Source of the DNA: Phycisphaeraceae bacterium
GTDB lineage: Bacteria > Planctomycetota > Phycisphaerae > Phycisphaerales > Phycisphaeraceae
Direction of reading: 5' to 3'
DNA: 64,000 nt
NCBI GenBank assembly: GCA_029260595.1
Contig: JAJDCY010000023.1
Span: 372,001-436,000, forward strand
This document shows, piece after piece, positions 1 to 64,000 of this stretch. Made by a program: the position numbers and the translations under genes. Positions within the stretch are counted from its first letter, which is position 1. Every line of letters begins with the position of its first letter. The notes beneath the pieces are model-generated. The model did not search any database and was not told the DNA's origin. It worked only from the letters and a program-made list of their open reading frames with translations.

Positions 1-2127
1 CGCCAACTGGATCTCGAACCCGATCTCACCGTCGTCGCCGCGAGTCACGACGCCCGTCGCATCGAGCACCCCTTCGAGCCCCAACCCCGCGACGAGCGGC
101 CGGTGCGCATCCGACAGAGTCGCCAACAGAATCGCGTCCGCCGGCACAGCCTCCGCATGAACTTGAAGGTGTGGCTCGAGGTAACTGCCGCGCGGCCCCG
201 AACGATCAACTCGCCCGGTGAATCTGAACCGCCCCCCGTTCAACCCGACCGCTTCGATTCCCTCGACGGTGACCGAGTCCGGGCGGATCAACAACTTCCC
301 ACCGGTGACGCGCAGCGGGTACGGCCAATGCGTAAACAACACCTCTAACCCAGCCGCATCAAGCATCACGCTTGTGCGAGTCGGTTCGTCCGGACCAAGG
401 CTGCGTTGAACCTCGGCGAGGATCGAGGCCCGACCGGCCAGGTCAAACACCGGCGTATCGGCGACCCGCTCCGCCTGCTCGATATGTGAATCCAGCGGTT
501 GGATCACCCCGGCACGCCCCGGCGCGAACGTCGCACGCTTGTCGTTCAGACGCTGAACCTGCGCCAACGCCTCCTCGCGCATCGCCGAAGTCTGGATCAC
601 ACCCCGATCGATCAGGCGTTGGTGCGCCTGGCGATCCGCGAACAAATCGATCACCGGCCGAACACGCTCGGGCAGCGCATCCACCAGGACCTGATCCACC
701 GGCCCATCGTGAGCGCGCACGGTGACCTGCACCGCGGCACCGGGTGCGGGCGGCGCGATCATCCCCTCGAGCTCGACGCGTGCCCCCGTCAGCCCACGCC
801 CGGCCAGTTTCACAATCTGTATCTGTTCGTCATCGAATCGCAGCGTCCCCGCCACCTCGCGCAGCGGGTAGTTGAATCGCGGGAACGTCAACTGCGCATC
901 GGCGAGATCCACCTGCCCCGCGTACACCAGCAGCCCACCGCGAGTCTCACGACGCAGCAACGCACTGATCGCGAACGTGCCCTGCGGCGTGAACCGCTGC
1001 AACCGATCCTGCACGTGCTGCGGCAGCGCCAGCAGATACCCCGCAGGCTGCTCGGCCAACTGAAACGGTTCCGTCCGCACCGTCAGTTCGAACGGCGCTT
1101 CACGCGACAACCCCGCGACCTGCCCGTCGATCACGTAGCGCAGGTCTTCGATCCGCCCCGCGACATGCGATAGCGTGATCCGCCGCCCCGCCAATCCGAT
1201 CGCGCCCGACACCTCCGTCATCCGTGCGCCCGTTTCGCCGTACGGCACGGTCAGTTGTGCGTCGTGCAGTTCAACCTGACCGTGCAGCCCGATCGCCGGG
1301 TCGGGGTCGAACCCGAATCGGACCGAGGCGACCTCCCCCACCGGCTTCACGCGATCCCACCACTGCCGCAGCCGGCTGGGCAACACGGCGCGGTGCGATT
1401 CGTGCGCGACCAGTCGTTCCATCTCGCCTGCGAATGACCCGCGTCGCAGGTCCACCTCGCCCGACAACGCCACACCCGCGTCCGATGCGTCCAGCGCGTC
1501 CACGCGGTGCACCAGGCTGAACCGATACGTCCCCGGCCCGGCTGTCGATTCGGTCAGCTTCCCCGTAACGTGCGCTGTCCCCAGCAACTCATACGCGCAC
1601 GACTGCGTCTGCCCGAACCGCAACCCGCCGCCGCGGACGAACAACTCGGGCATGCGCTTTAGCGGCGGCCCGGGTGGCCCCGGCGGTCGGCTGCGGCGCA
1701 GGATTTCGAAGTTGTACAGCCCGTCCTCGATGCGCTCGGTCACGTGCAACACCGGCTTGACCAGCGTGACCTGCTCGATGCGAAACTGACCGACCAGCAA
1801 AGACGCCAGGTTGTGTTTGATCAGCACCTGCTCGGCTTCAAACAGTTGGCCCGCAGGCCCGTCGGTCTCGGGCATCGCCAGGCTCAACCCGCTTAGCGTC
1901 ACCGACCCGTCGAAACCGAACTGCGCCGACTCGATTTCGACACGCGCACCGGTCGTCGCCGCGATTGCCGACCGCGCGGCTTGCACAACCCGCGGCGGGC
2001 TCGTCGCGTAATACCCCACCGCCAGCCCCGCGACCACGACCAACAGCAGACAGACCAACACAACCAATCGCCAACCGCGTGGCCGGCCGAACCGGCCCGA
2101 GAGGTGGATATGCCATCGTTGCGACAG
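1..2127 (-). CDS. AsmA-like envelope protein, partial (C-terminus outside window)
   Basis: The minus-strand frame is open from about 2190 to the window edge, giving some 700 residues. It begins with a short basic stretch and one membrane segment (about residues 21-38 from the start used here), followed by the motif YYATSPPRVVQAARSAIAA. After that come long beta-rich repeats with little charge clustering. This is the architecture of the AsmA/TamB/DUF3971 group, inner-membrane-anchored periplasmic proteins that bridge to the outer membrane and are thought to move or regulate lipids. No ATG, GTG or TTG lies between the upstream stop (2191-2193) and the membrane segment. A CTG at 2127 is preceded by GAGG and gives LSQRWHIHLSGR, a plausible N-terminus; a TTG at 2067 would cut into the membrane helix. 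The start is therefore unresolved. Family assignment rests on architecture only. Confidence 0.65.
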   Translation of the reverse strand, partial: MSQRWHIHLSGRFGRPRGWRLVVLVCLLLVVVAGLAVGYYATSPPRVVQAARSAIAATTGARVEIESAQFGFDGSVTLSGLSLAMPETDGPAGQLFEAEQVLIKHNLASLLVGQFRIEQVTLVKPVLHVTERIEDGLYNFEILRRSRPPGPPGPPLKRMPELFVRGGGLRFGQTQSCAYELLGTAHVTGKLTESTAGPGTYRFSLVHRVDALDASDAGVALSGEVDLRRGSFAGEMERLVAHESHRAVLPSRLRQWWDRVKPVGEVASVRFGFDPDPAIGLHGQVELHDAQLTVPYGETGARMTEVSGAIGLAGRRITLSHVAGRIEDLRYVIDGQVAGLSREAPFELTVRTEPFQLAEQPAGYLLALPQHVQDRLQRFTPQGTFAISALLRRETRGGLLVYAGQVDLADAQLTFPRFNYPLREVAGTLRFDDEQIQIVKLAGRGLTGARVELEGMIAPPAPGAAVQVTVRAHDGPVDQVLVDALPERVRPVIDLFADRQAHQRLIDRGVIQTSAMREEALAQVQRLNDKRATFAPGRAGVIQPLDSHIEQAERVADTPVFDLAGRASILAEVQRSLGPDEPTRTSVMLDAAGLEVLFTHWPYPLRVTGGKLLIRPDSVTVEGIEAVGLNGGRFRFTGRVDRSGPRGSYLEPHLQVHAEAVPADAILLATLSDAHRPLVAGLGLEGVLDATGVVTRGDDGEIGFEIQLA

Positions 2128-2230
2128 AATCAGCCTCGATTCAAATTCAAGCCCAACCGCCCCCGGCTGGCCACGCCACGCCGTTATGCGTTATCGTCTC
2201 TGCGAACACCCGCCACGAACGAGTGAGGCC

Positions 2231-2587
2231 ATGACCGACAAAACTACTATCTCATACGACGATTTTGCGAAACTGGATCTCCGCGTCGCCACCATTATAG
2301 CGGCCGAGGCGCACCCGAACGCCGACCGCCTCCTAAAACTACAGGTCGACGTCGGCGGTGAGACGCGGCAGATCTGCGCCGGGATCCGAGCGCACTACGA
2401 CCCGGAACACCTTGTCGGCAAACAGATTGTCGTTTTGGTCAACCTCGCCCCGCGGACCATCCGTGGCGAAGTGTCCAACGGCATGCTTCTGGCCGCGAGT
2501 GTTGACGGCGGCGAGGACCAGCCCCCGACCGACGTCGTCCTGCTCACCAGCGAAAAACCCGTCCCGCCCGGATCATCCGCCGGCTAG
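2231..2587 (+). CDS. Free-standing tRNA-binding domain protein (MetG C-terminal / Trbp111-like)
   Basis: This 118-residue protein is an OB-fold tRNA-binding domain of the type found at the C-terminus of methionyl-tRNA synthetase and as the free proteins Trbp111 and CsaA. Family landmarks are visible: DFAKLDLRVATIIAAEAHPN near the N-terminus, ADRLLKLQVDVG, and SNGMLLAAS near the C-terminus. The start is an ATG 5 nt after GTGAGG. Such proteins bind the outer corner of tRNA and may supply tRNA affinity to a MetG lacking its own C-terminal domain, or act as an export chaperone as CsaA does. No metG lies in the window, so the choice cannot be made here. It is divergent from the AsmA-like gene. Confidence 0.85.
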   Translation: MTDKTTISYDDFAKLDLRVATIIAAEAHPNADRLLKLQVDVGGETRQICAGIRAHYDPEHLVGKQIVVLVNLAPRTIRGEVSNGMLLAASVDGGEDQPPTDVVLLTSEKPVPPGSSAG

Positions 2588-2740
2588 TGCAGACCGAGTC
2601 CAACCGCAGCGGCTCCACAACGAGCCGCGACCGTAAGGGAGCGGGTTCCGCTCACCATCAAACGCGACGATCGCCTTGAGAATGCTCAAAGTGAACCACG
2701 AACCGACGGGCCGCAACAGCCAACCGCGAAAGCACCGAGT

Positions 2741-3025
2741 ATGGCAAGCATCGAGATCGGCACCGAGACCGAGGGCACCAATAACTGGAGCTACCAGGTT
2801 GACGTCCGCGATGAGGACGAAACCTACGAGTACAAGGTGACGCTGAGTTGGTCGGACTACGACCTGTGGTCGCACGGCCGCGTCGCGCCGGAGAAGGTCG
2901 TGCGAGCGGCGTTTGAATTTTTGCTCGACCGCGAGCCCGCCGGCGACATCCTCTCGCAATTCGATTGCTCGGTGATCCGCCGGTTCTTCCCCGATGTCGA
3001 TGCGGAACTGCCGCGAATGATCTGA
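2741..3025 (+). CDS. Small conserved hypothetical protein
   Basis: A 94-residue acidic, soluble protein that I cannot assign to a named family. It has no signal peptide, membrane segment or cysteine cluster apart from a single Cys. The first half looks like beta strands (GTETEGTNNWSYQVDV, then DETYEYKVTLSWSDYDLW). The second half looks helical and ends in a charged stretch (FDCSVIRRFFPDVDAELPR). The reading frame starts at an ATG with GC-rich codon usage like its neighbours, and no longer frame competes on either strand. It stands alone between the tRNA-binding protein and rmuC, convergent with rmuC, 20 nt apart. Confidence 0.65.
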   Translation: MASIEIGTETEGTNNWSYQVDVRDEDETYEYKVTLSWSDYDLWSHGRVAPEKVVRAAFEFLLDREPAGDILSQFDCSVIRRFFPDVDAELPRMI

Positions 3026-3045
3026 TCGCTGATCGCTGATCCCGT

Positions 3046-4380
3046 TTAGGACCCGTCCTCGCTCGACGCCGCAAGACTGTTCGGCAGACGCGGCGACACA
3101 TCGAGCGTGCGGATCTGGCCGGGCAAACTCTTCGACGACGACGCACCCAACTTCTCGAGCTTGCGCGCCGAAACAAGCACACGCGACTCCAGCGACCCGA
3201 CCATCTTGTTGTACGCATCCGTCGCACGCTCAAGGTTCCCACCCATCTGCTGCACATGGCTCATCACCACCCCGATCCGCTCGTGCAGTTGTTTGCCGAG
3301 TTCACTGATCCGCCGGGCGTTCTCGGCGAGCTGCTCTTCACGCCAACCCAACGCGACCACTTTTAACAGGCTGATCAGCGTCGTCGGCGTCGCGATCACA
3401 ACACCCCTAGCCATCGCGGATTCGATCAGGCCCGGCTGACGATCCGTCGCGGCTTGCAAGAAACTCTCGCCGGGGATGAACATCACGACGAAGCCCGGGT
3501 CGCGGTCGAACTGCTCGGAGTACGGCTTCTCCGAAAGGCTCTTGATCTGCTTCTCGATCTGCCCGACGTGGCGATCCAGGTGGGCGGCGCGCTCGCCGTC
3601 CTCGGTGCTCTCCATCGCGCTAAGAAACGCATCGAGCGGCGTCTTCGCGTCGATCACAATCTGCCGGTTCGTCGGCAACCGCACAACCATGTCCGGGCGA
3701 TGGGTGTTCTTGTCCTGATCGGTCGTGGACTCCTGCGGGTAAAAGTCGCAACGCTCAATCATCCCCGCCATCTCCGCGACACGGCGCAGTTGCACCTCGC
3801 CCCACCGCCCGCGGACCTCCGGCCGACGCAGCGCGCGCACAAGATTCGCCGTCTCCCCCCGCAGCAGCTTCTGATCCTCGATCAACGTCGTGACCTGGGT
3901 CTTGAGCGACCCATACGCTTCTTTACGCGCACTCTCGACCTGCCCAAGCGAAGAGTTGTATTTATCGAGCGCCTGCTGCAGCGGCTGCACCATGCTCTGG
4001 ATGGCCTGGCGGCGCTGTTCGAGCTGGTGGGTCGCCTGCTGCCGCTCGCCCTCCAGCGTCTTGTTCGCCAGGTGCAGGAACTGATCCGTCGCCTGCTTGA
4101 GCGCATCGGTGGCCAGCGACTTGAACACGTCCCGTAGCTGTTGCTGGGATTCTTCCGTCCGCTTCTCGAGGTTGCGGTGCGTCTCGCGCACCACCGCGAT
4201 CTCGGTGCTCAGGTTGTGATTCTCACTCTTGAGCGACTGGTTCTGCGCATCGCTCTCACCCAGCTCGCGGGCGAGGTTGTCGCGCTCGACCCGCAACGAT
4301 CGCCGGGCGTAGATCAGCCACGCACAGCCGCACAGCAAACCCACCGACGCGATCGAGAGTGTCCAGGTAACCCACAGCAC
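3046..4380 (-). CDS. rmuC: DNA recombination protein RmuC
   Basis: 444 residues with the RmuC layout. There is an N-terminal membrane helix (about residues 7-25), a long coiled coil rich in Gln, Glu and Arg (about 30-180), then the nuclease-like RmuC core. The core shows LRRPEVRGRWGEVQLRR (about 184-200) and IVIDAKTPLDAFLSAM (about 245-260), the latter holding the D-x-K pattern of a restriction-endonuclease-like fold. RmuC limits inversions at short inverted repeats in E. coli and is a predicted nuclease; its substrate in this organism is unknown. The start at 4380 places the membrane helix at the N-terminus as expected. It is transcribed alone. Confidence 0.9.
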   Translation of the reverse strand: MLWVTWTLSIASVGLLCGCAWLIYARRSLRVERDNLARELGESDAQNQSLKSENHNLSTEIAVVRETHRNLEKRTEESQQQLRDVFKSLATDALKQATDQFLHLANKTLEGERQQATHQLEQRRQAIQSMVQPLQQALDKYNSSLGQVESARKEAYGSLKTQVTTLIEDQKLLRGETANLVRALRRPEVRGRWGEVQLRRVAEMAGMIERCDFYPQESTTDQDKNTHRPDMVVRLPTNRQIVIDAKTPLDAFLSAMESTEDGERAAHLDRHVGQIEKQIKSLSEKPYSEQFDRDPGFVVMFIPGESFLQAATDRQPGLIESAMARGVVIATPTTLISLLKVVALGWREEQLAENARRISELGKQLHERIGVVMSHVQQMGGNLERATDAYNKMVGSLESRVLVSARKLEKLGASSSKSLPGQIRTLDVSPRLPNSLAASSEDGS

Positions 4381-4441
4381 GGCCTGATTGTACCGTGCAC
4401 ACGGCCTCTGAAATGACCGGGTGACACCCGGTGCCCGCGTG

Positions 4442-4795
4442 CTAGGCCTTCATGTCCAGGTGGTGGTACAGCGGCTTGTCGACGCGGGTGGCCCCGGAGG
4501 TCGGCGCCACGGCACCCTGGTCCGGTGTTGCACCACCCGCGTCTTCCGATTTCGGCTCGGGCAGCGGCTGGGCGCTCGGCGGATGCTGGTGCTGCGGCAT
4601 TTGGCCGTCGATCCGCATCCCGTTGGCGTCTTCATGCCCTTCTTCACCCAATAGGTGCAACTCGACCGCGTCGCGGATATCGCGGTCGTCTTTCGACCCC
4701 CCTTTGTTGACGCGGTTGCGCTGGGTCGCCGCCTGCTTGGCCTGCACGCCCGTCTGGGCCACTCCGGCTGCAACACCCGTTCCGATGATGCTCAT
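4442..4795 (-). CDS. Small hypothetical protein, low complexity C-terminus
   Basis: 117 residues starting MSIIGTGVAAGVAQTGVQA. The start at 4795 is chosen over an upstream ATG at 4870 because GGACGGAG sits about 8 nt before it and the upstream extension adds nothing protein-like. The N-terminus is a small Gly/Ala/Val helix that could pack against a membrane or form part of a coiled coil (QAKQAATQRNRVNK). A charged middle follows (DDRDIRDAVELHLLGEE), then a Pro/Gln/Ala-rich tail that looks disordered. I do not recognise a family. It lies just downstream of nusG on the same strand, but a candidate terminator separates them. Confidence 0.6.
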   Translation of the reverse strand: MSIIGTGVAAGVAQTGVQAKQAATQRNRVNKGGSKDDRDIRDAVELHLLGEEGHEDANGMRIDGQMPQHQHPPSAQPLPEPKSEDAGGATPDQGAVAPTSGATRVDKPLYHHLDMKA

Positions 4796-4916
4796 GGTTA
4801 GGCTCCGTCCTGTGGACAGTCGTATAGCCCCCGATACTTTATCGGCAGAATAGGTACTGTTGTTCTGCAAAATCTTCGCCGGCCAATATCGGACGCAATC
4901 TCACACCCGATCGCCG

Positions 4917-4944
4917 AAAAATGCCCGCCCACCCTCCCGCAGGC
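4917..4944 (-). terminator. Candidate intrinsic terminator after nusG
   Basis: On the minus strand, ten bases after the nusG stop codon, GCCTGC and GCGGGC can form a six-base-pair stem (one G-U pair) around a ten-base loop. It is followed directly by A and five T residues. This is a modest but properly placed Rho-independent terminator closing the tRNA-Thr to nusG unit. Confidence 0.5.
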
Positions 4945-4953
4945 GCCCCCCCC

Positions 4954-5664
4954 TTACTCGTCAAACTTGCCGATCATCCAGTACTCCAGCTCGATCGGCG
5001 TCGCCCGCCCAAAAATCGTCACAATCACCCGAACCTTCCCCTGAGCCGGCAGCAGTTCGTCGACGGTGCCTTCCATGTTCTCGAAAGGCCCCTCGTTGAT
5101 CTTGATCGCGTCGCCGGGGGTGAACTCCATCTTGACGGTCGGGGCTTCTTCGGGGGCCTTGCTGGCCGCGAGCATCTTCTCGATCTCGGGGATGCTCATC
5201 GGGCTGGGGCGGCCCGCGGTGCCGATGAAGTCGCCGACGCCGGTGGTCTCCTTGATCAGGAAGAATACGTCCTGCGGGATGCGGCCATCCTCTTCGAGCT
5301 TCATCTCGACGAAGACGTATCCGGGGTAGAGCTTCTTCTGCGTGATCCGCTGGCGGCCGGCTTTGATGGTCTTGGTCTTTTCGGTCGGGACCAGTATGCG
5401 GTTGACCAGGTCGGTGAAGCCCTCGATCTTGATTTTGCGAAGTAGCGTGCGGCGGACGGAGTCTTCCTTGTTCGACGCGACGCGCAGGACGAACCAATTC
5501 ATGCCCGGCGTGATCAGGGGCTCTTCCTCGGAGATCTCATCGGTCTGATCGATTTGATCGGCTTCGTCGACCTGCACGACCTGCGGCTCGGCCTGCTCCG
5601 CTGCTTCTGCGGGGGGCTCGGCTTGCTCGGCCTGCTCTGTCTGGATCACTTCCTCTTCGGGCAT
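4954..5664 (-). CDS. nusG: Transcription termination/antitermination factor NusG
   Basis: 236 residues. The NGN domain begins at MNWFVLRVASNKEDSVRR (from about residue 55) and includes KKLYPGYVFVEMKLEED. The KOW domain follows (FTPGDAIKINEGPFENMEGT, then GKVRVIVTIFGRATPIELE). NusG binds RNA polymerase beyond the clamp, suppresses pausing, and links to Rho or ribosomal S10. The protein is longer than the usual 180 or so residues because of a 54-residue N-terminal extension rich in Glu, Gln and Ala with repeated EQAE/EQAEP units, probably disordered. It follows secE as in most bacteria, but the ribosomal genes rplK-rplA-rplJ-rplL that normally come next are absent. Confidence 0.95.
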   Translation of the reverse strand: MPEEEVIQTEQAEQAEPPAEAAEQAEPQVVQVDEADQIDQTDEISEEEPLITPGMNWFVLRVASNKEDSVRRTLLRKIKIEGFTDLVNRILVPTEKTKTIKAGRQRITQKKLYPGYVFVEMKLEEDGRIPQDVFFLIKETTGVGDFIGTAGRPSPMSIPEIEKMLAASKAPEEAPTVKMEFTPGDAIKINEGPFENMEGTVDELLPAQGKVRVIVTIFGRATPIELEYWMIGKFDE

Positions 5665-5787
5665 TTCAAAAGTCCCTTGGTTCTCGTCCGGGTGTCGGGT
5701 ATTGGGTATTGGGTCTTAGGGTCTCGTGGCCATGCTGCCCGTACGGTCATGGCGAGGAACATCGCTGCGGGCGAGGATCAGGGCCGG

Positions 5788-6492
5788 TTAGCCGCCCTCG
5801 AGGACGCCGATCGACCTGAACAACAGGGCAAAACCAATGTCCACCGTGAACAATAATAGGGCCATCAGAAGCGTCCCGCAGATTACCAGCCAAGTTGAGC
5901 CGATAATTTCCCGCCGTGTCGGCCAATTGACCTTCCGCATCTCGGACTCGGTGGCGATCATAAAGTCGACGACGCGCGGCTTATTCAGGATCCACCAGAG
6001 TAACGCGGCGAATACCAATGCGGTCGCAACCGCAGATGCTGCCTGAACATACAGCAATATACTCCGCCGGCGCCCGACGGTCAGTTCCAGTCCCGCGGAT
6101 GGCTCGGCCTGGCGTAATGCCTTGATCAGCTCGTCGCGAGCGGACACGGGCACGGCACCGATATGGGTGATCACATCGCGGGTCTGTAGGCCGGCCTGCT
6201 TCGCCACGTAGTTCACGGAGGTCACGGCCAGTGTCGGCGTATCGTCCGACGGCTGCTCGGCCGCGTCGGGGGTCTTGAGCTTGATCCCCAGCCCTTCGAG
6301 CGTGAGAGGCTCGGACCCGAGCTTGGCGGCATCGATCTGCAGCACCGCGGTGGAGGCCACGGTCGGCCGCAGGGTGCTTAGCTCGTCACACAACCAATAG
6401 ATCCCCCATGCCACCAGCAATGCCGCGGCGGCACCGGTTACTACGCGGGTGGCGAATCCTTGATTGGGCTTGTAAATCGCGAAGAAAGACAA
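5788..6492 (-). CDS. secE: Preprotein translocase subunit SecE with an inserted PDZ-like domain
   Basis: The C-terminal part is clear SecE: ESEMRKVNWPTRREIIGST (about residues 182-200), the amphipathic cytoplasmic hinge, then the last membrane helix (about 201-225). Two more helices precede it (about 17-38 and 145-169), giving the three-helix topology of E. coli SecE. Between helices 1 and 2 lies an extra region of about 105 residues. It holds a PDZ-like pattern: LGIKL, a gap, TLAVTSVNYVAKQAGLQTRD, VITHIGAVPVSARDELIKAL, then LELTVGRRR. This loop is predicted to face the periplasm. The start is a TTG at 6492 with AGGAG ten bases upstream; the longer frame to 6615 is Arg/Pro-rich and unconvincing. 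SecE clamps SecY in the export channel. It sits between tRNA-Trp and nusG. Confidence 0.88.
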   Translation of the reverse strand: MSFFAIYKPNQGFATRVVTGAAAALLVAWGIYWLCDELSTLRPTVASTAVLQIDAAKLGSEPLTLEGLGIKLKTPDAAEQPSDDTPTLAVTSVNYVAKQAGLQTRDVITHIGAVPVSARDELIKALRQAEPSAGLELTVGRRRSILLYVQAASAVATALVFAALLWWILNKPRVVDFMIATESEMRKVNWPTRREIIGSTWLVICGTLLMALLLFTVDIGFALLFRSIGVLEGG

Positions 6493-6666
6493 CGGTCGGC
6501 GACTCCTCGTCGTGCTAGGTGGCAACTGCGGCGACCGTCGGCCGCGACATGCGGTCGGCGTGCCCGGCAAAGACGCGCCCCGGCTCGCCCGGCTGATCTG
6601 ACCTAGCGGGCCCACCCGGCTTGCCCGCCTGACTCGGGGTCAACTTCACGTCCAATCACCGGTGAA

Positions 6667-6739
6667 CACGCCAGGAGGGACTCGAACCCCCAACCTGCCG
6701 CTTTGGAGACGGCTGCTCTACCAATTGAGCTACTGGCGT
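6667..6739 (-). tRNA. tRNA-Trp (anticodon CCA)
   Basis: A complete cloverleaf on the minus strand. The acceptor stem pairs ACGCCAG with CTGGCGT. The D arm is AGCTCAATTGGTAGAGC, the anticodon stem GCCGT/GCGGC encloses the loop CTCCAAA with anticodon CCA, and the T arm contains GGTTCGAGTCC. The discriminator base is G, as expected for bacterial tRNA-Trp. The 3' CCA is not encoded. Its place between rpmG and secE matches a widespread bacterial arrangement. Confidence 0.97.
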
Positions 6740-6823
6740 AAAGCCGTACCCCCAACGCCGTACCTTGCATGGTCTTGGTCGCTGAGTGCTGTGTGGCTGA
6801 GCCAACCGCCTTGAGGTACGGGG

Positions 6824-7003
6824 TTACTTACGCTTGATCTTGTGCAGCGTGTGCTTACGCAGGCGCGGGCTGAATTTTTTCAGCCCGGCTTTGATCTTTT
6901 CCGGGATACCCCCCTTTACGTTTACGGGGGTGCGATAGTTCAGGTCACCGGTTTCGGTGCACTGCAACCAGACGTATTCAACTGCTCCGGCCTTCTTGGC
7001 CAT
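6824..7003 (-). CDS. rpmG: 50S ribosomal protein L33
   Basis: A 59-residue basic protein starting MAKKAGAVEYVWLQCTETGD and ending FSPRLRKHTLHKIKRK. It has the L33 pattern, including the N-R-T-P-like segment LNYRTPVNVK and the KFSPRLRKHTLHKI tail. Of the four zinc-ribbon cysteines of some L33 proteins only one remains (QCTETGD), so this is the cysteine-poor type that does not bind zinc. It is a component of the large ribosomal subunit near the E site. It lies between tuf and tRNA-Trp, probably in the same transcript. Confidence 0.95.
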   Translation of the reverse strand: MAKKAGAVEYVWLQCTETGDLNYRTPVNVKGGIPEKIKAGLKKFSPRLRKHTLHKIKRK

Positions 7004-7085
7004 CGTATTCCCTTTAACTGCTGTCGCTCAGCCCGCCGAAGCGTGCCAAGCACCCCGCGAAGCCCGTGGCCGGTTGGCCACCGGA

Positions 7086-8297
7086 CTACTCAAGGATCTT
7101 GGTAACGACACCGGCCCCGATCGTGCGGCCGCCTTCACGGACGGCGAATCGCAGGCCCTCTTCCATGGCGATCGGCTTGTCGAGCAGGTCGATCTCCATC
7201 TGGACATTGTCGCCGGGCATGCACATCTCGGCCCCGCCCAGGAGCTGGATCTGCCCGGTGATATCACTGGTTCTAAAGAAGAACTGAGGCTTGTAGCCGG
7301 GGAAGAACGGCGAGTGTCGCCCGCCCTCTTCCTTGGTCAGGACGTAGACCTCGCCCTGGAACTTGGTGTGCGGGGTGATCGACCCGGGCTTGGCGAGCAC
7401 CTGCCCACGCTGCAGGTCGGTCTTCTCAACGCCACGCAGCAGGCAGCCGACGTTGTCGCCGGCCTGGCCCTGGTCGAGCAGCTTGTTGAACATCTCGACG
7501 CCGGTGACGGTCGTCTTCATCGGTGCTTCGGTCAGCCCGACGATCTCGACCGCTTCGCCGACCTTGACCACACCACGATCGATACGCCCGGTGCCGACCG
7601 TGCCGCGGCCCTTGATCGAGAACACGTCCTCGATGCTCATCAGGAATGGCTTATCGATCTCGCGCTTCGGCTCGGGGATGAAGGTGTCGATCGCCTCCAT
7701 CAGCTCCTGGATGCACTTGGTCTTCTCGGGGTCCTCAGGGTTCTGCAGCGCCGGGAAGGCCGCACCCTTGATGATCGGTGTGTCGTCGCCGGGGAAGTCG
7801 TACTTGCTCAGCAGCTCGCGGATTTCGAGCTCGACCAATTCCAGCAGTTCCTCGTCGTCGACCAAATCGACCTTGTTCAGGAAAACGACCAGTGACGGCA
7901 CATTGACCTGGCGGGCGAGCAACACGTGCTCACGCGTCTGGGGCATCGGCCCGTCCGCGGCGGAAACCACGAGGATCGCTCCGTCCATCTGGGCGGCGCC
8001 GGTGATCATGTTCTTGACAAAGTCGGCGTGACCCGGGCAGTCCACGTGGGCGTAGTGGCGTTTGTCCGACTCGTACTCAACGTGGCTGGTCGCGATCGTC
8101 ATGATCTTGGTCGCGTCACGACGCCCGTCGGATTCCGACGCCTTGGCGACTTCGTCGTAGGGCTTGTACGTCGCCAGACCCTTCGCGGCCTGGACAGCCG
8201 TGATCGCCGATGTCAGCGTGGTCTTTCCGTGGTCCACGTGGCCGATCGTGCCGACGTTTACGTGGGGTTTGGTGCGTGCGAATGTCTCTTTTGCCAT
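7086..8297 (-). CDS. tuf: Translation elongation factor Tu with an atypical switch I
   Basis: 403 residues, unmistakable EF-Tu along its whole length. It has the P-loop GHVDHGKT (residues 20-27), switch [10 protein letters not shown] (86-93), NKVD for guanine recognition, then domains 2 and 3 ending [17 protein letters not shown]-Tu delivers aminoacyl-tRNA to the ribosome. The odd feature is switch I: where nearly all EF-Tu have RGITI, this protein reads KIMTI (64-68) inside [17 protein letters not shown]. About five extra residues precede it ([12 protein letters not shown]). The threonine that binds magnesium is kept; the invariant Arg-Gly pair is not. Nucleotide reading of this stretch is unambiguous and in frame. 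It is the second gene after tRNA-Thr in the unit. Confidence 0.97.
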
Positions 8298-8555
8298 GGG
8301 TGCTAACCTCCGCCCGCTGGGCGTGCTGGTGGGCTGGTGCTTGTCGCTCGGCCCGGTCGTGAAACAAAACTAGCTTGCCGACTCCTGGTGCGGCTACGTC
8401 TAGGGCGATGCGGACCATCCCGCAACCATCGCCACACCGATCCACCCCGACCTCCGGGGTGGGCCGCGTATCCTATCCGAACCCACCGGTGGGTTTCAAA
8501 TGCCGCCGCCCCCCGGGATACCTCCCGCCGGACCGGCCCGGCCGAACCCCGCCAA

Positions 8556-8627
<72 letters not shown>

Positions 8628-8698
8628 AACGCCGCGTCCGCCGGGGCGTGCGGGCAACCGCCGGGCTTGCCGGCCCCGATGCCCGACCCTTGATCGGT

Positions 8699-8726
8699 AA
8701 TCTAGCGGCTTTGCATTGATAGACAA
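8699..8726 (-). promoter_or_regulatory. Candidate sigma-70 type promoter for tRNA-Thr/tuf unit
   Basis: On the minus strand TTGTCT and TAGATT are spaced by 16 bases, each matching four of six consensus bases, about 70 bases before tRNA-Thr. It is the only such pair I see upstream of the unit. The genes downstream (tuf, rpmG, tRNA-Trp, secE, nusG) are all on this strand with gaps of 82 to about 260 bases, so they could share this start. Confidence 0.4.
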
Positions 8727-8764
8727 GTAGACCACGCAGCCGACCATTCTCGAACCGCCGCCAT

Positions 8765-9757
8765 TCATGGACCGGACACCCGGGCGACGGCGTCCAATAC
8801 CGCCGCGTGGATCGGGCCGTTCGTCGCGATCACTCCGCGGTTGGCTTCCAGACGCCGGCCGCGAGAAAAATCCAGCGGCTGACCATCCAGATCGGTTACT
8901 CGCCCGCCCGCCTCCTCGACGGCAATCACCCCGGCCGCGTGATCCCAGATCATCTCGCGGTAATCACGGCGAACCGGCAGCCGCAGATAAATCGACGCCT
9001 CGCCACAAGCCACCGTCGCGTACTTGGCCTGGCTGTCGATGCGGATGGACTCGCGCGCTATGCCAAGTTCCGCTGCGATCCGCGCGGCTTTGCCGTGGCT
9101 GGAGTGCCCGGACTCGACCGACTCGCACAGGCGCGATTCTTTGGGATTGGTGATTTCGTCGACGCGAACCGATTCGCCCGCCGTTGCGCCGGCGTCCCAC
9201 GAATAAACCGCCGCCCCGCACCCGCGCTCAGCCGCGAGCAACACGCCCTGCCCGTCGCGCAGGTTCGGACAACCCAGCACGCCCAACACAACCTGCCCAC
9301 GCTCGATCAATCCGAGCGCCACCGCGTACTGCCCACCGCGAAGAAAACCCTTGGTCCCGTCGATCGGGTCGAGCGTCCAGTACCGATCCAACCCGTCGAA
9401 CGACTCGACCACGCCGCGATCGATCCAGCGCAATACCTGATCCTCCTCAACCGCTTCGCCCAGCGCCGTGGCGACGTGGTCGCGCACAACCTGCCGCACG
9501 CCGGCCTGCGCATCGGCACGCAACGCAGCGGAGTTCTCCTCGCCTACGACCGCGTCATCGGGGAAGGCTTCTTCGAGGTAACGACAAACCACCGCCTGCG
9601 ACGCGAAGTCGGCGACCGTGACGGGGCTGGCATCTTTTTTCCGCAGCGTATCGGCGCGAACCAGCGTCCCCTGCACCGCGCGGCAGACCCCCGACGCGCA
9701 GCGAACGGCATCGATCGCAACGTGTAGCTGTGGGTTGGATTGGGCTTGAGGACTCAT
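8765..9757 (-). CDS. HAL2/CysQ-type 3'(2'),5'-bisphosphate nucleotidase (inositol monophosphatase superfamily)
   Basis: 330 residues with the three metal-binding motifs of the inositol monophosphatase superfamily: VVGEEN (71-75), DPIDGTKGF (130-138) and WDHAAG (271-276). The substrate-binding ends match HAL2/CysQ more closely than inositol or histidinol phosphatases, so the likely reaction is adenosine 3',5'-bisphosphate to AMP plus phosphate, which clears a by-product of sulfate assimilation. The ATG at 9757 is used because the frame further upstream runs into the palindromic repeat at 9800-9878. I see no clear ribosome binding site. The exact substrate is inferred from family resemblance. 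Confidence 0.85.
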   Translation of the reverse strand: MSPQAQSNPQLHVAIDAVRCASGVCRAVQGTLVRADTLRKKDASPVTVADFASQAVVCRYLEEAFPDDAVVGEENSAALRADAQAGVRQVVRDHVATALGEAVEEDQVLRWIDRGVVESFDGLDRYWTLDPIDGTKGFLRGGQYAVALGLIERGQVVLGVLGCPNLRDGQGVLLAAERGCGAAVYSWDAGATAGESVRVDEITNPKESRLCESVESGHSSHGKAARIAAELGIARESIRIDSQAKYATVACGEASIYLRLPVRRDYREMIWDHAAGVIAVEEAGGRVTDLDGQPLDFSRGRRLEANRGVIATNGPIHAAVLDAVARVSGP

Positions 9758-9799
9758 CACGACTCGCGCAGATAGCACCATTATCCGACAAGGATCGAG

Positions 9800-9878
9800 G
9801 GGTGGCACTGACAAGTCCGCTTGTCAGTGTGAGGCGGACGGTTTTCATCACTGACAAGCGGACTTGTCAGTGCCACCC
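9800..9878. repeat. Paired palindromic repeat (REP/BIME-like)
   Basis: Two 30-base arms (9800-9829 and 9849-9878) are exact inverted copies of each other around a 19-base spacer. Each arm is itself a hairpin: CACTGACAAG, loop TCCG, CTTGTCAGTG. The unit is therefore a palindrome made of palindromes, as in bacterial interspersed mosaic elements built from REP sequences. It lies in the short space between the dnaB stop and the phosphatase start, where it could end dnaB transcription or protect an mRNA 3' end. A second, different palindrome of similar design lies at 16809-16831. Confidence 0.85.
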
Positions 9879-9915
9879 ACGGCAGATCCACCCCTGGGCC
9901 GGTATCAGTTCATCA

Positions 9916-11346
9916 TCAATAACTCGCCGCGGCTTGCCCGGCGGCGAGGTTGTTGAAGCGTGTCGTTGGGCCGTGGAACTGCAGCTTCACCGTGCCCGTC
10001 GGGCCGTTTCGCTGCTTGGTGATGATCAACTCGGCCTGGTGGTTTTCCGTGTAATCCTCCTCGCCGCGGTGGTAGTAATCCTCGCGGTGCAGCATCATCA
10101 CCACGTCGGCGTCCTGCTCGATCGAACCGGACTCGCGCAGGTCGCTCATGCGCGGCTTGTGACCCTCGCGCGCCTCGGGCGATCGGTTGAGCTGACTCAG
10201 GCAGATCACCGGGACGGACAACTCGCGGGCGAGCGCCTTGATCTCGCGCGAGATCGTCGAGACTTCCTGCTGGCGAGACTCGGACCCGTGGCTGGTCATC
10301 AGTTGCAGGTAGTCAACGATCACGGCCTGGATGTCGTGCTGCGACGCCAAACGCCGCGCCTTGGCGCGCATCGTCAGCGGGGTCAGCCCGGGTGTGTCGT
10401 CGATAAACATCGGCGCGTCAGCCAAACCGCCGATCGTCTTTTGCAGGTCGTTAAAATCATCCGGGTTGAGCATGTTCCGCCGCAGCTTGTGCGAGTCCAC
10501 ACCGCTTAGCGAACACAACAACCGCTGGGCGAGCTGTTGGCGGCTCATCTCCAGGCTGAAGATGGCGACGGCCTGCCGCTGGTTCAACGCGATGTGCTCG
10601 GCGATGTTCAACGCCAGCGCCGTCTTGCCCATACTCGGCCGAGCGGCGATGATGATCATCTCGCCCTTCTGCAACCCGCTGGTCATCTCATCGAGTTCGT
10701 AATACCCGGTCTCGATCCCGGTGATCACCCGCCCCTCATCCACGCGGGCGGCGATCTGGTCGTGCAACTCGTGCAGCAATTCGCCCAGCCCGCTGGCCTC
10801 CTCGCTCGCCCCGGTCTCGGCCAGCTTGAAGATCTCCTGCTCGGCGACATCCAGTTGCGTCGTGACAGGGTCAGCCGTCGTGTATGCGGTCGCGAGAATC
10901 CGCCCCGCCGCGTCGATCAGCCGACGCAGGATCGCCTTCTCACGGACAATCCTCGCGTAATGCTCGGCACTCACCGCCGACGGGACCGACTCGGCCAACT
11001 CGATCAGGTATTCGACCCCGCCGATGCCCTCGAGCAGGCCCAGGTCCTGAAGCTTCTGCTTGAGCTGCGGCAGCTCGATCACCTGCACCTTGTCGTACAT
11101 CTCGACCAGGACGCGGTACACGTGGCCGTTCTTTTCGAGATAAAAATCCTCCGGCCCCTGAATAATCTGCAGCACGTCACCGCTGACCCGCCAATCCAGG
11201 ATCATCGCCCCGAGCAGGGCGCACTCGTTCTCAACCGAATGCGGCGGCTGACGGTCGAACAGGCGTCCTAGATCGGCAGACGGGGCCTTGGCGGCGTTTT
11301 TGTCGCCAAACCCGCTGCGGGACATCGTGGGGGATGAAACATTCAT
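9916..11346 (-). CDS. dnaB: Replicative DNA helicase DnaB
   Basis: 476 residues from the ATG at 11346; another in-frame ATG at 11385 would add 13 residues without homology value. The N-terminal primase-interacting domain begins at PPHSVENECALLGAMILDW. The RecA-like motor has Walker A ARPSMGKTAL (about 235-244), Walker B AVIVDYLQLM, and the arginine-finger region SDLRESGSIEQDADVVMMLH typical of DnaB. It forms the hexamer that unwinds DNA at the replication fork. No intein or insertion is seen. It follows the PfkB kinase gene on the same strand, about 100 bases downstream. Confidence 0.97.
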   Translation of the reverse strand: MNVSSPTMSRSGFGDKNAAKAPSADLGRLFDRQPPHSVENECALLGAMILDWRVSGDVLQIIQGPEDFYLEKNGHVYRVLVEMYDKVQVIELPQLKQKLQDLGLLEGIGGVEYLIELAESVPSAVSAEHYARIVREKAILRRLIDAAGRILATAYTTADPVTTQLDVAEQEIFKLAETGASEEASGLGELLHELHDQIAARVDEGRVITGIETGYYELDEMTSGLQKGEMIIIAARPSMGKTALALNIAEHIALNQRQAVAIFSLEMSRQQLAQRLLCSLSGVDSHKLRRNMLNPDDFNDLQKTIGGLADAPMFIDDTPGLTPLTMRAKARRLASQHDIQAVIVDYLQLMTSHGSESRQQEVSTISREIKALARELSVPVICLSQLNRSPEAREGHKPRMSDLRESGSIEQDADVVMMLHREDYYHRGEEDYTENHQAELIITKQRNGPTGTVKLQFHGPTTRFNNLAAGQAAASY

Positions 11347-11445
11347 TGGCCCGCCATTAGACGACGGATCGCCCCGCGCGACCACTGTGGCGATTGGGCT
11401 CGATGACGTGTGGAGAAACTGTCGGCGCGATCGAATGAACGCGGT

Positions 11446-12627
11446 TTACTTTTCGGGATCAGGCAGATCAGCGCAAAACCCGGCCAACTCGTCCAGCGTC
11501 GGGCTCTTCGCGCTGCGGACGTAGTATCCGCTCGTCGCCGTGCCCGCGCACAAGCACTGCGCCAGCGGCATCCCCGCCAACCGCCCCAGGCTGAACCCGG
11601 CGTTGAAATGATCGCCACCACCGGTCGAGATCTTCGGTTCGGCAACAAACGGCCCGGCGAACACAGCCGATTCCACTTCGTTGCCCGCCCGACACACCGC
11701 CGCCGCGGCCGCCCGGGGATGGATCACAACGCAATCCAAATCCAACGCCTGGCGGATCTCGCCGGCCAACTCGATCAGCTTCTCGCCGTTCGCCCCCTCC
11801 GCGTGGCGGTCCCACAACTCAGCCAACTCAAGCCCCAGGACACACCCGACCTGCAGTGACTCCTTAAGGTTCATCGCCAGCGTCACATCCAGCCAGTTTC
11901 CCATCGCCGAACACTGCACCAGCGCTGCCCGCAAGTCCTCAGGCGTGCGTTTTTCGGGGTCGGCCAGATCGACAAAAAACCTGCGTCGCTCGCCGTCGCC
12001 GGTCGTCTCCTTCATCGCGGGCAGCGTGTGGTCGATCATGTGATCCCAGATCCCACCCATCTCGGAGAGCATCGTCCAGTTGACCATCCCGATCAGCCGC
12101 GACCGCGAAAGCAGCTCGGTGAACCGCTCTTCGCCAATCGTCTCGGTAATGCGCTGCCACGAGATATCCGTTAGCGACGCGATCTTACCGAGCATCAGCT
12201 TGCCGTCGTTGAACTCGAGCGCATCGGTGCAGCCGGGCTCGGCGAACGACACACACTCGGCCCGCCCCGCCAGGTCCGCGAACACCGGGTGAACGTCCGG
12301 TGCGCCCAGCGCCCCGACGCACGTCACGGGCACGCCGAGCGCCGCCATCGCGTTGGCCATGATCGCCGCGTTGCCGCCGATCTTTTGTTGTTTGACGACT
12401 AACTCGTAGTTCGAGCTGTGCCCGGCCGCGGCGAGCACCTTCTTGCCGAACTGCTCGATCGTGTCGACCGGGTCGTACTCGGTCGGCCCGTGTCGCTTGT
12501 CCACGACCGCGATGATCGAATCGACACACCCGTCAAACCCGATCATCGCGCGGCGCGAAGCAATCTCCCCCGCGCAACGACGAAGCGACTGGGCCGTCTG
12601 CGTAGCGGTTGCGGAACGATCATTCAT
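11446..12627 (-). CDS. PfkB-family carbohydrate kinase
   Basis: 393 residues with PfkB (ribokinase superfamily) landmarks: IGFDGCVDSIIAVVD near the N-terminus for the sugar side, GGNAAIMANAMAALGVPVTC (signature 1), and GGGDHFNAGFSLGRLAGM near the C-terminus, where the Asp is the catalytic base. The canonical GAGD reads GGGD here. It phosphorylates a sugar or nucleoside with ATP, but the substrate cannot be read from sequence. The protein is some 80 residues longer than typical ribokinases, mostly in the middle (WDHMIDHTLPAMKETTGDGE). The start at 12627 follows AAGGGC; an in-frame ATG at 12651 is also possible. It lies between topA and dnaB on the same strand. Confidence 0.85.
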   Translation of the reverse strand: MNDRSATATQTAQSLRRCAGEIASRRAMIGFDGCVDSIIAVVDKRHGPTEYDPVDTIEQFGKKVLAAAGHSSNYELVVKQQKIGGNAAIMANAMAALGVPVTCVGALGAPDVHPVFADLAGRAECVSFAEPGCTDALEFNDGKLMLGKIASLTDISWQRITETIGEERFTELLSRSRLIGMVNWTMLSEMGGIWDHMIDHTLPAMKETTGDGERRRFFVDLADPEKRTPEDLRAALVQCSAMGNWLDVTLAMNLKESLQVGCVLGLELAELWDRHAEGANGEKLIELAGEIRQALDLDCVVIHPRAAAAAVCRAGNEVESAVFAGPFVAEPKISTGGGDHFNAGFSLGRLAGMPLAQCLCAGTATSGYYVRSAKSPTLDELAGFCADLPDPEK

Positions 12628-12717
12628 AGCCGGGCCCTTGCGGTAAGACACGTCGCCCGCGAGAAAACGCGGCGGGAAAAACCATTGAAACTAGTCATAC
12701 GAAAGAATCGTCTGCGG

Positions 12718-15417
12718 TCAGGCCGCGTCCGAATCGAACTCCGGCTCGGCATCGCTGTCGGCCGGCTCTTCCTCGCCGCCGACGATGATCGGTGCGTAGC
12801 CCTCGGCGATGATCTCGCCACTGGTGTTACGGATCGGGGGCACGGGGTTATCCGCTTCGTGCTTGGCCAGCGCCGCCTCCAGCGCGGCCTGCTCATCCGG
12901 CTCGATCGTCGACCACGCCATCCGCCCGCGACACTTGGGAAACGCCGAGCAACTCAGCCACGGCCCGCGCTTGGACCGACGAAGGTTCAGCGGGCTCTCG
13001 CACTTGCCGCACTCGAGCTCGGTCAGCAGCGGCGGCGGCTTAGCCAACACAACCGTCCCTTTTTTCGGGTCCAGCTTCACGATGCCCTTGCACGTCGGGT
13101 AACTCTCACAACCGAGGAACGGGCCGAACCGCCCGACGCGCCGCGTGGTCCCCGCTTGGCAAATCGGGCAGAGGATGTCGGTGACTTCGGCTTTGAGCGG
13201 GTTGCCCTGGCGGTCGATCGGGGCCGCGTAGTCGCAATCCGGATACCGGCTGCACGACAAGAACCGGCCGTTGCGGCCGAACCTATACACGGTCGAGGCG
13301 TCGCACTTCTCGCACTTGTGCGGCGCCGGCTGCATCTCGGCTTTGGCGTGCGACATCATCTCGTGGGCCGTGTCGAGGTTCTTCTTGAACGGCCCGTAAA
13401 AGTCGCTGAGCATCGTGACCCAGTCCTGGTCCTCGCTCTCGATCTTGTCGAGCTCGCCCTCCATCTCGCGGGTATAGGCGATGTCCATCACGCGCGGGAA
13501 ACCCTCGACCAACTTGTCCGTCACGACCATGCCGAGGTCCGTCGCGCGCAGCCGACGCTCGCGCGGCGCGACCGGCTCGACGTACTTGCGGTCCTGAATC
13601 GTCTGGATGATCGGCGCGTACGTACTAGGCCGACCGATGCCCTCGGTCTCGAGCTTCTTCTGCAGTGACGCCTCGGTGTACCGCGGCGGTGGGCTGGTGA
13701 AATGCTGCGTCGGGTCGATCTGCATCGGCCCGACCGGCTGACTCTCAGTCAGCGGCGGGAGGATCGCCTCGTCCCCACCGTTGGGCACACCGGTCGCCTT
13801 GTAGAACCCATCGAACACCAGCGTGCGGCCCGTGGTTTTGAAGATCGCGTCGTGGGGGTCGCTGCCAATCAGAACCGTCGTCGAATCCCACTTCGCCGGC
13901 GTCATCTGACAAGCCAGGAACCGCTGCCAAATCATGCGGTACAGGCGGAACTGTTCGTCGTTGAGCGAGCTGCGCACCCGTTCCGGTGTCAGCCGCGCGT
14001 CCGTCGGCCGAATCGCTTCGTGCGCTTCCTGCGCTGACTTGTTCGAGTTGGAATAGAAGTTCGGCTTGTCCGGCAGGTACGCGTCGCCCCACTCCGAACC
14101 GATGTACGACCGCGCCATCTCCAGCGCCTCGCCCGACAGGTGCGTCGAGTCGGTCCTCATATAGGTGATCAAGCCCGTCTGCCCCTCGGCGCCGTGCACG
14201 TCCAGGCCTTCATAGAGCTGCTGTGCGACACGCATCGTGCGCTTGAGCGGGAAGCCGAGCTGGTTGCCCGCGGCCTGCTGGAGCGTGCCCGTGATAAAAG
14301 GCGCCGATGGTTTGGATTGCACGCGCTTGGTCTTAATCGACCGGATCGAAAAACTCGGCGGCTGTTCAAGATGGCCGAAGTAGCGCACGCGACTTTGCGC
14401 CGGGCCCTTGGCTTTGGCGTCCTGCCACGTCTTGGTGTGGTCCGCGACGAACCCGAGCTTCTGGACGATGGTCAACGCATCCGCGCAGTTGTTCGCAGAC
14501 AACGCCTCGCCGCCGACCTCGACCAGCTCCGCCCGCATACAGGCACGCTCAGACAGCCACGCGAGCTGATCCTTGAGCGTCCGCGGCTTTCCTTTCTCCG
14601 CCGCGTCAAGCCAATCGCGCCAGTTACCGGCCAAGCCGTCGGTCTTGCTCACATCGGATGCGAAAAACCCGCTGATCTTCCAGTATTCGTCCGGGGTAAA
14701 CGCATCAATCTCGCGCTCCCGCTCGACGACCAGCCGCACCGCGACCGACTGCACACGCCCCGCGCTTAGCCCGCCGGCAACCTTCTTCCACAGCAGCGGC
14801 GAGACCTGATACCCCACGATCCGGTCGAGCACACGACGGGCCTGCTGGGCGTTGACTTTGTGCTGATCGATCTTGCGCGGGTGGGCGAAGGCGTTGCGGA
14901 TCTCTTTCTGGGTGATCGCGTTGAAGACGACGCGTTTGGCCTCTTCCATCGGCACGCCGACCGACTCGGCCAGGTGCCACGCGATCGCCTCGCCCTCACG
15001 ATCCATATCCGTTGCGAACCAGACGTCCGAAGCCTGCTTGGCTGCGCGTTTCAGATCGTTGACCGTCGTCTTCTTGTCCGGCAACACTTCGTAGGTCGGC
15101 GCGAACCTGTTATCCAGATCCACGCCGGGCACCGGGTTCTTCACGCCCTTGGGGTTGCGGCCGGGCAGATCGCGCACATGACCCACGCTGGCCAACACCA
15201 CATAGTCCGACCCGAGATACTTATTCACCGTCTTGGCTTTGGTCGGGCTCTCGACAATCACCAGGTGCTTGCCGGTCGCATCAACAACCGGCCCGCGCGC
15301 CGCCCGGCGAGCGCCCGGCCGCTTGGCACCGGTCGCTTTGGCTGCGGTTGCTTTGGCACCACTCGCCTTACGGGTACTTTTTTTCTTCGTCGTCTTCTTC
15401 GCGGTCTTCTTGGCCAT
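12718..15417 (-). CDS. topA: DNA topoisomerase I (type IA) with Lys/Ala-rich N-terminal extension
   Basis: 899 residues. Residues 1-49 are a basic low-complexity tail of KKTAKKTTKKK and GAKATAAKATGAK type, like histone H1 tails. The Toprim domain follows (HLVIVESPTKAKTVNKYLG from 51, metal site TDMDREGEA 137-145). The active-site tyrosine is Y419 in GLITYMRTDSTHLS. Three C-terminal zinc ribbons each have paired Cys (CEKC...CSRYPDC, CPIC...CESYPTC, CGKC...CSAFPKC), ending in an acidic tail. The enzyme relaxes negative supercoils. The extra tail probably raises DNA affinity. The ATG at 15417 opens the coding frame, and a candidate promoter lies about 200 bases upstream. Confidence 0.97.
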   Translation of the reverse strand: MAKKTAKKTTKKKSTRKASGAKATAAKATGAKRPGARRAARGPVVDATGKHLVIVESPTKAKTVNKYLGSDYVVLASVGHVRDLPGRNPKGVKNPVPGVDLDNRFAPTYEVLPDKKTTVNDLKRAAKQASDVWFATDMDREGEAIAWHLAESVGVPMEEAKRVVFNAITQKEIRNAFAHPRKIDQHKVNAQQARRVLDRIVGYQVSPLLWKKVAGGLSAGRVQSVAVRLVVEREREIDAFTPDEYWKISGFFASDVSKTDGLAGNWRDWLDAAEKGKPRTLKDQLAWLSERACMRAELVEVGGEALSANNCADALTIVQKLGFVADHTKTWQDAKAKGPAQSRVRYFGHLEQPPSFSIRSIKTKRVQSKPSAPFITGTLQQAAGNQLGFPLKRTMRVAQQLYEGLDVHGAEGQTGLITYMRTDSTHLSGEALEMARSYIGSEWGDAYLPDKPNFYSNSNKSAQEAHEAIRPTDARLTPERVRSSLNDEQFRLYRMIWQRFLACQMTPAKWDSTTVLIGSDPHDAIFKTTGRTLVFDGFYKATGVPNGGDEAILPPLTESQPVGPMQIDPTQHFTSPPPRYTEASLQKKLETEGIGRPSTYAPIIQTIQDRKYVEPVAPRERRLRATDLGMVVTDKLVEGFPRVMDIAYTREMEGELDKIESEDQDWVTMLSDFYGPFKKNLDTAHEMMSHAKAEMQPAPHKCEKCDASTVYRFGRNGRFLSCSRYPDCDYAAPIDRQGNPLKAEVTDILCPICQAGTTRRVGRFGPFLGCESYPTCKGIVKLDPKKGTVVLAKPPPLLTELECGKCESPLNLRRSKRGPWLSCSAFPKCRGRMAWSTIEPDEQAALEAALAKHEADNPVPPIRNTSGEIIAEGYAPIIVGGEEEPADSDAEPEFDSDAA

Positions 15418-15938
15418 GGTTAGCGATCGGGGTAGCGCTTCGCGGCGCGGGTCGAGGTCTCGGTCTGTGTCGTACCTTTAACTAGTCTGCTGTCGCGCCA
15501 CCGCGGCGGGTCCGGTGACTCCGCCGATCCCCCCGGCCGAGGCAGCTATACGGGCCTGTTACTCGCCCGGTTCGAGCGGGGCACCTTCCTGGTCTCCATC
15601 GGCAGGGAATCGGCGGATAACTTGAGCAGCGCCCGGCGCGATTGTCAAGGCGGCCGTCTAATTGCTTGGAAACACAGCCCTTGTGCGCACAACTTTTTTC
15701 GCACCCCCGCCCTGCCCGCTCCGCCCGCCCGCTCGGAACCCCTCCAGCCGATAACGCCCGCCCAGCCGGACCCAGAAATCCCGCGCCGCCCTTCGGTCCC
15801 GCCCGAACCCGTCCGATAGGAATCCCGCGGGGACATCTGGGACCGGCATCCGCCCGTCAATCCCTCGCCATTACGGATCACCCTCGGGCTGGTCTGGCCG
15901 ATCGATTGCCAGCCGGCCCAGGAGCCAGGAGAAAGCCC
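15418..15938. other. Intergenic region between divergent topA and a secreted-protein gene
   Basis: About 520 bases without a convincing gene. It holds the topA leader and candidate promoter on the minus side. On the plus side a Pro/Arg-rich open frame runs into the secreted protein upstream of its true start, but it has no protein-like features. The only clear element before the plus-strand gene is its ribosome binding site. Confidence 0.5.
15620..15648 (-). promoter_or_regulatory. Candidate promoter for topA
   Basis: On the minus strand a perfect TTGACA is followed after 17 bases by TCAAGT, a weak -10. It is about 200 bases upstream of the topA start. The strong -35 and correct spacing are the only evidence. 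Confidence 0.3.
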
Positions 15939-16775
15939 ATGATCGTTACACAACTGCATTCACACGCCCGGCGGATCTGTCCCGTCATCGCCACCGGTCT
16001 CGCGCTGATCGCCAATGTAGCCACGGGTGCGCCCGCTCAGACCCAGGTCGCGATCAAGGGCCTGCGCATCGTCGCCGAGCCCTACAACGCCGACTCGTCC
16101 ATGCGCCCATTCAACTGGTTCGACGGCACGACGCTTGTCCTGCAGATCACCCACCCCGATGGCGGGCTGATTGTGTTCGACCACGACGCCAGCCGGCTCG
16201 ACCGCTTCGTCGACGACCGCGGCACGGACCTGCTCGCCAAGCAACAAGACCCCGGCCAAGCGTTTAGCGCTTCCGGGTTCGAGCGCGAAGCGGACATCAG
16301 CGGCGATGGCACCACCGCGCTGCTCGAGCTAAGCGGCCCCTCGCTCCCAACCGACGGCGCCACCACCATCCAGGCCGAAGGTACCGCCGTGTTCCACACC
16401 GCGACCAGCCAAACAACATTCGCTCACGATGGCCTGGTCGTTCGCCCGGACGAAGAGTTCTCGGTCGGGCCGATCGCTTTCATCCTCACCGAGTCCGGCA
16501 AACCCGCGTGGGGCAGCGATCCGCTGGAGGTGACGATCGAGACCAAGCAGGACACGGCGCCAATCGCCGCGGTGCGGTTCTTCAACACCAACGGCGACCG
16601 CATCGCCGCGTCGCGCACCGGGACGATGACCTGGGGCGTCCTCGGAAAAACGACCACCCAATTCACTTACAGCCTGGGACAAGAAGCCAAAACGCTCGCG
16701 GTGGAGATCGACTACTGGACCGACATGGTCAAAACCGAAGTGCCGTTCGACGTCAGCGCATCCGTCGGCTTCTAG
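15939..16775 (+). CDS. Secreted protein of unknown function
   Basis: 278 residues starting at an ATG with CCAGGAG about eight bases upstream; the longer frame upstream is rejected because it is Pro/Arg-rich and lacks any site. A signal peptide is clear: basic HSHARR, hydrophobic ICPVIATGLALIANVATG, then a cut near APAQTQ. The mature protein looks all-beta, with even hydrophobic/polar alternation (GTTLVLQITHPDGGLIVFDH, AVEIDYWTDMVKTEVPFDVS), and has no cysteine. I do not recognise a family. It has no PEP-CTERM or other sorting tail, so it is probably periplasmic or released. It is convergent with the PEP-CTERM gene across a palindrome. Confidence 0.75.
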   Translation: MIVTQLHSHARRICPVIATGLALIANVATGAPAQTQVAIKGLRIVAEPYNADSSMRPFNWFDGTTLVLQITHPDGGLIVFDHDASRLDRFVDDRGTDLLAKQQDPGQAFSASGFEREADISGDGTTALLELSGPSLPTDGATTIQAEGTAVFHTATSQTTFAHDGLVVRPDEEFSVGPIAFILTESGKPAWGSDPLEVTIETKQDTAPIAAVRFFNTNGDRIAASRTGTMTWGVLGKTTTQFTYSLGQEAKTLAVEIDYWTDMVKTEVPFDVSASVGF

Positions 16776-16808
16776 ACTCGGTCCAGAGAACTCGAAGTGA
16801 AGCCGTGC

Positions 16809-16831
16809 CACTGGCGGCGCGTCCGCCAGTG
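16809..16831. repeat. Palindrome between convergent genes (possible bidirectional terminator)
   Basis: CACTGGCGG and CCGCCAGTG form a perfect nine-base-pair stem with loop CGCGT. It sits between two convergent stop codons (16775 and 16848). The design (a CACTG-type palindrome in a gap between genes) resembles the element at 9800-9878, though the stem sequence differs. No T-run follows on either side. Confidence 0.6.
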
Positions 16832-16847
16832 CTTGCCGGAGAAAAAC

Positions 16848-18014
16848 TCAAACCGCCCGGCGCCGAACCCCAAGCAACCCGCACACCCCGGCAAGGATCA
16901 CCCCAACCGACGCCGGCTCCGGGATCGCAAACCCCAGCGGGTTGGCAAAGCTAACAAACGCGAAGACGAACTCCGTGTCTTCAAGGTCCAGCGGGGTGTC
17001 TAAATCGCGCGCTTGAATAATAAAATCGTCGCTGTCGTCTTCACCTTCGTATACAAGGATATTGTCATCCGGATGATCACCGATCATCCCAGCCGTCGTA
17101 AGAATCAATGAACCGGTATTCGGAGATTCACCCGGCACCGTCAGTCTGTAGACGCCGACACCATCGCGCACGAGCGTGAAGTCACCGGCCGACCTGATCT
17201 TGCTCCCATCGCCACCGATCCGCCCACCGATCAGATTCTCGGCGACGTACGAAACGAACACGAATCGGAACGGTTCATCCAGACCACTGGCAAGGCTGCC
17301 CTGGTTGTCGCGAACGCCCACCCGCCATGCATCGTTGGTGTCTGATACTCCGGCAGTGACGGCGTGGTCGGCATTGCTCGCGCCAACGACAAAAAGCATC
17401 CCGCTGTTACGCGAGTTTTGGCCCGGAATCGAAACGTCGTATCGGCCCGTCCCGACCCTGCTGACGGTGCCCGTGCCCAACCCCGGCGTCCCGGCCAGCA
17501 AGGCGCCGCCGCCGCTACCCAACCCGCCATGCCAACCCGCGGCAAACGAGAACCACGCTACCGACAGGTTCACATTCATCTCAGGGTTCGTTCCGTCGCC
17601 GCCCGCGACAGCCGGTGCCAGCCAGAAACCCCCGTTGGCGTCGTTGCCCGGTGGGCGGACGATCGGCCCGGGAACATCGATAATCCCGTTCAGCCCGTCG
17701 CGGCTGTGTTCGCGCACGTTCGCGATCAACACCCCCTCCGTCGGTAGCAACGGCTGATTGTTCCCGACGGCAGTGTTGTAATCACCACCATTAAACCCCT
17801 GGATCTTGAAGTCGAAGCCTACCGACCGCTGTAATTCGCCCATGAACTCAGGAACTTTGGGTGCGTGTTCATTGGAGATGGACGCGGCTAAGGCGGGGCC
17901 GCCTACCTCGATCAACGCGACACCCATACCCTGCGCGCACAAAAGAGGCGCGGTCGCAACCAATACGACCGCCGCGCCTATGGCGCACAACTGGTGCCTC
18001 ATACCTACTAACAC
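16848..18014 (-). CDS. PEP-CTERM sorted secreted protein
   Basis: 388 residues. The start is a GTG at 18014, chosen because GGAGGG lies nine bases upstream; an ATG at 18002 has none. A signal peptide (CAIGAAVVLVATAPLLCAQ) precedes a Gly/Asn-rich body. The body holds repeated beta motifs such as SGMLFVVGASNADHAVTAGV and TGSLILTTAGMIGDHPDDNI, the latter two looking like tandem copies of one module. The C-terminus is a textbook PEP-CTERM anchor: IPEPASVGVILAGVCGLLG then RRRAV. Such proteins are recognised by exosortase and sent to the cell surface or into extracellular polymer. No exosortase is in the window. Function of the body is unknown. Confidence 0.88.
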   Translation of the reverse strand: MLVGMRHQLCAIGAAVVLVATAPLLCAQGMGVALIEVGGPALAASISNEHAPKVPEFMGELQRSVGFDFKIQGFNGGDYNTAVGNNQPLLPTEGVLIANVREHSRDGLNGIIDVPGPIVRPPGNDANGGFWLAPAVAGGDGTNPEMNVNLSVAWFSFAAGWHGGLGSGGGALLAGTPGLGTGTVSRVGTGRYDVSIPGQNSRNSGMLFVVGASNADHAVTAGVSDTNDAWRVGVRDNQGSLASGLDEPFRFVFVSYVAENLIGGRIGGDGSKIRSAGDFTLVRDGVGVYRLTVPGESPNTGSLILTTAGMIGDHPDDNILVYEGEDDSDDFIIQARDLDTPLDLEDTEFVFAFVSFANPLGFAIPEPASVGVILAGVCGLLGVRRRAV

Positions 18015-18113
18015 GCTGACGAGCCCTCCAGGACAGTGCTGATGGGACTCAGCATATGCCCGGAGCCCGGCCCGTCAAGAGACAATGCCGAAAAATCGCG
18101 GAAATTCTCGGCT

Positions 18114-18542
18114 CTAGCCGCTTATGGACACCTTGGTCATCTTGTCGCCCTGTGCGATCTTGTTGACCACGTCCTGCCCCTGGGTGACCCGCCCGAACAC
18201 CGAATGCTTGCCATCCAGCCACGGCGTCGCCACGTGGGTGATAAAAAACTGCGACCCATTGGTGTTCGGCCCCGCGTTTGCCATCGACAGCACCCCCGGC
18301 CCATCGTGCTTGAGCCCCGGATCGACCTCATCCTCAAACGTATACCCCGGCCCCCCCGTCCCCGTCCCCTGGGGGCAGCCGGCCTGGACCATAAAGTCCG
18401 GGATCACCCGGTGGAAGGTCAACCCGTCGTAAAACCCCTGCTTAACCAGTTTCTGGAAGTTCGCACAGGTCTTAGGCGTCTTTTCGACGTGCAATTCCAG
18501 CTCGATCGTGCCCTTGCTGGTCTCTATGGTGGCGGTTTTCAT
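18114..18542 (-). CDS. Cyclophilin-type peptidyl-prolyl cis-trans isomerase
   Basis: 142 residues, a minimal cyclophilin with the catalytic pattern [20 protein letters not shown] (the arginine of FHRV is the key residue), [25 protein letters not shown] and [12 protein letters not shown]. It speeds isomerisation of bonds before proline. There is no signal peptide, so it is cytoplasmic. The ATG at 18542 is preceded by AAAGGA; the frame continues upstream but enters the promoter region of the divergent sigma factor gene. It is transcribed alone, following a 98-base gap from the PEP-CTERM gene. Confidence 0.95.
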
Positions 18543-18653
18543 GGTGATCCTTTCGCTAGGCTGATTAATAGAGTGCGACACGCGTGTCGACTGGTCGCGG
18601 TACGATCCGCCCGAGGCCGCTAGGATACGCCAGTTTATGAGAAAACGCTGACA

Positions 18654-18698
18654 TTGGGCGAAAAATCCCAATAGACACATAATCCACCTAAGTACAAT
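18654..18698 (+). promoter_or_regulatory. Candidate promoter and operator of the ECF sigma factor gene
   Basis: TACAAT at 18693-18698 lies five bases before the ATG, so transcription would start at or very near the start codon and the mRNA would be leaderless. About 20 bases upstream, TTGGG and CCCAA (18654-18658, 18667-18671) form an inverted repeat that could be an operator. No good -35 hexamer is seen at normal spacing. Confidence 0.35.
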
Positions 18699-18703
18699 CA
18701 TTT

Positions 18704-19318
18704 ATGGCGTCTGATGCGTCGCACAAACTCGCCGCGTTCTCCGATGAACAGCTGATCGACCGCTACCGCCAGGGCAACGCCCATGCGTTCGCCACGCTGG
18801 TCGACCGCTATCAGCAGGAGTTATTCCACTTTCTGGTGCGATTCTGCGCGAATCGGGCCTCCGCGGACGACGTTTTCCAGGAAACGTTCCTCCAGGTACA
18901 CCGCTCAATCGATACATTCGATACAGATCGGCGGTTTCGGCCTTGGCTTTTTACGATTGCGGCGAACAAAGCACGGGACTTCCTACGTAAGAACAAGAAG
19001 CAGCGGACCGTGTCCCTGTCGACCCCGGCGATCCCGGGGGATGATTCAGGACGCGGGTATCTGGATATCGTGGAGTCCGACCTCCCGCTGCCGGACGACC
19101 TGGCCCACCAGAACGAGCTGGGCGAGCTGGTCCGTGAGGTTGTCGAGTCGCTGCCGGACCACCTGCGTGAGGTGCTGGTGCTGGCCTATTTCCACAAGTT
19201 TCCGTATCGCGAGATCGCAGACATGCTTGAAATCCCCATCGGAACCGTCAAGAGCCGGCTGCACTCAGCCGTGGGGACGTTCGGGCAGGTCTGGCGGTCC
19301 CGTTACAACGAGCAATAA
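18704..19318 (+). CDS. ECF-type RNA polymerase sigma factor
   Basis: 204 residues with both sigma-70 regions of the ECF group. Region 2 includes LVDRYQQELFHFLVRF, ADDVFQETFLQVHR and RFRPWLFTIAANKARDFLR (about residues 30-95). Region 4 includes LPDHLREVLVLAYFHKFPYR and EIADMLEIPIGTVKSRLHSA (about 145-190), a helix-turn-helix that reads the -35 element. It directs RNA polymerase to a private promoter set. The gene is followed after 21 bases by a protein with one membrane helix that is its likely regulator. No N- or C-terminal extension is present. Confidence 0.93.
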   Translation: MASDASHKLAAFSDEQLIDRYRQGNAHAFATLVDRYQQELFHFLVRFCANRASADDVFQETFLQVHRSIDTFDTDRRFRPWLFTIAANKARDFLRKNKKQRTVSLSTPAIPGDDSGRGYLDIVESDLPLPDDLAHQNELGELVREVVESLPDHLREVLVLAYFHKFPYREIADMLEIPIGTVKSRLHSAVGTFGQVWRSRYNEQ

Positions 19319-19339
19319 GCCACGAGGGGCGATCAGCGT

Positions 19340-20383
19340 ATGGACCCAACCGACATGCCCGCCAAGCCGATCACAACGCTAAGCCCGGCCGACCGGCAGG
19401 CCGTCGACGCGTTGATCGAAGCGGCTGCTCGCGGCACAGCAGCGCTCAAGCTTGCCGGTTTCGATGAAGACGCCACAACCGTGATGCCGCTGCCCGCCGG
19501 CGACGGGACGCGGGCCGAGCGGGCATCGAAACTCCTCGCCCTGATCGGGCATTGCCCCACAGTCAACCCTTCCGACGACCTGGTCCACCGCACACTGACA
19601 AAAATCAATACTGAGGGGTTCAAGCAACCCGTTTATCAATCGTTTGGCTACGGGTTAGCCGGGCCTTCGTTCCGCTGGTCGGACCTGCTCGGCGTCGCAG
19701 CCGTCATCATGATCGGGTTCTCGCTGATTTGGCCGGTGCTTGAACGGTCGCGTGCGGATGCGCGGCGCATCGAGTGTGCGAACAACCTCGCCGCGGCCGG
19801 CGCTGCGATCGGGTCGTACGCGGCCGACCACAGCAACACGCTGCCACGCGGCAACATCCAGCCTGGCTCGGTGTGGTGGAACGTCGGGCAGGCCGCGAGC
19901 GAAGAGGGGCCGATCCAATCTAATTCGGCGCACCTCTACCTGCTGATCCGCGAAGGCTACGCCCACTCGCACGCACTGACCTGTCCCGACAACGTCAACG
20001 CTCCCGACCGCCTCGACCCGCACAACCACGACTGGGCATCCGCACCGGCCGTCTCGTACAGCTACCAGAACCAATACAACGAACAGCCGACGCGGCTCGA
20101 CGGGATCCCGGACATGGCGATCCTCGCGGACAAGAACCCGCTGTTCGCGGCGCAGGCTGCACGCGGCATCGGCCTGGCGTATCGTGGTGACCTCGCCCCC
20201 AACACCGCCAGCTCGTCGCACGGCGAGCGCGGGCAAAACATCCTCACCGCATCCGGCCAGGTCCTCTGGTCCGAGTCGCCGGTCATCGGTGACAACGACA
20301 ACATCTGGCTGATCCGCGGCGTCGACCAGTATCAGGGCACGGAAGTGCCCGACGCGCCACAAGACGCGTTCCTCGTGCCGTAA
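19340..20383 (+). CDS. Putative membrane anti-sigma partner with prepilin-like outer domain
   Basis: 347 residues, likely cotranscribed with the upstream sigma factor. Residues 1-113 are predicted cytoplasmic, helical and acidic (PADRQAVDALIEAAARGTAA, then RASKLLALIGHCPTVNPSDD), the place and type expected of an anti-sigma domain, but without the zinc HxxxCxxC motif. One membrane helix follows (about 114-133, LLGVAAVIMIGFSLIWPVLE). The outer part begins RRIECANNLAAAGAAIGSYA and resembles the globular part of planctomycetal pseudopilins of the DUF1559 type, with Asn/Asp-rich loops and a C-terminal strand region (GQNILTASGQVLWS). The anti-sigma role is inferred from position and topology. Confidence 0.6.
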   Translation: MDPTDMPAKPITTLSPADRQAVDALIEAAARGTAALKLAGFDEDATTVMPLPAGDGTRAERASKLLALIGHCPTVNPSDDLVHRTLTKINTEGFKQPVYQSFGYGLAGPSFRWSDLLGVAAVIMIGFSLIWPVLERSRADARRIECANNLAAAGAAIGSYAADHSNTLPRGNIQPGSVWWNVGQAASEEGPIQSNSAHLYLLIREGYAHSHALTCPDNVNAPDRLDPHNHDWASAPAVSYSYQNQYNEQPTRLDGIPDMAILADKNPLFAAQAARGIGLAYRGDLAPNTASSSHGERGQNILTASGQVLWSESPVIGDNDNIWLIRGVDQYQGTEVPDAPQDAFLVP

Positions 20384-20429
20384 GCCTTTCGCCAGCAATC
20401 GAGCAAAGTAACATCGACGTTTTACCGAT

Positions 20430-21446
20430 TCATCCTGCGATATCGTTGCGCGTTCGCGCCGCGGCGAGCGCCTGTGCGACAAGTGCGTCGTGATCCAACT
20501 CACCGGCCGGCAGCCAATGAACACCGCGGAACCGGCGCAACCAGGTGCGCTGGGTTTTCGCGAAGCGGCGAGTCAGGATCTTGGTCTTCTCAAACGCATC
20601 CTCGATCGAGTACTCGCCGCCCAAGTGGGCGAGCACCTGTTTGTAGCCAAGCGCCTCGCGCGCCTGCGGCCCGAGCAACCCGCGCTCGGCCAGGTAGCGG
20701 ACCTCGTCGGGCAGGCTTTGCGCGATCACTTCCGATCCCTCGCGCGATGATTCGTCCGAAGCGTTCTGGGGAAAATACATGTCCCGCACACGCCGGTTGA
20801 TCCGCCGATTGATCAACTCGGTCGGCCAATCCAACCCAATTAACACCGGGTCAAACCGATACCCCGCTTCAGTCGTCATCGACGATGCTGTCGGCTCAGC
20901 CCACTGCGTCTGAAACTCACTGATCGGCTTGCCCGTCAGGTGAAACACCTCCAGCGCACGGACCAGCTTCTTGCGATCATTCGGGTGGATGCGCTCGGCA
21001 GCATCGGGATCGACAGCGCGTAACCGCTGGTGTAATTCCCCGCTTGATGCCACCTCGAGACCGGCGCGGAACACCGGGTCGTGCCCCGGCGCATCGAACA
21101 ACCCTTCGAGCAGTGATCTGAGATACAGGTTCGTCCCACCAACCAGAATTGGGCAGATTCCGGAACCCTGTAGATCAACGATCAGTGCTTCGGCTCGCGC
21201 CAGCCAGTCGGCCACGGTGAAACGCTCGGTCGCCTCTACGATATCGATCAGGTGATGCGGGACGCGGCCGCGCAGCTCGGCCGGCGGTTTGGCCGTGCCG
21301 GCGTCGAGGTGTTTGTAGACCTGCATCGAGTCGGCACCGATCACTTCACCACCAAGCGCTTCAGCCAACGCGACGGCGAGTTCGCTCTTACCGCCCGCGG
21401 TCGGGCCGAGGATCACCACGGGGCGTATTGCGACGTCGTTGGCCAT
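20430..21446 (-). CDS. miaA: tRNA dimethylallyltransferase
   Basis: 338 residues with the MiaA hallmarks: P-loop GPTAGGKSELAVALAE (14-29), GADSMQVYKHLDAGTAKP (the Asp-Ser-x-Gln motif contacting A37), and VPHHLIDI. Also present are PILVGGTNLYLRSLLEGL and the C-terminal ALGYKQVLAHLGGE with KTQRTWLRRF. The enzyme adds a dimethylallyl group to A37 of tRNAs reading UNN codons. An insertion of about 15 residues (FPQNASDESSREGSE) lies in the swinging domain, a variable part of the family. It is convergent with the anti-sigma-like gene. Confidence 0.95.
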   Translation of the reverse strand: MANDVAIRPVVILGPTAGGKSELAVALAEALGGEVIGADSMQVYKHLDAGTAKPPAELRGRVPHHLIDIVEATERFTVADWLARAEALIVDLQGSGICPILVGGTNLYLRSLLEGLFDAPGHDPVFRAGLEVASSGELHQRLRAVDPDAAERIHPNDRKKLVRALEVFHLTGKPISEFQTQWAEPTASSMTTEAGYRFDPVLIGLDWPTELINRRINRRVRDMYFPQNASDESSREGSEVIAQSLPDEVRYLAERGLLGPQAREALGYKQVLAHLGGEYSIEDAFEKTKILTRRFAKTQRTWLRRFRGVHWLPAGELDHDALVAQALAAARTRNDIAG

Positions 21447-21503
21447 GGCGGCATTCTAAGCGGGCTAGGCGCAGCGGCCCCGCTGCGAGCCGACCGCAGT
21501 GAC

Positions 21504-22445
21504 TCAATTGGTCATGAGTGCGATGTCCGGCAGTCGGGGAAGAAGCGATTCGATCTGCGTGAATTCGATTGGACCGGAGTATTGAAGCCGACGAAACAAG
21601 CGGTAAACAGAGCGCCGCACCGGCCGCCGCTCACCGAAGTGGCGGAGCATATCCACCATCCCCTGTGCGATGCCGAACACCGCGTGGCGTCGGAGCCCGC
21701 GGCCTTCGAGAGGTCGGCGCAACTGATTCAGTGTCGCGCCCGCAAGGTGGACCGGCAGGTTAATAAGCGGCGTGTTGTGCCATGGGAAGAGCACAAAGTT
21801 GCGAGCCAGGTAGCGCGTCTGCACCGGTGAGCTGCGCGTCGAGGATTCGTTGTGGAGGATAAAATCGCCGCGCCCCAGGCGGGTGATGTACCCGAGGTTC
21901 AGCAGGCGGATGCAGTAGTCGCGCTCCTCGCCGCGGTTGTAGAGCATCGCGCGGTATCCGCCTAACTGCAGAAACAGATCCCGGCGCAATGCGTGCGACG
22001 TCCCGACGAAGTGCTCACAGGCCCAGACGCCGTCGCGATCCGGTGGTGGCGGTGTGCGGACGATCGTTTGGCCTAGCACATCCTTGTAGGGGATCGTTAC
22101 GGCGCCGACGCGCGGGTGATCGAAGTCGGCCAGAGTCTGATCGATGATGTCGGGCGTCCCGAACACCGCGTCGTCGTCGATTGACACGATCACCGGCGCA
22201 GCCGCCAACGATCCTGCCCGGGTCCGCTGGACGATCAGCCCTTGCGATACAGCGCTCGCCTCAATACGGACGCCAGGGAACTCATCGAGCACCATCTGCG
22301 ATGTGCCGTCGGTCGAACCGTCGTCAACGACCAACACTTCGATGTCGGCCGTCTGTTCGAGGCACGAGCGGAGCGCGTTGCGTAGCTCGTCTTTGCGGTT
22401 GCGCGTCGTGATGACCACCGTCGCCCGCGGGTTTGGGCTGAGCAT
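21504..22445 (-). CDS. Family 2 glycosyltransferase
   Basis: 313 residues of a GT-A fold: ATVVITTRNRKDELRNAL at the N-terminus, EVLVVDDGSTDGTSQMV for nucleotide-sugar binding, and VIVSIDDDAVFGTPD carrying the Asp-x-Asp metal motif. There is an acceptor-side loop with SHALRRDLFLQLGGY and RGEERDYCIRLLNLGY (the catalytic base region ED/ERD). No membrane segment is present except a weak amphipathic helix near HLAGATLNQL, so it is a soluble or peripheral enzyme that transfers a sugar to a lipid- or polymer-linked acceptor. The acceptor is unknown. It lies next to miaA (58-base gap) and close to two large membrane glycosyltransferase-like genes. Confidence 0.88.
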   Translation of the reverse strand: MLSPNPRATVVITTRNRKDELRNALRSCLEQTADIEVLVVDDGSTDGTSQMVLDEFPGVRIEASAVSQGLIVQRTRAGSLAAAPVIVSIDDDAVFGTPDIIDQTLADFDHPRVGAVTIPYKDVLGQTIVRTPPPPDRDGVWACEHFVGTSHALRRDLFLQLGGYRAMLYNRGEERDYCIRLLNLGYITRLGRGDFILHNESSTRSSPVQTRYLARNFVLFPWHNTPLINLPVHLAGATLNQLRRPLEGRGLRRHAVFGIAQGMVDMLRHFGERRPVRRSVYRLFRRLQYSGPIEFTQIESLLPRLPDIALMTN

Positions 22446-22547
22446 GCGGTGATTATACGGGCCGGCTGATCGGCGACACGGGGTCGTGGAAGCCGGCCAA
22501 CGCGCGGCGGGGGTGGCGGGTTAGGGATCGAGTTTTATCGGGTTTTA

Positions 22548-22556
22548 TGCTACGAT
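22548..22556 (+). promoter_or_regulatory. Candidate extended -10 promoter of aconitase gene
   Basis: TGC followed by TACGAT gives an extended -10 element 38 bases before the aconitase start codon. No good -35 is seen, which fits an extended -10 promoter. The site lies in a locally AT-rich patch unlike its surroundings. Confidence 0.35.
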
Positions 22557-22593
22557 GGTGTGTTCGAGCCCGGGGCAAACCAAGAGGAAATCC

Positions 22594-25368
22594 ATGAGCG
22601 AACCATCCGACAAGGGGCCGTTAAGCGCCCGCGACACACTCAATACCGCGATCGGCAGCCGCACGGTTTATCGCCTCGACGCCCTGGCCAAGCAAGGGCT
22701 CGGCGATGTCGCCACGCTGCCGTACTGCATCAAGGTTCTGCTCGAGGCATGCCTGCGCAACTGCGACGGGCACCTGGTCACCGAGGATGATGTCAAGGCG
22801 TTGGCGAGTTACAACGCGCGCAAGGTCGGCGAGACGGAAGTCCCGTTCATGCCCGGCCGCGTTGTGCTGCAAGACTTCACCGGCGTGCCGGCCGTGGTCG
22901 ACCTCGCCGCGATGCGCGCCGCGGTGGTCCGCATGACCGGCGATCAATCCAGTGCCGCCAAGGTCAACCCGCTGGTCCCCTGCGACCTGGTGATCGATCA
23001 CTCGGTGCAAGTCGATGCGTTTGGATCGGCGACGGCGCTGACGATTAACAGTGAGAAGGAGTTTGAGCGCAATCAGGAGCGCTACCAGTTCCTCAAATGG
23101 GGCCAGCAGGCGTTCGACAACTTCCGCGTCGTCCCGCCCGCGACGGGCATCGTCCACCAGGTCAACCTTGAGTACCTGGCCAAGGTGGTTTGGGATGACG
23201 GCAAGACGCTGTTCCCCGACAGCCTGGTCGGCACAGATTCGCACACGACGATGATCAATGGCTTGGGCGTCGTCGGCTGGGGCGTTGGCGGGATCGAAGC
23301 CGAAGCGGTCATGCTCGGACAACCTGTTTATATGCTGATCCCCGAGGTGGTCGGCTTCAAGCTCACCGGGAAGCTTGCGGAGGGTTGCACCGCGACCGAC
23401 CTGGTGCTGACCGTGACCGAGATGCTCCGCGAGCATGGTGTGGTCGGACGGTTTGTCGAGTTCTTCGGGCCCGGGCTGGCCGACATGCCGCTGGCCAACC
23501 GCGCGACGATCGCCAACATGGCACCCGAGTACGGCGCGACGATCGGCTTCTTCCCGGTCGATGAGCGCACCACGCAGTACATGCGGCTGACCGGGCGGGA
23601 CGAGGCGCTAATCGAAACCGTCGAGCAATACTGCAAGCTGCAAGGGCTGTGGCGAGACGACCAGCGCACGATCCAGTACTCGTCGCAGTTGGAGCTGGAC
23701 ATGGGCACGGTCGAGCCGTCACTGGCCGGGCCCAAACGCCCGCAAGACCGAATCGCGCTGAGCGCGATGCAAACGCAATGGGAGCAGGACCTGGTCAACA
23801 CGTTCGGCAAGCCGAGCCCGGCGAAGCGTGCGACCGTGAAGAGTTGGGAGGACGACGGCGGGCAGGTATCGGCCACCGCGACCGCTGTCGCAACGGCGGA
23901 GCCCGCGTCCCAAGGCATACCGGTCGAATGGAATGGAAAATCGTTCGCACTCGAGCACGGGGCCGTGGTGATCGCAGCCATCACGAGCTGCACCAACACA
24001 TCAAACCCGGACGTGATGGTCGCAGCCGGACTGGTCGCACGAGCGGCGGCGAAGCGTGGGCTGCAGAGCAAACCCTGGGTGAAGACGTCGCTGGCCCCGG
24101 GGTCGAAGGTCGTGACAAACTACCTTGATAAGTCGGCGCTGACCGCCGACCTCGAAGCACTCGGATTCCACACGGTTGGATATGGCTGCACAACATGCAT
24201 CGGCAACTCCGGTCCGCTGCCCGAACCGATCAGCCAGGCAATCAATGAGCACGATCTCGTCGCCTGCTCCGTGCTCTCAGGCAACCGCAACTTTGAGGGT
24301 CGCATCGGTCCGGACATCAAAGCCAACTACCTCGCCTCACCGCCGCTGGTCGTCGCCTACGCGCTCGCGGGTACGGTCAACATCGACCTGGTGAACGACC
24401 CGATCTGCATTGATCGTGACGGGGCCGAGGTTTATCTCAAAGACATCTGGCCGACGCAGGAGTTGGTGCAGAACACTGTTGCCGACTGCGTGAAGCGAGA
24501 GCAGTTCACCGAGCAGTACGCGAACGTCTTCGAAGGTTCCGACGAGTGGAAGGCCGTCTCGACGAGCACCGGCTCACTGTACGCATGGGACACTAATAGC
24601 ACCTACATCCAGGAGCCACCGTTTTTCACAGGCCTAAGCGCCGAACCCTCGGCGATCGCACCGATTCGAGCGGCCCGCTGCCTGATGAAGCTCGCGGACT
24701 CGGTCACGACGGACCACATCAGCCCGGCCGGCGCGATCAAGGCCGACAGCCCGGCGGGCAAGTACCTGGCCGAGAACGGGATCCCGGTCAGTATGTTCAA
24801 CAGTTACGGGTCTCGGCGCGGCAACGATCGGGTGATGACCCGCGGTACATTCGCGAACATCCGTGTGCGCAACCAACTCGCCCCGGGCACCGAGGGCGGG
24901 TGGACGACGGACCTGATCGACGGCGAAGTCAAGCCAGTCTACGACGCGGCGATCCATTACCGAGAAACCAACACCCCGCTGGTCGTGTTGGCCGGGAAGG
25001 ACTACGGGATGGGGTCCAGCCGCGACTGGGCCGCGAAAGGGACGTTCCTGTTGGGCGTCAAAGCGGTGATCGCGGACAGCTTCGAACGCATCCACCGCAG
25101 CAACCTGGTCGGGATGGGCGTCCTGCCGCTTTGCTTCAAGAACGGGCAGACGGCCGACTCGCTTGGGTTGACCGGGCACGAAGTATTCGACGTGGATGTC
25201 GATGACTCGTTAGCACCGCGACAGGACGTGCTCGTTACGGCGGCCAAGCCCAATGGATCAAAGGTCGAGTTCACCACGATCTGCCGGATCGATACGCCCG
25301 TCGAGGTGGACTACTACCGAAACGGTGGGATCCTCCACACCGTGCTCCGCAAGATGGCCAAGTCGTAA
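22594..25368 (+). CDS. acnA: Aconitate hydratase (AcnA/IRP type)
   Basis: 924 residues of monomeric aconitase in the AcnA/iron-regulatory-protein branch. The three cluster ligands are visible: C466 in [13 protein letters not shown], and C532 and C535 in [12 protein letters not shown]. Substrate-binding regions include [20 protein letters not shown] and the C-terminal swivel domain with [20 protein letters not shown] and [13 protein letters not shown]. It converts citrate to isocitrate in the citric acid cycle. The start at 22594 follows AAGAGGAAAT; the frame opens 13 codons earlier without a site. The protein is a little longer than E. coli AcnA, partly from a linker ([17 protein letters not shown]) before the first cluster ligand. 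Confidence 0.97.
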
Positions 25369-25374
25369 GGCCGA

Positions 25375-27009
25375 TCACGGCTGCACGAACACGCCGGCGT
25401 GCTGAGCGGGCAACCGGTTGGTGCCGGGCGGCAGCCACAGGTAGATCGAATCAATCAATCGGTATGACGTGTAGCCGTGGCGCTGCGCGAAGTGGGCAAG
25501 CGGCACGTCATAGTGCGCCGGCACCATCCCGGTCATGATTGCGGCCGGCATCTCCTGGCTGATTGAGGCATCAATGTTCGTGTCGCCGACCAGTCGCAAC
25601 CGCATCTGCTGATCCAAAGGAACAAGCGGCGCGACTCTGGATGAGATGATCCCGGTGGCGAGTTGCTCGTAGATCTCACCGCCGCTTTGGAGCACGGGGA
25701 TTGGCGAGAGGGTCAGGACCTTGCCGTTGATGCCCTGTCGCTTTAGGTGATCGGCAACAAGCGAGTGATATCGCCACGACAGGTCGGGCCGCATCTCGTA
25801 GAACGTCTTGCGATGCCAGCGCGGGCCGGCGTAGCAAAGCGCGATCGACACCAAGCCGGCCCACAGCATCACCGCCCCACGCCGGTAGGGGTAGTCTGCG
25901 TACCGGATCACATACCCCACCGCGGCAGCAACCCCCAAAGCGACAAATGGGACGGCCGCATAGTAGTACTGGCCGAACGTCGGCGTGGGGATGAACGAGG
26001 TGAGCGCGGCGAGCGCGGCAGCGCCCGCGGTCAGGCGCAAGTAGAACCAATCTCGCGCCTCACGTCCCTCAGTCGGCCGACGCCGCAGCCCGAGCATGAC
26101 AGCCGGGCAGAGCAGCCCGATCGCCGCGCCCACGACGGCGAGGTTGCCCGGCTCGACCAGGAACTTGCCCATGAACATTACTTTCGGCCCGAAGGTGTTC
26201 GCGGCCCAGGGCTCGCGGTCGAGCATGTATTGAAGGTTCACCAACGGGAAGCCGAACGTGCAGAATCGGAACGATTCGGGCACCATCGCCAGCAGCGCGA
26301 TGGTTGGAATCAGCGGGACGGCTGCAGAGACGAGCAACGCCGCGGTAATTTGTAACCGTTGACGGCCAGGCCGGTGCGTCGAAAGGAGTGCTGTCACGAC
26401 AAACAGGATCAGGAACGGCGCCCACGTGATTCGCGCGCCGATCGCCAAGCCGACCAGAACACCGGCCAACGCGGCCCAGATCACAGGCCGAGTCGCACGC
26501 GTGATCGAAACAAACAGCGCCAGCGTTGCAAGCAACGCCAGTGTGATCGTGGTGTCGTGGTTCCAACCGGTGCCGCTGGTGATCAGGAACGTCTCACTGC
26601 ACACGATCATGACGACCGTAGCCAACGCGGCGAGTAGCGACCCGATCGGACGGTTAAACTGAAAAAACGCCGCGACAGCGACGGACGAGATCGCCAACCA
26701 GGAGAAGATACCCGAGACCACCCTGACCGACAGCATCAGGTCGTCTGAGAAGGTGAACATCGCCGCGTATGCGATCACCAGGTTCGGAAGGTGGAAGTAG
26801 GGGTAGTCCAGAATCGGGACCAGCCCCTCACGGGCCAACAGCGCGCCAGACGCGATGAACTGGTGCTCATCGATATGGAACCGCGCGTATTCGACCGAGT
26901 ACCACAGCGACCAGGGCATCAGCAGCGCGAGCGTGGCGAGCAGCAGCGCGAGCGCAACGATGCGGTCAGCGCGCGGGTAGGTCGTCGGCTCGGTGGTGAC
27001 AGAAGGCAT
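25375..27009 (-). CDS. Polytopic membrane glycosyltransferase-like protein (GT39/PMT superfamily)
   Basis: 544 residues with about eleven or twelve hydrophobic helices and an acidic pair in the first outer loop (FHIDEHQFIASG, D47-E48). That is the hallmark position of the PMT/ArnT/GT-C superfamily, which uses polyprenyl-phosphate sugars as donors. The loop after the pair, LDYPYFHLPNLVIAYAAM, is the putative donor site. After the last helix a soluble tail of some 130 residues follows (RWHRKTFYEMRPDLSWRYHS onward). The acceptor cannot be inferred. It is convergent with aconitase (stop codons six bases apart) and has a relative in the next gene upstream, so the two may act on related acceptors. 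Confidence 0.75.
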   Translation of the reverse strand: MPSVTTEPTTYPRADRIVALALLLATLALLMPWSLWYSVEYARFHIDEHQFIASGALLAREGLVPILDYPYFHLPNLVIAYAAMFTFSDDLMLSVRVVSGIFSWLAISSVAVAAFFQFNRPIGSLLAALATVVMIVCSETFLITSGTGWNHDTTITLALLATLALFVSITRATRPVIWAALAGVLVGLAIGARITWAPFLILFVVTALLSTHRPGRQRLQITAALLVSAAVPLIPTIALLAMVPESFRFCTFGFPLVNLQYMLDREPWAANTFGPKVMFMGKFLVEPGNLAVVGAAIGLLCPAVMLGLRRRPTEGREARDWFYLRLTAGAAALAALTSFIPTPTFGQYYYAAVPFVALGVAAAVGYVIRYADYPYRRGAVMLWAGLVSIALCYAGPRWHRKTFYEMRPDLSWRYHSLVADHLKRQGINGKVLTLSPIPVLQSGGEIYEQLATGIISSRVAPLVPLDQQMRLRLVGDTNIDASISQEMPAAIMTGMVPAHYDVPLAHFAQRHGYTSYRLIDSIYLWLPPGTNRLPAQHAGVFVQP

Positions 27010-27096
27010 CGTACCGATCCGATCGGCTCGATCGGCGTACTTCTTTGGGGGAACATCAGTCGTCGTGGCGAGTTAGGCAGCGCGGGCACGGGTGGC

Positions 27097-28905
27097 CTAC
27101 ATCTCGTCCGTCGCGGGTCGCCGTACGGCCGATAACGGTGGCGGGTCGCGATGACCGAGCACTGGCTGCCATAGCCGCCCGTCGCGCGGGAGCCACAGCA
27201 ACCAGAATGTCTGAGCGGGCCCTTCGTATCGGACGGTGTGATCGCCTTGTTCCAAGCGGAGGCGTCGGGTGTGGACGGGCTGACCGTCAATCCAAACCCG
27301 TCCGTTGGTCACCACACTTCCCGGTTGGAGGAAGTACTCGCCATCACGGACAGCGTGGAACGGGGCGGTCATGACGGCGTCGGGCTGAGCGTCCGGTCTT
27401 GCGTCGTATCGGCGGCCCCACACGTCGATGTCGCGGGCGTAGGGTTGATAATGTTCGCGCAGGAACTGCTTGAGCTCCGGGGGCAATGAGCGGTAACGCG
27501 TGTCCCGGACACTGACCGTGCAGCCAGCCTCGCGGATCGCGCTCGGGACTTCCATCTTGAGCAGCGCACCCCATGACGACTGGAGGTAACGCGGAGTGTA
27601 AAAATAGAAGTAGGCGTGCGGGCGTGTCACGGCCATGCCGCTGCTGTCGTGCACCGAATCATCGGGATCGGTCAAAGCGCCAACGGTCTGAAATAACGCG
27701 CGCTGGGTGTGATTCGGTGTCCGCATGTCCCGCTGATACAGAAACTGGTAGCGGTAGAGGTGACACGCAACAAGCAATATCGCAGCACCTGACAAGACCG
27801 ACATGACCCGGCCTGTCCAACGACCCTTGCGGTATAGAGTCACTGCTTGATCCGCACACCATACAAATCCCCGCGCTGCGAAAAGGCAGAACATCCCGGC
27901 TACCGGGACCAGGCTGTACTCGTAGGGCGCCGGCTGCACGACGAATGAAACTACACAACTCACGAACGCCATCACGAGCAAGACGTCTGGCTGCCACATG
28001 GATCGGTTGGGGAGGAATAAGCGAAGCAGCGTCGCACCCAACCCGACCGCGGCGAGCGGCAACAGCCAGGGATACGGCATCACAAGCGCATCAAGCATCG
28101 GCCGGTGCCAGCCAAACCCGGCGAAGTTTTCCTGGAACTCGATCGGCCACAGCACACACCAGCGGTAGAACGCCCACCAGCTCGACGTCAAGCTGAGATA
28201 GGTTGCGACACCAGCCCATACCGTGCCAAACCCGACGATGAACCACGCCGGCTTGCGCAACAGTCTTTCGGGATCACGACGTCGATTCCAGAACAGATCG
28301 ACCGCCAACGCGACGGCGAAGATCGACCCGTAGACCACGGCCTTTTGAGACGCCCAGCATGCCAGCCCCAGCGAGAGTCCCGACAACATGGCGGCTGCCT
28401 GATCGCCCCGCCGCTTCCCTCGGAATAGATTCAACAACGCGATCGCACCAAGAAACAACGCGAACGCCAACCCGTCCGGGCGGATCTGCAGGGCGTGGCG
28501 GATGAACGGGATGACGGACAGCAACATGATCGGCGCGATGAGCGCCCGCCACCGCAGCGTGTCGCGATCGATCCGCCATGCGCTCCACAGCGCCAATAAT
28601 ACCACCGGCCACATCGCAACCCGGAGCACCCACACGCCGGACGGGTCATCCCCGACGGCTAGCATCGGCAATGCGGATAGTTGGTAGACCAGCGGGAAGT
28701 GGTGCTCGTAGAAGTCGCGGAACGGGACGCTACCCTGCGAGACCAGCCACGCGGCATGCGCGAAGACAAACTCATCACACTCATAGCGCATGATCAGCGA
28801 CAGCCACACCGCCGCGCCGCCCAGGAACAGCAAGACGGCTACGGCAGCGGCACGGGTGTACCGCACCCAAGGCTGCGTGTCGGTCTGATTATCGCGCTGA
28901 TCCAT
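27097..28905 (-). CDS. Second polytopic glycosyltransferase-like protein with C-terminal beta domain
   Basis: About 602 residues with ten or more membrane helices. The first outer loop carries RYECDEFVFAHAAWLVSQGS (D44-E45) and RDFYEHHFPLVYQL, the same acidic-pair pattern as the neighbouring gene, so GT39/PMT-like function is likely. After the helices a soluble part ends in a short beta domain (VTNGRVWIDGQPVHTRRLRL, then GDHTVRYEGPAQTFWLLWLP) that resembles a sugar- or cap-type module. The start is uncertain: ATG at 28905 has GAGG six bases upstream and a natural N-terminus (MDQRDNQTDTQ), while ATGs at 28917 and 28938 are in frame. The first ATG of the frame (29145) overlaps gyrB and is rejected. 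Confidence 0.7.
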   Translation of the reverse strand: MDQRDNQTDTQPWVRYTRAAAVAVLLFLGGAAVWLSLIMRYECDEFVFAHAAWLVSQGSVPFRDFYEHHFPLVYQLSALPMLAVGDDPSGVWVLRVAMWPVVLLALWSAWRIDRDTLRWRALIAPIMLLSVIPFIRHALQIRPDGLAFALFLGAIALLNLFRGKRRGDQAAAMLSGLSLGLACWASQKAVVYGSIFAVALAVDLFWNRRRDPERLLRKPAWFIVGFGTVWAGVATYLSLTSSWWAFYRWCVLWPIEFQENFAGFGWHRPMLDALVMPYPWLLPLAAVGLGATLLRLFLPNRSMWQPDVLLVMAFVSCVVSFVVQPAPYEYSLVPVAGMFCLFAARGFVWCADQAVTLYRKGRWTGRVMSVLSGAAILLVACHLYRYQFLYQRDMRTPNHTQRALFQTVGALTDPDDSVHDSSGMAVTRPHAYFYFYTPRYLQSSWGALLKMEVPSAIREAGCTVSVRDTRYRSLPPELKQFLREHYQPYARDIDVWGRRYDARPDAQPDAVMTAPFHAVRDGEYFLQPGSVVTNGRVWIDGQPVHTRRLRLEQGDHTVRYEGPAQTFWLLWLPRDGRLWQPVLGHRDPPPLSAVRRPATDEM

Positions 28906-29080
28906 TTCAAGCCTCATCGATGCCACCCCGCCCTCCATCACCCCCACGACAGCTACACCTGCGCACAGGTACCGCCCGGATGCGGGCAACGCATCTGTTT
29001 CCTCATCGGCCCACCCCCTGATCGGGTGTAGCCGAATCGTCCAATGTGGGATTGAATTCGTGTCGCCGAAGCCCGGCCGG

Positions 29081-32024
<2,944 letters not shown>

Positions 32025-35000
32025 TCAGGACGGATCGTCAACGGTGCCAGCCGGCTCGGGCGGGGCATGATCGGGGCCTGGTGAGGGCGCGACCTGTGGC
32101 GCCTCGCCCGCCTCGACCGCGCTGATCTTGGCCCACAGACGCTCGGCCAACCCGTCCAATTCAGGGTCCGTCAGCGCGGTCGCCTCAGTCTCCTGCAACG
32201 CCGTCTGCGCACGATGCCAGATCGCTGCCGCCTGTTCGATATCGCCTGCACGGAACAACGCGTCGCCGAGGTGGTCGAGGATCACCGGGTACTCACCACC
32301 GAACGCCGCGCGCGACCGGCGCAACCAAGTGACCGACTCGTCGAACCGACCGAGCTTGTAGAGAACCCACCCCATCGAGTCGAGGTAGGCGGCGTTGTCC
32401 GGGTCGGCGGTAACGGCCCGCTGAATCATTTCGTGGGCGCGGTTCAATCGATCGCCACGGTCGATCCAGGCATAGCCAAGCGCATTGTTGGCCGCGGGAT
32501 GGTCCTGGTTGAGTTGTAGCAAATCACTAAGAAGCGCCTCGCTGCGTGGGTGATCGCCGCGGGCGTTGACCAGCATCGCCCACTCGAACATCAACGCCTG
32601 GGCCGACTCGGGACTCTGGCCAATCGATCGCTCATAAAGTTGATCGGCATCGTCGGGTCGGTCGGCGTCGTTAAGCGCCCGCGCCATCAGGACCACCACG
32701 GACGGGTCGTCGGGATCGGCATTGGCGAGCACGGGCTCGAGCACACCGACGGCCTGATTCGGGTTGCCGTGCCGCAGGTACAGAATCGCCAGCGCCTGGG
32801 CGCGCTCGACGCCCTCAGGTTGAAGCATCAAGAGGCGTTCGGTGCACTCGTAGACACGGCCGGCGTTGTGTGTTCGTTGAAAATGCCGCTGTGCCAGCCG
32901 CAAAGCGGCTTCGTCCATCGCGTCGTCCGCCAGCCGACCGTCGATCCACGCGCTAAGCGCGATCGGGTCGCCGCCCTGCACGACGATCTCGAACAGCCGA
33001 TCGAGCGTCGTGAGGTGTTGGACGCGCTCCGGCCAGAGCAACTCGATCAGTCGCGTCGCGGTCACGGCGGTCTTCGCGTCGTCCTCCAACCGCCGGTACA
33101 GCCGCAGCGCCATCCCCAGCGACTGCGGATCATCGTCGCGACCATTGAGAAACCCGTCGAGGAGGTCCACGGCCTCGTCCTGCCGATCGCTGCGAGCCAA
33201 TAGCCCGAGCAGCGCCTCTAACGCCGCCGCATCGTCTGCATTTTCGTCCACCAACCGCCGCAGGATTGGCTCGGCCTGGCTCGTTCGCCCGGCCGCTTCC
33301 AGTAGTTTTCCCTGCTCCAACCGCGCGACACGCGAGCGAGGGATCGCGGAGAGCATGCGGCTGACCAAGGCCTTGTACTTGCGTGGCGCATCGGGCAGTC
33401 GGCCGGAGTCGTACAGGCTGAGCAATTGCTCATACAGCGCTTCGGACCGCGGGTGCGCTTCGAGCGCACCTGAAAGCGTTTCATCGGCGCCCGTGAGGTC
33501 GCCGGTCATCAGTTGCAGTGATGCCTTCTCAATCGGCCACTCGACATTCTCAGACTGTTGCTTAATCAACTCCTCTAACAGCACCATTGCTTCGTCGCTT
33601 CGCTTGGTCTCATTGAGTAGGCGCAGCCGCAGCCGCACCACCGCTGGATCCGATCGCTCCAACAGCCCGCGTAAAACATCCTCGGCACGGCTGTACTCCC
33701 GTTGATCCAGCAGAAACCCCGCAAGGGCAACCCGCGCCGCCGACGGAGAATCTGTGACCGCACCAACCTCGGTCAATGCATCGATTGCATCATCAAGCCG
33801 ACCGAGCCGACCGAGAGCCACGGCGGAAATCAACCGCCCGATCGGGCTGGCTTGGGTTGCTTGCGGCAGCGCCTGCACACCGCCCGACACATCCTCAGGA
33901 TCGCCAACGGCGTCGAGCAGGATCGCGATGTACCGCTCGGATGCTGCCGGCAGCGCAGTGAGGATTCGAGCGGTCGCGGCAACCGCGCCATGCGCGGGCT
34001 CGCTTTCAGATGCCGCCGCGACTTCTTTCTGTATCAACAACTCGAAGCTGGCCCTGTCAGCCGGATAAGCATCAAGGTGCTTGTTGAGAAACGCACGGGC
34101 TGGTCGATCGGCCAACAGACCCGCAACGGCGACCGCGATCCCCGACTTGTTGTCGCCGCGGTCATACACCTTGAGCAATGCCCGCGCCAGGCGCTTGCGG
34201 CTAACCCCCTGCTCGGACAGGTAGGTCACCAGCCGCAGCGCGTCTTCGCCCGCACGTGTTTGGCCGACGTGCTCGAGCACCACTCGGATCGCGTCACGCG
34301 GTTGCGAGAGGCGAAGGTGCGTGTACACCAGACGGGGCACCAGCGCGCTGCGGTACGACCAGTTGCCCCCGAGTGCCTGGTTGTATGCACCCAGCGCATC
34401 GCGGGGCCGGCCCAGCCGGTGGTATGCATCCGCGACCGCGGTCCACGTCGACCCCTGCTGTTGGCTGAGCACAGCCAGCTCGCGGACCATCCGTGTTGTG
34501 CGGTTGAGTTTGGGGCTGCGCTCCAGGTAAGACGTTAGCTGCTCGACCGCGGCCAACTCGTATCCCTGCTGGATCAGCGCGTTGCCTAGGTAGTACTCGA
34601 TCAGCGGGATCAGCGCCGGGTCGTCGTGCTCACGGTCGATGCTCACCGCGTGGGCGAGCGTTGCGATCGCATCGGACCACCGGCCTTGGGATACGGCGAA
34701 TCGACCGAGCAGGAACAGGCTGTCGACGTCGCGCGGGTTCTGAGCGACGGCTTTCTCAAGAAACATCGCGCCATGCACGCGGTTGCCCGATCGGGTGTAG
34801 ATCGTCCCGAGCAGACGCAGGATCTCAAAGCTGTTGGGTGCGAGTTGCTGGGCGGACCGCAGTTGGCGGATCGCATTGAAACTCTCGCGGTTCAACCACG
34901 CCTGGCGGGCAGCCATGTATGCGCGTTGCGCGGCTAACGGAGGCTCCTCGGGCTCCGGTAGCTCACCTGTGTCTTCCGCTCTAACAGCTAGATAATCCGG

Positions 35001-35285
35001 AATAGTGATGGTTTCGAGCAAGGCCGTGAGCGACATCCTCGCGCGGTCGCCGGCTTCGCCGGTTTTGGTCGCGACGATCGATGCTTCCAGGCCAGGCGGG
35101 ATCGGGACATCGGCCGCCTTCTGGCCCAACCCGCCGCCGATGGACAACGCCCCACCCGGCCCGGCGGCGCACCCTGCGACGCTCATCACCAACACGACCC
35201 ACACCGATCGAAGTGCGATCGATCCGAGCCGCGACAACACAACCAATGGTTTTCCGCCGCCCGCCCTGACCGTCAAGATGCGCAT
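32025..35285 (-). CDS. Very large TPR-repeat lipoprotein
   Basis: 1086 residues. The N-terminus is a lipoprotein signal: basic start, hydrophobic VWVVLVMSVAG, then C39 in VAGCAAG, followed by a Gly-rich stretch. The rest is almost all tetratricopeptide helices, recognisable in units such as EILRLLGTIYTRSGNRVHGA, VDSLFLLGRFAVSQGRWSDA and HPAANNALGYAWIDRGDRLN. I estimate twenty or more repeats across the length. TPR arrays are scaffolds for protein assembly; here it would be tethered to a membrane in the periplasm. The partner is unknown. The ATG at 35285 is used because it gives the signal peptide; the frame upstream is Arg/Ser-rich. It follows hisG on the same strand after 25 bases. Confidence 0.8.
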   Translation of the reverse strand: MRILTVRAGGGKPLVVLSRLGSIALRSVWVVLVMSVAGCAAGPGGALSIGGGLGQKAADVPIPPGLEASIVATKTGEAGDRARMSLTALLETITIPDYLAVRAEDTGELPEPEEPPLAAQRAYMAARQAWLNRESFNAIRQLRSAQQLAPNSFEILRLLGTIYTRSGNRVHGAMFLEKAVAQNPRDVDSLFLLGRFAVSQGRWSDAIATLAHAVSIDREHDDPALIPLIEYYLGNALIQQGYELAAVEQLTSYLERSPKLNRTTRMVRELAVLSQQQGSTWTAVADAYHRLGRPRDALGAYNQALGGNWSYRSALVPRLVYTHLRLSQPRDAIRVVLEHVGQTRAGEDALRLVTYLSEQGVSRKRLARALLKVYDRGDNKSGIAVAVAGLLADRPARAFLNKHLDAYPADRASFELLIQKEVAAASESEPAHGAVAATARILTALPAASERYIAILLDAVGDPEDVSGGVQALPQATQASPIGRLISAVALGRLGRLDDAIDALTEVGAVTDSPSAARVALAGFLLDQREYSRAEDVLRGLLERSDPAVVRLRLRLLNETKRSDEAMVLLEELIKQQSENVEWPIEKASLQLMTGDLTGADETLSGALEAHPRSEALYEQLLSLYDSGRLPDAPRKYKALVSRMLSAIPRSRVARLEQGKLLEAAGRTSQAEPILRRLVDENADDAAALEALLGLLARSDRQDEAVDLLDGFLNGRDDDPQSLGMALRLYRRLEDDAKTAVTATRLIELLWPERVQHLTTLDRLFEIVVQGGDPIALSAWIDGRLADDAMDEAALRLAQRHFQRTHNAGRVYECTERLLMLQPEGVERAQALAILYLRHGNPNQAVGVLEPVLANADPDDPSVVVLMARALNDADRPDDADQLYERSIGQSPESAQALMFEWAMLVNARGDHPRSEALLSDLLQLNQDHPAANNALGYAWIDRGDRLNRAHEMIQRAVTADPDNAAYLDSMGWVLYKLGRFDESVTWLRRSRAAFGGEYPVILDHLGDALFRAGDIEQAAAIWHRAQTALQETEATALTDPELDGLAERLWAKISAVEAGEAPQVAPSPGPDHAPPEPAGTVDDPS

Positions 35286-35310
35286 CGGGTAAGTCCCGCT
35301 CAGTCGGCCG

Positions 35311-36213
35311 TCACGGCACGATCTTGTTGACGCTGTAGCTGATGATGGCCGTCGCGCCGGCCCGAACAAGCTGAGGGACCAACTCGCGCTCGACCCGGTC
35401 CTCAACGATGGCCTCAACGGCCACCCACTGATCATCGGCCAGCGTGTTGACGGTCGGTGATTTCTCGCTCGGCAACAATGCCAGGATCCCGTCGAGATGT
35501 TCGCGTGGGACGTTCATCTTGATCCCGACCTTCGACCGCGCCGAGATCGCTCCCTTGAGCAGCAGCACGAGGTCTTCGATTTTATTCCGCTTGGCAGCGT
35601 CGTTCCACGAGTCGTGATTAGCGATCAGCCGTGTCGTGCTCGTTAGGATTGTGTCGATGACGCGCAGGTTGTTCGCACGCAGGCTCGACCCGGTCTCCGT
35701 CACGTCGACAATCGCGGAGACGAGGCGGGCCTTGACCTCAGTCGCACCCCAACTGAACTCAACCTTCTTGATCGGGATCTCGCGCTCGGCGAAATAGCGG
35801 TTCGTCGCGTTGATCAACTCGGTCGCAATGATCCCGCCGGCCAGATCCTCAGGCCGCTGCACCGGCGACTCCTCCGGCACAGCCAACACCCACCGCACGG
35901 GTTTGCGGGTGGCCTTGGAGTAATTCAGCTCGACAACATCCTGGACGGACGACTCATTCTCAACAACCCAATCGTGCCCGGTGATCCCGATGTCGATCAC
36001 CCCGTCCTCGACGTAGCGGCTCATCTCCTGCGCCCTGAACATCACCAGAGAGAACGACGGCTCATCGATTTGCGGGAAGTACGACCGGTCGCGCGTGCTG
36101 ATCTTGTACCCGGCGCGGGAAAACAGATCGATCGTGGATTCCTGCAGGCTGCCCTTGGGCACGCCGATCCGCAGGGTTGCGCCGGTCTCGGTCGGGCGAT
36201 TCATGATTGGCAT
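35311..36213 (-). CDS. hisG: ATP phosphoribosyltransferase, long form
   Basis: 300 residues. Catalytic HisG landmarks are LRIGVPKGSLQESTIDLFSR, GVIDIGITGHDWVVENE and IVDVTETGSSLRANNLRVID, the last holding the phosphoribosyl-pyrophosphate loop. The C-terminal ACT-like regulatory domain is present (about 215-300: KVGIKMNVPREHLDGILALL, ending RAGATAIISYSVNKIVP), so this is the self-contained long form that feels histidine directly and needs no HisZ. It catalyses the first step of histidine synthesis. Two ATGs at 36213 and 36204 are possible; the first is used. No other his genes are near. It lies between the HhH-GPD-like gene and the TPR lipoprotein. Confidence 0.95.
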   Translation of the reverse strand: MPIMNRPTETGATLRIGVPKGSLQESTIDLFSRAGYKISTRDRSYFPQIDEPSFSLVMFRAQEMSRYVEDGVIDIGITGHDWVVENESSVQDVVELNYSKATRKPVRWVLAVPEESPVQRPEDLAGGIIATELINATNRYFAEREIPIKKVEFSWGATEVKARLVSAIVDVTETGSSLRANNLRVIDTILTSTTRLIANHDSWNDAAKRNKIEDLVLLLKGAISARSKVGIKMNVPREHLDGILALLPSEKSPTVNTLADDQWVAVEAIVEDRVERELVPQLVRAGATAIISYSVNKIVP

Positions 36214-36243
36214 TCCGTCATCGGGTGCGGGCGGGCGCGGGCG

Positions 36244-36957
36244 CTACCGCTTCTTGGCTGTCTTCTTGGATTTCTTCTTAACCGTTTTCTTCGCGGTCTT
36301 CTTGCTCTTCGACCCGCCGCCGGCTGCACGCTTGGGCGACGCCGGCGGGATCGGCTTACCCGCATCAGACCAGCGACGCAGCACGCCGTGTGCCTCAACC
36401 GAATCGCTGGCTTTCACCTGTCGTTCAAGGAAGGACCCGATCTCAAGAACGGTCGCATCCGGGTCCACCGCGCCCGACTTGCGCAGGAGATCGGCCAACC
36501 GGTCGTCAACAGGCACCGCGTGCCCGGCGAATCCCAAAAGCGTTACCTGCGCCGCGACGTAAGGCGGGATACCGGGCAGCGAATCGAGGTAGGCCCGGAT
36601 CTGCTTCTTCGTCGCCTCACCGAGGTGCTCGAGCTTCACCGCGTACTCACGTACATAGACCTCGTGGAGCGTTTCGAGCAACCGCAACACGCGCTCTTCG
36701 ACATTCGGGTAACGCTCGCCGATCAACGCGATCAACTCGGTCGGGTGGCTGACGCGCAGGTCGTTGAAATCAACCAGCCCGCCCATCAACCGGTCGTACG
36801 CCAGGTCGGCCTGCTTGGACGTCGCGTTCCACTGCAGGAACGACAGCACCAACTGTGTGACCGGCTCGTACTCGACCGGCGGATCCCCGCCGTGCAGGGC
36901 CTTGACCTTGCGGTACAACGTCCCAAACTTCCTAGCGAACGTGGTCTGATTCTTCAC
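36244..36957 (-). CDS. Endonuclease III/HhH-GPD-fold protein without catalytic lysine, with histone-like tail
   Basis: 237 residues. Helices and a helix-hairpin-helix match the endonuclease III family: LDSLPGIPPYVAAQVTLLGF then AVPVDDRLADLL. Aligned without gaps to E. coli Nth, the catalytic Asp is kept (D151), the nucleophilic Lys is replaced by Y133, and the two Gly of the hairpin read Gly and Pro. The protein has no cysteine at all, so no iron-sulfur cluster. The last 30 residues are KKTAKK-type repeats, very basic. It may be a monofunctional glycosylase or a DNA-binding relative that no longer cuts. It lies between rbfA and hisG on the same strand, with 12 bases after rbfA. Confidence 0.7.
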   Translation of the reverse strand: MKNQTTFARKFGTLYRKVKALHGGDPPVEYEPVTQLVLSFLQWNATSKQADLAYDRLMGGLVDFNDLRVSHPTELIALIGERYPNVEERVLRLLETLHEVYVREYAVKLEHLGEATKKQIRAYLDSLPGIPPYVAAQVTLLGFAGHAVPVDDRLADLLRKSGAVDPDATVLEIGSFLERQVKASDSVEAHGVLRRWSDAGKPIPPASPKRAAGGGSKSKKTAKKTVKKKSKKTAKKR

Positions 36958-36969
36958 GCAACCATTCCT

Positions 36970-37374
36970 TTAGCCTGTTTCGGTATCGCACAGATCACCG
37001 GCATCATCCGCGTCGTCGGCGCCTCCCTGCCCATCCGCTTCGAGCCCGCGCTGGATCGCCTCGAACACCGCGGCCTGTTTCTTGAGTGTTTCATCCAACC
37101 GAAACTCCAGGTGTGGCACGGTGCGCATCCGCAGTGACTTTCGCACCAACGAGTACACATAACCCGACGCGTGCCGCAACCCCTGGATCGTCCGTTTCTC
37201 GTATTTGTCCGGCGAGATCGACACGAACACCAGCGCCGTGTGCAGGTCGGGCGAAACGTCCACCCGTGTCACGCTCACCATCCCCGTGATCCGCGGGTCC
37301 GAGATATCGCGTGTCAGCACCGTGCTGATCGACCGCTTGAGAGTGGACTCAACTTGTTGCTTACGAAATCCCAT
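36970..37374 (-). CDS. rbfA: 30S ribosome-binding factor A
   Basis: 134 residues with the KH-like RbfA fold: ESTLKRSISTVLTRDISDPR, IGMVSVTRVDVSPDLHTALV and the C-terminal RTVPHLEFRLDETLKKQAAV. It binds 16S rRNA near helix 1 and helps the last steps of small-subunit assembly, notably in the cold. An acidic tail of Asp and Gly (about 115-134) is longer than in E. coli. It belongs to the nusA-infB-DUF503-rbfA unit, a widespread arrangement. Confidence 0.93.
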   Translation of the reverse strand: MGFRKQQVESTLKRSISTVLTRDISDPRITGMVSVTRVDVSPDLHTALVFVSISPDKYEKRTIQGLRHASGYVYSLVRKSLRMRTVPHLEFRLDETLKKQAAVFEAIQRGLEADGQGGADDADDAGDLCDTETG

Positions 37375-37420
37375 GGTCGTCCCGTCGCCGCACCGTTCAT
37401 CGCCTACCCGTAAACACTAC

Positions 37421-37717
37421 CTACCGCCCGGGCAAAATCTCCATCGTGTGATCCGACAGGGCGCACCCCCTGGCCGCACGCACTTTGCCGAGCACCTTGC
37501 CCAGCACCGCCTGGCATCGCGGCGCGGTCTGCGAAACCACCGCGATCCCCAGCACCGCCGTCCGCCGATCGTCCTGCGAAGCGACCTCCGCCACGGACAC
37601 CTGGTGCTCACGGTGCAGCCGGTCCTTCAGGCTCATCACAACGCGCCGCTTATCCTTTAACGACGCCCCCTCCCCCGCATCGATCGCCAACTCAACCTGG
37701 AGAACGCCGACCACCAT
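37421..37717 (-). CDS. DUF503 (YlxP-like) family protein
   Basis: 98 residues, matching the DUF503 pattern: VGVLQVELAIDAGEGASLKD at the N-terminus, KRRVVMSLKDRLHREHQVSV and a C-terminal strand after VLGIAVVSQTAPRCQAVLGK. The family is small, dimeric and ferredoxin-like in fold; its job is not established. In many bacteria it sits, as here, between infB and rbfA, so a link to ribosome assembly is likely by context. The start at 37717 lies about 160 bases below infB. Confidence 0.85.
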   Translation of the reverse strand: MVVGVLQVELAIDAGEGASLKDKRRVVMSLKDRLHREHQVSVAEVASQDDRRTAVLGIAVVSQTAPRCQAVLGKVLGKVRAARGCALSDHTMEILPGR

Positions 37718-37881
37718 AAGCCACCCGCTCTGCCCGGCTGAACTCGCTCACCGATCCGCATCCACCCGCGGGGAAAGCACTCTCAATGGCGAGGTGATCT
37801 GTGATCCAGTCCGCACCCGACCGGCCGACGCCCAAGCCCGTACGCCGCTCTGAAAGGGCACGAACCGATTCTCTTACGCGG

Positions 37882-40665
37882 TCAATCCCCCAGAGTTCGC
37901 GCGGTCGTGATGACGTTGTAACAACTGATCTTGTCGCCCGGCTTGACGTCGTCAAAGCCCGTAAGCCTGATCCCGCACTCGGTCCCGGCACGCACCTCGC
38001 GGACGTCTTCCTTGACCCGGCGCAGGCTCTCGATCGGGCGGTGATCGGTCACCACCACCTCGTCGCGGCTGACGCGCATCATCCCGCCGCGCTGGATCGA
38101 TCCCTCGGTCACGAGGCAGCCGGCGACCAAGCCGAGTTTGGAAATCTTGAACACCTGACGCACCTCGGCGATGCCGAGTTCTTCTTCCTTGGTCTCGGGA
38201 TCGAGCATCCCCTCGAGCGCCTTCTTGATGTTGTCGATCACGTCGTAGATCACGCGGTACAGGCGGATGTCCACCCCGCGCTGCTCGGCCAGGTCGCGCA
38301 CGTGCGACGACACGGTGACGTGAAACCCGACGATGACCGCATCCGACGCATCGGCCAACAGAACATCACCCTCGTTGACCCCGCCGACGGCTGCGTGCAA
38401 CACCTTGACCGCGACCTCGTCCGTACCGATCTCGCTCAGGCTCTTGCGAAGCACGTCGATCGAACCCTGCACGTCGGCCTTGAGCACGACGCGGAGTTCC
38501 TTCACGCCGCCGGCTGCGAGCGTGTCGGCGAAGTTATCGAGCGTGACCTTGGTCTTGCTAGCGAGTTGCTGGTTGCGTTCGGTCTCGCGGACGTGCTTGG
38601 CGACGTCCTCGGCCTTCTGCAGCGTTGTCGTCACGTAGAACTTATCACCGGCATCCGGGATCACGTCGATGCCTGAAAGCTCCAACGGCGTCGCCGGGCC
38701 GGCTTTAGTCACCGACCGCCCGTGCTCGTCGGTCATGTCGCGCACACGCCCGAACGCTCTGCCGATCACGATAAAGTCGCCGACCTTTAGATCGCCTTCC
38801 TGCACCAACACCCGCGCGACCGGGCCGCGTCCGGGCTGCATCTCAGATTCGATCACCGTCCCGCGTGACGCCCCGCCGAAGTCGGCTTTGAGTTCGAGCA
38901 ACTCGGCCTGGTAGTCCAGGATGTCGAGTAACTCGGTGACGCCCGTCCCCTCGATCGCACTGACTTTGACGACCTCGGTCGTCCCACCCCACTCGACCGG
39001 GTTGAGCCCGTGCTCGGCGAGTTGCCCGTAGATCTTGCGGATGTTCGCCTCGGTCGCTTCGGCTTTGTCGATCTTGTTCAGCGCGACGATCATCGGGACG
39101 CCCGCGGCCTTGGTGTGGTTGATCGACTCGATCGTCTGGGGCATCACCCCGTCATCAGCCGCGACGACCAGCACGACAAGATCCGTGATGCTCGCACCGC
39201 GCGACCTCATGCTGGTAAACGCCTCGTGGCCGGGCGTGTCCAGGAACACAACCGTCTTTTCTTTGCCTTCCGAACCCGTCACCGTGACGCGGTGCGCACC
39301 GACGTGCTGGGTGATCCCCCCGGCTTCCTGGCTGACCACGTTCGCGCTGCGGATGCGGTCCAGCAAGCTCGTCTTGCCATGATCCACGTGGCCGAGCACG
39401 GTCACCACCGGCGGGCGCGGCCGCACATCGACCTGCTCGCGCTGCTCGAACTCGCCAACAACGATCTGCTCGGCTGTCTGCTGCTCTTTGACCTCCAACT
39501 CGATGTCGTATTCGAGTGCGATCTCCATCGCGGCTTCGGTATCGATCGCCGAGTTGATCGTCGCCATGATGCCCTTGTTAAACAAGTACTTCAGGACTTC
39601 GACGCTTTTAATACCGGTCGCGGCCGAGAGCGCCTTGATCGTGATCGGCTCACTGATCTCAACCTTGCCGCCGGTCGCAACCGCAGGGCTGGCCGCAGAA
39701 CCGCCGGGTGACTTCTTAAGGTTGCGACGCCGTTGCTTGAGGAACCCGGTCGCGCGGTTCAGCCGTGCGTCAAGCTCGATCAGGTCCTGCTCGCTGAACT
39801 TGCTCGGCCCCAGTGGCAACGCATCAGCGCTGCGACCACGGCGGGTGCTCTGCGAACGGCGCTTCGCTGGCGCGCGACCGGGTGCGGCCGCACCACCAGG
39901 TCCACCGGGTGCACCCGCCCCACGACCGCCTCGGACCGGCCCGCGCATCCGATCGTCCGTCGGCTCGCCGCCGCGCGGCCCACCCGGACCACCGCCTGCG
40001 GGCGATCGCGACGGTGGCTTGCGGATCACGTCCGGCTGCTCGATCCGCACAACTTTCGGGCCCTTGAGCACCGCTTCTTGGGGTCGGTTAAGTGTCTGAC
40101 CGGCCGGCGAGACAACCATCGGTCGGTCGGGGACGTTCGGCTTGCCGACGGGCCCCGCCGGCTTTGCGGGTTCGACGGGCGCGGCCGGCTCAGCCGGTGG
40201 TGGTGCCGCGGCAGCCGTGGGTTCCACTTCAACGGCGGGGCTTTTAGCGGCGGGCTCGGTCTCCACTGCCACGGGCGCTGCGACCACTTCGTTCTCGGAG
40301 CCCGATGCATCCGCCGCAACCGGTTTCTTAGCGGTCTTGGCCTTGGCTTTCGTTTCCGGCTCGGCCTCATCCTGGGCCTTGACTGGTGTGCGGCGGCGGC
40401 GTGCGCGGCGCGCCTTGGTCAGGTCGACCTTCTCAGCCGTCTCGACCGCGGTGTGCGTGACAACACTGCCGGACTCTTCGGCTTCGCCCTCGCTGAACCA
40501 CTCTCGAATGGTCTGCTCCAGGCCGATCTTGACGGTCGACATGTGGTTCGTGATGCCCGGCACACCCTCGGCGTTGCACTTGGCGACAACCACCTTGCTC
40601 GCCACGCCGAGTTCCTTGGCGATCTCGAATACACGCTTGGCTTTTGCCAACGTCGTCTCCTTCAT
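37882..40665 (-). CDS. infB: Translation initiation factor IF-2
   Basis: 927 residues. The N-terminus has an IF2_N domain ([20 protein letters not shown]), then a long Ala/Pro/Gly/Arg-rich linker (about 60-300), then a second IF2_N-like domain ([20 protein letters not shown]). The GTPase core follows: [28 protein letters not shown] and NKID. C-terminal domains including [20 protein letters not shown] and the fMet-tRNA-binding end complete it. IF-2 brings initiator tRNA to the small subunit and promotes subunit joining. The start ATG overlaps no neighbour and lies 52 bases after nusA. The linker length puts it among long IF-2 forms. Confidence 0.97.
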
Positions 40666-40717
40666 TCAGCGACGGTCAACCAATCCATGTCCAACGCTAC
40701 CAATCCCGGCCATCAAT

Positions 40718-42319
40718 CTATGCCTTGTCCTGCTGCGTGTGCGCCGGCTCGCCCCCGTCACCGTCCGCCGGTGAGGGTGGCTGTTCCGCGGTGATGACCG
40801 GCTGCGGGTCATCCGCTTCCGACTCCGGCGCGGCTTCGTCTTCGGCCGCTTCGCCATCCGCGGCCTCGGCCGATTCGCCAGACGCCTCGGCAGGTGTTTC
40901 GTCTTCGCTCTGCTCAATTGCAGGCGCATCGGTATGGCGATTCTCGAGCATGTCGACAATGCTCTGATCACCGCTGTCGGCCGCGACCGGCTCTTCAGCC
41001 GCCGGCGCTTCCTCGGACGATGCCTCTTCGTCCGCACCGCCGTCGCCGCCATCACCCAAGACATCCAGAACAGCGGCAGCCTGGGCTTCGCCCGGCATGG
41101 CTTCGATCGCGGCCTGCTCCTGCTTCTTACGCTGCTCGGCTTCGGCTTTCTCTTTGGCTTGTTCCTCGGCGACAACCTTGGCACGCTCAGAAACGAAGGC
41201 CATCGCCTGCTCGGCCTGCTCCTCGGTGCATTCGAGCGACTGAATAAGGAACGGCGCACCGACCTCCTCGATGTCGAAGACGCTGATGATCCCCAGCGCC
41301 GCCAACCGGTCGATCTTCTCTTCCGAGATCCCCTCGACCTGCTTGAGGGTCTCCTCCATCGTGTCCAAACCCTTGGTGAACTCGGCCGGCGTGAGAATGT
41401 CGACATCCCAGTTGGTCAGCCGTGCCGCCAGGCGGACGTTCTGCCCGCGCTTGCCGATCGCCAGCGACAGTTGATCCTCATTGACGACAACCGTCGCGCG
41501 CCCCAGCTCGAAGCACAGGCTGATCTCGACAACCTCAGCAGGCTTGAGCGCATTCTGGATCAACACCTGGCTGGATTCATTCCACCGCACGATGTCGATC
41601 TTCTCGCCACCGAGCTCATCAACAATGTTCTTGATACGGCTGCCGCGCACACCGACGCACGCCCCGACCGCGTCGACCTTCGAGTCGATCGAGCTGACCG
41701 CGATCTTCGTCCGGTGGCCGGGCTCGCGGGCCATCGCTTTCACTTCGATGATGCGCTCGGCCACTTCGGGCACCTCGACCTCAAACAGCCGGCGGATCAG
41801 GTCGGGGTTGCCACGGCTTAGCACGATCTTGACTTGGTTACCCGTGTCGCGGACGTCCAGGATGATGCACCGGACGCGCTCGCCGGGCTGGTGCTGCTCG
41901 CCGGGGATCTGCTCGCTGCGGGGCATGAACCCCTCGGCCCGCCCGATCGAGATCACCAACGCCCCGCCCTCGTACCGCTGTGCCATCCCGCTGACCAACT
42001 CGCCGACACGGTCGATGAACTCGTTGTAGATGCTCGACCGCTCATCCTCGCGGAACCGCTGGATCATCACCTGCTTGGCGGTCTGCGCCGGGATACGGCC
42101 GAGCGTTTCGAGCTCGATCTCCTCCTCGCCGCGCCAGACCTGGATCTTGCCCGAGACCCGGTCGATCTGCGAGGTGAACTCCTCCGTATCGACCGCGTTA
42201 AAGTGCTTGCGCGCGGCTGACACCATCGCCTGCTCAAGGTCGGTTAGCAGCGCTTCTTTGTCGACGTTGCGATCTCGCGAGATCGAGTCGATCAGTCTTA
42301 ACATTTCCTGAGGGTTCAT
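40718..42319 (-). CDS. nusA: Transcription termination/antitermination protein NusA
   Basis: 533 residues. The N-terminal RNA-polymerase-binding domain begins MNPQEMLRLIDSISRDRNVD. It is followed by an S1 domain (about 130-200), two KH domains (ISIGRAEGFMPRSEQI, IKNIVDELGGEKIDIVRWNE and LAIGKRGQNVRLAARLTNWD) and a helix-hairpin-helix-like repeat (LKQVEGISEEKIDRLAALGI). The last 120 residues are very acidic, Glu/Ala-rich, like the tails seen in alpha-proteobacterial NusA but less defined. NusA steers pausing, termination and antitermination. The usual partner rimP is absent upstream; instead there is a long leader. Confidence 0.96.
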   Translation of the reverse strand: MNPQEMLRLIDSISRDRNVDKEALLTDLEQAMVSAARKHFNAVDTEEFTSQIDRVSGKIQVWRGEEEIELETLGRIPAQTAKQVMIQRFREDERSSIYNEFIDRVGELVSGMAQRYEGGALVISIGRAEGFMPRSEQIPGEQHQPGERVRCIILDVRDTGNQVKIVLSRGNPDLIRRLFEVEVPEVAERIIEVKAMAREPGHRTKIAVSSIDSKVDAVGACVGVRGSRIKNIVDELGGEKIDIVRWNESSQVLIQNALKPAEVVEISLCFELGRATVVVNEDQLSLAIGKRGQNVRLAARLTNWDVDILTPAEFTKGLDTMEETLKQVEGISEEKIDRLAALGIISVFDIEEVGAPFLIQSLECTEEQAEQAMAFVSERAKVVAEEQAKEKAEAEQRKKQEQAAIEAMPGEAQAAAVLDVLGDGGDGGADEEASSEEAPAAEEPVAADSGDQSIVDMLENRHTDAPAIEQSEDETPAEASGESAEAADGEAAEDEAAPESEADDPQPVITAEQPPSPADGDGGEPAHTQQDKA

Positions 42320-42866
42320 GCCCTGGGTCCTTCTCGTACGTTGCTATTTGGATGTCGAGCGGGCCCGGGTCGTCGCCGCGCCCCCGCTTACCTCACCGCC
42401 ACTCCCCCCTGACCAGCCCCCGGAACACCCGGAAAACACAAGACCACGAATCGCTGTAACAAAGCGCTCGTGGCCTGGGCCGGCGGCTCGGTTTCCGGCT
42501 GGCGGACCCATTTCGAGGTTCCGCTAGCTGGGTCCGACCAAATGGCCGGATCCGAACCGATCAGGATGCACGGCTCGTGCGTTAGCCCATCTTCTCTGCC
42601 TCCTGAGCCCGGTTCAGTGCTGCTGCGAGCAGCGCGATCACACCGAAACGGGCGACAAACCGGGTGCTGGGCGGCGTAACGCCCCTCACTTGCCCGACAC
42701 CCCTGAGCCAATCTGAATACCCATCGTGTGCGTCCTGTCTAAGCCAACCCAAACCCGATCCGCCGCCAAGCCAAACGCCGCCACAGAGGCTCCTAGGGCC
42801 GCCGTGAGGCGATGCGATACCTCTCTACCCCGACACCCGCCGGGGCCTTAACGCCAAACGTCAAGG
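42320..42866 (-). ncRNA. Long structured leader of the nusA-infB transcript (candidate regulatory RNA)
   Basis: About 550 bases lie between the candidate promoter start and the nusA ATG with no convincing gene. Several hairpins can be read on the minus strand: CGGACCCA with TGGGTCCG (42529-42536 and 42503-42510), GCTGCT-CGC-AGCAGC, GCACG-AGC-CGTGC and GGCG-TTA-CGCC. A short frame ends with VIALLAAALNRAQEAEKMG and a stop, but has no site or start. It does not match tmRNA, RNase P RNA, 6S RNA or SRP RNA core sequences that I know. Regulation of nusA-infB by its own leader is known in other bacteria, but this exact element is unidentified. Confidence 0.4.
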
Positions 42867-42872
42867 CTAAAC

Positions 42873-42900
42873 AGTGTAAATAACCCCGCCACAATGTCAA
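42873..42900 (-). promoter_or_regulatory. Promoter of the nusA-infB unit
   Basis: On the minus strand a perfect TTGACA is followed after 16 bases by TACACT. It lies in a locally AT-rich segment between nusA and the divergently placed upstream gene's 3' end. It is the best promoter match in the window. Confidence 0.6.
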
Positions 42901-42958
42901 GCGACGCGGATTTAGCGCGTAAATGATTGATTAGACTGGCTTAACAACCGATTTTACC

Positions 42959-44356
42959 TCAATCGACCGGTTCCGCGTCGCCCTTATCGCCCTGCCCGAG
43001 CCGATCGACGATCACCGCGATCGCGGGGGGCTCATCGCCGATCCCCTCGATCATCCGGCGAATCATGGTCAGGTGGTTGCCCGAGACCGTTACATGGTCT
43101 GCCACTCCGGGTAGCCGGGTGGATTCGAGCGAGACGACTCCGTCACCCACGCCCTCGACCAGCCCGCTGAGCGCCGACGCGACCTGATCGGCCGTGTCGT
43201 GGTTCTCTGCCGCCAGGTGCTCGTGCAGCAGCCCGCGCAGCCCGTCGATCTTGTCCTGATTCACCGGGCTGGCGATCCCGGCGATGATCGTGATCGGCAA
43301 GCCGTCGGGCAGTGCGGTCACGTTGAGGTCGGTTAGGAAGTCGCTGTCGGGCAGCAGGTCGAGTTTGGCTTCGCCCGCACCGTCGAAGATCGACCCAAAC
43401 AGGACGCTGTCGCCGCTGAGTGTGCGCACAACCTGGTCGCGTACCTCGCTGGCCAAGCGGAAGCGGGCCATTTGCGACCCGTGGTTCGGCGGGCCGACCA
43501 GTATCAGACGATCAATAGCGGGCAAGCCGTCGTTGCCCTTGGCGAGGCCTGCGTAGTGATCCGGATCGGCCAGGACCGCCCGGCCGACCAACCCTCCCAT
43601 CGAATGAGCGACGATCGTGACTCGCCGGACACCACGGGTGTGCATTTCGGCCAGGTGCTTGGCGAACAGGTCGGCCGACTCGCTGATCGGCTGATCGTTG
43701 GGGTACTCGAACCGCGCGACTGCGTGGCCGTGATCGCTGAGCACGGGGACCAGCGACGACCAGATGCGTCCCGGCTCATCCAGCCCGTGGATCAGAACTA
43801 CCCAGTCTTCCTGCAACGGTTGGCCGTTCGGACGTTCCCAACGGTCTGGTTCGGTGTTCAGCCAGACCCCGTACCGCGCACCAGCCGCGTCGGCGAGATC
43901 GGGGAACCACTGTGTCACGACGGCGCGGAAGCGTGTACGGAGTGCTTTTTCCTGGCGGCGAAGCTCGATACGGTCGAGCGTGACGACCAAACGGTCGGGC
44001 TCGACGGCGAACGCGATGATGCCGCCGGATGCGGCCTCGAGGACCTGAAGCTTCGCCGCGCCCAACGCCCCCTGGGCATCGACCGAGAGCGTCACCTGCT
44101 CGCGAACCGATTGCCCGTCGAGGCCGACCTGTTCGAGCAATCCGCCGAGCAACAACCCCAGGTGCAGCCGCCCACCGTCGAGCGGTACTTCAAACGAGTG
44201 CGTCAGAAAAGATCGGTCGCCCGGCGGCGACGGGTCGGCGCAAACGGCGCCCACAAACACGACGCCCGCGAGCGCAACTATCAGCGCACAAACCCCGAGA
44301 GCCCGAACCCACAACGATATCACAGTGCGTGGGGCGATCGGCACGTTTGATTGCAT
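42959..44356 (-). CDS. Secreted or membrane-anchored alpha/beta hydrolase (lipase/PGAP1-like)
   Basis: 465 residues. An N-terminal signal or anchor helix (VRALGVCALIVALAGVVFVG) precedes a beta-rich segment of about 130 residues (LHLGLLLGGLLEQ, VTLSVDAQGALGAAKLQVLE) that I cannot assign. The hydrolase begins at WVVLIHGLDEPGRIWSSLVP. The nucleophile elbow is VAHSMGGLVGRAV, with Asp in GVVSLESTRLPG and His in GNHLTMIRRM as likely remaining triad members. The layout fits lipases and esterases of the triacylglycerol lipase/PGAP1 group, probably acting in the periplasm. The substrate is unknown. It is transcribed toward nusA and divergent from recA. Confidence 0.8.
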   Translation of the reverse strand: MQSNVPIAPRTVISLWVRALGVCALIVALAGVVFVGAVCADPSPPGDRSFLTHSFEVPLDGGRLHLGLLLGGLLEQVGLDGQSVREQVTLSVDAQGALGAAKLQVLEAASGGIIAFAVEPDRLVVTLDRIELRRQEKALRTRFRAVVTQWFPDLADAAGARYGVWLNTEPDRWERPNGQPLQEDWVVLIHGLDEPGRIWSSLVPVLSDHGHAVARFEYPNDQPISESADLFAKHLAEMHTRGVRRVTIVAHSMGGLVGRAVLADPDHYAGLAKGNDGLPAIDRLILVGPPNHGSQMARFRLASEVRDQVVRTLSGDSVLFGSIFDGAGEAKLDLLPDSDFLTDLNVTALPDGLPITIIAGIASPVNQDKIDGLRGLLHEHLAAENHDTADQVASALSGLVEGVGDGVVSLESTRLPGVADHVTVSGNHLTMIRRMIEGIGDEPPAIAVIVDRLGQGDKGDAEPVD

Positions 44357-44450
44357 CGCGTTGATGATCGGTCTCCTGTGGGATGGCCAAATATCCTAGC
44401 CGGGGTAACCGCGGTCGGCGCTACGCAAACATCCTATCACAACCCGAACA

Positions 44451-44479
44451 TTGACGCGGAGCGGCCGGGTCACTACAAC
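44451..44479 (+). promoter_or_regulatory. Candidate promoter of recA
   Basis: TTGACG and TACAAC spaced by exactly 17 bases, each one or two changes from consensus. It lies about 85 bases before the recA start. I looked for LexA boxes of the CTGT-N8-ACAG and GAAC-N4-GTTC types near it and saw none. Confidence 0.55.
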
Positions 44480-44565
44480 TGACTTCATTAAGCAGTGTCG
44501 CAGCGCCCTCGCGCTAAACCGGCAGATTTATCGCAGACACCCTTCACCGCGGAGGACCGGACCCG

Positions 44566-45693
44566 ATGGCTAAGAAATCCCCCAACGTTGTGATCAAAGC
44601 AGCCGCGAACGCGCTTGACCGTCGATCGGCCGGTGCCGGCGAGCAAGACCCCAAGAAGCAACAGGACCTCGACCAGACGCTCAAGCAGATCGAGCGATCG
44701 TTCGGGCAAGGCGCGATCATGCGGCTGGATGATGATCCGTCGCTGATCGCACCGGGCATCCCGACCGGGTCGATCAGCTTGGACCTGGCGCTCGGTGGAC
44801 GAGGCATCCCGCGCGGGCGGGTGGTGGAGATGTTCGGTCCCGAGTCATCGGGTAAGACGACCCTCGCGCTGCACGTGATCGCCAGCACGCAAAAGCTAGG
44901 CGGCACGGCTGCGTTCATCGACGCCGAGCACGCGCTGGACCCGACCTGGGCCCGGCGGCTGGGCGTGAACCTCGAAGAGTTGCTGGTCAGCCAACCCGAT
45001 ACCGGCGAACAGGCGCTCGAGATCTGCGAGATGCTCGTGCGGTCCAACGCGGTCGAGGTGATCGTGATCGACTCGGTGGCCGCGCTGATCCCGCGTGCGG
45101 AGATCGAGGGCGAGATGGGCGACACGCACGTCGGCTTGCAGGCACGGCTGATGAGCCAGGCGCTTCGTAAGCTCACTGGCGCGATCAACCGCAGCAAGTG
45201 CACCGTGATCTTTATCAACCAGATCCGCGAGAAGATCGGCGTGATGTTCGGCAGCCCGGAGACGACCCCCGGTGGGCGGGCGCTGAAGTTCTATTCGTCC
45301 GTTCGCCTGGACATCCGCCGGACCAGCACCATCAAGGAAGGCGACCAGGCCGTGGGTAACCGCGTCCGCGCCCGCGTGGTCAAGAACAAAATCGCCCCGC
45401 CGTTCCGCGACGCCGAGTTCGACATCATGTTTAACGAGGGCATCAGTGCGACCGGCGACCTGCTGGACCTGGCGGTCGGCGCCGATGTCGTCGCCAAGTC
45501 GGGCGCGTGGTTCAACTACGGCGAGGTTCGGTTGGGGCAAGGGCGCGAGAACGTCAAGCGATTCCTCAAGGAAAACCCCGACCTGTTCGAGGAGATCAAG
45601 ATCAAGCTCCTCCAGGCCAAGGGCGTGCTCCCGGCTGAGCCGACCACAGAAGACACGGCCGAGGCTACGGAGCCCGAAGCCGCCGCGGTCTAG
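44566..45693 (+). CDS. recA: Recombinase RecA
   Basis: 375 residues. Walker A is [11 protein letters not shown] (90-100), Walker [21 protein letters not shown], the DNA-binding loops follow ([40 protein letters not shown]), and the acidic C-terminal end is present. The protein starts with about 30 extra residues, [20 protein letters not shown] onward. This is common in planctomycetes and longer than in E. coli. RecA pairs homologous strands and triggers the SOS response. No intein. It stands between a promoter-bearing gap and a small zinc-ribbon gene on the same strand. Confidence 0.98.
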
Positions 45694-45788
45694 AGCAACC
45701 CGACCCGGCGTTCACTCCAATCCCGATTCAGTAACCGTCGCCGCGCGGTCGATGATGGTGTTGCTACCGCGCTGCAACGGACCCAGGT

Positions 45789-46043
45789 ATGGACAGCCCC
45801 GACTACATCGTCGAGATCGAAGGCGTCACCGCGACGGACCCGCGCGGTGCGAGCGCCCGCGCCGCCGGCTTCCGCGACCGACCCTGGCTGGCGATCCAGT
45901 GGCGCTGCTGCGGGGCGTACAGCCGCGTGTATCGCAACAGCAAATCGACCGCCTACGAGGGCCGCTGCCCCCGCTGCGCCCGGCCCGTCAACGTCCCGAT
46001 CGGCCCCGGCGGCACCAACAACCGCTTCTTCACGGCGGAGTAG
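45789..46043 (+). CDS. Small zinc-ribbon protein
   Basis: 84 residues with four cysteines placed like a zinc ribbon: WRCCGAYSRVY (C40, C41) and GRCPRCARPV (C60, C63). Aromatic and basic residues surround them (RPWLAIQWRCC). The ends are disordered and Gly/Asn-rich. Zinc ribbons of this size bind nucleic acid or protein; the target is unknown. The frame starts at an ATG 95 bases after recA on the same strand, with an AGG three bases before it. Codon use is normal for the region. Confidence 0.65.
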   Translation: MDSPDYIVEIEGVTATDPRGASARAAGFRDRPWLAIQWRCCGAYSRVYRNSKSTAYEGRCPRCARPVNVPIGPGGTNNRFFTAE

Positions 46044-46114
46044 GCGCGCCAAGAGCTGCGCTTCTGTGACGTGGCTTGGTGAGCGAGACTTGCGGGCGAA
46101 TCGGACAGCCGCAA

Positions 46115-46804
46115 CTAATTCAGATAGACGTGGTCGACAGGCTGTGAGGGGCGGAAGCGTTCGGCCAGCGCGAGTGTGCGGCGGGTGTTGCACAGGAGTT
46201 CTTCGAGGCGGGCGGCGCGGACGATGGCGTCGGGTTCGGCGAGCATCGCGTATCGCTGGTCGAGGTCGCAACAGACGGCCATCGCGGCGAGGTCGACCAA
46301 CGCGGCGGTGGGGATCTCGGCGTTGAGCCAGTTGTGGATGGCGCTGACCGAGGCGAGGCCCTTAAGCAGTGGGTCGCTGAGCAGGTTCTCGATCCGCCGG
46401 CGGCAATCGGTCAGATCGATCTCCAGCGGTGGACGGCCTTCGGTCGGCGCGAGCAGCGCCGAGCGGTAGGGCTTGCTGGGGACCTCAGCCTGGATCCGTG
46501 CGCGGCAAACACCCTGAAGCAACAGGTTGTATCGCCCGTCACGCAGCGCCTCGTGGCGGATCACATACCCGATGCACACGTGCTCGCGCACAGGCGGGCA
46601 GGGGTCGGGGACGCGATTGGACCCGTCACCGTCGAATAGCGCCATCGCGATCAGCCCGCGCGAGTTGAGCGCATCGTGGGCCATACGCCGGTAACGCGGT
46701 TCGAAAATGTGGATCGGGATCGTCGTGTGGGGAAGCAGCACACACCGCGGCAGCGGGAAGACAGGGATCGGCTTGCCGAAGTCAATCGTGTGCGTTTCGA
46801 GCAT
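46115..46804 (-). CDS. LON N-terminal-domain protein (stand-alone)
   Basis: 229 residues matching the LON substrate-binding (PUA-like) domain: IPVFPLPRCVLLPHTTIPIH at the start, then IFEPRYRRMAHDALNSRGLI, and IGYVIRHEALRDGRYNLLLQ. The rest is helical. It lacks the ATPase and protease of Lon, so it is the free-standing type, whose function in bacteria is unproven. The ATG at 46804 is used because homology begins soon after it; the frame runs further upstream but with no site. It is divergent from ilvB. Confidence 0.85.
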   Translation of the reverse strand: MLETHTIDFGKPIPVFPLPRCVLLPHTTIPIHIFEPRYRRMAHDALNSRGLIAMALFDGDGSNRVPDPCPPVREHVCIGYVIRHEALRDGRYNLLLQGVCRARIQAEVPSKPYRSALLAPTEGRPPLEIDLTDCRRRIENLLSDPLLKGLASVSAIHNWLNAEIPTAALVDLAAMAVCCDLDQRYAMLAEPDAIVRAARLEELLCNTRRTLALAERFRPSQPVDHVYLN

Positions 46805-46875
46805 GCCCAATAATAGGCACAGATCGTGGCGGGTTGTAGTGGCGAGGGTTTCTTCAAGAAGTGGCTGGAAAAAAA

Positions 46876-46905
46876 TTGATCTTGCCGGTACCCGGATCGT
46901 ATACT
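46876..46905 (+). promoter_or_regulatory. Promoter of ilvB leader
   Basis: TTGATC and TATACT spaced by 18 bases. The -10 matches five of six bases. The predicted start lies at about 46912, next to the leader-peptide ATG at 46914. Confidence 0.55.
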
Positions 46906-46913
46906 TGGTCGTG

Positions 46914-47030
46914 ATGACAATGGCCCCCCGCCAGATCGACGCCCCGGCCAATCCGTGCGCAAACGCGTGTCGGCACCCACTCCCATACCCGCCGCGGTGC
47001 CTCCCGGTGCTGGGCGTGGTCGTCGCCTGA
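46914..47030 (+). CDS. Putative ilvB leader (attenuator) peptide
   Basis: A 38-codon frame beginning MTMAPRQIDAPANPCANACR and ending CLPVLGVVVA before TGA. The final nine codons hold four valines and two leucines, three of the valines in a row, the products of the pathway that ilvB serves. It begins two bases or so after the predicted transcription start, so it may be translated without a leader. Right after the stop, hairpins follow. The pattern matches attenuator leader peptides of branched-chain amino-acid operons in enterobacteria and actinobacteria. Val/Leu codons are common in GC-rich DNA, so chance cannot be ruled out. Confidence 0.5.
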   Translation: MTMAPRQIDAPANPCANACRHPLPYPPRCLPVLGVVVA

Positions 47031-47079
47031 GCGGGGGACCCGCACCTTCGACGAGTCGCCGCCCGTTTCCCGGGGCGGC
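47031..47079 (+). promoter_or_regulatory. Hairpins of the putative ilvB attenuator
   Basis: GCGGG-GGA-CCCGC (47031-47043) starts right after the leader-peptide stop. A second stem, GCCGCCC with GGGCGGC (47058-47064, 47073-47079), is followed by TATAAA and not by a proper T-run. The second could act as a weak terminator or a ribosome-site control element. A third small hairpin, CCCC-TTCAC-GGGG, lies near 47115. Confidence 0.4.
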
Positions 47080-47155
47080 TATAAACCCAATATGATTCCG
47101 TGGGTATACCCCCTTCACGGGGAGAGCCGATTATTAATCGAGGGAGGCGTCAGCC

Positions 47156-48931
47156 ATGCGCAACAGCCAGAAACTCACCACCAGCGATATCGACGCGCGG
47201 TCGGACGGGAAGACCACCGATCAGTTCAACGGGATGACCGGGGCCCAGGTCTTCCACGAGATGATGCACCTGCACGGGGTCAAGCACATCTTCGGGTACC
47301 CGGGCGGGGCGATCCTCCCGGTGTTCGACGCGATCCACGAGAGCCCGCACTTTGACTTTATCCTGACCCGCCATGAGCAGGGCGCCGGGCACATGGCCGA
47401 AGGCTACGCGCGGGCGTGCGGGCGGCCGGGCGTCGTGCTCGTGACATCCGGCCCCGGTGCGACCAACACCGTGACGCCGCTGCAGGACGCGCTGATGGAC
47501 GGGACGCCGATCCTGGTCTTCTGCGGACAGGTCGCGACCGGCGCGATCGGCACGGACGCGTTCCAGGAAGCCGACGTGACCGGGATCACGCGCGCATGCA
47601 CCAAGTGGAATGTGCTAATCAAGGACGTGCGCGACATCCCGCGCCGGATCAACGAGGCCTTCCATATCGCGACCACCGGTCGGCCGGGGCCGGTCCTGGT
47701 GGACCTGCCCAAGGATGTAACCGCTTCGATTATGCGTGAGCCGGTGCGGACCGAGCCTCACCTGCCCGGGTACCACATCCGCGAGCTGGGTACATCCGAT
47801 GAGATTGTGCGCGCGGCGGAGATGATTAACCGGGCCGAGCGCCCCGTGATCTACTGCGGGCAGGGCGTGATTCTGGCTGGGGCACATGACCAGTTGCGCA
47901 CGTTCGCGGCGAAGGGCAACCTGCCGGTGACAACCACACTGCAGGGGTTGGGCGCGTTCGACGAGCAATCGCCGTTGTCGCTGAAGATGTTAGGGATGCA
48001 CGGGTCGGCGTATGCGAATTACGCGATGCAGGCGGCGGATCTGATCATCGCGGTCGGGGCGCGGTTCGATGACCGGGTGACCGGGCGCGTCGCGGACTTC
48101 GCGCCGGAAGCGCGGCGTGCCGAGCGCGAGGGACGCGGCGGGATCATCCACTTCGACATCGCGCCGGAAAACATCAACAAGGCGATCCCGGTGACGCTCG
48201 GGGTTGAGGGCGATGCGCTGCGCAACCTTGAGGCATTGATCCCGCTGATTGAACACCGCGAGCGCAAGGATTGGGTTGAGCAGATTCAAAAATGGAAAGT
48301 GGCTCACCCGTTCCGCTACAAGGACAACACCGACCGGATCAAGCCGCAGACGGTGATCGAAGAGCTATACAAACAGACCCAGGGCGAGGCGATCATCACG
48401 ACGGGCGTCGGGCAACACCAGATGTGGGCCGCGCAGTTCTACCGATGGAAGCACCCGCGTCAGTTCATCACGTCGGGCGGGCTCGGGACGATGGGGTACG
48501 GGCTGCCGTCGGCGATTGGTGCCAAGCTGGCGATGCCGGAGCGGACCGTCGTGGACATCGACGGGGACGGGTCGTTCTGCATGACGGGGTTGGAGATGAT
48601 CACGGCTGCGCAGTATGGGATCGGGGTGAAGGCCTTGATCCTGAACAACGACTTCCAGGGGATGGTCAAGCAGTGGCAGGATCTGTTCTATAAAGAGCGG
48701 TACAGCCACACGACGATGCACAACCCGGACTTCGCCAAACTCGCCGAGGCCATGAACTGCAAGGGCCTGCGCTGCGCGGACAAGCAGGACCTGCCGAGCA
48801 AGATGAGTGAGTTTATCGAGCATGACGGGCCGATCGCGATGGAGGTGGTGGTCGAGAAGCACGAGCATGTCTACCCCATGGTGCCGGCCGGCAAGGCGCT
48901 GCACGAGATGGAACTGGGCGATTTTGATTAA
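47156..48931 (+). CDS. ilvB: Acetolactate synthase large subunit
   Basis: 591 residues of the thiamine-diphosphate enzyme family: [20 protein letters not shown], the catalytic Glu in [23 protein letters not shown]-side [17 protein letters not shown], and the cofactor motif [19 protein letters not shown] ending in LILNN. It condenses two pyruvates to acetolactate, or pyruvate with 2-oxobutanoate, starting valine, leucine and isoleucine synthesis. The start follows GGGAGG by eight bases. The small regulatory subunit ilvN is not next to it, so either it is elsewhere or the enzyme is regulated through the leader. Confidence 0.95.
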
Positions 48932-49023
48932 CGCGACCGGGGATTGAGGCGATAAACCTGATAGCGGCTGGCCGATGCCGGTCGTGTTATCGGTACACCA
49001 GTGCATCCGTGGAAGGGGTGAAG

Positions 49024-50679
49024 GTGTTGTCGCAACTTTCAACGTCTCGACGTGCGCTCGTTATCGTCGCTGTAATCATCCTTGGAATCACAAGCGCCGG
49101 CGTGGCTGCGCCTGGGCGCTCAAGCCCCGGCGAGCACCCGATCTGGCGCGGGGTTGTGCTCGAGCGGCTGCTTGGTGCGCACATTAAAGATGCGGACGTT
49201 CGCGACAGCGTGATCGCGGCGCTGGATCGAGTGGTGCAACTGGCGCGCAGCGGCGACGCGGCGGCGCGGTCGGCTGTGGACGCAGCCAAGCGCGACGGCG
49301 ACCTTCGCGGCGTCGAGCAACTGCTGAACCGCTTACCGAACGCGACCGATGAGGCTGCGCTAGGGATCGAACTCGCCGCTGTGGAGCGGGTCAACAACAA
49401 CCGCTATGAGAGGCCGCCAAGTGAGGGTTCTGCAACGCAGACCGTTTCTGGTCACGCAGCCGCAGCGGGCCCCTCGGCTGCGTTGCCGCCGGATCGCGAT
49501 AGTCCCGAGTTGGGCTCGCGTGTCTTCGAGATCCCGAGGGATGACGATCTCACGCTGGCTTCGACCTATGCCGAATACGCAGAATCCAGCCTGGAGAACC
49601 GCGACTATGACGAGGTCGAACGGATGTCTCTCAAGGCGCTGGCGCTTTACGAGAAGCTTGGTGAATTGGAAGAAATCTCGCGGATCTGCTTTCAGTTGGG
49701 GTCGATGTATGCGACACGGGACGCCTTTGAGAACGCCGAGCGCTTCTATCAGCGGGCGCTTGTGATCGAGCGCGGGCTTGGTAGAGACGAGTCGATCGCC
49801 GCGGCGTGCGCAAACCTTGGTTCGATCAGTATCGAGCGCGGGAACTTCGCGGATGCGGAGCGGATGTTCCTCCAGGCAGTGGAGATCGAGCAGACACTGG
49901 GCATTGATCACAACCTGGCGACGAACTACGCGAATCTCGGAGTCGTGTACCAGACGGTTGGGAGTTGGAACCGGGCCGAGCGGGCGTACCGCAAGGTGCT
50001 GGCGGCGCAGGAGCGCCTCGGCGACCGTGACGGTCAGTCTTATACGTTCCAAACTCTCGCCACGGTCCATGAATCGAGTGGCGACTATCTCGCGGCCGCG
50101 AGGGCACGCCTACGCGGGGCGGCGATTGACGAAGGTCTGGGCAGGTTCGACGCGGTTGCGCAAGCGTACCGCCGGCTCGGCATGCTCTACGACCAGGCCG
50201 ACGATCCCGAACAGGCGCTGGCGATGCACGGGCGCGCCGTAGAGATGTATCAGCGGATGGACGACCTGAACGGTTTGGCCGCGGCGTGTGCTGACTTGGG
50301 GCTGCTGCACGATCGGCTGGGCCAACACCTGGAGGCGGAGCGCGTGACACGCCAGGCGCTGGCCGCGTACGAAGCACTAGGGCAGTCCGAGGGGATCGCC
50401 CGGTCGTGCGGAAACCTGGCGGTGATCGTCAGGCGGACCGGAAACGTCGAAGAGGCACGCCGGTTGCTGGTCCGCTCGTATAAAATTGCCCGCCAACTGG
50501 GCGACGAGGCGATGATGGCCGATCACAGCGCGAACCTTGGGTTGGTCGCGCAGGACCTTGGCCGCCCCGACAAAGCACGGCAATTCCTCAGCCACGCCAG
50601 AGACCTCTACGACGCGAACCAGGCCCACGAGATGGCTGCACAGGCGCAGGCCTGGATCGACACGCTCGGCGATCACTAG
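49024..50679 (+). CDS. Exported or anchored TPR-repeat protein
   Basis: About 551 residues. A signal or anchor helix near the N-terminus (LVIVAVIILGITSAGVAA) is followed by a low-similarity segment and then by at least eight TPR units of about 40 residues, seen in AFENAERFYQRALVIERGLG, NFADAERMFLQAVEIEQTLG and LGMLYDQADDPEQALAMHGR. Spacing and helix pattern are those of Kinesin-light-chain-like TPR arrays. The start is uncertain: GTG at 49024 has GGAAGG seven bases upstream and is used; GTG at 49009 and 49018 and TTG at 49027 are possible. Partner unknown. Confidence 0.75.
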   Translation: MLSQLSTSRRALVIVAVIILGITSAGVAAPGRSSPGEHPIWRGVVLERLLGAHIKDADVRDSVIAALDRVVQLARSGDAAARSAVDAAKRDGDLRGVEQLLNRLPNATDEAALGIELAAVERVNNNRYERPPSEGSATQTVSGHAAAAGPSAALPPDRDSPELGSRVFEIPRDDDLTLASTYAEYAESSLENRDYDEVERMSLKALALYEKLGELEEISRICFQLGSMYATRDAFENAERFYQRALVIERGLGRDESIAAACANLGSISIERGNFADAERMFLQAVEIEQTLGIDHNLATNYANLGVVYQTVGSWNRAERAYRKVLAAQERLGDRDGQSYTFQTLATVHESSGDYLAAARARLRGAAIDEGLGRFDAVAQAYRRLGMLYDQADDPEQALAMHGRAVEMYQRMDDLNGLAAACADLGLLHDRLGQHLEAERVTRQALAAYEALGQSEGIARSCGNLAVIVRRTGNVEEARRLLVRSYKIARQLGDEAMMADHSANLGLVAQDLGRPDKARQFLSHARDLYDANQAHEMAAQAQAWIDTLGDH

Positions 50680-50784
50680 CCATCCAATCCCCAAGCCGAC
50701 AACGACCCGCCCAGCAGCGATCGTGCTGCGTCAAAGCAACCGGCCATTAGAATGCGCACAATTCGCACGTGGCCGAGAACACTC

Positions 50785-51987
50785 ATGATCGCGAAGCAAT
50801 GTCGGTATCGATGCGTTGTATTGCTTAGCGTGGCTGTGTGCCTGTGCGTTTTATCAACAGCCACTCGGGCGGATCCATCGCCCGATGCAGTGGGTAATGA
50901 TCTAGGTGTGCGTGTCGTGCCGGCCTTCCCTCATCTTCGCTTCGAGCGGCCTACCTATATCACTCATGTCGGCGATGACTCGGATCGGTTGTTCGTGTTG
51001 GAACAGAGCGGGCATGTGTTTTGGATCGACAACGCTGCATCCGCCCGCGAGCGTCACCTGTCGCTGGATCTGCGTCGCCAGACGCGGCGGGTCAATAATG
51101 AGGAAGGGATGTTGGGATTCGCGGCGCATCCGGACTTCAGCGAGAACGGTCGCGTGTTCCTGCACTACAGCGCCGCACCCGGCCGGACGCGCAACCACAT
51201 CAGCGAGTTTCGTATGGATGTCGCGACCGGGGTGATTGATCCGGGATCGGAGCGTGTGTTGCTGTCGGTCGATCAGCCGCGGGGCAATCACAACGGCGGC
51301 ACGATCACTTTCGGCCCGGACGGGTTCCTATTTATCGGGCTGGGCGACGGCGGGTCGGCCGGCGACCCCTTCGGCAATGGCCAGAACCTTGCCACGCTGC
51401 TTGGAACGATCCTGCGCATCGATGTGGATCACGCGGATGCGCCGCTGCGGTACCGAGTCCCCGCGGACAACCCATTCGTAACAGACGATGGTGCGCGTGG
51501 CGAGATCTGGGCGTACGGGCTGCGAAACCCGTGGCGGTTTTCATTCGATCGTGATACGGGAGAACTCTGGGCCGGTGATGTCGGGCAGGTCGAGTCCGAG
51601 GAGATCGATCTGATCGTTAAGGGGGGAAACTACGGGTGGAACTATCGTGAAGGCACGCGGCGATTCAGGCGGAACTGGCGAGTCGCGGGTCCGTTCATCG
51701 ACCCGGTAATCGAGCACGGGCGCGGCGAGGCGCGGTCGATCACCGGCGGGTACGTGTATCGCGGGCAATCGATCCCGACTCTGCGTGGGTGGTACGTGTA
51801 CGGTGACTACGCGACGGGCTTGATGTGGGCGCTGCGGTATGAGGATGAGCGCGTGACGGGGCACCGATTCATCGCGCACGTGCCGGAGATCGCCAGCTTC
51901 GGCGAGGACCAGAGCGGTGAGTTGTATGTAGTCTCACTGACGGGGCTGATCTACAAACTCACGCCGAACGATCGGCCCGCCGACTGA
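50785..51987 (+). CDS. Secreted sorbosone-dehydrogenase-like beta-propeller (PQQ-dependent type)
   Basis: 400 residues with a signal peptide (CVVLLSVAVCLCVLSTATRA). The six-bladed propeller pattern of soluble glucose/sorbosone dehydrogenases follows: RPTYITHVGDDSDRLFVLEQ, EEGMLGFAAHPDFSENGRVF, NHNGGTITFGPDGFLFIGLG and YGLRNPWRFSFDRDTGELWA, then GNYGWNYREGTRRFR. Residues around GLGDGGSAGD and HNGG are where PQQ and calcium bind in the family. It would oxidise sugars in the periplasm with an external electron acceptor. Planctomycetes carry many such proteins, and the substrate is unknown. Starts at 50752 and 50785 are both in frame; neither has a clear site. Confidence 0.8.
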   Translation: MIAKQCRYRCVVLLSVAVCLCVLSTATRADPSPDAVGNDLGVRVVPAFPHLRFERPTYITHVGDDSDRLFVLEQSGHVFWIDNAASARERHLSLDLRRQTRRVNNEEGMLGFAAHPDFSENGRVFLHYSAAPGRTRNHISEFRMDVATGVIDPGSERVLLSVDQPRGNHNGGTITFGPDGFLFIGLGDGGSAGDPFGNGQNLATLLGTILRIDVDHADAPLRYRVPADNPFVTDDGARGEIWAYGLRNPWRFSFDRDTGELWAGDVGQVESEEIDLIVKGGNYGWNYREGTRRFRRNWRVAGPFIDPVIEHGRGEARSITGGYVYRGQSIPTLRGWYVYGDYATGLMWALRYEDERVTGHRFIAHVPEIASFGEDQSGELYVVSLTGLIYKLTPNDRPAD

Positions 51988-52222
51988 TCAATGATTAGTT
52001 GGTCGACCGATTGCGTTCGCACGGAGCATTGTGCCGGATCGCGCGTCTGTGACGATCGTCCGGTCCCATTGCGGATCACCACGAGGTCGGTAAAGCCGCG
52101 CGGGACTTGGGTCGAAGTACTTAATGAGATCGCGTGCGCAGGTTACTTGGAGTGCGGCCATATTGGCTTGGCCCTCGTGCTCGCGCTACATCACAAACTG
52201 GCCGGCGGGAGGAGAGGTAGCT

Positions 52223-55200
52223 TTGCCGAAACCAGGCGCTGCGATTGACAAGGAATCAGGCGACGCGGAGATACCGAAGCCTGGTGCCGACTCCTCCTCC
52301 AGCCGACCCGGCCGACCTGACGCCACCGATTCTGCCACGCCGCGACACACGGCTGCGACACCCGCACCGGCTACATCCGATTTCCCACTGTTGATGAGCA
52401 TCGCCCCGGTCGGGATGTTCCACAACGATGCCCAGGGCAGGTGCGTCTTCGTCAACCAGGCGCTGTGCGAACTAACGGGCTTCACCCAAGACGAAGCTCT
52501 TGGCGACGGCTGGGCCCGCGCGCTGCACCGCGACGACAGGGAGCGGGTAGTCGCCGAATGGATGGCGGCCGTCGAGCGTCGCGAGCCGTTCCGAAGCGAG
52601 TACCGGTTCCTGCTGAACGATGGGCAGATCAACTGGGTCCTCGGCCAGGCGGTTGCGGAGGTCGACGACCACGGCGAGGTGACCGGTTTTGTCGGAACGC
52701 TGACCGATATCAGCGGCCAGAAGCACGCCGAACAGGCGCTTCGAGACGAGAAGCAACGCCTGGCGCTGGCGGTTCGCGGCGGCAACCTGGGCGTCTGGGA
52801 TTGGCATGTCCCGTCGGGCGAGGTCTACTTCAACCAGACATGGGGCGACATGCTTGGCTATGCGGCGGAGGAACTCGAGCCCAATTACCTGACCTGGGAG
52901 CGGATGCTCCACCCGGATGACAAGCCGCGCGTCATCGACGCGCTCACCAAACACCTCAAGAGCATTACGGACGACTATGAAGTGCAGTTCCGTATGCGCA
53001 CGAAGACGGGCAATTGGAAATGGATCCGGGCATGCGGAAAGGTGGTGGAGCGGGACACGGACGGACACGCCGTGCGTATGACGGGGACGCACACGGATAT
53101 CGACACAAGCAAACGCGCAGAGCAGACTCTCGCACGCCACCTCGACCAACAGCGGATGATCGCCCAACTCGGTGAGATGGCGTTAGGCGAGACCGAGATA
53201 GTCGCCCTGATCAAGCAGGCCGCGACGATGATCGCCGAGACACTCGGGACGCAGTTGTGTCAAATCTTCGAACTGATGCCGCTTGGGGAGACACTGCTGC
53301 TGAGAGCGGGCGTGGGGTGGGCCGACGGTCAGGTCGGGAAAGCCGCCGAGCCTGCGTCGCCGGATACCTATACGGGGTATACCCTCGCGGCCGGCGAACC
53401 CGTGGTGATCGACGATCTGAGTTGTGAGAAGCGTTTTTCGACTCGGGGCCTGCTCGCACAACACGCCGTGACCAGCGGGATGCTGGTGACGATCCCCGGC
53501 GAGAATCAGCCGTACGGGGTGCTTGGCGTCTACTCCAGGAACGCTCGAGCCTTCACCCCTGATGAAGGGGTGTTCCTGCAGGCGGTATCGGCTCTGCTTG
53601 GGGCGGTGATCCGCCGTCACCGCGATCAGGAGGCTCGAGAGATCCAGGAGGCCCGCATCCTCGCGACGCGCGACGACATGGAGGCGCAGGCTGTCGAGCT
53701 CGGTGTCCGCTCACAACAGCTCGAACAGATCCGCGCCGCGGCCGAGGATACGAACCAGCAACTGATGGCTCAGATCGAAGAGCGCAAGGGAATCGAGCAG
53801 GCACTGCGGCAGAACGAACGGACGGTGCGATCGCTGTACGAGATCACTTCGCAGCAAGACGCATCGGCTGACGACCAGATCCGCCGCATGCTCCAACTCG
53901 GTTGCCGGCGGCTGGGGATGGAGATCGGCGTGCTTTCGCATGTCTGCGGGACCGAGTACGAGGTGGTCCACGCGCTGGCCCCACCGGACACCGGAATCGA
54001 ATCGGGTATGAGGCTCGACCTAAGAAACACCTACTGCCGCGAGACACTTACCGCGGGTGATCCGGTCGGCTTCGAGCGATCGGTCGGCACGGAGCGGATG
54101 AACCATGCGGCCTATCGGAAATATCGATTGGAGACGTATCTGGGCGTCGCGGTGCGGGTAAACGATGAGTTGTTCGGGACGCTGAACTTTTCTAGCCGTC
54201 AGCCGCGAGAGGAGGTATTCACGGATTCCGAGCGCGATCTGTTGATGCTGATGGCGCGGTGGATCGGGAGCGAGATCGCGCGTGTGCAGGCGGACATCGC
54301 CCAGCGTCACCAGGCCGAGGACCTTCGAGCCACCAAGACCGCGCTCGAATCGCAGACGCGCGAGTTGGCCGCGAAATCTGAGCAACTCGAACAGGCGTGG
54401 GCGCAGGCCCAGGCCGCGACGCGCAGCAAGAGCGAGTTCCTGGCCAACATGAGCCATGAGATCCGCACACCGATGACCGCGATCCTCGGCTACGCGGACC
54501 TGCTGCTGGAAGAGGAGGGGATCGAGAAGGCACCGCGGTCACGAGTCGAAGCGATGCAGACGATCCGGCGCAACGGCGATCATCTGTTGACGCTGATCAA
54601 TGATATCCTTGACCTGTCCAAGATCGAAGCGGACAAGATGACCGTCGAGCAGATCGCGTGCAGCCCGGTGAACATTATCGCCGATGTGCTGTCGCTGATG
54701 AGGCACCGTGCGAAGGACAAGAATCTAACGCTGATAGCCGAGTACCCCGACCGTGTCCCGGCGACGATCCGGAGCGACCCGACGCGGCTGCGGCAGATCC
54801 TGGTGAACCTTGTCGGCAACGCGATTAAGTTCACCGAGCAGGGCGGCGTCACGATCACAACGCGTCTGGTCGCTGACCCAACCGGCGATAACGGACTGCT
54901 GCGGTTCGAGGTTTCAGATACCGGGATCGGTATGACGCCGAAGCAGGTTGGGCGACTGTTTCAACCCTTCACGCAGGCTGATACGTCGACGTCGCGCAAG
55001 TTCGGTGGGACGGGGCTGGGGCTGACGATCTCACGCCGGCTGGCGAAGATGCTCGGCGGTGATATCGAACTGGCAAGCGAGCCAGGCAAGGGCAGCACGT
55101 TCTCCGTGACGATCCGAACCGGATCACTAGCTGGCGTCGAGATGCTGGATGACACCGATGCGTTCACCAGCAGGCCGGCGGCGCCTGCCGTGCCGCAACA

Positions 55201-55606
55201 AGTGGCCAGCCTTCCATCGGGATGCCGGCTGTTGTTGGCCGAAGACGGCCCGGACAACCAACGCCTGCTGACGTTCATCCTGAAGAAGGCCGGAGCGGAA
55301 GTCACCGTTGCGGAGAACGGCCGAATCGCGCACGACAAGGCGATCAAGGCTGCGCAAGCGGGGGCGGCGTTCGATCTGATTTTGATGGATATGCAGATGC
55401 CCGAGTTGGATGGTTACAGTGCGACCAGGTTGCTGCGCGAGAACGGGTACGACGGTCCGATTGTGGCCCTGACCGCCCACGCGATGGCTGGCGACCGTGA
55501 ACGCTGTATCGAATCTGGGTGTGACGACTTCGCGACCAAGCCGATCGACCGAACAAAGCTGCTCGAGACGATCCGCGAGTGGATCGGCAAGCACCACCGG
55601 GCCTGA
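52223..55606 (+). CDS. Hybrid sensor histidine kinase (PAS-PAS-GAF-GAF-HisKA-HATPase-REC)
   Basis: 1127 residues. The start is a TTG at 52223 with GGAGGAGAGG five bases upstream; the frame is open earlier but has no site. Order: disordered Pro/Ala-rich N-terminus (1-50), PAS (about 52-180, [20 protein letters not shown]), PAS (about 185-315, [20 protein letters not shown]), GAF (about 320-480), coiled coil, GAF (about 565-705), HisKA with H745 in [10 protein letters not shown], ATPase ([31 protein letters not shown]), and a receiver with D1056 in [10 protein letters not shown] and KPID. No membrane helix, so it senses inside the cell. The receiver suggests a phosphorelay to an unlinked partner. 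The closest neighbours are a UspA protein and a DUF1802 protein. Confidence 0.93.
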
Positions 55607-55699
55607 CACCTCAGACCAACCACTGCACGAGTCGGTAGGCCTCGGCGAATCACCCATGTTGGGTGCGGGCATTCGCGTGCGTTGGTACGATTGTCAGAC

Positions 55700-56149
55700 G
55701 TGACCTTACCAGCGAAGCACATCCTGGCGTGCGTTGACTTCTCTGACGTGACCGAGTCAGTCATCGCCGCCGCTGGCGAGCTTGCGCGGGTGTATAAAGG
55801 CGGGGTCTGCCTCTTGCACGCGGCGATGCCGGAACCGGATTTCGTCACCTATGATGTCGGGCCGCAGTACCAGCGCGATGCCTTCGCCAAACGTCTGCGC
55901 GACGAGCACCGCAAGCTGCAGGACTACGAGGAGCAGCTAAAGGGCCAAGGGTTGTCCGTCAAGAGCTTGCTGGTGCAAGGCTCGACGGTGGAGAAGATTC
56001 TTGAGGAGGCGGAGCGGTTCAAGACTGATCTGATCGTGCTGGGCTCACACGGCCACGGGTCACTCTACGAGTTGATCGTGGGAAGCGTCACCGAGGGTGT
56101 GCTCCGCAAGACGACCGTGCCGGTGCTGGTGGTGCCCAGCCCGCGCTGA
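55700..56149 (+). CDS. Universal stress protein (UspA family)
   Basis: 149 residues. The fold starts KHILACVDFSDVTESVIAAA and the ATP-binding motif near the C-terminus is VLGSHGHGSLYELIVGSVTE, the G-x2-G-x9-G-(S/T) pattern of the ATP-binding kind. UspA proteins bind ATP and rise under stress. The GTG at 55700 gives the standard N-terminus; TTGs at 55682 and 55691 are in frame. It follows the hybrid kinase after about 90 bases on the same strand, so the kinase may control it, but this is only position. Confidence 0.88.
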   Translation: MTLPAKHILACVDFSDVTESVIAAAGELARVYKGGVCLLHAAMPEPDFVTYDVGPQYQRDAFAKRLRDEHRKLQDYEEQLKGQGLSVKSLLVQGSTVEKILEEAERFKTDLIVLGSHGHGSLYELIVGSVTEGVLRKTTVPVLVVPSPR

Positions 56150-56156
56150 GCCCCGA

Positions 56157-56717
56157 TCAGATGATCACTGCATCGATCCGGGTAAGCATTTCATCAAACT
56201 CCGCGTCGGTGACGGCAGGTTGCGCGGCGGCGTCGTCAACGTGATCGCCCGGCCGCAATGGAACCCAGCTACGACACCCTGAGTACTCGGCGTGGTTGGT
56301 AACAGTCTTTGCCACGCGTAATCGTGATGCTCGTACCGCGACCAGAAACAGTGGCCGATCGGGTTTGTAGCTGAAGCGCATGTCGACTTGCTCGGCTGTC
56401 CAGCAGTGAATGTCATCGAGGACGTCGATCTGGGATCGCCCGGTCACTGGCCATATGCGTGCGGCCTCGCCGATCCCGTGGAAGGTGATTTGACGCGGCT
56501 CCTGCCCGGGCTCGACGACGCTGCACCAGTCGGACTTAATCATAGCCGGCTTCTGGTGGGCCCATGATGGGAAGAGCGCGAATCGCCGGTGTTCAAGCTC
56601 AAAAACACCGGGCCCGCCGGACTCGTGGATCCCGCCCTTGCGCAGAAGGAGCGACAATCGCCCCTCGAGAAGCAGATCACAGACCACGGCCCATTCTTTT
56701 AGTGCGACGTCAAGCAT
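56157..56717 (-). CDS. DUF1802 family protein
   Basis: 186 residues with the DUF1802 pattern: ALKEWAVVCDLLLEGRLSLL, LLRKGGIHESGGPGVFELEH and RFALFPSWAHQKPAMIKSDW. The rest is beta strands and short helices. The family is found in many bacteria, without proven function. It ends eight bases from the UspA gene, to which it is convergent, and starts 26 bases after argS, on the same strand. Confidence 0.8.
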   Translation of the reverse strand: MLDVALKEWAVVCDLLLEGRLSLLLRKGGIHESGGPGVFELEHRRFALFPSWAHQKPAMIKSDWCSVVEPGQEPRQITFHGIGEAARIWPVTGRSQIDVLDDIHCWTAEQVDMRFSYKPDRPLFLVAVRASRLRVAKTVTNHAEYSGCRSWVPLRPGDHVDDAAAQPAVTDAEFDEMLTRIDAVII

Positions 56718-56743
56718 TGTTATTCATCGCTGCGCGACCGCGG

Positions 56744-58510
56744 CTACATCTGCTCGACAACACCGATGCCGAGCAGACCAAGGCCGCGCGCGAGCGTGTC
56801 GGCGGTGACGCGGCAAAGAGCCAGCCGGCTCGCGCGTTGTGCGTCATCTTTGGCGGTTAGGACCGGGCACTTCTCATAAAAGCGATGCAGCGCTGTGGCG
56901 AGTTCGTACAGGTAGGTACACAGACGATGGGGTTCGAGGCTGTCGGTGACGGACTTCACGGCTGCAGGGAATTGGAGCAGCTTGATCGCTAATCCTCGCT
57001 CGGCGGGATCGGCTACGCGGATCGACGCGGCGTCGAGATTCGCCGGATCAATCCCACCCTTACGAAAAATCGACCGCACGCGGACGTAGGCGTTCTGAAG
57101 ATACGGCGCGGTGTTGCCCTCGAAGGCTAGCATCCGATCCCAATCGAAAACGTAGTCCTTCACACGATCGCTTGAAAGGTCTGCGTACTTGAGCGCACCG
57201 ATGCCGATCTTGTGAGCGATGTCCTGCTTCTGATCGGAGGGCAAGTCAGGGCTTTTTTGATCAACAATCGCGGAGGCGCGCGCTTCGGCTTCGTCGAGCA
57301 GGTCTTTGAGTTTGACGGTGTCGCCGCTGCGGGTTTTGAACGGGCGGTTGTCCTTGCCAAGTACCGTGCCGAACGGGACGTGATCCAGCCTGACGCTTTC
57401 GGGGGCCCAACCCGTCTGGCGGAGCACCGCAAATACCATCGCAAAGTGCTGGCTCTGGCGTGAATCGGTTATATAGATGATCCGGTCGGCGTGGAGCTCG
57501 CCGACCCGATATCGAGCGGCGGCAAGATCAGTCGTCGCATAGAGATACCCGCCATCTCCCTTGCGGACGATCATCCCCATCGGCTCGCCTTCACGGTCCT
57601 TGAACCCGGCCGGAAATACGACCTGCGCCCCCTCGCTGGTCTTGAGCAGACCAAGTGTCTCCAAGGCTTCAACGATGCTGGAGAGTTGATCGTTGTACGC
57701 GCTCTCGCCGCGGACATCACACTGGCCCAACTTCACATCAAGCCGCCGATAAACCTCGTCAAAATGCCGATAACTTTCTGAGATCAATTGACCCCAGAGG
57801 TTAGCGGTATCGATATCTCGGCCTTGGAGCAAGACGACTCGCTCACGTGCCCGCCGGGCAAACTCGGGTTCAGCGTCGAACTTCTTCTTCGCATCCTGGT
57901 AGAGCGTATTTAGATCACTTACCCGGTAGTTCCCTATATGAGGTGTCGCACCGGATTCCAACATGTACTCGATCAGCATCCCAAACTGCGTGCCCCAGTC
58001 GCCAATGTGGTTCTGGCGGATCACGGTGTGGCCCAGGCCGTCAAACACGCGCGAGATCGCGTCGCCGATGACCGTGGAGCGCAGGTGTCCGACATGCATC
58101 TCTTTGGCGACATTCGGGCCGCTGTAATCCACGACGACGGTCTGGGGTTGCTTCACTCGCTCGATACCCAGGCGCTTGTCTGAACCGGCGATCGCGATGC
58201 GCTCGTTGATGAACGCGGCGTCCAGGTGCAGGTTGATAAAGCCGGGCCCGGCGACTTCGATGCGCTCGCAGACGCCCTGTAGATCGAGCGCATCACAGAG
58301 CGCCTGTGCGAGTTCACGCGGGTTTCGGCCTAGCTTTTTGCCCAGGCTCATCGCGATGTTGGCTTGGTAGTCGCCGAACCGATCGTTCGACGAGGGGCGG
58401 ATCTGAGCGGCAATCGCAGCGGCTGTGAGATCGGAATAGGTGTCGTCGCCGAGCACGTCGTAGAGCGCGCACTCGAGCCGGCTAGCTAAAAGATCGGTGA
58501 TATCGGCCAC
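56744..58510 (-). CDS. argS: Arginine-tRNA ligase
   Basis: 588 residues, class I synthetase. The N-terminal Add1 domain ends near PGFINLHLDAAFINERIAIA. The HIGH-type motif is AKEMHVGHLRSTVIGDAISR. Substrate regions GDWGTQFGMLIEYML and DGGYLYATTDLAAARYRV are present, as is the DALR anticodon-binding end (LCTYLYELATALHRFYEKCP). The KMSK loop is not clear, which is normal in ArgS. The GTG at 58510 has GGTGGAG six bases upstream and is used; TTG at 58540 and GTG at 58522 are in frame. It is the last gene of the flagellar-side minus-strand run, and probably not functionally linked to it. Confidence 0.95.
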   Translation of the reverse strand: MADITDLLASRLECALYDVLGDDTYSDLTAAAIAAQIRPSSNDRFGDYQANIAMSLGKKLGRNPRELAQALCDALDLQGVCERIEVAGPGFINLHLDAAFINERIAIAGSDKRLGIERVKQPQTVVVDYSGPNVAKEMHVGHLRSTVIGDAISRVFDGLGHTVIRQNHIGDWGTQFGMLIEYMLESGATPHIGNYRVSDLNTLYQDAKKKFDAEPEFARRARERVVLLQGRDIDTANLWGQLISESYRHFDEVYRRLDVKLGQCDVRGESAYNDQLSSIVEALETLGLLKTSEGAQVVFPAGFKDREGEPMGMIVRKGDGGYLYATTDLAAARYRVGELHADRIIYITDSRQSQHFAMVFAVLRQTGWAPESVRLDHVPFGTVLGKDNRPFKTRSGDTVKLKDLLDEAEARASAIVDQKSPDLPSDQKQDIAHKIGIGALKYADLSSDRVKDYVFDWDRMLAFEGNTAPYLQNAYVRVRSIFRKGGIDPANLDAASIRVADPAERGLAIKLLQFPAAVKSVTDSLEPHRLCTYLYELATALHRFYEKCPVLTAKDDAQRASRLALCRVTADTLARGLGLLGIGVVEQM

Positions 58511-58614
58511 GCCGGGCTCCACCTGGGGTTCGCGAAGCAAGGCGGGACATCGTCTTGGCTGAGTTACACCGCGTCAAGGCAGGCGGTGTGCCGTGGGCGC
58601 ACGTGTCAGCGCGG

Positions 58615-59427
58615 TCACGTCGCCTGGGCGTGAAGCTCCTTGCCACGGTGCTGCATCTGTGCCTTGAGACGGGCGAGGATCGAGCTGTGCATCTGGCTGA
58701 CGCGAGACTCGGACAGGTCCAGCGTCACGCCGATCTCCTTCATCGTCATCTCTTCGTAGTAATAGAGGATCACAATCAGGCGCTCGGCCCGGGACAGGCC
58801 CTTGGTAATCATGTCCTTAAGGTCGCGTCGCTGCACGGCGGAGAGCGGGTTGACCTGCTTGCCGTCCTGGATCACGTCGATCTCGCGGACGTCCTTGTTC
58901 GAGTCGGTCTCGAACCACTTACGGCTGAGGCTGACCACCCCGACCGCGCCGGCGTCTTTGCGGATCTTGGCGAACTCCTCCTGCGACAGTTCCATTTTCT
59001 CGGCCAACTCGTCATCGGTCGGCTTACGGCCGTTTTGCATCTCCAGGCTCTTGCGGGCCTGGTCGATCTTGCTGGAGCGCGAGCGGACAAGGCGCGGAAC
59101 CCAGTCCATCGAGCGGAGCTCGTCGAGGATGGCCCCGCGGATACGCGGCGCGCAGTAGGTCTCGAACTTGATCCCGCGCTCCATGTCGAACGTGTCGATT
59201 GTGTCCATGAGCCCGAAGATGCCGGCGCTCATGAGGTCTTCGACATCGACCTCGTCGGGGAGTTTGGCGTGGATCCGCTCAGCGTTGTACTTGACCAGCG
59301 GGAGATAATTCTCCATCAACCGGTTGCGAAGGTCTTCGCCACCGGTTCGCTTGTACTCGATCCAAGTTTCTAGGATGGGTGGCTGGCCCGACGATACGGG
59401 CCCTGAGGTCTGCCGAGATTTTGCCAT
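58615..59427 (-). CDS. fliA: Flagellar sigma factor FliA (sigma-28)
   Basis: 270 residues with sigma-28 layout. Region 2 includes LVKYNAERIHAKLPDEVDVE, LMSAGIFGLMDTIDTFDMER and GIKFETYCAPRIRGAILDEL. Region 3 includes RSRSSKIDQARKSLEMQNGR, and region 4 RLIVILYYYEEMTMKEIGVT followed by LDLSESRVSQMHSSILARLK. It directs late flagellar and motility genes. The N-terminus is about 20 residues longer than in E. coli, Ser/Gly/Pro-rich. It lies downstream of flhA-flhF-flhG, the common order. No anti-sigma factor FlgM is adjacent. Confidence 0.95.
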   Translation of the reverse strand: MAKSRQTSGPVSSGQPPILETWIEYKRTGGEDLRNRLMENYLPLVKYNAERIHAKLPDEVDVEDLMSAGIFGLMDTIDTFDMERGIKFETYCAPRIRGAILDELRSMDWVPRLVRSRSSKIDQARKSLEMQNGRKPTDDELAEKMELSQEEFAKIRKDAGAVGVVSLSRKWFETDSNKDVREIDVIQDGKQVNPLSAVQRRDLKDMITKGLSRAERLIVILYYYEEMTMKEIGVTLDLSESRVSQMHSSILARLKAQMQHRGKELHAQAT

Positions 59428-59552
59428 GGTCTACTCCTTGACCGGCTTTTAAACGCCCTGGCTAATGCCGTCCCTGGAAGGCGCTAACTGAAAAAGATTA
59501 TTCAGGGTCCAAGCCCCGAGTCATACGCGTTACTCCAAACGGGTGTCTGGCC

Positions 59553-59873
59553 TTATGTTTCAGCCGGCTTCACGGCCGCCTGTTGTTCGCTGCCGCCCGG
59601 TTCACTCTCGCCGGGCTCATCCGACTCCTCATCTTCGTCGTCGTCGGGGTTGCCCGACGGGAGCGGACGCCGCTGCTTGTACTTCTCGATCTCGCCGTCG
59701 ACGGCGTGCTGCGCCAGACTACCGACCAGCATGCCGATGAACCAACAAACAAACATCGCCACCAGCGCCCGCACCATCACCGTGCCCGCCGGGTTTCCGA
59801 CCGACACCCCGATCACAATCGCGCCGGCAAATCCGACAAACGCGAAACAGACTGCAATAAGCTTCGCGGGGAT
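59553..59873 (-). CDS. Small membrane protein in flagellar cluster (non-canonical start likely)
   Basis: Read from ATC at 59873 this gives 106 residues with two membrane helices (AVCFAFVGFAGAIVIGVSVG and TVMVRALVAMFVCWFIGMLV), then EIEKYKQRR and a Glu/Asp/Pro-rich disordered tail. The only normal start, GTG at 59816, would lose half of the first helix. The ATC is preceded by AGAAGG at 11 bases. The real start is thus unclear; initiation at ATC or a nearby ATT is possible, as known for infC. Its place between flhG and fliA suggests a link to flagella, and I do not recognise a family. Confidence 0.5.
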   Translation of the reverse strand: MPAKLIAVCFAFVGFAGAIVIGVSVGNPAGTVMVRALVAMFVCWFIGMLVGSLAQHAVDGEIEKYKQRRPLPSGNPDDDEDEESDEPGESEPGGSEQQAAVKPAET

Positions 59874-60022
59874 GGCTGATCACACCTTCTAGTAACATCC
59901 ACTGGACCTATCTCAGTCTGACTGCGGGTAAAGAAGCGCTTGGTACTCTAACCCACAGTTTGCGGAAGCGAAAGCAAGTTGCAACGGGTTATGTGAACAA
60001 ATTGTTGAAAACTAGACGTGCG

Positions 60023-60874
60023 CTAACCGGCCAACCAAACGGCCATGCGACGCAGCAGACCCGCCCCGCGCTTCTTGATCGCACCGCGATCCATGCGGTG
60101 AGCGAGCTGCCCGACACAGACACTCGCGTCGCAGGACGGGCTGGACAACACGAACGGGCTGCGCCTGCGCACGGCTGCGCTAACTCGCGGATCGGCCAGA
60201 ACGTGACCGGCGTAGCGAGGCGAAATCCGTAGAAAACGCCTGCAAACCGAGTCGATGCGGGCGAAGACGCGGCGTGCTTCCTCGACATCGCGTGCCTGAT
60301 TGACCAGCAACCGAATGTCGCAGGCACCGCCCTGGCGAGTGACGACTTTGATCAAGGCGTACGCGTCGGTCACGGCTGTCGGCTCGGGCGTAGTGACGAC
60401 GAGTAGCTGATCGGCGGCCAACACGAAGTTGACGACGTTGGGGCTGACGCCGGCGCCGGCATCGATCAAAACTAAATCGTAATCGTCTTCGAGGCGGCGG
60501 ATCTGGCGGATGAGCCGGCTGTGCTCGTACTCGCTGAGCCCGGCCATGCCCGCCAACCCCGATGCGCCGGGGAGCAAGTGGAACCCGCCGGGCGCATCGA
60601 TGACCGCCTCGTTGATTTCCGCGCGGCCGGCGACGACATGGGCCAAGCCGATGACCGGTTTGAGATCGCAGAGCACATCGGCGTTGGCGGTGCCGAGGTC
60701 GGCATCGAGAAGCACGACCTTGCGGCCCATCATCGACAGGCGGATCGCCAGGTTCACCGCGATGTTGCTCTTGCCGACACCGCCCTTGCCGCTGGCGACG
60801 GTGATCACCCGTGCACGCCGCTCGCGCGTGTCCGTCACGAGATCTCGTAGCGCATCGGCCTGGTCGGTGATCAT
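60023..60874 (-). CDS. flhG: Flagellar number regulator FlhG (MinD/FleN family)
   Basis: 283 residues of a deviant-Walker ATPase: RARVITVASGKGGVGKSNIA (21-40), VVLLDADLGTANADVLCDLK and DYDLVLIDAGAGVSPNVVNF. The helix-rich end has a membrane-targeting-like RRMAVWLAG. FlhG controls flagellar number and position by acting on FlhF and flagellar transcription. Its start ATG overlaps the flhF stop by four bases (60871-60874), so the two are translationally coupled. Confidence 0.93.
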   Translation of the reverse strand: MITDQADALRDLVTDTRERRARVITVASGKGGVGKSNIAVNLAIRLSMMGRKVVLLDADLGTANADVLCDLKPVIGLAHVVAGRAEINEAVIDAPGGFHLLPGASGLAGMAGLSEYEHSRLIRQIRRLEDDYDLVLIDAGAGVSPNVVNFVLAADQLLVVTTPEPTAVTDAYALIKVVTRQGGACDIRLLVNQARDVEEARRVFARIDSVCRRFLRISPRYAGHVLADPRVSAAVRRRSPFVLSSPSCDASVCVGQLAHRMDRGAIKKRGAGLLRRMAVWLAG

Positions 60875-62172
60875 GACGTGTTCTGATCGCCCATGACCAA
60901 CGCCGCCAGCTTGGCGGATCGGCCGGGCGTGATTTTATGGGGGACCTCCTGGCCCGTCGTCACATAGCTTAGCCTTTTGTTGACCTTGCGTGTGACGTTC
61001 AGCAGGACGCCGAAGCTGATGGCCTCGTCCAGTTTGGTAAAAATGATGCGGTCGGTCGGGATTTTTGAGAATCGCTCGACCGTATCGAGCAAAACAGGCT
61101 GTGAGCACGTCGAAGACAGCACCAGGTGGACCTCGTGCGGGTCCGCGGCCGCGACCATTTCTTTGAGCTGATCCAGGCTGGCGTCGTCGCGCTGGCTCCG
61201 CCCAGCCGTGTCGATCAGGATCACGCCGCAACCCGCACATCGGCGGATCGCCCGAGCCATCTCGTCCGGGCGACTGACGACGTGCAGGGGCACACCAATG
61301 ATGTTCGCGTAGGTCTGCAACTGATCGACGGCTGCGATGCGGTAGGTGTCCATCGTGATCAGCCCGACCTCTTCACCGAGCTTGAGCTTGAACGTCGCAG
61401 CAAGCTTGGCGATCGTCGTCGTCTTGCCGACACCCGTCGGGCCGATCAGGGCGATCGTTCGCGGCCGACCGTCGGCGGTCGGTTCGAGCTTGCCGGCGCC
61501 CGCGTCGGTGGGGATCTGCTTGGCGAGCACTTTCAGCACAGTGGCACGAACGCGTGCCTCGTCCTGCATCTGATCGGCATCGAGGAGTTGGCGGACCTTG
61601 TCGATGACCTCCTCGGCCAGTTCCTCGGCGACTTCCCTCTCGATCAGCGAGACGTATTGATCGAAGAGCGTGTCCGTCATGCCGTGGGATGGCTTTGTCG
61701 GGCCCTGCTCGTTCTGGCGGCGCATCATCAACTGGACCATCCGCTTGACCGCGCGCATCTCGTCAGCCAACGGTTCCGCGGTAGGGGCAGGTGGCGCGGG
61801 CGGCGGGGAAGCAGCCGGCGTTCGCAGAGGGCGATCGGCTGGCGGCGGATTTTTTCTGTTTAGTTCGGCGGCGGCGGCGGCGTAGGTCCGCCGGATCAGG
61901 TCGCCGGCCATCGGCTCGGGCGTTGGCACGCTGCGGGCTCGATCGGGCTTTGGCTGGGTGCGAGGCGGGCGAGCTGGGCTTGGGCGAGTTTCGCGGCCAA
62001 CGTCCTTACGGTGAGCGGCGGTGATCTCGACGATCTGCTTCGCGCCGATCCCCAGGAAACCGCCCTGCGAAAAGGTGCGGGTGTGCAGCACGACTGCTGA
62101 GGTGCCCAAGTCGCGCCGCACGAGCGCTAACGCTTCAGCCATGGTCGCCGCTCGGAAAGTTTTCAGCTTCAA
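60871..62172 (-). CDS. flhF: Flagellar SRP-like GTPase FlhF
   Basis: 433 residues. The N-terminal basic domain (MKLKTFRAATMAEALALVRR; LGTSAVVLHTRTFSQGGFLG) is followed by a Pro/Ala-rich linker (about 65-130) and an N domain. The SRP-type GTPase has IALIGPTGVGKTTTIAKLAA, GEEVGLITMDTYRIAAVDQL, VILIDTAGRSQRDDASLDQL and IIFTKLDEAISFGVLLN. FlhF marks where flagella are built and sets polar placement in many bacteria. It lies between flhA and flhG. Confidence 0.95.
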   Translation of the reverse strand: MKLKTFRAATMAEALALVRRDLGTSAVVLHTRTFSQGGFLGIGAKQIVEITAAHRKDVGRETRPSPARPPRTQPKPDRARSVPTPEPMAGDLIRRTYAAAAAELNRKNPPPADRPLRTPAASPPPAPPAPTAEPLADEMRAVKRMVQLMMRRQNEQGPTKPSHGMTDTLFDQYVSLIEREVAEELAEEVIDKVRQLLDADQMQDEARVRATVLKVLAKQIPTDAGAGKLEPTADGRPRTIALIGPTGVGKTTTIAKLAATFKLKLGEEVGLITMDTYRIAAVDQLQTYANIIGVPLHVVSRPDEMARAIRRCAGCGVILIDTAGRSQRDDASLDQLKEMVAAADPHEVHLVLSSTCSQPVLLDTVERFSKIPTDRIIFTKLDEAISFGVLLNVTRKVNKRLSYVTTGQEVPHKITPGRSAKLAALVMGDQNTS

Positions 62173-62190
62173 ACGACGTCGCCTTTAGTG

Positions 62191-64000
62191 TCAAACCGCG
62201 ACAGGCTGCGGTGTTTCGGACTCAACCTGGACCAAACCGACCGACTCGACCTCCACACCTTTCGACACCTCGTTATACCCGAGCACCGCCGCGTTGGGCA
62301 GGTGCGGCTCGATCAGCCGCCTGACCTGCGCCCGCACCTGCGGCGAGGCCAATATCACCGGCTGATGCCCGGCCTGGATAAGGCCTTGCAACTCCTGGAT
62401 GACCGCGGTCGTCACGCGGTTAGCGACCGCGGGCGGCATGGTCATCGTCGACCCCTCCGACCCGCGATCGATAAACCCACCGATCAGGTCCTCGACGGCG
62501 GGGTCAAGGCTAACACAATACAGTTTCGAGACGTTCAACGCGGCATCGGCTCCGTCGGCCTCGGCCTCGGCCGCGGTGGTCTCGACGTATTGGTTGCAGA
62601 TGGTGCGACGCAGCGCGTTGCGCACGTACTCGGTAAGCACCTCGATGTCGCGCGTGCGCGGCACCCAGTCGCCGAGCGTCTCGACGATCGTTTCCAGATC
62701 GCGGATCGGCACGCGCTCGCGCAGCAGGTTTTGCATGACCTTCTGCAGTTCGCCCGGCTTGACCGCAGGCGAGTCGCCGCCGAGCACCTCATCGCAAAGC
62801 TTGGGGACTTTCTCTTTGAGTTGTGTGATCAGATTGTTTGTTTCTTCGCGCGTCAGCAGTTCGTAGGCGTGGCTCTTGACGACCTCGGTTAGGTGCGTGG
62901 CGAGTACGCTGGTCGCGTCGACGACGGTGTAGTTGAGTGACTCGGCGCGCTGCTTCTGGCCGGCGTCGATCCACACGGCTTCAAGCCCGAACGCCGGCTC
63001 GCGCGTCTTGACACCGGGCAACGGCGACGATGCGAGGCCGCTGTCCATCGCAAGGAACTGCCCGGGGTGCACGACGCCCTGGGCGACGGTGTTACCGCGG
63101 ATCTTCAGGTGGTAATCGTTCGGCTGTAGCTGCATGTTGTCGCGGATGCGCACGGGCGGCATGACCAGGCCCATATCGCCCGCTAACTGCCTGCGAATCA
63201 TAGTGATACGATCGAGAAGCGTTCCGCCCTGCGCCGCGTCAACCATGCGGACCAAGGCGTAACCGACCTCCAATTCCAGGGTGTCGACATTGAGCATTGT
63301 CTCGACCGCGGGCGGCTCGGCGTCCTTCTTCTTGGCCTCGGCCCGAGTGGCCTCTTTGGATGCCTTGTCTCGCAGATTGAGCTGGCCGATGCCCGCGACA
63401 CCCGCGATCAGCCCCGCGGCCAAAAGCATCGGGGTCATCGGTAGCCCGGTGAACGCCATCCCGACAAGGAACAACGACGTCGTCCACAACGCCGGCGATC
63501 GGCTGGTCAACTGACTCGTCAACTCAGACCCCAAGTCCTGTTTGCCATTGGAACGCGTGACGATCAACCCGGCGGCGATCGCGATGACGAACGCGGGCAT
63601 CTGACTGACCAAACCATCGCCGATCGTCAACCGGCTGAACACCTCAAGTGTCTCGCCGGCTGACCAACCCTTTTCGAACATCCCGACGCCAAAGCCGCCG
63701 ACGATGTTGACCAGAGTGATGATGATGCCCGCAACCGCATCACCGCGGACGAACTTGGCCGCACCATCCATGGCCCCGTAAAAATCGGCCTCCTGGCTGA
63801 TCTCCTCGCGACGGTCCTTGGCTGCGCTCTCATCGATCAGCCCGGCATTGAGGTCGGCGTCGATGGCCATCTGCTTGCCGGGCATCGCATCGAGTGTGAA
63901 CCGCGCGGCGACCTCACTGATCCGCGTCGCACCCTTGGTGATCACTACGAACTGCACGATGATCAGGATGATGAACAGGACCGCACCGACGACGAGTGAG
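62191..64000 (-). CDS. flhA: Flagellar export protein FlhA, partial (N-terminus outside window)
   Basis: The frame is open to the right edge, leaving about 602 residues to the stop at 62191. At the edge the sequence reads SLVVGAVLFIILIIVQFVVI then TKGATRISEVAARFTLDAMP, the FHIPEP-family signature region. It continues into GKQMAIDADLNAGLIDESAA, more membrane helices, and the cytoplasmic domain with IRDNMQLQPNDYHLKIRG. FlhA is the gate of the flagellar type III export machine; its cytoplasmic ring selects substrates. About 105 N-terminal residues are missing. It heads the flhA-flhF-flhG run, with 18 bases to flhF. Confidence 0.96.
   Translation of the reverse strand, partial: SLVVGAVLFIILIIVQFVVITKGATRISEVAARFTLDAMPGKQMAIDADLNAGLIDESAAKDRREEISQEADFYGAMDGAAKFVRGDAVAGIIITLVNIVGGFGVGMFEKGWSAGETLEVFSRLTIGDGLVSQMPAFVIAIAAGLIVTRSNGKQDLGSELTSQLTSRSPALWTTSLFLVGMAFTGLPMTPMLLAAGLIAGVAGIGQLNLRDKASKEATRAEAKKKDAEPPAVETMLNVDTLELEVGYALVRMVDAAQGGTLLDRITMIRRQLAGDMGLVMPPVRIRDNMQLQPNDYHLKIRGNTVAQGVVHPGQFLAMDSGLASSPLPGVKTREPAFGLEAVWIDAGQKQRAESLNYTVVDATSVLATHLTEVVKSHAYELLTREETNNLITQLKEKVPKLCDEVLGGDSPAVKPGELQKVMQNLLRERVPIRDLETIVETLGDWVPRTRDIEVLTEYVRNALRRTICNQYVETTAAEAEADGADAALNVSKLYCVSLDPAVEDLIGGFIDRGSEGSTMTMPPAVANRVTTAVIQELQGLIQAGHQPVILASPQVRAQVRRLIEPHLPNAAVLGYNEVSKGVEVESVGLVQVESETPQPVAV

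Follow-up and report, generated by a model that had tools for sequence, protein, structure and literature searches.

A secE gene and its neighbourhood

The window, by which we mean the whole stretch of 64,000 nucleotides from a Phycisphaeraceae bacterium that was analysed, carries on its minus strand a secE gene with a predicted PDZ insert (5788..6492; 234 codons plus stop), and the coordinates and frame given in a preliminary description of this DNA are right. The reading frame is open, without an internal stop, and begins with TTG at 6492; the likely ribosome-binding site, AGGAG (6503..6507, minus strand), lies 10 bases 5' of this codon. A start at GTG 6615, which would give a protein of 275 aa, was rejected, because relatives, for example P0011, start at the position of TTG 6492 and AGGAG precedes that TTG.

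The order of genes is tuf-rpmG-trnW-secE-nusG, which is a SecE-type neighbourhood: tuf (EF-Tu; 7086..8297, minus strand) is identified by its Pfam EF-Tu domains, rpmG by sequence reading and not by profile, the tRNA-Trp gene upstream of secE (6666..6740, minus strand) by ARAGORN, and nusG, next in the cluster (4954..5664, minus strand), by PF02357 and TIGR00922. Motif patterns revealed the same order at locus L093, and tuf, trnW, secE and nusG were also found at locus L062 of the genome G049, where rpmG was not caught by the motif pattern used. The window's genome (G000; assembly of 2.88 Mb, 88% completeness) contains one SecE match. In NusG the profile match begins at 55-57, and the roughly 55 residues before it form an N-terminal extension with much Glu, Gln and Ala. 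A 142-aa open reading frame after nusG (4442-4870, minus strand) had no match in Pfam or NCBIfam.

SecE core and predicted fold of the insert

The gene product is SecE, which is the small subunit of the protein-export channel SecYEG. The core, comprising the amphipathic segment and helix 3 (residues 177-227; 5812..5964, minus strand), matches PF00584 with an E value of 6.4e-14 (52.1 bits versus a cut-off of 22.7), and TIGR00964 is likewise exceeded (47.4 bits versus 27.55). Hydropathy analysis gave three hydrophobic segments, with peaks at 17-35, 151-169 and 207-225, which agree with the helices of an AlphaFold2 model at residues 13-40 (helix 1; 6373..6456, minus strand), 146-169 (helix 2; 5986..6057, minus strand) and 193-227. 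The amphipathic segment before helix 3 is present, as judged from the model helices 172-179 and 193-227 and the hydropathy peak at 207-225. Thus, both the SecE signature and the three membrane helices claimed in the preliminary description were found. Excerpts of two articles describe SecE as a protein that binds SecY and is required for SecY stability (PMC8082313), and as having a single transmembrane segment in B. subtilis (PMC12445088).

Between helices 1 and 2 about 100 residues are inserted in frame (about residues 44-144; 6061..6363, minus strand), and profile, predicted structure and relatives agree on this position, which is that of the extra residues noted earlier. Pfam analysis of the whole protein gave PDZ_2 with an E value of 2.5e-5 and PDZ_6 with 5.9e-5, slightly below the cut-off (24.9 versus 27 bits), and a six-frame search returned the PDZ match of the insert with 26.9 bits, or 27.3 bits with its neighbours, flagged as over the cut-off; the precomputed protein-database annotation lists SecE only. 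The structure prediction and fold search that the preliminary description had proposed were carried out, and comparison of the modelled insert with PDB structures supported a PDZ fold, so that a PDZ module is the predicted structure of the loop domain, with its first strand supplied, in the AlphaFold2 model, by the N-terminal side of the insert. Residues 68-70 (Leu-Gly-Ile; 6283..6291, minus strand) form a hydrophobic-Gly-hydrophobic motif, the putative carboxylate-binding loop of the PDZ. No Pfam match to a trypsin-like protease domain was obtained for the window protein, of which only the PDZ resembles HtrA. In SecE, helices 1 and 2 are joined by a loop on the outer side of the membrane, and the PDZ domain is predicted to lie on that side.

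The third-position GC content of the insert is 0.84, versus 0.70 and 0.72 in its flanks, which may reflect either the membrane-helix codons of the flanks or a recent origin.

Relatives and conservation

A first homologue search yielded 149 proteins, with a PDZ annotated in P0003-P0006 (P0005 equals P0004 except for the first letter). A full-length profile of five rows, namely the window protein, P0003, P0004, P0006 and the SecE of G049 (P0122), added ten members (P0123-P0132) among the best 120 of 1704 matches. PDZ-SecE proteins thus number at least 16, including the window protein and P0005, and the same insert, which had been proposed as something to look for in planctomycete SecE proteins, is carried by 15 further database proteins. 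In 11 of these 15, PDZ families appear in the precomputed annotation, and the SecE-PDZ architecture is therefore already visible in the Pfam annotation of database proteins. Nevertheless, no PDZ-bearing SecE was described in the literature on SecE and SecYEG, among the matches listed (titles and the starts of abstracts).

In the alignment, positions 68-70 read LGI, LGL, FGI, WGI or WGL in all 16 proteins. Of the insert columns, 96 are filled in enough rows to be assessed; Gly69 and Arg141 are the sole invariant positions among them, and six others reach 85%. Outside a few columns the insert varies much. Two members have diverged further, with the Pfam PDZ absent in P0124 and reaching only 0.0054 in P0125, so that the PDZ nature of both rests on the alignment. 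A search with the insert only (residues 40-148) returned the window protein alone among 343 candidates, which is no evidence of absence, since the method requires shared exact words.

Distribution and other inserts in the same loop

The five-row profile matches 392 of the 397 genomes of the class, mostly via the SecE core, and only G000 (7.9e-114, 379 bits) and G049 (7.3e-107, 358 bits) reach the PDZ-SecE level; the next genome, G026 (1.9e-54, 185 bits), has a different insert. With a 16-row profile and 199 genomes of the phylum, a sample that does not include G049, only G000 is at this level (321 bits), followed by G026 (202 bits).

At the level of family and order, a match was obtained in 59 of the 61 genomes of relatives, and 58 loci were read (G012 was left out). 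The loop is short in 49 of them and carries a PDZ in two (L001, L005), an all-beta insert in four (L041, L045, L047, L051) and another insert in three (L003, L008, L021); eight inserts were flagged by a script, and L008, missed by the pattern, was added by reading. The near relative G032 has a short loop and a SecE core that is 81% identical. Hence at least three kinds of insert are seen in the helix-1/helix-2 loop, and the PDZ is patchy among relatives.

Within one large family of the same order (L127-L188, in addition to the four loci named above), SecE frequently has the all-beta loop domain (83-107 residues). Of the 60 loci selected (L129-L188), 55 have it, and a model of it gave no clear known fold. 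The other kind of insert, which was also seen in P0042, P0046, P0145 and P0164, often contains the motif GQ(S/T)-x-(S/T)L, and no Pfam family was found in five such inserts that were scanned.

Origin of the PDZ

The window's genome has ten PDZ_2 matches, including the one in SecE. Nine PDZ pieces cut from five other open reading frames of this genome were scored with PDZ-SecE profiles. The 16-row profile gave its best score (39.9 bits) to the last PDZ domain in an HtrA-type protease of 532 residues, followed by pieces with 30.5 and 29.3 bits, all HtrA-type. A profile of the window's clade gave the same domain 32.4 bits (positions 46-103 of 106), which is about the score of P0125 and P0127 and above that of several other PDZ-SecE proteins. 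With a profile of the P0006 group the order of the HtrA PDZ domains changes (24.5, 23.8 and 22.9 bits), and the last PDZ of the 532-residue protein is third. This domain is itself weak in Pfam (19.9 bits, below cut-off), and its match to the PDZ-SecE profile does not cover the first strand; a BLAST search with P0003 gave 37% over 41 residues. These scores suggest an HtrA-type source of the SecE PDZ, as a best match and not as proof.

For the phylogeny that the preliminary description had envisaged, a tree of 57 rows and 128 columns was built from the SecE core, with the insert removed. Of 60 rows chosen, three did not fit the core pattern and were dropped; P0005 was omitted as a near-copy, and the helix-1 part is missing in P0003 and P0004. 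PDZ-SecE proteins are spread over about four places, and the PDZ label requires at least four changes, two of which are forced by well-supported branches. A single PDZ-SecE clade was rejected both with 15 rows (p 6.7e-9) and, once P0122 was removed, with the remaining 14 (p 0.015), in a tree whose bootstrap had not settled. The PDZ profile of the window's clade matches P0006 over almost its whole length (63.4 bits), the other eight members of the P0006 group with 11-34 bits, and P0122, P0131 and P0132 with 6-12 bits. A single ancient gain followed by losses, gain on several occasions, and exchange are all conceivable histories.

Proposed function and alternatives

The simplest reading is that the channel likely has a peptide receptor built into its exit side, which would take ends or strands of emerging chains. 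Because the loop faces outwards, the hairpin of helices 1 and 2 would keep the PDZ anchored next to the channel exit, where its groove would accept C-terminal or extended, strand-like peptide segments in the manner of the PDZ domains of the HtrA family, would hold emerging chains briefly against backsliding or aggregation, and would then leave them to HtrA-type proteases or chaperones. Precedents in the excerpted literature are PpiD and YfgM, which touch SecYEG on the exit side and have been proposed to stop backsliding and to hand on substrates (PMC8082313), and PDZ1 of DegP, which recognises a C-terminal motif of substrates (PMC12445088). Ligand, hand-over and benefit are inferred, and we regard a SecE with an outer-face PDZ module that binds the hydrophobic ends of exported chains leaving the channel as a tentative reading, slightly short of an even chance. 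Against capture, the near relative G032 manages with a short loop, the loop domain need not bind peptides since the same loop carries other domains in other lineages, and early capture would be limited because the C-terminus of a chain leaves the channel last. The variability of the insert outside a few columns, the scant or absent Pfam PDZ signal in P0125 and P0124, and the lack of a hydrophobic last residue in the 12 SecG tails read also count against capture.

The main rival is the recruitment of a fixed partner, in which the PDZ would bind the C-terminal tail of a factor in the membrane or periplasm, such as an HtrA-type protease, a PpiD-like foldase, signal peptidase, SecDF or YidC, and dock it at the channel exit. 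Catching of chains and recruitment of a protease, signal peptidase or chaperone are both roles that the preliminary description had offered as possibilities. PDZ domains typically dock partners through their C-termini, and the genome encodes two HtrA-type proteases as well as a weak, below-cut-off PpiD/SurA-like protein with an N-terminal hydrophobic segment. PpiD of E. coli is in contact with SecY, and with chains at the exit, according to an excerpt of PMC8082313. However, the PpiD-like protein ends in ...GEQDE. By PDZ rules this is presumably a poor ligand, and we consider docking of a fixed partner unlikely. SecG is not an obvious ligand either, as none of the 12 tails read from relatives ends in a hydrophobic residue (13 of 14 genomes were matched; L228 of G006 is absent from the tails read, and G000 gave none). 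In G000, an 88% complete assembly, secG was not found, secDF was not found over the cut-off, and secY runs to the end of its contig, which are likely gaps in this assembly.

Somewhat more doubtful still is that the PDZ is a tolerated passenger, accepted because helices 1 and 2 fall outside the conserved SecE core and retained without an important ligand. The patchy distribution, the short loops of near relatives and the number of insert kinds at one site would fit this, as would the single-segment SecE of B. subtilis described in the excerpt of PMC12445088. Loss of the groove would be expected if the insert were inert, but the putative binding loop is kept and the frame is open in all 16 diverged members, which argues against a passenger. 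Finally, the TTG start and the GC difference might hint at an assembly, frame or annotation artefact, but this can practically be discarded, since 15 further proteins are built in the same way, including one that comes from a second binned genome (G049), the insert frame has no stop, and flanks that encode membrane helices may by themselves have a lower third-position GC content. Neither of the two outcomes that the preliminary description named as refuting, absence of a PDZ-like fold and an assembly or frame error, was borne out.

SecYEG is regarded as a minimal, near-universal channel, the exit-side helpers of which are separate proteins. If chain capture is true, the channel core itself bears a peptide-binding receptor at its exit. 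In a wider and more speculative reading, possible and in our view somewhat less probable than capture itself, the outer loop of Phycisphaerales-type SecE would be a plug-in socket into which lineages inserted unrelated domains of similar size, an HtrA-like PDZ in one set of them. The essential channel would thereby itself become a receptor, one that takes hold of exported proteins by their ends and couples translocation to quality control. As the module is part of one small protein with near relatives that lack the PDZ, an effect on export is testable by loop swaps, and the other inserts at the same loop are natural comparisons.

Comparison with known systems

With E. coli-type SecE the window protein shares the core profile over the cut-off, the three helices and the tuf-rpmG-trnW-secE-nusG neighbourhood, and it differs in a loop that is about 100 residues longer and is predicted to be a PDZ. 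The PDZ domains of HtrA/DegP are, by profile, the closest ones in its own genome, and the likely peptide-binding loop is kept in SecE; however, the SecE domain lacks a protease domain and is embedded in a membrane hairpin of the translocon. In contrast to the permuted PDZ of bacteria, the SecE PDZ takes its first strand, in the model, from the N-terminal side of the insert.

SecDF has 12 membrane helices. Like the window protein, it is a Sec component with extracytoplasmic domains near the exit, as an excerpt of PMC8082313 describes, but it is a separate factor with other domains. PpiD and YfgM, in the same source, also place an extracytoplasmic module near the exit of the channel, with a proposed role in release and hand-over; however, they are separate proteins with other domains, whereas here the module lies within SecE itself.
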